DNA from: Candidatus Solibacter usitatus
GTDB taxonomy: Bacteria; Acidobacteriota; Terriglobia; Bryobacterales; Bryobacteraceae
Length of the DNA stretch: 32,614 bases
Reading direction: 5' to 3'
Assembly (NCBI GenBank): GCA_016191645.1
Contig: JACPVQ010000183.1
Location: 1 to 32,614, forward strand
The position numbers and the translations under genes were made by a program. Each line of letters begins with the position of its first letter. Within the stretch, counting starts at the first letter, position 1. The notes beneath the pieces are model-generated. The model ran no database searches. It saw nothing but the letters and a program-made list of their open reading frames with translations, and was not told the DNA's origin. Below, piece by piece: positions 1-32,614 of this stretch.

Positions 1-348
1 AATGTGTTTACGCACGGCGGACGCCATGACGAGGGCATCGACGCGGTTGCGTGGGCCAGTCGAGGCGAAGAGTTGGGCGCGGGAGAAATCCTTCTCACCT
101 CGATGGACACGGACGGCGTGCAAACCGGATTCGATTGCGCGTTGACAAAAGCCATCTCGCGCGCCACGCGAGTTCCTGTCATCGCCAGCGGCGGCGCCGG
201 CACGCCGGATCATTTCCTGCGCGTGCTGACCGAGGGGGAAGCGGATGCCGCCCTCGCCGCATCCATTTTTCATTACGGGACCTACACGGTGAACGACCTG
301 AAAGAGTTTCTCGATCGTCACGGAGTGCCAGTGAGGAAACTATCGTGA
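1..348 (+). CDS. hisF: Imidazole glycerol phosphate synthase subunit HisF (C-terminal part)
   Basis: This is the cyclase subunit of histidine biosynthesis, which with HisH turns PRFAR into imidazole glycerol phosphate and AICAR. The window opens inside the gene, so only about 115 C-terminal residues are visible. They carry family hallmarks of the second half of the TIM barrel: an HGGR segment, WA...[13 protein letters not shown], a DG turn, VIASGGAG (phosphate binding) and LAASIFH. The second catalytic Asp of HisF corresponds to the Asp in LTSMD. The frame is open from base 1 and ends with TGA at 346-348. The stop overlaps the GTG start of hisA in a GTGA arrangement, so the two are translationally coupled. 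Identification is secure; only the 5' part is missing. Confidence 0.95.
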
Positions 349-1076
349 TCGTTCCGTGCATTGATTTGATGGACGGCAAGGTGGTGCAACTGGTGCAAGG
401 CCGCGACAAAGCCTTGGAAGGCGGCACCGTGGACGAGATGCTGCTGCGCTTCGCCGCGTTTCCGGAAATCCAGGTCATCGACTTGGATGCGGCGATCGGA
501 CGCGGCGGGAACGATGCGCTGGTGGAGCTGCTGGCTTCACGCGCAAAAACAAGAATCGGCGGCGGCGTGCGCGGCGTGGATCGCGCGCGGAAACTGGACG
601 CGCAGGGCGCGGTGAAAATCATCATCGGCACTGCCGCGTTCGGCGGCGGCGGCGTGAACCACGAATTGCTGTCGCAGATTGCGGACGCCGTGGGACCACA
701 AAAACTCCACGTCGCTCTCGATTCCAAAGAAGGCCGCATCGTCGTGAAAGGCTGGCGCGAGGCGACTCGCTTCACGGCGGAAGAAGTGGTTCGCGAATTG
801 GAGCCGTACTGTTCCGGGTTTCTGTGCACCTACGTGGATAAAGAAGGGATGATGCAGGGAACCGATCTCGATTGGTTCCGCCGCATGCGCGATGCGACGG
901 CGCACGAAATCACCGCGGCGGGCGGCATCACTTCCTATGAGGAAATTGCCGCGCTGCGGGAGATGCGCATCGACGCCGCTCTCGGAATGGCCATCTATAC
1001 GGGTCGCCTGGACCTGGCTCTACTGGCTCAAATGAATCCGGCCGATACACAATGGAATCCCTCATGCCGTCACTGA
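345..1076 (+). CDS. hisA: Phosphoribosyl-formimino-AICAR ribotide isomerase HisA
   Basis: HisA catalyses the ProFAR to PRFAR isomerisation of histidine synthesis in the cytoplasm and supplies the substrate of the preceding HisF. I chose GTG at 345, which overlaps the hisF stop, because the protein then begins [19 protein letters not shown], the normal HisA N-terminus with the first catalytic Asp at residue 7. An in-frame extension to base 51 only reads hisF in another frame. The second catalytic Asp is in [15 protein letters not shown]. Phosphate-binding glycines are in IGGGVR and AAGGITS. The product is 243 residues, the usual size (about 245). The end overlaps glmU by up to 25 bp, which suggests one transcript hisF-hisA-glmU. 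Confidence 0.95.
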
Positions 1077-2446
1077 CCATATTGATCCTGGCCGCGGGAC
1101 TTGGAACCCGCATGAAATCGAAGCAGGCGAAAGTTCTGCATCGCGCCGGCGGAAAATCGCTGGTGGAGCACGTTGTGGATAGCGCATTGGAACTCACCGC
1201 GCCCGATCACGTGTGCGTCGTCGTCGGCCATCAGGCGGAGAAGGTGCAAGAAGTGCTTGCCTCGCGCGGCGTGCGGTTCGTCCGCCAGACGGAACAGCAG
1301 GGCACGGGCCATGCGGTGCTGTGCTGCGAAGAATCGGCTACGGATAAGACAGGCCGCGTGATTGTGCTCTATGGAGACGTGCCGCTATTGAGCGTCGCGA
1401 CGTTGCGGCGGCTTTTGGAAATGCACGACAAGTCCGGCGCGGCGGCGGTGGCCATCACCACCATCGTCGATGATCCTTATGGATACGGCCGCATCGTACG
1501 CAACCAGGCGGGTGACGTCACCGGCATTGTGGAGCACAAGGCGGCGACCGATGAGCAGCGCAGGATTCGCGAAATCAACGCGGGCATCTATTCCTTCGAT
1601 GCGCCGCTGTTGTGGAGGCACCTGCACGACATCGGCACGGCCAATCCCGCGGGCGAATATTATTTGACGGACATGGTGGAGATTCTCAACGCCAATGGCC
1701 ACCGCGTCGCGCCGCTGGTGGTGGAAGATCCATCGGAACTGCTGGGAATCAACACGCGCGTCGAATTGGCCCTCATCGACAAGATCATGCGCGACCGCGC
1801 CGTGCGCGAGCACATGCTGGCCGGAGTGACCATTGAACGGCCGGAAACGGTAACCATCGACGCGGGCGTGCGCATCGGCCAGGACACCGTGATCGAGCCG
1901 TTCGCGCGACTGTTGGGAACAACGGTGATTGGCGGGAATTGCCACGTGGGCGCATGTTCCATTCTGGAGAACGCGCGATTGGACGATGGCGCTACTGTGC
2001 TCGCATTCACGATGGTCGCGGATTCTCATCTCGCAACCGGCGCTCGCGTAGGTCCCTATTCGCGCTTGCGAATGAATGCGGAGATTGAATCCGGCGCCGT
2101 GATTGGGAATTTCGTCGAGTTGAAAAAGACACGCATGGGCAAAGGCGCGAAAGCGCAGCATCTGGCATACCTTGGCGATTCGACCATCGGCGCGAAGGCC
2201 AACATCGGAGCGGGTACCATCACGTGCAATTACGATGGTCGGAGAAAGCACGAGACGCACATCGGCGCTGGCGCGTTCATCGGCAGCAACTCCACGCTGG
2301 TTGCGCCCATTGAGATTGGCGACGGCAGTTATGTGGGCGCGGGCTCCGTGTTAACAGATGCCGTGCCGGAAGATGCACTTGCGCTAGGTCGCGCGCGGCA
2401 GACGGTAAAAGCAGGTTGGGCTAAGGCGAAGCGCGAAGAAAAGTAG
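1052..2446 (+). CDS. glmU: Bifunctional N-acetylglucosamine-1-phosphate uridyltransferase / glucosamine-1-phosphate acetyltransferase GlmU
   Basis: GlmU makes UDP-GlcNAc, the precursor of peptidoglycan and LPS. The N-terminal nucleotidyltransferase domain (about 1-235) shows LAAGLGTRM with K..KVLH, QQGTGHAV, LYGDVPLL, the NAGIY segment and GEYYLTD. It is followed by a left-handed beta-helix of hexapeptide repeats (about 255-450). The acetyltransferase motif is KAQHLAYLGD (catalytic His), then GAGTITCNYDG, GSNSTLVAP and GRARQ. Length is 464 residues, against about 456 in E. coli. The frame begins at ATG 1052, inside hisA. ATG 1064 gives [12 protein letters not shown] with a weak GGAA six bases upstream and is an equally good start. 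The gene converges on the ftsB-like gene with only 11 bp between the stops. Confidence 0.95.
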   Translation: MESLMPSLTILILAAGLGTRMKSKQAKVLHRAGGKSLVEHVVDSALELTAPDHVCVVVGHQAEKVQEVLASRGVRFVRQTEQQGTGHAVLCCEESATDKTGRVIVLYGDVPLLSVATLRRLLEMHDKSGAAAVAITTIVDDPYGYGRIVRNQAGDVTGIVEHKAATDEQRRIREINAGIYSFDAPLLWRHLHDIGTANPAGEYYLTDMVEILNANGHRVAPLVVEDPSELLGINTRVELALIDKIMRDRAVREHMLAGVTIERPETVTIDAGVRIGQDTVIEPFARLLGTTVIGGNCHVGACSILENARLDDGATVLAFTMVADSHLATGARVGPYSRLRMNAEIESGAVIGNFVELKKTRMGKGAKAQHLAYLGDSTIGAKANIGAGTITCNYDGRRKHETHIGAGAFIGSNSTLVAPIEIGDGSYVGAGSVLTDAVPEDALALGRARQTVKAGWAKAKREEK

Positions 2447-2457
2447 CGCCGCCGGAG

Positions 2458-2775
2458 TTAAGGCCGCGGTGTAGCTGGTGTCGCCTGATCGTTGCGCGGC
2501 TCCAGGAGATAGATGGTATCCCCTTCGTGCTGCCGCTTGAGACGCTCCCGGATAAGATCTTCGACATTATCCGAATTCTTCAGTTTCTGAACCAGTTCCG
2601 AACGCCGCGCCACGTCTTTGCGCAGCTCCGCGTTCTCCGCTTCCAGTTGAAGAATGACCTGCCGCTGCGCGCGAAGCGCACGAAGACCCTGTGGGCTCGC
2701 TATCGCCATCAAGAGATAGCCGCCGCCGAATACGACTCCGCTTAAGATGGCGACCTTGCGCAAATCTACTGTCAT
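2458..2775 (-). CDS. FtsB/DivIC-like septum formation protein
   Basis: This is a small bitopic membrane protein of the septum formation initiator (FtsB/DivIC) family, which in other bacteria forms the FtsQLB divisome complex. The sequence shows a short cytoplasmic N-terminus, one membrane segment at about residues 9-27 (VAILSGVVFGGGYLLMAIA), and then a coiled coil rich in Leu, Glu and Arg (about 33-70). A conserved-looking tail follows (VEDLIRERLKRQHEGDTIYLL) and a Pro/Ala-rich end. At 105 residues the size fits the family. The start ATG at 2773-2775 has no clear Shine-Dalgarno. A possible promoter lies just upstream (2795-2823). Family assignment rests on architecture and the ER-L-(K)-...-GD pattern, so the exact name is left open. 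Confidence 0.75.
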   Translation of the reverse strand: MTVDLRKVAILSGVVFGGGYLLMAIASPQGLRALRAQRQVILQLEAENAELRKDVARRSELVQKLKNSDNVEDLIRERLKRQHEGDTIYLLEPRNDQATPATPRP

Positions 2776-2794
2776 GAGGGAGGTTGTAATCTCA

Positions 2795-2823
2795 GTTATA
2801 CCCTGTTTTCCTCGATTTGGCTA
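2795..2823 (-). promoter_or_regulatory. Possible sigma-70 promoter for the ftsB-like gene
   Basis: Read on the minus strand there is TAGCCA (2823-2818, 4 of 6 to TTGACA), a 17-bp spacer, and TATAAC (2800-2795, 5 of 6 to TATAAT). It sits 20 bases before the ATG at 2775. Spacing and position are right, but the call rests on consensus matching by eye. Confidence 0.35.
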
Positions 2824-2859
2824 CACTTATGTTAAGCCGCTGCGGCAAGGTGGAAACCC

Positions 2860-3186
2860 ATGACGGAAAAACTTGTTGTCTTTTGCACGTGCGCATCCCC
2901 TGATGAGGCCGAGAAAATTGCGCGAACTCTGGTTGAGAAACAACTGGCGGCATGCGTCAATATTCTCCCCGCCGTTCGCAGCATCTACCGCTGGCAAGGC
3001 AATGTCGAGGACACAACGGAAGTATTGCTGCTGATCAAAACGCGCCAAGCCGTTTATCCCGACCTGGAGAAAGAAATTCGAAAACTCCATTCCTACTCCG
3101 CTCCGGAGATTGTCGCCATCGTGATTGATCGTGGATCGGCGGCCTATCTGGATTGGATCGCCGCGGAAACCAGCGCCATCCAATAA
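2860..3186 (+). CDS. cutA: CutA1-family divalent cation tolerance protein
   Basis: This is a 108-residue protein of the CutA1 family, small trimeric ferredoxin-like-fold proteins with a PII-like shape. They are linked to copper and divalent-cation tolerance, though the molecular role is unsettled. Conserved motifs are all present: FCTCASPDEAEKIA at the N-terminus, LAACVNILP, IYRWQGNVED, EVLLLIKT, and LHSYSAPEIVAIVID...YLDWI near the end. The start is supported by AAGGTGG seven bases before ATG 2860. It is divergent from the ftsB-like gene and precedes ftsK by 108 bp. No cognate metal transporter is next to it. The family call is secure; a role in metal handling is from the family only. Confidence 0.93.
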   Translation: MTEKLVVFCTCASPDEAEKIARTLVEKQLAACVNILPAVRSIYRWQGNVEDTTEVLLLIKTRQAVYPDLEKEIRKLHSYSAPEIVAIVIDRGSAAYLDWIAAETSAIQ

Positions 3187-3294
3187 CGTTCCAATCGCCT
3201 GTGTAGTTTTTGCGTGCCTTCCTGATTATTTTCTGTCATAATAGAAAGCGCTCTGGCTGTTGTCCGCGACTCTTCCTCGGCGAAGAATCGCAGG

Positions 3295-5832
3295 ATGAAG
3301 CTTTCAGGTCCGTCGAAACATCATAAGCTGAACGAACTCTCAGGGTTTGTGTGCCTGGTCGGAGCAACGTTCCTGCTGCTGAGCCTCTGCTCGTTTAACC
3401 CCTCCGATCCTTCCCTAAACACTGTCACGCAGCGCGGCGTCGTCGCCAACATCATTGGTCCGTTCGGCTCCTACACTGCGGACATTCTTTTCCAGATTTT
3501 CGGCCTCGCCGCCGGACTCCTACCAATTGTCATGTTTGCGATGGGGTGGAAGTGGCTGCGGTCGCGAAGCATTGAGTCGGCGTGGATCCGGTCTTGCGGA
3601 TTCGTGGTCCTGTTAACCGGACTGTGCGCGGCATTCGGCATGATGCCTTTCCTGCATCCATTCAGCGATGCGCTGCCGCCCGGCGGACTGAGCGGTCTCT
3701 TGCTGGCGCAAACGCTGATGGGTTTCTTCAACCCGACGGGCGCGGCTTTGCTGGTGGCAACGCTCCTTTTTACGTCCTTATACATGGTCTCCAGTTTTTC
3801 CATCGCCACCCTCCCTTCCTGGGTGAATGGCCCGGGCGAGTGGTGGCGCCGGCAGCGGGAAAGCTGGGCGGACTGGCGTCAATCGCGCGAAGCGAAGGCT
3901 CTTGAGAAGCGCCAACTCAAGGAAGACCGCGAGAACGAGAAGGCTCGCGCAAAAGCCGAAGCGCTGGAGGCCAAGGCCGCTGCAAGGTTGGACGCCGCTT
4001 CATCCAAAGCCGATAAACGGCGGCCGAAGGAAGATCACCTCAGTCCTCACACCGTCATGCGTGAGATGACGAAGCTCGATGGACCTTCCGGAAAATTCTG
4101 GGCTAGCACCGATACGAAATCTCGCGATCTTCCCATTCCCGTGGTTGAGATTGCGGAGCCGATTCCATCTCCCCCAACGTCTTCGCCTCCACCACCTCCC
4201 CCAATTGATTCAATGGAGGCGGAGATTCCTATCTGCGTGCTGGAGGAACCGGAGCTAACGCTTCTTCCCGGCCCTCCGGCACCGGAAGTGGAACCGTTTG
4301 GATTCACGCCCGTCAGCGTACAAACGAAAGTTGCGCCGGTAAAAAAAGTCCGCAGTTTCAAAGTCCCATCCACAAACCTGCTGAATGAAGTGGAGGCGCG
4401 CGGCGGCTACGACACGGAGGAACTCCACGAGGTTGCCGGCCGCATTAAATCGAAGTTGCAGGAGTTCAATGTTCTGGGAACCGTGGTGCAGATCAATCCC
4501 GGGCCCGTCGTTACGACGTTCGAATACAAGCCCGATGCGGGCATCAAATACAGCCGCATTGTGACGCTGCAGGAAGATCTATGCATGGGCTTGCACGCCG
4601 AATCCATTTTCATCGAGCGCTTGCCGGGCAAGCCAACCGTCGGCATTGAAGTGCCCAACTCGCGGCGCGAAACAATTTCTCTGCGGCAGATTCTGGAATC
4701 AGAGGAGTTCCGCAACTCTTCGTCGAAACTCTCCATCTGTTTGGGCAAGGATATCAACGGCCGGATCAAGGTTACCGGATTGGAATCGATGCCGCATCTT
4801 TTGATTGCCGGCTCCACCGGATCGGGCAAAAGCGTGATGCTCAACACGCTCATCATGTCGGTGCTCTACAATGCCACGCCGGAAGAAGTGCGCATGATTC
4901 TCATCGACCCGAAGCGCGTGGAGATGGGAATTTACGAAGGCATTCCTCACCTGTTGACGCCGGTCATCACGGACCCGCGTCAGGCCACCAACGCGTTGCG
5001 GAACGCCGTCGCCGAGATGGAGCGGAGACTGAAACTGATGGCCACGCTGGGCGTGCGCAACATCGAACAGTACAACCGCAAAGTTCGCTCCAAGATGAGC
5101 GAGCAGCAGCGGCTGTTCGAGGATCAGCGCGAAGAAAGCGAGAAGCTGGAACCGCTGCCGTTCATCCTGATCGTGATTGACGAATTGGCCGATCTGATGA
5201 TTCTGGAACGCGCCAATGTCGAGGCATCCGTAACGCGGCTGGCGCAAATGGCGCGCGCCGTGGGCATGCATTTAGTGCTGGCCACGCAGCGCCCGAGCGT
5301 GGATGTGATCACGGGTTTGATCAAGGCGAACTTTCCTTCGCGCATCAGTTTTCGCGTCGCCACGCGCGTCGATTCGCGCACGGTGTTGGATGTGATGGGC
5401 GCGGAGCATCTGCTGGGCAAGGGCGACATGCTCTACCTCGGCCCGGGCTCCTCGCGCCTGGTGCGCGTGCACGGACCGCTGGTGACCGAATCGGAAATCA
5501 ATCGCGTCGTCGACGATTGGCGCAATCAGGCGCGCCCCGATTACGACCAGAGTTTCCTGCTTGCGCCTCCGCCGGAAGATGGCGAAGGGGCGGATGGCGT
5601 CGAAGGCGGCGGACCGGAAGATCCCCTCTATCAGGACGCCGTTCGCGTCGTGCTGGAGATGGGCAAGGCGTCCACGTCGATCTTGCAGCGCAGACTGCGC
5701 CTGGGCTATGGCCGCGCCGCGCGCATTCTGGACGTGATGCATCGCGACGGAATCATCGGACCGCCCGACGGAAGCCGTCCACGCGAAGTGCTGAAGCGGC
5801 CCAATTGGCTGGACGAAGTCGAGTCGGCCTGA
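3295..5832 (+). CDS. ftsK: DNA translocase FtsK/SpoIIIE
   Basis: This is the septal DNA pump that clears chromosome termini and aids dimer resolution at division. It has 845 residues. The N-terminus has four to five membrane segments (about 17-34, 62-84, 101-120, 131-170). Next comes a highly charged, probably coiled-coil linker (about 178-245) and a proline-rich stretch (about 280-310). The alpha/beta motor has Walker A GSTGSGKS with Lys512 and Walker B LIVIDELADLM with Asp629, followed by the FtsK ATQRPSVDVITGLIKAN sensor region. The C-terminal gamma winged helix (about 777-840) contains the LRLGYGRAARILDVM DNA-reading segment. The short linker is more like SpoIIIE/SftA-size proteins than the 1,329-residue E. 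coli FtsK. The start ATG 3295 follows GCAGG; a TCATAAT stretch at 3236-3242 may be a -10 element. Confidence 0.95.
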   Translation: MKLSGPSKHHKLNELSGFVCLVGATFLLLSLCSFNPSDPSLNTVTQRGVVANIIGPFGSYTADILFQIFGLAAGLLPIVMFAMGWKWLRSRSIESAWIRSCGFVVLLTGLCAAFGMMPFLHPFSDALPPGGLSGLLLAQTLMGFFNPTGAALLVATLLFTSLYMVSSFSIATLPSWVNGPGEWWRRQRESWADWRQSREAKALEKRQLKEDRENEKARAKAEALEAKAAARLDAASSKADKRRPKEDHLSPHTVMREMTKLDGPSGKFWASTDTKSRDLPIPVVEIAEPIPSPPTSSPPPPPPIDSMEAEIPICVLEEPELTLLPGPPAPEVEPFGFTPVSVQTKVAPVKKVRSFKVPSTNLLNEVEARGGYDTEELHEVAGRIKSKLQEFNVLGTVVQINPGPVVTTFEYKPDAGIKYSRIVTLQEDLCMGLHAESIFIERLPGKPTVGIEVPNSRRETISLRQILESEEFRNSSSKLSICLGKDINGRIKVTGLESMPHLLIAGSTGSGKSVMLNTLIMSVLYNATPEEVRMILIDPKRVEMGIYEGIPHLLTPVITDPRQATNALRNAVAEMERRLKLMATLGVRNIEQYNRKVRSKMSEQQRLFEDQREESEKLEPLPFILIVIDELADLMILERANVEASVTRLAQMARAVGMHLVLATQRPSVDVITGLIKANFPSRISFRVATRVDSRTVLDVMGAEHLLGKGDMLYLGPGSSRLVRVHGPLVTESEINRVVDDWRNQARPDYDQSFLLAPPPEDGEGADGVEGGGPEDPLYQDAVRVVLEMGKASTSILQRRLRLGYGRAARILDVMHRDGIIGPPDGSRPREVLKRPNWLDEVESA

Positions 5833-5879
5833 CATCCCAAGCTCTGTATACTACTCTATGGTTGCGGCGGTGCTGCTCT

Positions 5880-5994
5880 GTGGGGCAAGTCGCCAGACTT
5901 GCGACGGGATCTCCAGATCCCGTCACGAAGCGTTTACGCACTGCCGGCAGAGCCGGTCTGGAGACCGTCTCGCAGATCTGGAGATCTGCCCCAC
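5880..5994. repeat. Palindrome-cluster element, copy 1 (intergenic)
   Basis: This 115-bp element lies between ftsK and the kdsC-like gene and is bounded by GTGGGGCA (5880-5887) and TGCCCCAC (5987-5994). It contains five hairpins. H1 is at 5885-5902 (7-bp stem, loop GCCA) and H2 at 5903-5924 (9-bp stem, loop TCCA). H3 is the palindrome CTGCCGGCAG at 5941-5950. H4 is at 5954-5967 (5-bp stem, loop TGGA) and H5 at 5972-5989 (7-bp stem, loop TGGA). The left flank (GTGCTGCTCT) also matches copy 3, so the true left edge may be about 20 bp further out. It could act as a terminator or mRNA-processing signal between the two genes. Confidence 0.9.
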
Positions 5995-6073
5995 CTCACG
6001 GGCAGCGCACACGTCCATCCGCGCCTCGTCGATGAACGCCAACTTCGCTACGATATTGTCGAGGTGCGCTTTT

Positions 6074-6607
6074 TTGGAAATTGAAAAACTCGCCGCCGGC
6101 ATCCGGCTTCTGTTGATGGATGTGGACGGCGTCATGACGGACGGCAAACTGTACAATGTTCCCGGCCCGGACGGCCGCATGGCGGAAACGAAGGGGTTTG
6201 ACGCGCAGGACGGCATCAGCCTGCAATGGTTGAACTGGTACGGGATCAAGACCGGATTGATTAGCGGGCGGCAATCGCCGGCGACGGAAGAGCGCGCGCG
6301 GCAGTGCAAGTTCAGCTACATCTACCAAGGCCACATTGAGAAGGTCCCCATCCTCGAAGAGATTCTGGCGGATGCGAAAGTTGCGGCGGAGAATGTCGCC
6401 TACATCGGCGATGATCTGACGGATATCGTGATCATGCGGCGCGTGGGGCTCACGTTTGCGCCGCAAAACGCGCGTCCGGAAGTGAAGAAGGCCGCTCATC
6501 ATGTAACCGCCGGAGCGGGAGGACACGGCGCGGTACGCGAAGTGGCGGAGATCCTTCTCAAGGCGAAGGGCCATTGGACCGAGCTTCTGAAGAAGTACGA
6601 AGTCTGA
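6074..6607 (+). CDS. kdsC: KdsC-like HAD phosphatase (3-deoxy-D-manno-octulosonate-8-phosphate phosphatase)
   Basis: This is a HAD-superfamily phosphatase of the KdsC type, which releases Kdo from Kdo-8-phosphate for the LPS inner core. With the TTG start at 6074 the product is 177 residues. It has motif I DVDGVMTDG (nucleophile Asp16, acid/base Asp18), motif II SGR, motif III Lys in HIEKVPIL, motif IV GDDLTDI, and the C-terminal GGHGAVREV tail typical of KdsC. I prefer TTG 6074 because GAGGTG lies seven bases upstream (6061-6066). ATG 6032 is a possible longer start without a Shine-Dalgarno. The frame extends to 5858, but only through the repeat element. The next gene starts one base after the stop. 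No kdsA, kdsB or kdsD lies in the window, so the exact substrate is inferred from family. Confidence 0.85.
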   Translation: MEIEKLAAGIRLLLMDVDGVMTDGKLYNVPGPDGRMAETKGFDAQDGISLQWLNWYGIKTGLISGRQSPATEERARQCKFSYIYQGHIEKVPILEEILADAKVAAENVAYIGDDLTDIVIMRRVGLTFAPQNARPEVKKAAHHVTAGAGGHGAVREVAEILLKAKGHWTELLKKYEV

Positions 6608-6608
6608 T

Positions 6609-8840
6609 ATGAGGGAAGGGCTGGCGATTGCAGGAGCGGCTTTCGCCGCATTATCCTGCTGGTCGCTGGGCCGCCGCTTCTCACTTCCCTTCCCGCTGCA
6701 GTTCGCGGTGGGTGCCGCGTTGTTGAGTCTCGCCGTCTTTCTGCTGTTTTCTCTTCACGTGGCGAAGCTGCCGGCGTTTCTTGTACTCGGAGCCGTGTGC
6801 TGTTTGTGGGGCTACTCTGTGAAATCTTCCCTAGCTGCTGTGTGGGGCAGATCTCCAGATCTGCGAGGCGGTCTCCAGACCGCCTCCGCCGGGAGTGACA
6901 GTATGTCCGAGGCGGCCGCGTCGCGGCCGCTGCGGGATCTGGAGATCCCGCGGCAGGTCTGGAGACCTGGCCCCACAAGGCCTGAGAGGATTCTAGAGCT
7001 TAGCAGTACATTCCTGCTTCTTTTGCTGTTTGGATACTACGCATGGCATGCGCTGGCGCCTGAAACACAGAGCGACGCGCTTCATTATCATCTGGCTCTT
7101 GGAGCACAAGCGGCCACCACTGGCGGTTTTCCAAAGCCGATTTCGTTCTTCACCCTGATTCCACAAGGCACGGAAGCACTGTTCGCATTCGCCTACGCGA
7201 TCGGCGGCGAATCCGCAGCGAAACTTCTGCACCTTGTGTTCCTCATTCTCACCATCCCTCTGTTCCATCGAATCGCGCAACAACTCAACCTCGCTCCGTG
7301 GAGTACCGCCGCCGCGTCCCTTCTCTACACCGCATCGCCCGTCGTCGCCGTTTCCGCCACGTGCGCTTACAATGACGCCGCGCTGGTATTGTTCACGCTT
7401 GCCGTATTCAGCCTGCTGCTCACGAACACGACCAACTACTTCGCAGCGGGGCTCTGCGCGGGGTTTTGTTACGCCATCAAATTCACGGGAGGATGGGTGG
7501 CGCTTCTCGCGTTGCTGTTCACAGTGATCCGCCGCGGCACAAAACCCGCCTTGCAGCTGGCGGCGGGAGCGGCGATCGTCGCCGGCCCCTGGCTGCTGCG
7601 AAACGTGCTGCTCACGGGAAATCCATTTGCCCCGCTGATGAATTCCGTGTTTCCAAACGCGTACTTTCATCTCAGTTCGGAAAACGTTTTGGGAAACTAT
7701 CTGCGCACGTACGATGTTCGCAACTTGTGGTCAATTCCCATGGAGCTGACCACGCGCGGCGGAGTGCTGCAAGGCCTGCTGGGGCCGGTATGGCTGGCTG
7801 CGCCGCTGGCCTTGCTTGCGTTGCGCAAACGCGAGGGACGCATCCTGCTGGCCGCGGCCGCGCTTGCCGCCGCTCCGTGGTATCTCAATATCGGCACGCG
7901 ATTCCTAATGCCCGCGCTGCCGTTCCTCGCGCTGGCGTGGATGTCGACGATGCCGCGCGTTGCGGCGTTCGCATTGGCGTTTATTCACCTCGCCGTCTCC
8001 GTCCCCCCCGCACTTGTGCTGTATGTGCCGCAAACAGCATGGGTGCTGCCATCGACGCCGCGGCCTGTCGAAGAATGCTGGGATTGCAAACTGGTGCGCC
8101 TCATCACGGACAACACGAGCCCGGCGGACAGAATTCTCGATCTGGCTGGCCTACCTGCCGCGGCCGCGCGGCGCGAAATCGTCAACTACTGGCAGAGCGC
8201 AACCGGAGAACGGATCGTCCACGATATGCAATCCGCGGCTACGGAGAGAATGATGGAATGGAATGCCGAGTTTCCGCCGCGCGAATTGACCGCGGTGCGC
8301 GCGCGATTCCCCGCGACGCAATCGCTCCAGGCTTCGTTGCACGAGGCCGCGTTTCGGCAGGACGGCGGCGGCATGTTGAGTGCGTCCGTTTTATGGAAGA
8401 TCGAATCGTGGCCGAACATTTGGGAAGCGGGTTTAGTGTTGGATCGCAATCTTGCCACCACATGGCGAACATGGGAGCCGCTGCGTGAAGGGATGTACTG
8501 GCAGGCGAGCTTCGAGAGGCCTTACAGAATTTCCGGTGCGCGCTTCGTGGGCGGCCAGTCGATGTCCCCGGCGGCCTTGCAACTGTGGGGATACGACGGA
8601 AACACGTGGCACAATCTGGGGGTTCCGCCCGCGACGCGTCCCATGCCTCAACTCAATCTGATTTCACAAGCGGCTCGAATGCTTCGCAACGAAGGCTTTC
8701 ACTTCGTGGCGGCGCAAAACGGAGACGACGGCATGGGCCGGCTTGGGAAGAGAATTGCAAATGATCCAAGTGACTGGGGATTGGCGAAGGTTGCGGCTTG
8801 GCAGGAGATCACCTTGTACCGCGTGATTGGAACAAGGTGA
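6609..8840 (+). CDS. Polytopic membrane protein, glycosyltransferase family 39-like, carrying an in-frame repeat element
   Basis: This 743-residue integral membrane protein has about ten to twelve hydrophobic segments up to about residue 470 and a soluble C-terminal part (about 490-743). The first periplasmic-type loop has [15 protein letters not shown], similar in place and character to the acidic catalytic loop of GT-C enzymes that use polyprenyl-linked sugars. I call it GT39/ArnT-like with moderate confidence. Residues about 78-123 ([15 protein letters not shown]... to RQVWRPGPT) are encoded entirely by the palindrome element at 6842-6976. The element falls in a loop between the second and third membrane segments and preserves the frame. 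ATG 6609 follows the phosphatase stop by one base, so the two genes are coupled. The 3' end overlaps the convergent thiE-like gene by 32 bp. Confidence 0.72.
6842..6976. repeat. Palindrome-cluster element, copy 2 (inside a coding sequence)
   Basis: This 135-bp element is bounded by GTGGGGC and GCCCCAC. H1 is GCAGATCTCCAGATCTGC at 6847-6864. H2 is at 6865-6886 with a 9-bp stem around TCCA. H3 is at 6912-6930 with GCGGCCGCG/CGCGGCCGC arms around one base. H4 is at 6932-6951 with an 8-bp stem around TGGA, and H5 at 6954-6969 with a 6-bp stem around TGGA. Its length is exactly 45 codons. It is open in the sense frame of the membrane protein and also in one antisense frame (6499-6978). No clear target-site duplication is visible. 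Confidence 0.92.
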
Positions 8841-9333
8841 TTCCAGCGACTCCCGCCGCGCCCGCGGCTACGCATTGCGTCGCATTCTCCCACGTGATGC
8901 CTCCGAGCGCGAGAACGGGCATACGAACGGCGCGGCAGCCCGCCGCAAATGCTTCGAGGCCGATGGGCACGCCGGCTTCGACCTTCGACAAAGGCGCATA
9001 AACAGGGCCGTAGACGGCGAAATCCGCGCCTTCCAATTCCGCGCGCAGCAACTCCTCTTCGCTATGGCACGACACGCCGATGAGGAATCCTTGCGGCGTG
9101 ATGCGGCGCAATTGCCGAGGAGCAATGGAATGCGCCGGCAAGTGAACACCGTGCGCGCCGCAAGCCAACGCGACATCGGTGCGCGAATTCACCAGCACCT
9201 TGGCGATTGATGTGGCGAGCACGCGGCGCGTCAGCGTCGCCAGGTCCCGCGCGCAGAGTGCCTTGTCGCGAACCTGGATCCAATCGGCCGTGACGCCGTC
9301 AAAGTTCCGATCCGTGATGCGGTAGCGAATCAC
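8809..9333 (-). CDS. Thiamine-phosphate synthase-like protein (ThiE/TenI family)
   Basis: This is a TIM-barrel protein of the ThiE/TenI family; ThiE joins HMP-PP and thiazole phosphate to make thiamine phosphate. The motifs are in order: YRITDR at the N-terminus, IQVRDK (QLREK-type pyrophosphate site), [45 protein letters not shown] (loop with Ser/Lys) and PVLALGGI...GAAGVAGI (phosphate site). At 174 residues it is shorter than usual ThiE (about 210), so TenI-like or a compact ThiE are both possible. The start is GTG 9331-9333, overlapping the upstream thioesterase stop as GTGA, so it is translationally coupled to it. Its 3' end runs 32 bp into the opposite-strand membrane protein gene. Confidence 0.78.
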
Positions 9334-9734
9334 CGTTCGTTCATGCCGAACATCGGCCGGTACTTCTGCGGCATGCGTGCGGGTTTCAGATCCGGGCCGC
9401 AGATGACGTGCTTGGTGTGTCCGGACACAAGCCGCAGTCCGTCGTCAACGCGGCGCATCTCATATTCGAAAGTAACCATGCGCGGATGAACGTGACCCAA
9501 TCGCGTATTGACAATGACTTCGTCGTCGTAGCGCGCCGCGCCGTGGAAGCGGCAGTTTACTTCCGCCACGGTGAGCAGAACGCCTTCGCGCTCCATGTCG
9601 CGATAGGTCACGCCCAAGGAGCGGCACAATTCGACGCGGCCCACTTCCATCCAGATGAGATAGTTCGAATGGTAGACAATTCCCATCTGGTCCGTTTCCG
9701 CGTAACGGACGCGCAAACGCGTTTCGTTGCTCAC
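9330..9734 (-). CDS. Acyl-CoA thioesterase, YbgC/4HBT family
   Basis: This is a hotdog-fold thioesterase of the 4-hydroxybenzoyl-CoA thioesterase type (YbgC/FadM-like). The family cytoplasmically hydrolyses acyl-CoA or acyl-ACP and can associate with the Tol-Pal region. The catalytic loop is [21 protein letters not shown], with the conserved Asp at residue 15 and the Tyr-His-x-Asn-Tyr segment. Further along is [16 protein letters not shown] chose GTG 9734 (product [11 protein letters not shown]..., 134 residues) because it lies two bases after the UxaA stop and gives the normal family length. The longer frame to 9797 would overlap uxaA and add an unlikely leader. No tol-pal genes are nearby, so the physiological substrate is unknown. 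Confidence 0.85.
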
Positions 9735-9736
9735 GC

Positions 9737-11275
9737 CTACATCACCGGCCCGATGCGCCAAGGGACAAATTCTTTGTGTCCAAGACGCTCGCTGCACGTG
9801 CGTTCGCCGGAGGCGACGCGCAGCAGGAACTCCATGATTTCGCCGCCGACTTCGGCGACGGTCGCCTGACCGTCCGCGATGCGCCCGGCATTGATATCCA
9901 TGTTGTCGCTCATGCGCAGGTACATGGTGGAATTGGTGGCGAGCTTGATGACGGGGATGGTGGGGAATCCGATGGCGCTGCCGCGTCCGGTGGTAAATGC
10001 TATGAGGTTGCAGCCGCCCGCGGCGAGCCCGGTGAGCGACACGGGGTCGTAGCCCGGCGTGTTCATGAACACGAATCCCGGCGATGTGACGCGCTCGGCG
10101 TAATCCAACGACTGCATCAACGGGGACGCTCCGGCTTTGGCGACCGCGCCCAGGGATTTTTCCAGAATGTTCGTCAACCCGCCGTCTTTGTTGCCTGGCG
10201 AAGGATTATCGTTGAAGCTGCCGCCCATGCGAACCAGGTATTCCTTGTAGCCGCGGACGAACGAAAGCAACCGCTCGGCGACTTCGCGGTTGCGCGCGCG
10301 CTTCACCAGCAGATGCTCCGCGCCGAAAATCTCCGTCGTCTCGGCAAGCACGCTGCTGGCGCCGATTTCGGCCAGCATGTCGGAGCAAACGCCGAGCGCG
10401 GGGTTTGCCGTAATGCCGCTGAACGAGTCGGAGCCGCCGCAATTGAGACCAAGAACAATCTTGCTGGCGGGAATGGATTGCCGCTTCTCTGCGGATGCGC
10501 GTTCCATCATGCCGGCGATGGCGTTGCGCACGGCTTCCACCGTCGCGCGCGTGCCGCCGGAACTCTGCAACGTGAACCCGGCGAGGCGGTCCGTACGCGG
10601 CGCGCCCGCGCCAAGATAATGATCGATCTGGTTCACTTCGCAGCCCAGGCCCAAAATAATTGCCGCCGACACGTTCGGGTGATTCAACACGCCGCCCAGA
10701 GTTCGCTGCAACTGCGCGGTATCGGGTCCAATGGAATGGCCGCAGCCTTCGCCGTGCGGAAACGCGACCACGCCATCGACGTTTGGCGGCAGTTTCTGGC
10801 CGTCGTAACTCGCGGCAATTAACTCCGCCGTGTGCGCGGCGCAATTGCTGGCCGCGACAACGGCAATGTAGTTGCGGGTTCCGGCGCGGCCGTCTTCGCG
10901 CATGTACCCCTCGAACGTGGGCATCTTCGCCGGTGCGGGCGGATAGGGCACTTCCGATTTCGGGAATTCGTAGTCGAATGACAGCTCTTCAAAGGCGACG
11001 TTATGCGTGTGGACCCAGCGGCCGGCATCAATGGCGGTGCGCGCCGCGCCCATATCCTGGCCGTAACGCACGACGCGTCCTCCGGCCTCGATGCGCCGCA
11101 ACGCGACCTTATGGCCCATCGGGACGGAATCGAGCGTCGCCATCATTTGGCCTTCCACCTCGATCAACATGCCCGAGGGAAGCGACGCCCGTGCAATGGC
11201 GATATTGTCCTTTGGATGAAGGTGAATCACCGCCGTGCGCGCGGTGGGAGGAGGCGCGATCTCTACCAGACTCAT
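9737..11275 (-). CDS. UxaA-family sugar-acid dehydratase (altronate/galactarate dehydratase type)
   Basis: This is a 512-residue member of the UxaA/GarD dehydratase family, which removes water from altronate, galactarate or related hexonates in sugar-acid catabolism. An N-terminal SAF domain (about 15-90, AVIHLHPKDNIAIA..., later GHKVAL) is followed by the large catalytic region. That region begins GYMREDGRAGTRNYI and contains HGEGCGHSIG, LGLGCEVNQ, LGLNCGGSDSFSGITANPALG and FTTGRGSAIGFPTIPVIKLATN, all typical of the family. Size is close to E. coli UxaA (495). It starts eight bases after the HIT-gene stop, with GAGGTAAT spanning that junction. There is no isomerase or kinase of the hexuronate pathway here, so altronate as substrate is only the default. 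Confidence 0.88.
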   Translation of the reverse strand: MSLVEIAPPPTARTAVIHLHPKDNIAIARASLPSGMLIEVEGQMMATLDSVPMGHKVALRRIEAGGRVVRYGQDMGAARTAIDAGRWVHTHNVAFEELSFDYEFPKSEVPYPPAPAKMPTFEGYMREDGRAGTRNYIAVVAASNCAAHTAELIAASYDGQKLPPNVDGVVAFPHGEGCGHSIGPDTAQLQRTLGGVLNHPNVSAAIILGLGCEVNQIDHYLGAGAPRTDRLAGFTLQSSGGTRATVEAVRNAIAGMMERASAEKRQSIPASKIVLGLNCGGSDSFSGITANPALGVCSDMLAEIGASSVLAETTEIFGAEHLLVKRARNREVAERLLSFVRGYKEYLVRMGGSFNDNPSPGNKDGGLTNILEKSLGAVAKAGASPLMQSLDYAERVTSPGFVFMNTPGYDPVSLTGLAAGGCNLIAFTTGRGSAIGFPTIPVIKLATNSTMYLRMSDNMDINAGRIADGQATVAEVGGEIMEFLLRVASGERTCSERLGHKEFVPWRIGPVM

Positions 11276-11283
11276 GTTTTACA

Positions 11284-11829
11284 TTACCTCACTAGGACGG
11301 TTTCCGCGATCTGCTCGCCGCTGTGTACGTGCAGCTTGCCGTTCACGGGATGGACCCAAACGCCCGTGGATGTTGGGGCCGGGATATCTTCCGGACGGCT
11401 GACAACCTGGAATCCAGGCAGTTCGGCGACGGTCACGAACTTGCCAATATGAATATGCGCGTGACACTGCGTGCGAACCTGCGGTCCGTTGTACGCTACG
11501 CCCCATCCATCGCCGAACAGTTCCCGGCCCTTGGCGATGGCAGCCTTCCAAAGCCCGGCCCTCTCGCCGGGAGAGAGTTCATGCAGAGGATGATTGCCGG
11601 CCATGTGCTTCGACGGGAGAACAAGCCAGCGGTTCGGCTTGCGCGGGTTGTTGTCCTTCAGATAAAACAATTTCTCGCTGGAATGTTTTTCCGCTTCGGC
11701 GCACAAACTGCATGGCCGCATTTTCATCGTTTCCGGTTTGGCTGGATCGCAGGCGCACCCCACCTGTTCCACGCGCTCCTGCGCGAATACGCAAAGACCC
11801 GCTGCAACAATGGCTGCCTTCCAGAGCAT
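11284..11829 (-). CDS. Secreted HIT-like domain protein
   Basis: This is a 181-residue protein with a short signal peptide (MLWKAAIVAAGLCVFAQ) and a HIT-like catalytic motif QCHAHIHIGKF (His123, His125, His127). It also has RWLVLPSKHMAGNHPLHEL, which matches the central strand and helix of HIT hydrolases. Cys-rich spots (GCACDP and CSLCAEAEK) may bind metal or form disulfides. HIT proteins hydrolyse nucleotide phosphoanhydrides or transfer nucleotides; exported members include CDP-diacylglycerol hydrolase-like enzymes. The substrate here is unknown. The gene precedes uxaA in the same direction with a TAA stop eight bases before its ATG. The signal peptide call is by eye. Confidence 0.72.
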   Translation of the reverse strand: MLWKAAIVAAGLCVFAQERVEQVGCACDPAKPETMKMRPCSLCAEAEKHSSEKLFYLKDNNPRKPNRWLVLPSKHMAGNHPLHELSPGERAGLWKAAIAKGRELFGDGWGVAYNGPQVRTQCHAHIHIGKFVTVAELPGFQVVSRPEDIPAPTSTGVWVHPVNGKLHVHSGEQIAETVLVR

Positions 11830-11879
11830 AGTTTTCCATTATCGAATGCCCGGAGGGAAACAAACAAATCCGGTTCGCG

Positions 11880-13196
11880 CTACTCGCCGATTTTCAAAGC
11901 GCTGCGCAAGGCCGAAATCATCTCCCGTGCGTCTTCGCTTTTCGCCGATTCCGGCGCAAGGTGCAGGCAGAGTCCTTTGCGCGTGAGGATGTGGAAAGCG
12001 CCAACATCGCGCCCGATGAGAGTGTTCATGCGCAACTCTGTGATTTCCGATGCGGGGATGACGCGTGGAGCCATGCCGCATCCCGGCGTGAAAGCGAGAT
12101 TGGTTCCGCTGGTGGAAAGAAGCGCGCCACAACCGTTTTCGAAATAGGCAGGGTCGCCAAAACGTGAGGTGTCGTAAACGACACGCATCGGCTTGTCGTT
12201 TGCGCCGCGCGTAACGTAGGCGGGCATCCCTTGCGGAGCGGCGGCGTATTGGTCGACGGGACGAACGAAGGGCATCATGCCGCCGTAACCGGGAGGGCCC
12301 TGCGCTACTGGCATCTGCTGCGGGTAGCCGGGTTGCGGCTGTTGCTGCGGATACCCGGGCTGGGCTTGTTGCTGCGGATAACCCGGCTGCGGCTGCTGCT
12401 GTGGATACCCGGGTTGCACTTGCTGCTGTTGCGGATAACCCGGCTGTGCCTGCGGATATCCAGGTTGCGGTTGCGCCTGCGGATATCCAGGCTGCGGCTG
12501 CTGTTGCGGATATCCCGGTTGCTGCTGCGGATATCCCGGTTGCTGCTGCGGATAGCCCGGCTGCGGCTGCCCGTAACCGGACTGCGGATCGCCATATCCC
12601 GGCGCATACGAAACAGCGCCCGGGGCGGGACCATAGCCCGGAGCAGGAGCATACATATTGTTAGGCGGCGGTTGATATCCCGGCGAGCCGGCAGGAGCGC
12701 CCGGGTAACCGTATCCACCTTGAGGCTGTTGCATCTGCTGCTGCATTTGCTGCTGCTGGCGCGCCTGTGCGCGATATTGTTGGATAGTATTCATGGTCGT
12801 CAGCGCAGTGCCCATGATCATCATGAGTTTCTCCGCACCTCCGCGAGTGGCGGGTCCCGCCGCCTGACCGGCGATGCGCTTGTCCAGCGATGGATCCAGA
12901 TTCCGCGCTACTTCGGCGTAGTCGCGTGCCTGTGCCGCTTCGCCCGCTTCTTCCGCCGCGGCGCTCATCAGCTTGAAAATAGTAGCGCGCGCGGCCGGCT
13001 CGTTGGGCACCACTTCCAACCAGCGCCGGTACTCGCGCAATGCCGCCGAATAGTTGCCTTCGCTTTGCGCAGCTTTCGCGGCCGCGGCAATCTGTTTGCT
13101 CAGTTCCGGGTCGGCCTTTACGGAGATGCGCTCCGCGGCGGGCATGCTGGAACTCGCCAGGGCGATCAGAGTCAGGATGGTTACGTAAGGTTTCAT
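11880..13196 (-). CDS. Secreted PQ-rich repeat protein of unknown function
   Basis: I do not recognise this 438-residue protein. It has a signal peptide ([22 protein letters not shown]) and an alpha-helical TPR-like region at about 28-120 ([16 protein letters not shown]...). A long low-complexity middle (about 145-320) is built from repeats of the type GYPQQQPQP, and a folded-looking C-terminal domain of about 110 residues follows ([19 protein letters not shown]... to LRSALKIGE). ATG 13196 is the start because GGAAGGA lies five bases before it; the frame itself runs on to a GTG at 13211. It follows the CHAT gene by 19 bp and is likely co-transcribed. The PQ region may serve as a flexible wall-spanning or adhesive linker; that is inference. 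Confidence 0.8.
12290..12770. repeat. Degenerate tandem repeat encoding GYPQQ/PQP units
   Basis: This is an in-gene low-complexity stretch with repeats of about 21-33 bp. On the plus strand it shows recurring CGGATATCC/CGGATAACC and TGCTGCTG words, encoding Gly-Tyr-Pro-Gln-Gln-type units on the minus strand. Units differ at synonymous positions, so it is an ageing coding repeat and not a CRISPR array. Long Leu/Arg-rich reading frames opposite it are by-products. Confidence 0.85.
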
Positions 13197-13215
13197 TTCA
13201 ATTCCTTCCACAAAA

Positions 13216-16200
13216 TCATCTGGCGCCTGTCAGGATGAAAGGCGCCCAGTAAAACGGGTGCGGGAACTTTTGCCGCACGGCGAGTGACGCGGCACGCAGC
13301 GCCTCCGGCTCACGACGCCCGCGCTTCAACTCGCGGTAGAATTCCGCCATCAACAAAGCCGTGGAATCGTCGCTCACCTTCCACAGACTGGAAATCACGG
13401 CGCTTGCGCCGGCTTCCAAAAACACGCGCGTCAGCCCCGTAATTTCGTCACCGCCGCGCAGCCTGCCGAGTCCGGTTTCACACGCGCTCAATACGATCAG
13501 CCGGTTTTTCAGCCGCAGTCCGGCGATCTCATAAAGATTCACGCGCGAAGACTGTCCCCGGGCATGGCCCGTCAACAAAGCCGAGAAAAGCGGCGCTTGC
13601 TCTTCCAGAATCCCGTGGGTCGCCAGATGCACCATGGAGTGTGACTCCAATGATCGCAGAACTTCATCGTGGGTGAATTCGGATTCCACAACACGCCGCG
13701 CTTTGGGATAGGAATTCGCAATCGCATCCGTTTCGCGCAGAGTGCCTGGAAGCGGCGACATTCCTTCGACGGCCTCGCCGCCGAGTGCACCTAGAAACAG
13801 TGTGCCGCGGCCGTCAGTTCGACGCTGACTCCTTAATAGCAGCGCCGTGGCAGGCAGGTAACGAATGGCGTAACGGTCCGCCAACACAGCGCCGCCAGGA
13901 AGCCTCAATATGCCAAACGGCAGTTGCGACAGAAACGACGAAGGCACGATGATGAGTTCGCGAAGCGCGTTGGAGAGCATGGGCGCGATGGGGTCCAGCA
14001 GAACTTTGGAAACCTGGCCGAGTAGCGGCTCGGGGTCGCTGTTGGCATCGGCAAGTCGTCCGCGCAACTGCGAGGCGTTGCGTTTCAATTCCGTGCGCGC
14101 GGCATTCCAGGTTATGTGCCGGCATTCCTGACGTGTGCAGACGAACGCGCCTAACCCGTTCGGCAGCAGGGTGTACTCCACCAGCGCCACGCCGGGCGCG
14201 AGTTGGCGGCGCACCTCGTCCATGGAGATCGAAGACGAAGGCATTGCCGGGCCGCCGGAAGTGAGGATAGAGGCCTGCTGCCGCTCCAGCGCGAGTTTCG
14301 CCTCCAGTTCTTTCAGCCGCCCGCGCACCAAACCGGGCTCGCGGCCCGCGGCACGCAAAACCGTTTCCTGTTGTGGTTCCAATTGCAAACGAAGTCCGGC
14401 GATCTCGGTTTCCAAACCCTTCCCGGCAGCTTGCTCGCCCGTGGAAGTAGTTGCCGCGCGCCGGCTTGTCACAGCTTCTAGAAATGTGCGGGCCTTGGCG
14501 CGCTGCATAGTGTCCCAAGCCTCGGCAATCCGTCCCGATTGAACGAGAAGCGCGATAAGCCGCTGATACAAGTCTTCAGCCGATGCGTCGTCCAGAACGC
14601 CGCGGCGCAGATCTTCTTCGCCTGCCGATTGCCGCAGCGATTCCAACTCAGAAGCAGCACGCTTATAATGCAGAATGGCATCGGCCACCGAGCCGCCCGC
14701 TTCCGACGCCTGCCCCGTGATCCAATCGATCTTCCACTTGGCGGCGGCGTGTTCAAACGTTTCGGCCTGCTTCGCCGCCACCTCCAGGTGCTTGCGCGCG
14801 GCATCCGGATCTTTCTTCTGCGTCACCAGCATCGCGGCGAGATCCATGCGGTAACGAAGTTCGCCGCGGCGGTCGCGCGCGGCGGCGGCGGCTTCAATCG
14901 CTTTTTCGTAATAGGTGCGCGCGGCCTGGGCGCGGCCCGTGACCTTTTCCACACGCGCTAACGCCGCGTACAACGCTGGCATACTCGTACGCCAAGCCTT
15001 GGCATTCTTTTCTATCGTCAGCAGTTCGTCGCGCGCGCCCTCCGCATCGTCATCAATCTCGGCCACTCGCGCTTTGCCGAAACGGGCGCTGCCGTAATAA
15101 CCGAGCAGGCGAGTCCGCGCGTCGCCCGTTGTACTGTCGCAGTAGCGAATGGCCTCTTCGAAAGCCCGCCGCCCACGCTCCACTTCCCCTAGCGAAATGC
15201 GGGAGTTGCCCAGCGCGTTGAGGACCGACAAGTAGGTGATTTCCGAGCCTGCATCCGGCTTCCCTGCTTTCATCCGTTGGCGAAGAATAACCGCGGCCTC
15301 TTCCAGCAGGAGCGCGCTTTGACGCCACGCGTTGAGGCTGGAATAGAGCGTGGCCATGGCGCGCAACGCGGCAATCTTCGCATTATCCCCACCGGATTGA
15401 CGCGCCTTTTCCAGCGCTTCCGCTTTGTCTTTCAGCAGCCCGTTGAAATCGCCCGCCAACCGCCGCCGGACTTCAATTACCTGAGCCGCGAACGGCGCAG
15501 CGGGGACCGGAAGTTTCGGAAATTCGGCGGTCACCCGTTTTGCCATTGCCAGTGCATCCGTGTATGGCAAGTAGCGGGCCGCCATCAACAGGCAGTAGAT
15601 GGCCTGGAAATTCGCGGCGTAGACCACGGATTCGGCGCCTGCTTTACCATCGGCGATGCGAAGCGCCTCCGCCGCCGCCTTCAATCCTCCGTCGTAGTTC
15701 TCTTCTTCAATAAGCACGTCGGAAAGCGCGATGCGCCCCGTCGCGTGAAAGACGGGAGGCGCGGAGGGAACGGCGTCGCGCAGAAACTCCTCCGCTTCCC
15801 GCCGCGCATTTGCAACATTCTTGCGGGCAATTTCGGCCAGCACAATCTCGCGCCGAAGATTCGCGGTGTTTGCGGAGTAAGGATTCGCGGCTTTTCCCTT
15901 CGCTGTTGCGAATGCAATCAACGCGGCATCCGTTTCGCCGAGACTGGCAAGATTCTGCCCGATCGCCGACCAGTCGAGCGATTCATCGTACGGCCCGCCG
16001 CCCCGTCCATGCAGATCGAGCGCGCGCCGCGCGGCGTCCAGAGCGGCCTTATAGTTGCGATCTTTCGAGCGGTACATCATGCTCTGCAGGCTGGCCATGT
16101 TCCCCGCGCGAGTCGATTCCTTGCGCGACACATAGATCTCGATCAAGGCGTCGTAGGCGCGATGCATGTCGAGCCATTCCTCCGCCGTTGCGTCCAACCG

Positions 16201-16314
16201 CGCGCCGCGCGCGGCCACTTCGTTCAGAGACGCGACGCGGGCGGCGAAGAGAGGATCCTCTTGCGCCGCCCACGCGGTCATGGCTCCGAAGATGATGGCC
16301 GCTGCGTGCCGCAT
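13216..16314 (-). CDS. Secreted TPR-CHAT protease
   Basis: This 1,032-residue protein has a probable signal peptide ([18 protein letters not shown]), a long alpha-helical TPR-type solenoid (about 25-650), a coiled-coil/linker part (about 650-740), and a C-terminal CHAT (caspase-like) peptidase domain (about 750-1032). The dyad is visible: His900 in VHLATHG and Cys945 in LSACETG. The [25 protein letters not shown] segment normal for CHAT proteins follows. CHAT domains cleave protein substrates, often encoded nearby, with TPRs as sensors. Export is unusual, since characterised TPR-CHAT systems act in the cytoplasm. It starts 11 bp after the lectin stop and ends 19 bp before the PQ-rich gene. 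The target is unknown; neighbours are candidates. Confidence 0.88.
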
Positions 16315-16325
16315 GATTGCGCGCC

Positions 16326-17642
16326 CTAGTTGCCCCCGCCGCCGGCGACGATGTTACCACCGCCTGCCGCGACGATGTTGCCGCCGCCCGCTGCGACGAT
16401 GTTGCCGCCGCCCGCAGCCACAATCTGGCCCGAGTTCAGAACCGCCGGGACAATGCCGGCTCCGTCATTCGCAACTACGTTGCCGCCGCCCGCCGCGACG
16501 ATCGAAGCTCCGTTGGGAATGACAACGCCTGCTCCGCCCTTTCCTAGCAACGCGTTGCCATTGTGGCTAAGTACGTTGGCGACTTGTCCCTGCTGGTAAG
16601 GCGCCAGTTGGCCAATACCCATGAATCCGTTGGCACGGAACAACATCCCCGGCCTCCATTGTTGATTCGTCATTCCATTGCAAGCCGCAATTCGAACTTT
16701 CTGTTCGCCGAACACCCACAGGACGTCGCGAGTGGGTTCTAGTTCCATGCACATGTTGGTAACGACACTGTTTTCGAAGACTCGGATCTCACCCCGTTCC
16801 GTGAGCCGCCAGCCGACGTTTCCACTGCGCCCGCACTGTGCCGTCTTGACGTACCTGCTGCTCCGGTCCACATCGAGACAGGCGCTTCTGCCTCCCCAGT
16901 CGCGCAGTTCGCCGTTGTTCATGAACACGAACTGCTCGTTCAACTCGCTGTTGCATTCATAGCCGATGATATCGACGCCATAACCTCTTTGTCTACCGCG
17001 AACGTTGAGACACTTCGCGCCCATGCTGCTCACAAAATGGTAGGACATGCCGTTGATGTTCACACGCGCAGGCGATTGCAGCGGCGGCAGCGGTTGCGGC
17101 GGCGGTTGCACGGGCGGTTGAATCACCGGGCGAGGAGCCGGAGCAGGCGCGGGTGGTGGGGTGGAGGGCTGCCCCAGCGCAATCGCATCCCATTTCTGGT
17201 TCGGCTCATTGATGCAGGTCCACAGCACCATTCCATTGCCCGGACGCGGATCGGCATTGCGCACCGCAACGCATTGACCGTTGTATGCGTTGCTGATGCT
17301 TCTGCCGCCGGAATTGATGGTCCAACGCTGGTTCGTTCCACCGTGGCAATCCCACAACCCCAGCGTCGGCGGATTCGTATTCATGAAGGCGTCCAGGCAC
17401 TTGCCTCCAATTTGAAGCGCGCCGGCTTGGCCCGCGGGAGCAACCGCGTTGAACGTGGTCCCCGTCGTTTGGCAGGACAGCATCGCCAAAGTGTTGCCCG
17501 CGCGGTAATCCGCGTTAGGAACGCCAAAACAAAGATTGTTGAATGGTGAGCGAATCTGGATGGAATCCGCCTTTGCGTTTCGCAGACCTGGAATGATGAT
17601 CCCCAGAGACACGAGTAGTGACAGACGTAGAGTGTAATTCAC
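16326..17642 (-). CDS. Secreted ricin-type beta-trefoil lectin with glycine-rich repeat tail
   Basis: This is a 438-residue secreted protein with a signal peptide of about 26 residues ending AKA-DS. A first beta-trefoil (about 27-157) has QxW motifs in GGTNQRWTI and EPNQKWDAI. A proline-rich linker follows (about 160-195), then a second trefoil (about 200-340) with NEQFVF and NQQWRPG. The tail (about 385-438) contains repeats of the octapeptide IVAAGGGN. Ricin-type domains bind galactose-like or other glycans. The start is GTG 17642, supported by AAGGAGA eight bases upstream. Its N-terminal half is a close paralogue of the protein at 17761-18963. The CHAT gene follows after 11 bp. The repeat tail could fold as a short beta-solenoid; that is inference. 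Confidence 0.82.
   Translation of the reverse strand: MNYTLRLSLLVSLGIIIPGLRNAKADSIQIRSPFNNLCFGVPNADYRAGNTLAMLSCQTTGTTFNAVAPAGQAGALQIGGKCLDAFMNTNPPTLGLWDCHGGTNQRWTINSGGRSISNAYNGQCVAVRNADPRPGNGMVLWTCINEPNQKWDAIALGQPSTPPPAPAPAPRPVIQPPVQPPPQPLPPLQSPARVNINGMSYHFVSSMGAKCLNVRGRQRGYGVDIIGYECNSELNEQFVFMNNGELRDWGGRSACLDVDRSSRYVKTAQCGRSGNVGWRLTERGEIRVFENSVVTNMCMELEPTRDVLWVFGEQKVRIAACNGMTNQQWRPGMLFRANGFMGIGQLAPYQQGQVANVLSHNGNALLGKGGAGVVIPNGASIVAAGGGNVVANDGAGIVPAVLNSGQIVAAGGGNIVAAGGGNIVAAGGGNIVAGGGGN
16329..16505. repeat. 24-bp tandem repeat encoding IVAAGGGN
   Basis: On the plus strand the unit is of the form GACGATGTTGCCGCCGCCCGCT. There are three to four near-exact adjacent copies at 16330-16430 and a further diverged copy around 16480-16505, separated by non-repeat sequence. 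It encodes the octapeptide IVAAGGGN on the minus strand at the extreme C-terminus of the lectin. Confidence 0.85.
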
Positions 17643-17718
17643 GGTTTCTCCTTATTAGATTGCGACTTTCCGGGTTGCCGATTGCCCGTACATTCGGCTG
17701 CATCGATGTTCAACGCGA

Positions 17719-17746
17719 CGGTCATGGCTCCGAAGATGATGACCGC
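17719..17746 (-). pseudogene. Relic of a CHAT-gene 5' end behind the second lectin
   Basis: The 28 bases at 17719-17746 match 16275-16302 (codons 5-14 of the CHAT protease gene) at 27 of 28 positions. The relic begins about 15 bases after the stop of the second lectin, as the intact sequence begins about 24 bases after the stop of the first. Homology ends abruptly on both sides. It is best explained as the leftover of a duplicated lectin-CHAT unit whose protease was deleted. Confidence 0.7.
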
Positions 17747-17760
17747 AACCGTCTTGGAAG

Positions 17761-18963
17761 CTAGCGGCCTCTGGCGTTTTGCACCTGTTGCGCCGACGGC
17801 GGCGGCGGGGGTGTGTTGATCTGATATAAGACGGGCGGCTGGCCCTGCCATTGACGCCTCGTTGGAACGGACTGCAACGAGTAGCCGCCCGGATCGGCGC
17901 ATACGCCCCATGTCTGCGTCATCGAGTTTCCGATGGAAGGCGCCCACCACGTTTCGCGAAAACGGCCCGAACAACAGAATCCCGCCCCGTGGTATTCCGA
18001 GATGTTAGTACCGCCCGGCGCGCAGAGTTTCACCGTGGACGCGGTTTCTCCGGTTGCAACGCGTGAACTCGGCACGGGGGAAAGGTCGCTCGGCCCGGAC
18101 GGAATGGTTTGAAACCAGCCGCGGCCGTTGGCAACGTCGTTCATCGCCATCTCCCACTCATTGGAGCAGGCCGATGTTTCCGGAGTTTTGCCGCACACCT
18201 TCCCGTTCGAATTGTTGACACAACAGTTGTCGTGCTTGATACTGCCCGGAACAATCCAACAGTTCCGATAGCCGCCATTCTCGTTACTACAGCCGAGTTT
18301 GAGCGGCAGCAGGTCTGAGCGCCCATTGGGCAGCGTGATGCCGGAGCCGTCGCATCCCTTGCCTACCGCGCCAAAGCAGTATTCGTACTCGCCCGAGGCG
18401 TTTGTCATCTTCGGACCACTTGGCGCCACGGGTGCGGGGGCACGTACGGGGGCCGGCGCGGGAGGCGGAGGCGTCTGCGCCAACGATGTAGTCCACTTCT
18501 GGTTTGGCTCATCGATGCACCTCCAAAGAACGATTCCGTTGCCCTGACGACGGTCCGCGTTGCGAACCGCGACGCACTGTCCGTTGTAAGAGTTGCTGAT
18601 GCTCCTGGTGGCAGGATTGATGGTCCAGAGCTGGTTCGTTCCACCGTGGCAATCCCAAAGCCCGAGTGTCGGCGGATTGGTATTCATAAAAGCGTCCAGA
18701 CACTTGCCGCCAATCTGAAGCGTTCCGGCCCTGCCGCCGGGTGATGTCGCCGTGAATACTGTTCCCGGCATGAGTGCGTTCGGCGAGGACAGGCAGGGCC
18801 ACATCACCAATGTATTGCCTGCGCGGTAGTCCGCATTGGGAACGGCGAAGCAATAGTTGTTGAATGGCGATTGAATCTGGATGGTGTCGGCCGCGGCTTG
18901 ACGCAGCCCGGGGATGACGATCCCCAGACACAGAAGCAGTGATATACGTAGTAAGCGATTCAT
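17761..18963 (-). CDS. Secreted ricin-type lectin with cysteine-rich C-terminal domain
   Basis: This 400-residue paralogue of the neighbouring lectin has a signal peptide (MNRLLRISLLLCLGIVIPGLRQAAA). One beta-trefoil (about 27-157) has GGTNQLWTI and EPNQKWTTS motifs, followed by a proline-rich linker. The C-terminal domain (about 185-375) is unrelated to the paralogue and holds at least a dozen cysteines, with words such as YCFGAVGKGC, HDNCCVNNSNG and GAGFCCSGR. I do not recognise this domain; it looks disulfide-stabilised, as expected for an extracellular protein. ATG 18963 is preceded by AAAGGAGA. It lies 34 bp after the hypothetical gene upstream and 118 bp before the next lectin. Confidence 0.8.
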   Translation of the reverse strand: MNRLLRISLLLCLGIVIPGLRQAAADTIQIQSPFNNYCFAVPNADYRAGNTLVMWPCLSSPNALMPGTVFTATSPGGRAGTLQIGGKCLDAFMNTNPPTLGLWDCHGGTNQLWTINPATRSISNSYNGQCVAVRNADRRQGNGIVLWRCIDEPNQKWTTSLAQTPPPPAPAPVRAPAPVAPSGPKMTNASGEYEYCFGAVGKGCDGSGITLPNGRSDLLPLKLGCSNENGGYRNCWIVPGSIKHDNCCVNNSNGKVCGKTPETSACSNEWEMAMNDVANGRGWFQTIPSGPSDLSPVPSSRVATGETASTVKLCAPGGTNISEYHGAGFCCSGRFRETWWAPSIGNSMTQTWGVCADPGGYSLQSVPTRRQWQGQPPVLYQINTPPPPPSAQQVQNARGR

Positions 18964-18997
18964 AGGGTCTCCTTTATGAAATAAATTTGCCGCGCAT

Positions 18998-19669
18998 CTA
19001 TTTCTTGCGCGTGCCGAGATGTCTTTGGCCTCGCGAGTTGACCACGGCCACCGTGATCATCTCCTCATGTTGGCCAACCAGATCGCGCTTGGTCACAATC
19101 CAGTCCTGACCGGTGTAGGAATTTGGAAGAACAATGCCGGCGCCTCCCTGGTATCCGATCTTCAGTTCCTGCACCGTCGCCTGACGCCACCGGCCGCTGG
19201 TTTCCGAATCCTTCGGGCCGGGCTTCCATTGATAAGTGCCGTTGGGATCTATGCGCAGCGTGCCGGACAGACCGCCGGTTTCATTGACACGATAGGCGCG
19301 GTTCCCGACGACCTTATAGGTTGGCGCGCCCGTGACAAACATCTCCCACGTGGAAAAGTAATAGGCGTATTGCGCCGGCGGGCCGTAGTTGGCGTCAATG
19401 TAAAACTTGATGGTCGATTCGTTCGCCCCCGCGTTGATGAGATCGGTCATGTAGGCATCCATCGAACTCAACCGGAAGTTGACTCCGCGTGCGCCGATGA
19501 TGCCGGCAAGCTCGGCGATGGTTTGCGGCTTATTGGGATGCCGCCACGGATCGGATCCGATGCGGGCCTTCAGAAACCCGAGAATCTCTTCTTTCGTCAT
19601 CAACGGGCCGGACGCTTGCGGCAGTGCCGGCGTCGCCAACAGTATCAGGCAGAACAGAATGCGCTTCAT
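18998..19669 (-). CDS. Secreted hypothetical protein
   Basis: This 223-residue protein is of unknown function. It has a clear signal peptide (MKRILFCLILLATPALPQASG). An alpha-helical first part (MTKEEILGFLKARIGSDPW, then IDAN) is followed by a beta-rich second half with aromatic and glycine turns (AYRVNETGGLSGTLRIDPNG, YQWKPGPKDSETSGRW, EMITVAVV). The second half resembles a small lipocalin-like or ligand-binding beta fold, but I cannot name it. The frame is open up to 20050, but that part lies opposite no signal of its own and overlaps the peptidase gene in another frame. ATG 19669 directly precedes the signal peptide and is 42 bp after the peptidase stop. Probably co-transcribed with the peptidase. 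Confidence 0.7.
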   Translation of the reverse strand: MKRILFCLILLATPALPQASGPLMTKEEILGFLKARIGSDPWRHPNKPQTIAELAGIIGARGVNFRLSSMDAYMTDLINAGANESTIKFYIDANYGPPAQYAYYFSTWEMFVTGAPTYKVVGNRAYRVNETGGLSGTLRIDPNGTYQWKPGPKDSETSGRWRQATVQELKIGYQGGAGIVLPNSYTGQDWIVTKRDLVGQHEEMITVAVVNSRGQRHLGTRKK

Positions 19670-19710
19670 GCCTGATAGTAGCAACCGGGCGCGGAACGTG
19701 ACAGAAAAAT

Positions 19711-21339
19711 CTATTGCGTTCCGCCTGAAGGAGTGCCGCTGGGCGGACCCTCGCCGCGACGCCTTTCGGGCTGCGGTTTCGGAAGCGGCTTCCGGGGCAG
19801 CATTTCCGCGCGCATCGCCGTGTTGTAAACGAACGAAGCCATGATCGCCGATGCCTGCATCAGGTCGGCCCTGGAGATGTGATCGTAGACATCCATATTG
19901 GAATGGTGCGTACGAGTGCTGTATTCCATGGGCTCCTGGATAAATTGGAAGCCCGGAATGCCGACAGCGTCGAAGCTCAAATGATCCGTACCGCCGGTGG
20001 TGCGAATGGAAAGTCGCGACGCTCCCAAGTCTTTGAACGGTTCCAGCCATTTCGCGAAGATGGGGCGGACCATATCGTTTCCTTGTAGATAGACTCCGCG
20101 GATCTTGCCCGTGCCGTTGTCCAGGTTGAAGTAACCGGCGAGTTTGGAATGCTCCGGCCTGAGTTCCATCTTGGTGGGGTCCGCGAAACGCTCTTTCACG
20201 TATGCCTTCGATCCCAGCAGCCCTTGTTCCTCACCGCTCCACAGGCCCATGCGAATGGTGCGATCCATCTGCACGTTGAGAGATTTCAGAACGCGCAGCA
20301 CCTCCAGCGCAACCGAGCTGCCAGCCGCGTTGTCGGTAGCTCCGGTTCCGCCGTGCCACGAATCCAGATGAGCGCCGATCATGACGATCTCGTCCTTGCG
20401 CTTGCCGCCGGGAATCTCGGCGATGACGTTCCAGGAATCCTGAGCGTCATCGTAAAACTTCGCCTCAACTTCCAATTCCAACTTCACGGGGATCTTCTTT
20501 TCCAACAGCCGTAGAATGCGGTTATAGTGCTCCGGAGTGAGAACGATCATTGGAGGCGGGACCGCTCTTTTCGGATCTTCGCTTCCGCCGGACGTGGAGA
20601 AAACCGTTCCGCCATCGGCCGTTGTGCCCGTGCTAACCACGGCGAGCACGCCCTCCGATTTCAGAAACTCCGCGCGCTTGGTGCGGAACTGCCGCGCGTC
20701 GGCGAAGTTGCCGCGTGTGGGTCCGCCAGGTCCTCCCGGTCCCGCGAAATTGGTGCGCGTCGTAAAAAAGCCCAATTGACCCGGTTCGGGAGCGAGTTCG
20801 AGTTTGTCGAGTTCCTCCTCGCTGTAGCGGCGCGCTAAAGGAGTGGTGAGCTGCGGCGTTTCGCGCGCGGCATCGGCCAGCACAATCTTGCCCTTCAGTT
20901 TTCCTTTGAATTTGTCCAGGTCCTCATTGGTTCGCAGCACCGCGAGGACCGGCTCCCCGCGAACCGGACCCTTTGTCCCTTCGCTCCACGCCAAAGGGAA
21001 TCCGATGAGCGGCGCATAGGTGGGCTCAATGAGGTGCGCCGAAAAGCGCGTGAAATCCCATCCGCGCCCAAAAGGTCCCCACTTTTCGAGGTGGGCATTG
21101 GAAAGGCCGTAGCTCTGCGCCTGCTTCACCACCCAATCCGCGGCCTTTTTATAACCCGGAGATCCAGTGAGGCGATGGCCGTTGGCGTCGGTCAGGTTGA
21201 ACATGTGATCCATGACCTTGGAGTTCTGCAAGGCTTCCGCGCGAATGCGATGAACCATGGACAGATCCAGCGGTTCCTGCGTCTGCGCAAATGCCAGTGA
21301 GAGAACACCCATCAAGAGAAGCAGTGTGCGATACATCAT
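19711..21339 (-). CDS. Secreted M28-family zinc aminopeptidase with PA domain
   Basis: This is an exported metallopeptidase of about 542 residues. A signal peptide (MMYRTLLLLMGVLSLAFAQ) is followed by an M28 fold interrupted by a protease-associated region (about 120-290). Zinc and catalytic residues are in GAHLDSWHGGTGATDNAAGS (His and Asp ligands), GLWSGEEQGLLGS (catalytic Glu and ligand Glu), FNLDNG (Asp) and THHSNMDVYD (His). M28 enzymes of this layout release N-terminal amino acids from peptides outside the cytoplasm. A glycine-rich insertion (GPGGPGGPTRG) and a Pro/Arg-rich tail are present. Starts GTG 21345, ATG 21339 and ATG 21336 all fit; no Shine-Dalgarno is evident. It is divergent from the DtxR-like gene with about 60 bp between. 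Confidence 0.9.
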   Translation of the reverse strand: MMYRTLLLLMGVLSLAFAQTQEPLDLSMVHRIRAEALQNSKVMDHMFNLTDANGHRLTGSPGYKKAADWVVKQAQSYGLSNAHLEKWGPFGRGWDFTRFSAHLIEPTYAPLIGFPLAWSEGTKGPVRGEPVLAVLRTNEDLDKFKGKLKGKIVLADAARETPQLTTPLARRYSEEELDKLELAPEPGQLGFFTTRTNFAGPGGPGGPTRGNFADARQFRTKRAEFLKSEGVLAVVSTGTTADGGTVFSTSGGSEDPKRAVPPPMIVLTPEHYNRILRLLEKKIPVKLELEVEAKFYDDAQDSWNVIAEIPGGKRKDEIVMIGAHLDSWHGGTGATDNAAGSSVALEVLRVLKSLNVQMDRTIRMGLWSGEEQGLLGSKAYVKERFADPTKMELRPEHSKLAGYFNLDNGTGKIRGVYLQGNDMVRPIFAKWLEPFKDLGASRLSIRTTGGTDHLSFDAVGIPGFQFIQEPMEYSTRTHHSNMDVYDHISRADLMQASAIMASFVYNTAMRAEMLPRKPLPKPQPERRRGEGPPSGTPSGGTQ

Positions 21340-21400
21340 CGACACAGGATATCAGGTTGCGAACAAGCGCGAGAGGCCCTTCGGGTTAGAATTAAGGAGC

Positions 21401-22066
21401 GTGCGCATCACTATTTCCAAGGAGAATTACCTCAAGGCGATCGCCGAGGCTGAGAGCGAGGGGCAGACCGTAATTGCCGCCACGCTGGCCCGCTGGCTTA
21501 ATGTCTCTCCGCCCGCGGTGACCATGGCCGTCAGGCGGCTGAAGCGCGATGGGCTGATTCATGTCGCCAAGGACGGCACAATTACTCTTGCGGGCTCCGG
21601 CCGCGATATCGCCACGCGATTGCTCAACCGCCATCATCTCATCGAGAGAATGCTCACCGAGATCTTTGGCATGGATTGGTATAAGGTGCACGAAGAGGCC
21701 GAGCAATTGGAGCACGCGGTTTCCGCCGATTTCGAAAAGAAGCTGCTGGAAAAACTTGGGCCCGGCGAGGCTTGTCCGCATGGCAACTTCATTGGCCTGG
21801 ATACTCCGGACGTGCGCCGCGAACGCGGATGGATGCCTCTCAACGATCTGCAGGCGGGCCTCGCCGCGCAAGTGGTCAGCGTGTTTGAACGGGATCGCAA
21901 GCTGCTGGAGTTTCTCGACGAGCTGGGCATCTGTCCCGGTTCTTCGCTGCGGCTGCTCAGCCGGAACTACGACGATACGCTCACTCTGCGTGTCGGCGCG
22001 CAACAGGTACAACTGGGCGTTGCGGCGGCCTCCAAGGTGTGGGTGCAGCCCACGCGGCGCGCTTAG
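21401..22066 (+). CDS. DtxR/MntR-family metal-dependent regulator
   Basis: This is a 221-residue metal-sensing repressor. It has an N-terminal winged helix (1-62), a dimerisation and metal-binding domain (about 65-140, RHHLIERMLTEIFGMDWYKVHEEAEQLEH) and a C-terminal FeoA/SH3-like domain (about 145-220). Aligned to DtxR, ligands His78, Glu82, His97, Glu104 and His105 are kept. The Cys102 position is Glu101, as in Mn-sensing MntR, and the Met10/Asp8 position is Asn9. So the metal cannot be assigned from sequence. GTG 21401 is the only ordinary start before the conserved ENYLKAI, yet AAGGAG (21394-21399) is only one base away. An ATC at 21407 would have ideal spacing. No metal transporter is adjacent; the divergent peptidase may be a target. 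Confidence 0.88.
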   Translation: MRITISKENYLKAIAEAESEGQTVIAATLARWLNVSPPAVTMAVRRLKRDGLIHVAKDGTITLAGSGRDIATRLLNRHHLIERMLTEIFGMDWYKVHEEAEQLEHAVSADFEKKLLEKLGPGEACPHGNFIGLDTPDVRRERGWMPLNDLQAGLAAQVVSVFERDRKLLEFLDELGICPGSSLRLLSRNYDDTLTLRVGAQQVQLGVAAASKVWVQPTRRA

Positions 22067-22118
22067 ACCGGTTGCGCGTTTGATGAAGAAATCCTCATGA
22101 CGGAACTTTAATCGTGCC

Positions 22119-22188
22119 GCGTGGAACCCCGCGCATCCACGCACGTTTATTGGATTAGATGACGCTGCGCAAATCAACCTTGCAGCGT
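22119..22188. other. Two hairpins in the leader of the small secreted protein gene
   Basis: The 141-bp gap between the regulator and the small protein holds two inverted repeats. One is GCGTGGA/TCCACGC at 22119-22125 and 22136-22142 (10-base loop). The other is ACGCTGC/GCAGCGT at 22162-22168 and 22182-22188 (13-base loop), ending seven bases before the AAGGAGA ribosome site. Neither has a following T-run, so they are not ordinary terminators; a leader structure or operator is possible. Confidence 0.45.
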
Positions 22189-22207
22189 AAAACTAAGGAG
22201 ACCGATC

Positions 22208-22450
22208 ATGAAAAAAGTACTTGGAATCACATTGAGTTCGATGTTGCTGATGGCCTCGGCATCGTTTGCCGACGACGCCAAGAAGCCTGCCGCCGCCGCC
22301 AAACCGGGCGCACCTGCTGCAACCACCACCACGGCCACTCCGGCGACGCCGGCGAAGACGAAGAACAAGAAGCGCGTGAAGAAAGCAACGCCGGCCACGC
22401 CGGCCGCCGCCGCAACCCCGGCGAAACCGGCCGTACCCAACAAGCAGTAA
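22208..22450 (+). CDS. Small secreted Ala/Pro/Lys-rich protein
   Basis: This is an 80-residue protein of unknown function. A signal peptide (MKKVLGITLSSMLLMASASFA) is followed by a low-complexity basic tail of Ala, Pro, Thr and Lys (AAAAKPGAPAATTTT, ATPATPAKTKNKKRVKKA, PAAAATPAKPAV). Such tails are disordered and histone-like in composition; binding of acidic surface polymers or cell-wall material would be plausible but is not shown. AAGGAGA lies six bases before ATG 22208, a strong ribosome site. The gene has its own terminator at 22475-22518, so it looks like a separately expressed unit. Composition is too biased to trust any homology. Confidence 0.72.
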   Translation: MKKVLGITLSSMLLMASASFADDAKKPAAAAKPGAPAATTTTATPATPAKTKNKKRVKKATPATPAAAATPAKPAVPNKQ

Positions 22451-22474
22451 CCACGCATTTCCTCTAACGCGGGA

Positions 22475-22518
22475 AGCCGGATGCCAGGCGTGTCGAGCGC
22501 CGGGCTCCGGCTTTTTTT
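22475..22518 (+). terminator. Rho-independent terminator
   Basis: AGCCGGA (22475-22481) pairs with TCCGGCT (22506-22512), with an inner GGCG/CGCC stem, followed directly by a run of seven T (22512-22518). It lies 24 bp after the small secreted protein gene and just before the dehydrogenase start. Confidence 0.85.
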
Positions 22519-22530
22519 ATCCTGAAGCGG

Positions 22531-23319
22531 ATGGCATCCGCTCGTCCTGTCGCTTTGGTCACCGGCGCTTCGTCGGGAATCGGCGCGGAATTTGCGCGTC
22601 AACTCGCGGCGCGCGGGTTCGATCTGATATTGGTTGCACGGCGCAAGGAACGGCTGGAGCAACTTGCGGCAACACTCCAGACAAATTGCGAAATCCTTCC
22701 CGCCGATCTGGAATCGCCTGAGGAATGCCGCATGGTGGCCGGGCGGATTGCCACCGAACCGCGCTTGCTCATGCTAATCAACAATGCCGGGTTTGGAACG
22801 AAGTACCGATTTTGGGAGCTTCCTCTGGAAACGAACCTGGCCATGCACGAGTTGCACGTGATGGCCGCCGTTGAGTTAACGCACGCCGCCCTCAAGGCCA
22901 TGGTGCCGCGCGGAGACGGCGCGGTGATCAACGTCGCGTCGGTGGCCGGCTTCGCGACCAGCCCCAGCAATGTGAGCTACTGCGCCACCAAAGCGTGGAT
23001 GGTGGCTTTCACCGAAGGTCTCGAACTGGAACTGCGCGGACTGCGCTCCGGCGTCCAGACGCAGGCCCTTTGTCCCGGTTTTACTTACAGTGAATTTCAC
23101 GATGTGGCGGGCGTATCGCGCGACACCATTCCGAAACATTTATGGATGAGCGCGGAGAGTGTCGTGCGCGCGTCGCTGAACGCCCTGAAGCACCGCCGCA
23201 TGATCGTCATTCCCGGCTGGAAGTACCGTCTCTTTGTCCGTGTGTTCGGCCTGCTCCCGCGCCGTCTGCGCATGTACATACAACTGCGCTCCTCGCACAC
23301 CAAGAGCAGAATGCGTTGA
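22531..23319 (+). CDS. Short-chain dehydrogenase/reductase
   Basis: This is a classical NAD(P)-dependent SDR of 262 residues. The Rossmann cofactor motif is TGASSGIG (11-18), with ARRKER after the second strand, which suggests NADP preference. It has LINNAG (82-87) and the catalytic Ser137 (NVASVAG), Tyr150 and Lys154 (YCATK). The C-terminus is basic and hydrophobic (YRLFVRVFGLLPRRLRMYIQLR), as in membrane-associated SDRs of the DltE/YqjQ kind that act on lipids. The substrate cannot be told. ATG 22531 lies right after the terminator, with CTGAAGCGG upstream as a poor ribosome site. It precedes the glycosyltransferase block by 53 bp on the same strand. Confidence 0.9.
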   Translation: MASARPVALVTGASSGIGAEFARQLAARGFDLILVARRKERLEQLAATLQTNCEILPADLESPEECRMVAGRIATEPRLLMLINNAGFGTKYRFWELPLETNLAMHELHVMAAVELTHAALKAMVPRGDGAVINVASVAGFATSPSNVSYCATKAWMVAFTEGLELELRGLRSGVQTQALCPGFTYSEFHDVAGVSRDTIPKHLWMSAESVVRASLNALKHRRMIVIPGWKYRLFVRVFGLLPRRLRMYIQLRSSHTKSRMR

Positions 23320-23372
23320 TTCCTCCGCCTGGGGTAATCTGAGATTAGCCCGCGGGAAAGACATTACACCTC

Positions 23373-24047
23373 TTGTATAAAGGCCAAACGATCACCGTAG
23401 TCATTCCCTGTTTGAACGAAGAGCAAGGCATTGAGCAGGTGCTGAAACGCATGCCGGACTTCGTGGACCAGATCATTGTTGTCGATAACGGATCCACGGA
23501 CCGCACCGCGGAAGTGGCCGGCGCGTTTGGAGCGAAGGTGATTCGCGAGGATGTGCGAGGCTATGGACGCAGCTACAAACGCGGCTTTTCCGAAGCGACC
23601 GGCGACCTCGTCATTACCCTCGACGGCGACCACAGTTATCCTCCCGAAGCGATTTCGTATTTGCTGGAAGCGTTCCTGCACCTGGATGTGGATTTCCTCA
23701 ACGCGTCGCGCTTCCCCGTGCGCGATCGCAACGCCATGAGCTTCAAACATAAGATGGGCAACTTCATTCTCTCCTTCGCCATGTCGCTGCTCTACTTCCG
23801 ATGGATTCGCGATTCGCAATCGGGCATGTGGGTGTTCCGCCGCAAGATTCTGGCGAACATGAAGCTGGAATCCGATGGCATGGCATTTTCCGAAGAGATC
23901 AAAATTGAGGCCCTCAAACACGCGTCCATCCGTTTTCAGGAGATCTCCATTCAATACTCATCGCGGCTGGGTGAAATCAAATTGAACCCATGGCGCGACG
24001 GTTTTCATAACCTCTGGTTTCTCGTGCGGAAACGTTTCACCTCGTGA
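23373..24047 (+). CDS. Family 2 glycosyltransferase, polyprenyl-phosphate sugar transferase (DPM1-like)
   Basis: This is a GT-A fold transferase of 224 residues with VVIPCLNEEQGIEQVL, IIVVDNGSTDRTAEVA, the GYGRSYKRGF loop, and TLDGDHSYPPEAI (DxD-type metal site). Its pattern resembles dolichyl/undecaprenyl-phosphate mannose or glucose synthases, with no C-terminal membrane helices. It probably moves a sugar from a nucleotide donor to a lipid carrier at the inner membrane. The start is TTG 23373, the only start codon after the upstream in-frame stop; the ribosome site is weak. Its stop overlaps the next gene start (GTGA at 24044-24047). Such a lipid-linked sugar could feed GT-C enzymes such as the one at 6609-8840; that link is inference. 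Confidence 0.85.
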   Translation: MYKGQTITVVIPCLNEEQGIEQVLKRMPDFVDQIIVVDNGSTDRTAEVAGAFGAKVIREDVRGYGRSYKRGFSEATGDLVITLDGDHSYPPEAISYLLEAFLHLDVDFLNASRFPVRDRNAMSFKHKMGNFILSFAMSLLYFRWIRDSQSGMWVFRRKILANMKLESDGMAFSEEIKIEALKHASIRFQEISIQYSSRLGEIKLNPWRDGFHNLWFLVRKRFTS

Positions 24048-25003
24048 CGAACATGGTTACCGCGATTATCCCGACGTGGAACCTCAGGGACTTGGTCTGC
24101 GCGGTAATCGTCGATTTGCGGAATCAGAGCGCCGCACCGGAAAAGATCCTCGTAGTGGATAACGGATCGACGGACGATACGGCGGAAGCCTGCGAGCGGC
24201 TGGGAGCGCGCGTCCTTCGCATGGGGCGCAACGCGGGATTCAGCGCCGCAGTAAACCGCGGCATCGCCGAATCGTCTACGGAATGGGTGGCCGTGTTGAA
24301 CAACGATGTGCGTCTGGAATGCGACTGGCTGCGCAATCTGTTGCGCGCCGCGATCGCGGAGAACGCCGCGTTCGCCGGCGGGAAGCTGTTGCGCATGGAT
24401 GATCCCGGCGTGATCGACGGCGGATACGACCTGCTGGCTAAGAGCGCATGCGCTTGGCGTGCGGGCCACGGACGCGCCGACGGTCCATTGTGGAACCAAA
24501 CGCGAAGCATTTCGTTTGTCCCATTCACGGCGGCTATTTTCCGCAGAGAGCTGTTTACCCAAGCGGGTCCATTGGATGAAAGTTTCGAGTCTTATTTGGA
24601 AGATGTCGAGTTTGGATTGCGCTGCGCGCGGAAGGGACATCGCGGCTTGTATGTTCCCAAGGCCGTCGCACGGCACGCGGGGAGCGCTTCCTTCGGCGTG
24701 TGGAGTGGCGAAACGGTGAGATATATCTCGCGCAATCAGGTCTTGTTGTTTGCGAAGCACTTTCCCAGGCGATATCTATGGCACGCAGTGCTTGGGCAAT
24801 TGCTTTGGGGTGCGGTAGCAACACGGCACGGAGCCGGCCTTTCGTGGCTGCGCGGAAAAATCGAAGGGCTGCGCGCGGCGCGCGCGGGCTTAAGAAACGA
24901 AAGCACGGCAAACATTCTCAGCGAAAGCGAAGATCAATTGCGCAAGCTTCAGGAACAAAGCGGATTCGACCGCATGTGGAGAATCTACTTCGCACTCACA
25001 TGA
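24044..25003 (+). CDS. Family 2 glycosyltransferase (rhamnosyltransferase-like)
   Basis: This is a 319-residue GT2 enzyme of the WbbL/rhamnosyltransferase type. It has TAIIPTWNLRDL, ILVVDNGSTDDTAEAC, NAGFSAAVNRGI, and VLNNDVRLECDWL (NND in place of DxD). Later motifs are AIFRRELFTQAGPLDESFESYLEDVEFGLRC, characteristic of this subgroup, and ARHAGSASFG. A C-terminal amphipathic part likely sits at the membrane. GTG 24044 overlaps the previous stop and ATGA at 25000-25003 couples it to the next gene. It is probably one step of building a surface polysaccharide repeat unit. Donor sugar is not readable. Confidence 0.88.
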   Translation: MTNMVTAIIPTWNLRDLVCAVIVDLRNQSAAPEKILVVDNGSTDDTAEACERLGARVLRMGRNAGFSAAVNRGIAESSTEWVAVLNNDVRLECDWLRNLLRAAIAENAAFAGGKLLRMDDPGVIDGGYDLLAKSACAWRAGHGRADGPLWNQTRSISFVPFTAAIFRRELFTQAGPLDESFESYLEDVEFGLRCARKGHRGLYVPKAVARHAGSASFGVWSGETVRYISRNQVLLFAKHFPRRYLWHAVLGQLLWGAVATRHGAGLSWLRGKIEGLRAARAGLRNESTANILSESEDQLRKLQEQSGFDRMWRIYFALT

Positions 25004-25941
25004 CTCGGACCACCGCCATCGTCGTCACTTACCAATCCGCGGACGTCGTAGGACGTTGTCTGGATGCGTGCATCGCAGCGGGCATCGACGCGATTGTCGT
25101 CGACAACGCGTCCCGCGACGGCAGCGCCGGCGAAGCGGCGAAGCGCAACGTGCGTGTAATCGCAAATAAAGAAAACCGCGGATTTGCGTCCGCCGTCAAT
25201 CAAGGCGTCGCGGAAGCAAGCACGGAATTTATTCTGCTGCTGAATCCGGACGCCGTGATTGTTACAGGAATCGGTTTACTCGAAGCGGCGTGCAGACGTC
25301 CCGGCATCGCCGCCGCCGCCGGAAAACTGGTGGACGAAGATGGCCGCTGGCAGCGCGGATTCTCCATCCGGCGTTTTCCCACTGCGGCGGCTCTGTGCTT
25401 CGAAGTCCTCGGCATAAATCGTTTGTGGCCATCCAACCCTGCCAACCTCCGCTATCGTTATCTGGATCGCGATGAAAACAACGCGGGTCCCGTGGAGCAG
25501 CCGGCGGGAGCATTTCTGCTTGTCCGGCGGGACAACTGGAACAGCGTCGGCGGTATGGATGAACGCTTTTATCCCGTGTGGTTCGAGGACGTCGATTTCT
25601 GCAAACGCCTCGTTGAAAGTGGTCATGGAATTGAATACGTCCCGGCGGCGGTGGCCACACACAAGGGCGCTCATTCGGCGAATCAACTTGGAACCAGCGA
25701 CAGGCAACGGCTCTGGTATGGTAGCCTTCTAAGATATGCCGCATTGCACTTGCCTCGAAGGACACAGGCCCTTGTCGCTGGTGCCGTCGCTGTCGGGGGA
25801 GTGTCGCGGCTGGTGATGGGGATTTGCAAAACCGTAAGTCTCGAACCCGCTGCCGTTTATGGTAAGGTTATACGTTTAGCTTTACACTCGTTGTGTCTCG
25901 GCAGTGGTGGAACGGCGGAATTAATCCGGCAGAAAAAATAA
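25000..25941 (+). CDS. Family 2 glycosyltransferase (rhamnosyltransferase-like)
   Basis: This is a 313-residue GT2 enzyme starting at ATG 25000, which overlaps the upstream stop (ATGA). The open frame runs back to 24700 but only in the shadow of the previous gene. Motifs are TAIVVTYQSADVVGRCL, DAIVVDNASRDGSAGEA, NRGFASAVNQGV, LLLNPDAVI (the DxD counterpart NPD) and AGAFLLVRRDNWNSVGGMDERFYPVWFEDVDFCKRL. A hydrophobic C-terminal region (about 245-300) may anchor it. It is a paralogue of both neighbouring GT2 genes in fold and likely adds another residue to the same glycan. Confidence 0.88.
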   Translation: MTRTTAIVVTYQSADVVGRCLDACIAAGIDAIVVDNASRDGSAGEAAKRNVRVIANKENRGFASAVNQGVAEASTEFILLLNPDAVIVTGIGLLEAACRRPGIAAAAGKLVDEDGRWQRGFSIRRFPTAAALCFEVLGINRLWPSNPANLRYRYLDRDENNAGPVEQPAGAFLLVRRDNWNSVGGMDERFYPVWFEDVDFCKRLVESGHGIEYVPAAVATHKGAHSANQLGTSDRQRLWYGSLLRYAALHLPRRTQALVAGAVAVGGVSRLVMGICKTVSLEPAAVYGKVIRLALHSLCLGSGGTAELIRQKK

Positions 25942-25960
25942 CAAAACCGGGCTCAGATGC

Positions 25961-27031
25961 ATGTCATTTAACGATTTGGTCACCGTCACGATAGTGACGT
26001 ATAACAGCGGCCGTTTTATAAAGCGCTGCCTTGAATCGGTGCTCGCTCAGGATTATCCAAATTCTGAGGTGATCGTCATCGATAACGCCTCCACGGATGG
26101 CACCATCGACCTGCTGGAGCAGTTCGAGGACCGCTGCCGTATCGTCTACAACGAAGAGAATGTCGGTTTCGCGGCCGCGCAGAATCAAGCGATCCAACTT
26201 TCCAGCGGCGAATGGGTTCTCACACTGAATCCCGACGTTTTGCTGATGACGGACTTCATCTCAGCCTTGGTGGAAGCCGGCCAGCTCGATCCGAAAGCAG
26301 GCACCATCTGCGGCAAACTGCTGGCCATCTCCGCAACGTTCGACCTTCCCGATAAACCCCTCGTCGATTCCACCGGCATCTTCTTTACTCCCATGTTGCG
26401 GCACTTGGACCGCGGCAGCCAGGAAGTGGACAACGGACATTACGTCCGCTACGAATACGTTTTCGGCGCAACGGCGGCGGCGGCGCTATACCGGCGCGAG
26501 ATGATTGAAGACATCACCATCTGCGGTGAATTTTTCGATCCCGATTTCTTCACCTACCGCGAAGACGCCGACGTGGCATGGCGCGCGCAATTGATGGGCT
26601 GGCGATGCCTGTATACGCCGCATGCGCGCGGGTATCACGTGCGCGCCGTCCTTCCCGGAAACCGCCGCGCTCTTCCCGCCGCTATCAACATGCACTCGGT
26701 GAAGAACCGCTTCCTGATGCGCATCAAGAACATCAGCGGCCATCTGTACCGGCGCAACCTCTTCTCCATTCTGGGCCGCGATCTGATCGTGCTCGGTTGC
26801 TGCTTCATGCGCGAACAGCGCTCGCTGAAAGCGTTCTGGTACCTGGCGAAGAATTGGAACAAGGCTTGGACGAAGCGGCGTGAGATCATGCGCCGCAAAC
26901 GCGTGAGCGATGAATACATCGCCAAGTGGTTTGCGTACGAGCCGGTCAGCCTGCCCGTATCTAAGGCGATGATCTCCCGGCAGAAGCCTCGCCCTCGTGT
27001 AGCAGCCAGGTCCAAAGCCGCAAGAGGCTAG
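25961..27031 (+). CDS. Family 2 glycosyltransferase
   Basis: This is a 356-residue GT2 enzyme with VTIVTYNSGRFIKRCLESVL, VIVIDNASTDGTIDLL, NVGFAAAQNQAI, LTLNPDVLLM, and GATAAAALYRREM followed by FDPDFFTYREDADVAWR. The C-terminal part is rich in Arg/Lys and aromatic residues (RNLFSILGRD, YLAKNWNKAWTKRREIMRRKR) and is likely membrane-peripheral. It starts at ATG 25961, 19 bp after the preceding gene, without a strong ribosome site. It belongs to the same block for surface glycan assembly; acceptor and donor are unknown. Confidence 0.88.
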   Translation: MSFNDLVTVTIVTYNSGRFIKRCLESVLAQDYPNSEVIVIDNASTDGTIDLLEQFEDRCRIVYNEENVGFAAAQNQAIQLSSGEWVLTLNPDVLLMTDFISALVEAGQLDPKAGTICGKLLAISATFDLPDKPLVDSTGIFFTPMLRHLDRGSQEVDNGHYVRYEYVFGATAAAALYRREMIEDITICGEFFDPDFFTYREDADVAWRAQLMGWRCLYTPHARGYHVRAVLPGNRRALPAAINMHSVKNRFLMRIKNISGHLYRRNLFSILGRDLIVLGCCFMREQRSLKAFWYLAKNWNKAWTKRREIMRRKRVSDEYIAKWFAYEPVSLPVSKAMISRQKPRPRVAARSKAARG

Positions 27032-27040
27032 CGGTTCCAT

Positions 27041-28126
27041 GTGGGCCGTCATATTGCAATCCTCGGCACCAGAGGCATCCCCGCCAATTACGGGGGCTTC
27101 GAAACGTTCGCCGAGGAGTTGTCACGGCGTTTAGTCTCGCGTGGCCACCGCGTAACCGTCTACTGCCGCAATAAACTTTCCGCGAAAACTTATTTGGGTG
27201 TGGAACGCGTTTGGCTTCCCTCTCTTCCGCACAAGTATTTCGATACGCTCTTCCACACCGCCATTTCGACGCTGCATGTAATTTTTCTGCGGCCTGACGT
27301 CGTACTGTGCTGCAATGCGGCGAATGCCATCTATACGTGGCTGCCGCGCGTTCTCGGAATCCCTGTGGCGCTCAACGTCGACGGATTGGAGCGCAAGCGG
27401 AAGAAGTGGAACCGGCTGGCGAGAACGTGGTATTTGATTTCGGAAAGATTGGCCGTCCTCTTTCCATCACGAACGGTCAGCGATGCAGAAAATATTGCCG
27501 CTTACTATCGCCAACGATATCAAGCCGAAACCACCTTTATTCCCTATGGCGCGCCCATCGGAAAAACAGCTGCGCACGCGGAACTGGCTCGATTGTCTCT
27601 GGAACGCGGCCGGTATTTCTTATATGTGACGCGGTTCGAGCCGGAGAATAATCCGTTACTGGTGCGGCAGGCGTTCGAACAACTCGACACGACGCTGAAA
27701 CTGGCGCTTGTCGGCGATGCGCCGTACGCCGTGGAATACATTCGCCAAGTGAGGGACACGAAAGATCCGCGCGTCGTGCTGCCCGGCGCAATTTACGGCA
27801 CAGGCTATGAGGAATTGCAGTCGCATTGCTTCGCCTATGTGCACGCGACGGAAGTGGGTGGTACGCATCCGGCATTGATTGAGGCGATGGGGCGTGGTTG
27901 CCTGGTGCTCTATCTTCGAACAGCGGAGAATGAGGAAGTGGCGGGCGGCGTGGGCATCCCGTTTGAGCAGGACAACCTCACCGCTGTCATGCGTCAGGCG
28001 CTGGCGATGAGCGAAGAGGAACGCGCCGCGTGGGGCATGAAAGCGATGGAGCGTGTGATGGCTCGCTACAGTTGGGAGCGCGTGACGGACCAATACGAGA
28101 AGCTTTTTGCGGAGATGATGCGATGA
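27041..28126 (+). CDS. Family 1-type glycosyltransferase (DUF1972/rhamnosyltransferase group)
   Basis: This is a 361-residue GT-B fold enzyme. The N-terminus IAILGTRGIPANYGGFETFAEEL is the signature of the DUF1972 group, which includes alpha-1,3-rhamnosyltransferases. The C-terminal half has the donor-site pattern YVHATEVGGTHPALIEAMGRGCLVL (EX7E-type) and a FEPENNPLL segment in the linker. It starts at GTG 27041, nine bases after the previous stop; an ATG two bases earlier is out of frame. It ends in ATGA (28123-28126) with the alanine racemase gene, so the racemase is translated with the glycan block. The retaining GT-B fold is clear; the sugar is not. Confidence 0.88.
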   Translation: MGRHIAILGTRGIPANYGGFETFAEELSRRLVSRGHRVTVYCRNKLSAKTYLGVERVWLPSLPHKYFDTLFHTAISTLHVIFLRPDVVLCCNAANAIYTWLPRVLGIPVALNVDGLERKRKKWNRLARTWYLISERLAVLFPSRTVSDAENIAAYYRQRYQAETTFIPYGAPIGKTAAHAELARLSLERGRYFLYVTRFEPENNPLLVRQAFEQLDTTLKLALVGDAPYAVEYIRQVRDTKDPRVVLPGAIYGTGYEELQSHCFAYVHATEVGGTHPALIEAMGRGCLVLYLRTAENEEVAGGVGIPFEQDNLTAVMRQALAMSEEERAAWGMKAMERVMARYSWERVTDQYEKLFAEMMR

Positions 28127-29223
28127 ACCGCCGCCTGCGGTGCTGGGTAGAGATCTCGCGTGAGCAGCTCGCCGCGAACTTGCACGCGATCCGGTCGGCG
28201 GTAGGTTCCGGCGTCGAGGTGATGCCGGTGGTGAAAGCGGACGCCTACCGGCACGGCGCAATCGAGGTCTCGCGAACTTTGATCGCCGGGGGCGTGCGAT
28301 GGCTGGCTGTGAGCAGCGTGGAGGAGGGCGTGGCGCTGCGGAAGTCGCACATCGACGCGAGGATTCTGATCATGGGCGGCGTGCTTCCCTGGGAGCAAGG
28401 GCAACTGCGCGATTTCGAATTGACGCCCGCGCTGCATTCGCTGCAAGAGGTTCGGGCGGCGGGTCCGGGCCCGTATCATCTAAAGATCGATTCCGGAATG
28501 GGACGCATGGGAACCCCGGCGTCCGTTGAAGAAATCGCCGCCGCAGTTCGGGCAGGCACGGGAACTCTCGAAGGCTTGATGACGCATTTTGCAAGTTCGG
28601 CGGATTTCACTTCCACGCAGACGGAGTCGCAGACGGACCGATTCACGTCGATTCACAACGGGTTGACAAAGGCGGGGTTGGCTCCGCGCTATGTTCATCT
28701 GTCGAGCACGAATCCTGTGATGCTGGCACGGCCTGAGACGTGGAAGAACATGGTGCGCCCGGGAATCGCTCTTTACGGTTATTGGGCGGCGGGTAAGGGC
28801 GATGCGCCGCGCCCGTCGATTGAGGTCAAGCCCGTGTTGCGTTGGAAGGCCTCCATCGTGCTGATAAAGGATGTGCACGCGGGCGCGCCCCTGGGCTATG
28901 GCGCCATGTTCACCGCACCCACGGATATGCGCATCGCAGTGCTGGGAATCGGTTATGCGGACGGGCTGCCGCACAGGCTTTCCAACAAAGGCCGCATCAT
29001 CGCGGCGGACAAACTGTGCCCGATTCTGGGCGCAGTCTCCATGGATCTCACAACCATCGACATCAGCCATGCGCCGGAACTTCGCGAAGGCGATGCCGTG
29101 ACTATTATTGGAACGGAAGGCGAAGCGACGCAGACGGCGCAACACATTGCGCGCGCCGCCGGAACCATCTCTTACAGCGTGCTGTGCGGCATCAGCGCGC
29201 GCGTCACCCGAGTGTATTTGTAA
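28123..29223 (+). CDS. alr: Alanine racemase
   Basis: This is a PLP-dependent alanine racemase (L- to D-alanine for peptidoglycan), 366 residues. The PLP lysine is Lys38 in VVKADAYRHGA, the first barrel strand motif (usual form VVKANAYGHG). The second catalytic base is Tyr259 in LGYGAMFTA. It also has DSGMGRMG, VRPGIALYG, GIGYADGLPHRLSNKG and GAVSMDLTTIDI, all standard. ATG 28123 overlaps the upstream stop; the frame extends back to 28030 only through the previous gene. The end is followed by the third palindrome-cluster element. The coupling to glycosyltransferases may be fortuitous or may tie both to envelope synthesis. Confidence 0.94.
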   Translation: MNRRLRCWVEISREQLAANLHAIRSAVGSGVEVMPVVKADAYRHGAIEVSRTLIAGGVRWLAVSSVEEGVALRKSHIDARILIMGGVLPWEQGQLRDFELTPALHSLQEVRAAGPGPYHLKIDSGMGRMGTPASVEEIAAAVRAGTGTLEGLMTHFASSADFTSTQTESQTDRFTSIHNGLTKAGLAPRYVHLSSTNPVMLARPETWKNMVRPGIALYGYWAAGKGDAPRPSIEVKPVLRWKASIVLIKDVHAGAPLGYGAMFTAPTDMRIAVLGIGYADGLPHRLSNKGRIIAADKLCPILGAVSMDLTTIDISHAPELREGDAVTIIGTEGEATQTAQHIARAAGTISYSVLCGISARVTRVYL

Positions 29224-29272
29224 ACTCTGAACTACTGTTTGTACCAAGCCACGGTTTCGGCTGTGCTGCTCT

Positions 29273-29425
29273 GTGGGGCAGATCTCCAGATCTGCGAGGC
29301 GGTCTCCAGACCGCCTCTGTTGGGAGTTTCTCTGCGCTGAACACGTCTGCGCGGCAGCCGATGGCCTCTGCCGAGGCCATGCGGGATCTGGAGATCCCGC
29401 GGCAGGTCTGGAGACCTGACCCCAC
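29273..29425. repeat. Palindrome-cluster element, copy 3 (between convergent genes)
   Basis: This 153-bp element lies between the convergent alr and metallo-beta-lactamase genes. H1 GCAGATCTCCAGATCTGC (29278-29295) and H2 (29296-29317, 9-bp stem) are identical to those of copy 2. H3 is new: ATGGCCTC/GAGGCCAT at 29361-29380. H4 (29381-29400) and H5 (29403-29418) are again as in copy 2. It ends in ACCCCAC. The upstream flank GTGCTGCTCT is shared with copy 1. Here it could serve as a two-way terminator. Confidence 0.92.
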
Positions 29426-29427
29426 AG

Positions 29428-30393
29428 CTAGTGGGGCAAGTCGCCGTGCGGCTTGTTCATCGTCAACTCTTCGAAGGCGTCGTTCACCTGCGCCGCCAGA
29501 AACGGCCCTACCCAGTTCTTCACGGAATCGGGGAGTTTGAGGCTGGTTGCGACGGGCTTACCGTCCTTCATCGTCACTAGATCTTTGAGCGTCTTTCCGG
29601 ACTGGATCTGCGTGCGGACGGCGCGGCGCAGCGCCATCATGAATTCAATCTCGCCCGTGATCACGGTGCGGTCTCCGGCAGGACCGTGGCCCGGTAGAAC
29701 CTGTTTGAAATCGAGCTTCGCGGCTTTGCCCAACACGTCGGGCCAGTTGCCGATATTCGCATCGGCAGTGTAGTTGTAAGGTCCGTTAGTGGCCGCATCG
29801 CCGGTGCAGATGATCTTCTCCTTCGGCAGGTATGCGAATCCATCGCCGCGCGTATGCGCCCAGCCAAAATGATGAAATTCGATCTTGCGATTTCCATCGT
29901 CAATTACGAACGGCTTGTCGCTGAACGTCTGTTTTGGCGGTTCCGCGGTAGCCAGTTTCAGACTTCCCACGTCTTCCCGCTGCTTGCTGGTCTCCGTCCA
30001 TCTCTTCGGCTCGTAACGCTTCATCTCGTCGACAACGCCCTGATGCGCCAGCGTGGTCGCGCCAATCTTCGACCAGACCGGATTCCCGTACGCATGATCG
30101 CCATGATGGTGCGTATCGAATACGTAACGCACCGGCTTGCTGGAAATCTTTTTGATGTCGGCCAGCGCGGCCTGCGCACCGCTGGGGAAATTAGCGTCGA
30201 TCACCACCAGATAATCCTTCATCTCGATGATGATGTTGTTGCAGTGCCCCTTCCCCATGAGGTCCCCTTCACGGAACCACACGCCTTGCGTGATCAGCTT
30301 CACCTCATCCGGTTTGGCATCGGATTGAGTGACGGCAAGGCCCAACAGCGTGAGCGCGGAAAACGAAACGGCATAGAATGTACGTTTTGACAT
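29428..30393 (-). CDS. Secreted metallo-beta-lactamase-fold hydrolase
   Basis: This is a 321-residue exported MBL-fold protein with a signal peptide (MSKRTFYAVSFSALTLLGLAVTQSDA). The zinc motif is HHHGDH (His95, His97, Asp99, His100), with further ligands His180 in GWAHTRGD, Asp199 in CTGDA and His236 in LPGHGPAG. The family layout is that of periplasmic MBL hydrolases of the quinoprotein-relay or SoxH type; substrates of these are mostly unknown, and no PQQ dehydrogenase is adjacent. The last residues (about KPHGDLPH) and the stop are read from a fragment of the palindrome element at 29430. It is divergent from ispG with an 84-bp gap. Confidence 0.85.
   Translation of the reverse strand: MSKRTFYAVSFSALTLLGLAVTQSDAKPDEVKLITQGVWFREGDLMGKGHCNNIIIEMKDYLVVIDANFPSGAQAALADIKKISSKPVRYVFDTHHHGDHAYGNPVWSKIGATTLAHQGVVDEMKRYEPKRWTETSKQREDVGSLKLATAEPPKQTFSDKPFVIDDGNRKIEFHHFGWAHTRGDGFAYLPKEKIICTGDAATNGPYNYTADANIGNWPDVLGKAAKLDFKQVLPGHGPAGDRTVITGEIEFMMALRRAVRTQIQSGKTLKDLVTMKDGKPVATSLKLPDSVKNWVGPFLAAQVNDAFEELTMNKPHGDLPH
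29430..29449. repeat. Partial palindrome-cluster element at the gene end
   Basis: GTGGGGCAAGTCGCC at 29430-29444 equals the left end of copy 1 (5880-5894) base for base. Sequence then diverges but still folds back (GCCG-TG-CGGC). It starts four bases after copy 3 and overlaps the last codons of the metallo-beta-lactamase gene. Confidence 0.65.
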
Positions 30394-30447
30394 AGTAGTT
30401 GAGGACGATTCTGCATCTTACCGGATAGCAGAGCGACGTGCAACTGA

Positions 30448-30463
30448 TAAAATCAAAGAGGAG
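30448..30463 (+). promoter_or_regulatory. Possible -10 box and distant ribosome site of ispG
   Basis: TAAAAT (30448-30453) is 5 of 6 to a -10 box; the -35 region is poor. AGGAG (30459-30463) is 14 bases from ATG 30478, longer than usual, with no better start between. If both are used, the leader would be very short, so one of the two is probably coincidental. Confidence 0.25.
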
Positions 30464-30477
30464 CAATACACAACGAA

Positions 30478-31716
30478 ATGGCAATGATGGTGCGCCGGAA
30501 GTCTGTCGCCGTGGACGTGGGCGGTGTGATGGTGGGTGGATGCAACCCCGTGGTGGTGCAGTCGATGACGAACACCGATACCGCGGACGCGCCATCTACG
30601 GTGAATCAGGTGATGGCGCTGGCGAAGGCCGGCTCGGAGCTGGTCCGCGTAACGGTGAACACCGAAGAGGCGGCTCGCGCGGTTCCCAGAATCGTCGATA
30701 CGCTGCGGCAGTTCGGCGTGCGCGTTCCCATCATCGGCGACTTTCATTACAACGGCCACATTCTACTGCGCAAGGTTCCCGAGTGCGCGCGCGCGCTGTC
30801 CAAATATCGCATCAATCCCGGCAACGTGAATATCGGCAAGAAGCACGACGATAATTTCCGCACCATGGTGGAGGCGGCCATCGAATTCGGAAAGCCCGTG
30901 CGTATCGGGGTCAACTGGGGTTCTCTCGACCAGGCGTTGTTGACGAAGATGATGGATGAGAATGCCGCGTTGCCGCAACCGTTAGACGCGCGCGATGTCA
31001 CCATCAACGCGATTGTCGCCAGCGGCGTTCTGTCCGCTCAAGCCGCGGAAGGCTACGGGCTGCCGCGCAATCGTATCATCATCAGCGCGAAGGTCAGCAC
31101 CGTGCAGGACCTGATCGACGTCTATTTGAAACTCGCGGCGCAATGCGATTACGCTCTGCATCTTGGCCTTACTGAAGCGGGCATGGGCGCGAAAGGCATT
31201 GTGGCCACCACCGCGGCGCTCTCCATTCTGTTGCAGCAAGGCATCGGCGACACCATTCGCGCCTCGCTCACGCCCGCGCCGAATGGCGATCGAACCGAGG
31301 AAGTGTTGGTGAGCCAGCAGGTTCTGCAATCGCTCGGCATGCGCAGTTTCACGCCGCAAGTGACCGCCTGCCCCGGCTGCGGACGGACAACCAGCACCTT
31401 TTTCCAGGAGATGGCCTCCGATATTCAGAAGTATCTGCGTGATCAGATGCCGGTATGGAAAACGCAATACCACGGCGTCGAAGAATTGAAAGTCGCCGTG
31501 ATGGGTTGTGTGGTGAACGGGCCCGGAGAGTCGAAGCATTCCAACATCGGCATCTCGCTGCCGGGCACATTTGAAGAACCTGTTGCGCCGGTGTACGTGG
31601 ATGGCAAACTTTTGCGCACTTTGCGTGGGGATGGAATCGTCGCCGAGTTCATCGGCATTTTGAACGATTATGTCGATCGCACATACGCGCCTGCCGCGGA
31701 ACTTGCGGCGCACTGA
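30478..31716 (+). CDS. ispG: 4-hydroxy-3-methylbut-2-enyl-diphosphate synthase IspG
   Basis: IspG is the iron-sulfur enzyme of the MEP isoprenoid pathway that converts MEcPP to HMBPP. The protein has 412 residues. An N-terminal TIM barrel ([51 protein letters not shown]) is followed by the C-terminal cluster domain with Cys298 and Cys301 (ACPGCGRTT), Cys344 ([10 protein letters not shown]) and Glu351 as the [4Fe-4S] ligands. The spacing between the second and third Cys is 43, against 32 in E. coli, so there is a short insertion. ATG 30478 is chosen; two more Met codons follow closely. The 3' end overlaps the opposite hemerythrin-like gene by 49 bp. Confidence 0.95.
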
Positions 31717-32258
31717 GACTCCGCCTCATTCACCACCGCCTCGTACTTGCGCAGAGTCTGCTCGCTCAACAAAGGATCGGCGGCGTCATGAAACTGACGC
31801 TGTAGGCGCTGTTGATCTTCCTCCGACCAGAGCAGTTCCCGCGACATTCGGAACAGAATGTTGTCTTCCTTCCAAATGTGATTGGTAAGCAGCGAGCAAT
31901 ACTCGCGCGCGGCCGCGCGGATGGCGGAAGCCGCCGCAGCCGATCCGCCTCGCGCGGCGGGCAGTTCTTCGCGAATTTTTGCCAGACAAGCCCGGCCGAT
32001 CACATGCTCATTCTCCATCACGGCCACGGGTCCGCCCTGGCATGGCATTCCCGCCGCGATGAGCGCCGGAAACAAGACGCGCTCTTCCTTCGCGTGGTGC
32101 CGCGCATCGGCGAAGGTTGCAAAGAAATCGAGTGCCCGCGCCACGAAATCCGCGGGAAATTCGCCCCCCTCGTCCTGCACCACTCTCCGTTCCAACTCCG
32201 CCAGCATGCGCAGAATCAGGCGGTGTTCCGACATCAACTCTTCAACCGGGTGTTCCAT
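31668..32258 (-). CDS. Hemerythrin HHE cation-binding domain protein
   Basis: This is a 196-residue four-helix-bundle protein of the hemerythrin/HHE type, with a likely non-haem di-iron site that binds O2 or reacts with NO or peroxide. Probable ligands are His12 ([10 protein letters not shown]), His54/His55 and Glu58/Glu59 ([14 protein letters not shown]), His85 (ENEHVIGR) and His127 with Glu131 ([12 protein letters not shown]). The C-terminal part is a helical extension. ATG 32258 is favoured because CGGAGG stands six bases before it; the frame reaches another ATG at 32273. A CRP/FNR-like palindrome lies 45 bp upstream. It resembles the YtfE/RIC and DUF438-type proteins only at the ligand level. 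The gene ends inside ispG. Confidence 0.87.
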
Positions 32259-32302
32259 GAAATGCCTCCGCATTCATTGTGCAAGAGGTCGTTTCCAATG
32301 GC

Positions 32303-32318
32303 TGTGACCGCAGTCACG
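32303..32318. promoter_or_regulatory. CRP/FNR-type operator candidate
   Basis: TGTGA-CCGCAG-TCACG matches the CRP consensus TGTGA-N6-TCACA at 9 of 10 positions. It sits 45 bp before the hemerythrin-like start and about 190 bp before the plus-strand gene at 32509. The rest of 32274-32508 shows nothing I can call a gene. Confidence 0.4.
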
Positions 32319-32508
32319 CGCGCTGAGCCCAATATTCTTTCAACCGCCGCGCGGCGGTGCGTCCCGCCACCTGCATCCATTCGCTCTCCGTCGCCAACCA
32401 GCACGAGCGCGATGGATGTGGGCACAGCGGTGTCCGCTGCCGCCCCATCATCGTGATCAACGCCACCATCTGCCGGTCAGCCACGAGCTTCCGGCCGCGG
32501 AGGATCCC

Positions 32509-32614
32509 ATGCGACTTTCACCCCTGGTGTCTGGTCTGCTGCTGCCACTGACGATGCAGTTGTCGGCGGCTGAACCCATCGTACCGCTGTCGAAATCGGA
32601 GGTCACCTTCGTCC
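32509..32614 (+). CDS. Secreted protein, N-terminal fragment
   Basis: This is a reading frame cut by the window end. It starts at ATG 32509, preceded by GGAGG (32499-32503) with five bases spacing. It begins MRLSPLVSGLLLPLTMQLSAAEP, a convincing signal peptide with cleavage likely after SAA, then IVPLSKSEVTFV. Only about 35 residues are seen, so no family can be named. The strong ribosome site and signal peptide are the basis for the call. Confidence 0.6.
   Translation, partial: MRLSPLVSGLLLPLTMQLSAAEPIVPLSKSEVTFV

Follow-up and report, generated by a model that had tools for sequence, protein, structure and literature searches.

The closest described relatives of the DNA element analysed here are the REP and REPIN sequences with their RAYT genes, which together form the REPtrons of Pseudomonas and E. 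coli (PMC3116915, PMC6006769). REPs have been searched for by a simple rule, i.e. GTAG or GTGG at a distance of 0-2 nt from a hairpin stem of 7-20 whose loop is 2-5 (PMC6006769), and have generally been reported to be biased towards sites between unidirectional and convergent genes (PMC3733652). They are also described inside open reading frames (ORFs) in several phyla, where they add amino acids, which has been suggested to be neutral in linkers or loops (PMC3733652). Within the Acidobacteria, TIRtrons with RAYT-like TIRYT genes between inverted-repeat flanks are reported for K. versatilis, T. saanensis, A. capsulatum and G. mallensis, and their TIRs are described as partly double-palindromic and partly members of repeat families (PMC3733652). 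The same phylum has Class 3 TnpA genes, for which about 600 hairpins with a CnGA foot are given in Solibacter usitatus (PMC6006769). A precedent of a different kind is provided by the Rickettsia palindromic elements (RPEs), palindromes of about 150 bp that can lie in frame in genes and then add a peptide at a tolerated place.

Here, we have analysed a window of 32,614 nucleotides from Candidatus Solibacter usitatus (contig JACPVQ010000183.1), in which detected inverted repeats turned out to be three copies of the same element, termed P in the following (table 1). With a probability of roughly 85%, copy 2 is a mobile hairpin element that belongs to a RAYT family, is REPIN-like and non-autonomous, and has landed in frame in a loop of a membrane protein. 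The genome is a draft assembly of 4.47 Mb in 267 contigs and is 79% complete; the census of P copies covers 788 kb of it, i.e. 137 stretches plus the window. The window also has repeats of other kinds, i.e. in-gene tandem repeats at 12309-12566 and 16318-16527 that encode low-complexity tails of the PGYPQQQ and GGGNIVAA types, and two adjacent paralogous genes, ricin-lectin-like by eye, with DNA stretches that are 79% and 74% identical (17190-17653 / 18493-18974).

Table 1. Positions in the window of the P copies, the host gene and the remnants of the outer repeat T.
Feature	Position	Strand	Context
P copy 1, 115 bp	5880..5994	-	between co-directional genes; called intergenic
P copy 2, 135 bp	6842..6976	+	in frame in host gene
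P copy 3, 153 bp	29273..29425	+	between convergent genes; called intergenic
Host gene, 743 aa, multi-pass membrane protein	6609..8840	+	GT-C-like fold matches; residues 79-123 element-encoded
T remnant, outward-pointing	6812..6838	-	25/27 bases match T consensus
T remnant, diverged, outward-pointing	6980..7010	+	23/31 bases match T consensus

A P unit is composed of GTGGGG, two hairpins with TCCA loops (A and B), a spacer, zero to three middle hairpins (counted by inspection), two hairpins with TGGA loops (B' and A') and CCAC. Copy 2, which reads GTGGGGC...GGCCCCAC, shows this layout with the GTGG tag, its two pairs of TCCA- and TGGA-loop hairpins on either side of a spacer and a single middle hairpin, and the final CCAC. 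The end of P, i.e. GTGG followed by G and a 7-bp stem (GCAGATC/GATCTGC) closed by a TCCA loop, with the second hairpin further in, agrees with the REP rule, which asks for GT[AG]G at 0-2 nt on the 5' side of a hairpin whose stem is 7-20 and whose loop is 2-5. The hairpins of P covary: changes on both sides occur in 28 of 45 pairs, compared with a shuffled mean of 8.4 and with none of 500 shuffles reaching 28. In the alignment of copies, helix 1 is paired in 99.6% of cells, and overall pairing drops from 97.6% to 31-38% when partners are slid by one to three columns, with the percentage paired being favoured by a structure for which one of these copies had served as the template. As the window does not match any RNA family in Rfam, P as a known RNA family was rejected.

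P is abundant, at numbers well above those expected by chance. The genome contains at least 61 matches to 6842-6976 at E<=0.001 (40 of 324 candidates scored) and at least 150 matches, two of them overlapping, to a P covariance model (best 150 of 2933 candidates scored). In the 788 kb of the census, 167 distinct copies or fragments were found; 133 of them are near full length and thus span nearly the whole inverted unit, which corresponds to the two inverted repeats per unit of a REPIN. A 23-base pattern of the P end, with up to three mismatches allowed, produced 426 matches (211 forward and 215 reverse), and the reversed pattern, used as a control, none; many of the end matches listed are inverted pairs, and at two ends each the total would mean about 210 P units. 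The 110 full copies fall into length classes of 149-155 bp (59 copies), 126-140 bp (24), at most 121 bp (14) and 172-177 bp (8), and all differ from each other. Since the closest pair of equal length is 99.3% identical, the spread of P seems to have been fairly recent. One copy appears to be split by inserted DNA, about 1.75 kb long, in which a 405-aa ORF is transposase-like by eye (L051:7415-9369).

About a third of the P copies are accompanied by an outer repeat of 65-66 bp, T, which is found within 40 bp of 57 of the 167 copies and points outward in all 57. T has a stem of its own (AAATCTTC...GAAGATTT) and is also present as tandem arrays away from the window (C51:18136-18333, C147:42084-42352 and C150:4904-5166). 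Because T remnants lie on both sides of copy 2, the insertion extends over about 6812-7010 and is larger than P itself; the score of the diverged right remnant is reached by 122 of 20000 background segments, taken from loci that themselves hold T copies. A parallel is seen in the acidobacterial MAG K_DeepCast, where an identical P-like unit of 118 bp with nearly identical T-like flanks was present at all ten loci examined (L192, L194, L196, L199, L201, L204, L206, L209, L212 and L215) in differing surroundings, with the contig stopping on one side at three of the ten. These loci suggest that P and the T halves would together form a mobile unit, about 214 bp in length, and show a T-P-T unit that has spread recently in a second acidobacterium.

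Which transposase could move P? Two Y1 transposase genes of the genome score above the Pfam cut-off, and a broken remnant is located on contig C66, with a partial P match nearby (L220:1863-1953). On contig C62, the left end of P (19-84) is followed by an ORF for a RAYT of 192 aa (72-650), the right half of P with middle hairpins (653-735) and a T remnant. The encoded protein reaches 83.1 bits against the NCBIfam model for REP-associated tyrosine transposases (NF047646, cut-off 80) and 39.8 against Pfam Y1_Tnp (cut-off 23), and also has a weak similarity to transposase chains of known structure (2xm3, E 0.0007). As this copy has a RAYT gene between P ends, i.e. a transposase gene flanked by the same repeat, P is most simply explained as a non-autonomous derivative moved by RAYT. 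The best reading of P is that it arose from the RAYT-bearing element by internal deletion, and we infer from the REP literature that RAYT moves it. As in IS200/IS605 and REP systems, RAYT would bind the P hairpins in single-stranded form, cleave the DNA at the tag and insert the unit at another site. The C62 gene is the only one of the two full-length RAYT genes that is flanked by P ends; the second, on C167, encodes a protein 50% identical to the first and has a different GTGGGG hairpin upstream, with no CCCCAC found downstream. In relatives, 8 of 29 RAYT loci (L246-L274) are bounded by GTGGGG on the upstream and CCCCAC on the downstream side, both within about 260 bp, a count that comes without a chance control, with hairpins of other sequence than P, and 21 lack one or both exact end motifs. 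Perhaps the RAYT genes bounded in this way belong to a wider acidobacterial family.

In other genomes, few matches to P were obtained. P DNA was matched in at least 6 of 101 genomes including its own (eight candidates scored per genome), with the other five matches being weak and partial, and in none of 11 same-genus relatives under the same scoring. The covariance model with stricter filters (E<=1e-6) found 4 of 41 genomes, i.e. its own, one of the same genus, in which the 12 matches are all much weaker (best E 1.2e-10), and two with one match each. When genome contigs were scanned for the end pattern, the matches listed, from which records near the own genome are possibly missing, included at least six stretches from the MAGs SRVP_5, K_DeepCast and HOT.MAX.089. 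The units in these three MAGs are related to P but differ from it, with 23, 54 and 25 matches to the model, respectively.

At the host gene, the preliminary description had seen a 135-bp copy of exactly 45 codons free of stops, inserted in frame between two membrane segments, and this is what we find. Codons of the host gene begin at 6843, i.e. in frame 2 of P, so that residues 79-123 are derived from copy 2 without a stop, and the frame of 743 codons is intact. Where the window protein has 69 residues (66-134), all 22 aligned homologues have 17-30; the excess of 39-52 residues has a median of 46.5, close to the 45 codons of the element, and an earlier alignment of 14 loci had revealed the same shorter stretch. 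The alignment comprises 22 of the 29 loci L010-L038; omitted were L014 and L031, which start at a contig edge, the short L023, and L033, L036, L037 and L038. Matches to the window protein, paralogues included, are present in 72 of 101 genomes. The aligned homologues are at most 47% identical overall, which places the junctions approximately, and the T-P-T insertion seems to have replaced most of the native loop.

As the draft is split into 267 contigs, contains a large repeat family and has some P copies at contig ends, one has to consider that P was put into this gene by a repeat-driven chimeric join during assembly. Yet both flanks of the insertion align in the right order and frame to the same homologues, with up to 36 of 59 residues identical for 6-65 and up to 280 of 590 for 135-743. 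A chimera was therefore judged unlikely for the host gene, and we assign such an artefact a nearly negligible probability.

An AlphaFold model built on the 22-homologue alignment has a mean pLDDT of 90.9, and its only run with values below 50, residues 81-118, is located between two helices (54-78 and 125-149), with the T-derived residues modelled as the ends of these helices. The element-encoded segment is thus predicted to be a disordered extra loop, and hydropathy also supports a loop between membrane segments. Foldseek found PglB, AftD and ArnT as best matches (E 5e-4 to 6e-4, TM 0.31-0.37 on the query), from which we read the protein as GT-C-like at the level of the fold; no Pfam family was matched at E<=0.001, and matches to NCBIfam were all below cut-off. 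In the order of events that we envisage, a T-P-T unit would have landed in what we take to be a variable loop ahead of the GT-C-like core. With hardly any stops in P and a net change that preserved the reading frame, the gene stayed open; the protein is presumably made and functional, and the added loop would probably be neutral.

The in-gene position of copy 2 is exceptional. A home-made gene finder, which used codon scores from 19 window genes and framed 77 of 78 pieces of these same training genes correctly, placed 156 of the 167 copies in intergenic regions, 7 overlapping a gene end, 1 at a gene end and 3 internally; as the finder began the host gene inside the element, copy 2 is counted among the seven. 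P thus has the high copy number and mainly extragenic location of REPs. When genes were called on both sides, the neighbours of intergenic copies were convergent in 61, divergent in 4 and co-directional in 63 of 128 cases (61:4, p = 4e-14). Neighbour pairs without P included 57 divergent, 11 convergent and 89 co-directional ones, with loci that were chosen around P being no fair background, and all adjacent gene pairs with gaps >30 bp were 78 ++, 75 --, 68 +- and 61 -+. Median distances of P are 41.5 bp from 218 facing 3' gene ends and 58.5 bp from 86 facing 5' ends.

Convergent sites, closeness to 3' ends and covarying hairpins would also suit a repeat that mainly acts as a 3'-end regulatory RNA or terminator, with the in-gene copy being an accident of this use. 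However, a similar bias has been reported for REPs in general (PMC3733652), and it would be expected of any element whose insertion is not tolerated in promoters and genes. Moreover, the window is devoid of Rfam matches and the RAYT-bearing copy suggests an origin as a transposon, with function and mobility not excluding each other, and we consider a primarily regulatory nature of P very improbable. For a REPIN-like mobile element, selection would normally remove insertions within genes, which would leave surviving copies mostly near gene 3' ends.

How often, then, is P read through? A scan for frames that are open across P and coding-like on both sides detected 3 of 167 copies, i.e. those in the window gene, at C10:31812-31912 and at C146:11450-11602. 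The window gene passed narrowly on its upstream side (4.2 versus a threshold of 4); its coding score is low just left of the insertion, though homology is clear there. The C10 case (L180) is a P unit of 101 bp in a YfhO-like membrane protein, with the insert being absent in 18 of 18 aligned homologues (18 of the 23 loci L223-L245); given this length, it must have been the net change, with the flanks counted in, that preserved the frame. At C146 (L050:2416-7506, minus strand), an outer-membrane barrel protein, with the barrel profile extending to 816/838, continues through P into the next gene, which by eye has a signal-like segment of its own. This may be a gene fusion or an assembly join, with an artefact being more possible than elsewhere since two different genes are joined. 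L102, called internal by the gene finder, failed the scan, and by eye no formamidase-like tail was recognized downstream. At two further loci (L047:735-871 and L147:2502-2654), signal-peptide-like starts, again by eye, directly follow P; as no start codon was seen in these segments themselves, P may supply it. Candidate C-terminal tails are present at L061, L070, L051 and L154.

Such cases raise the question whether P could be a coding palindrome like the RPEs, maintained for a useful or tolerated peptide module and inserting into genes in one frame as its way of life. All three read-through ORFs use P in orientation + and frame 2; when frames are weighted by how many full copies are open in them, a frame would be shared by chance with a probability of 0.032, a value which rests on 42 full copies with lengths divisible by three, a class that does not include the L180 unit. 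In two of the three, P lies between hydrophobic segments of multi-pass membrane proteins. P frames are also more open than shuffled ones: first-order Markov shuffles are open in 36% per frame and four of the six P frames in 84-92%, with 49, 71 and 94 of the 110 full copies being open in frames +1, +2 and +3 and 96, 92 and 101 in -1, -2 and -3. Also, in one frame copy 3 does encode a peptide nearly identical to that of copy 2, as the preliminary description had noticed. On the other hand, the frame in use, +2, is open in fewer copies than -3, only three copies are read through, and a dedicated coding element with an RPE-like preference for genes was rejected on location, i.e. the 156 intergenic copies. 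That P is held to multiples of three was likewise rejected, since lengths leave remainders of 0, 1 and 2 in 42, 36 and 32 of the 110 full copies. The shared frame, a pattern of just three cases, may be accounted for by the single base T that precedes P in 80 of 110 full copies, which would favour the successive codons NTG and TGG in genes. Openness looks like a by-product of GC-rich palindromes and, with nearly all copies being intergenic, is no evidence of selection for coding. Thus, we find an RPE-like nature of P improbable. A pre-adaptation to read-through, as proposed earlier, retains the unusual lack of stops and the single shared frame but is weakened by the limited openness of this frame, the intergenic location and the unconstrained lengths; similarly, 'exactly 45 codons' is true but loses importance with the 101-bp unit of L180 also being read through.

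A more far-reaching variant of the REPIN-like reading would be that P is moved by RAYT, favours a single reading frame and in this way has supplied membrane-protein loops again and again with one and the same disordered linker, and sometimes genes with a new start or a fusion (L047, L147 and L050). We regard this as doubtful at present; if true, it would be a transposase-driven counterpart of the Rickettsia elements.

In comparison with described systems, P resembles the REP/REPIN elements and RAYTs of Pseudomonas and E. coli in its inverted GTGG-tagged hairpins, high copy number, mostly extragenic location and link to a RAYT (PMC3116915, PMC6006769), but differs from these in having two hairpins at each end, zero to three in the middle and often an outer T repeat. 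With the acidobacterial TIRtrons it shares the phylum and RAYT-like genes with inverted-repeat flanks; by inspection, however, the C62 ends, GGGGCAGG and GGGGCAGA, do not conform to the motif GGGGWSAS given for some TIRs (PMC3733652). Class 3 TnpA systems are similar as Y1 transposase genes with many hairpin copies in the same phylum, yet their described foot is CnGA and the tag of P is GTGG (PMC6006769). In the host gene, P acts like an RPE, in line with the earlier suggestion of an independent case of this type. According to the descriptions of RPEs, however, nearly half of those first reported reside in ORFs (PMC10969869), in contrast to 3 of 167 P copies being read through, and P has a RAYT-bearing copy; this fits a RAYT-linked REP/REPIN, and in-gene REPs have been published beyond Rickettsia (PMC3733652). 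The latter include intragenic GTAG/CGTC REPs of O. terrae, Thauera, Xanthomonas and others (PMC3733652), which are like P in lying within ORFs but represent other repeat families and host genes, with the P case having been compared with 22 homologues and a fold model. A literature search, thin on subscription journals, found no published description of the P family or of an in-frame REP in Acidobacteria.

Overall, the original observation was right and even somewhat understated, and its interpretation as an RPE-like system is not borne out. Our analysis does not establish a new class, as in-gene REPs and acidobacterial RAYT repeats had already been described, but provides a well-resolved case of a protein loop derived from a mobile hairpin, for which a likely transposase was identified in the genome and a second example exists in another membrane protein. 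The known systems are also extended by a REPIN-like family from an acidobacterium, characterized by ends of two hairpins each and by an outer repeat. The in-gene copy 2 is a rare survivor within this new and well-documented family of the REPIN/RAYT kind.
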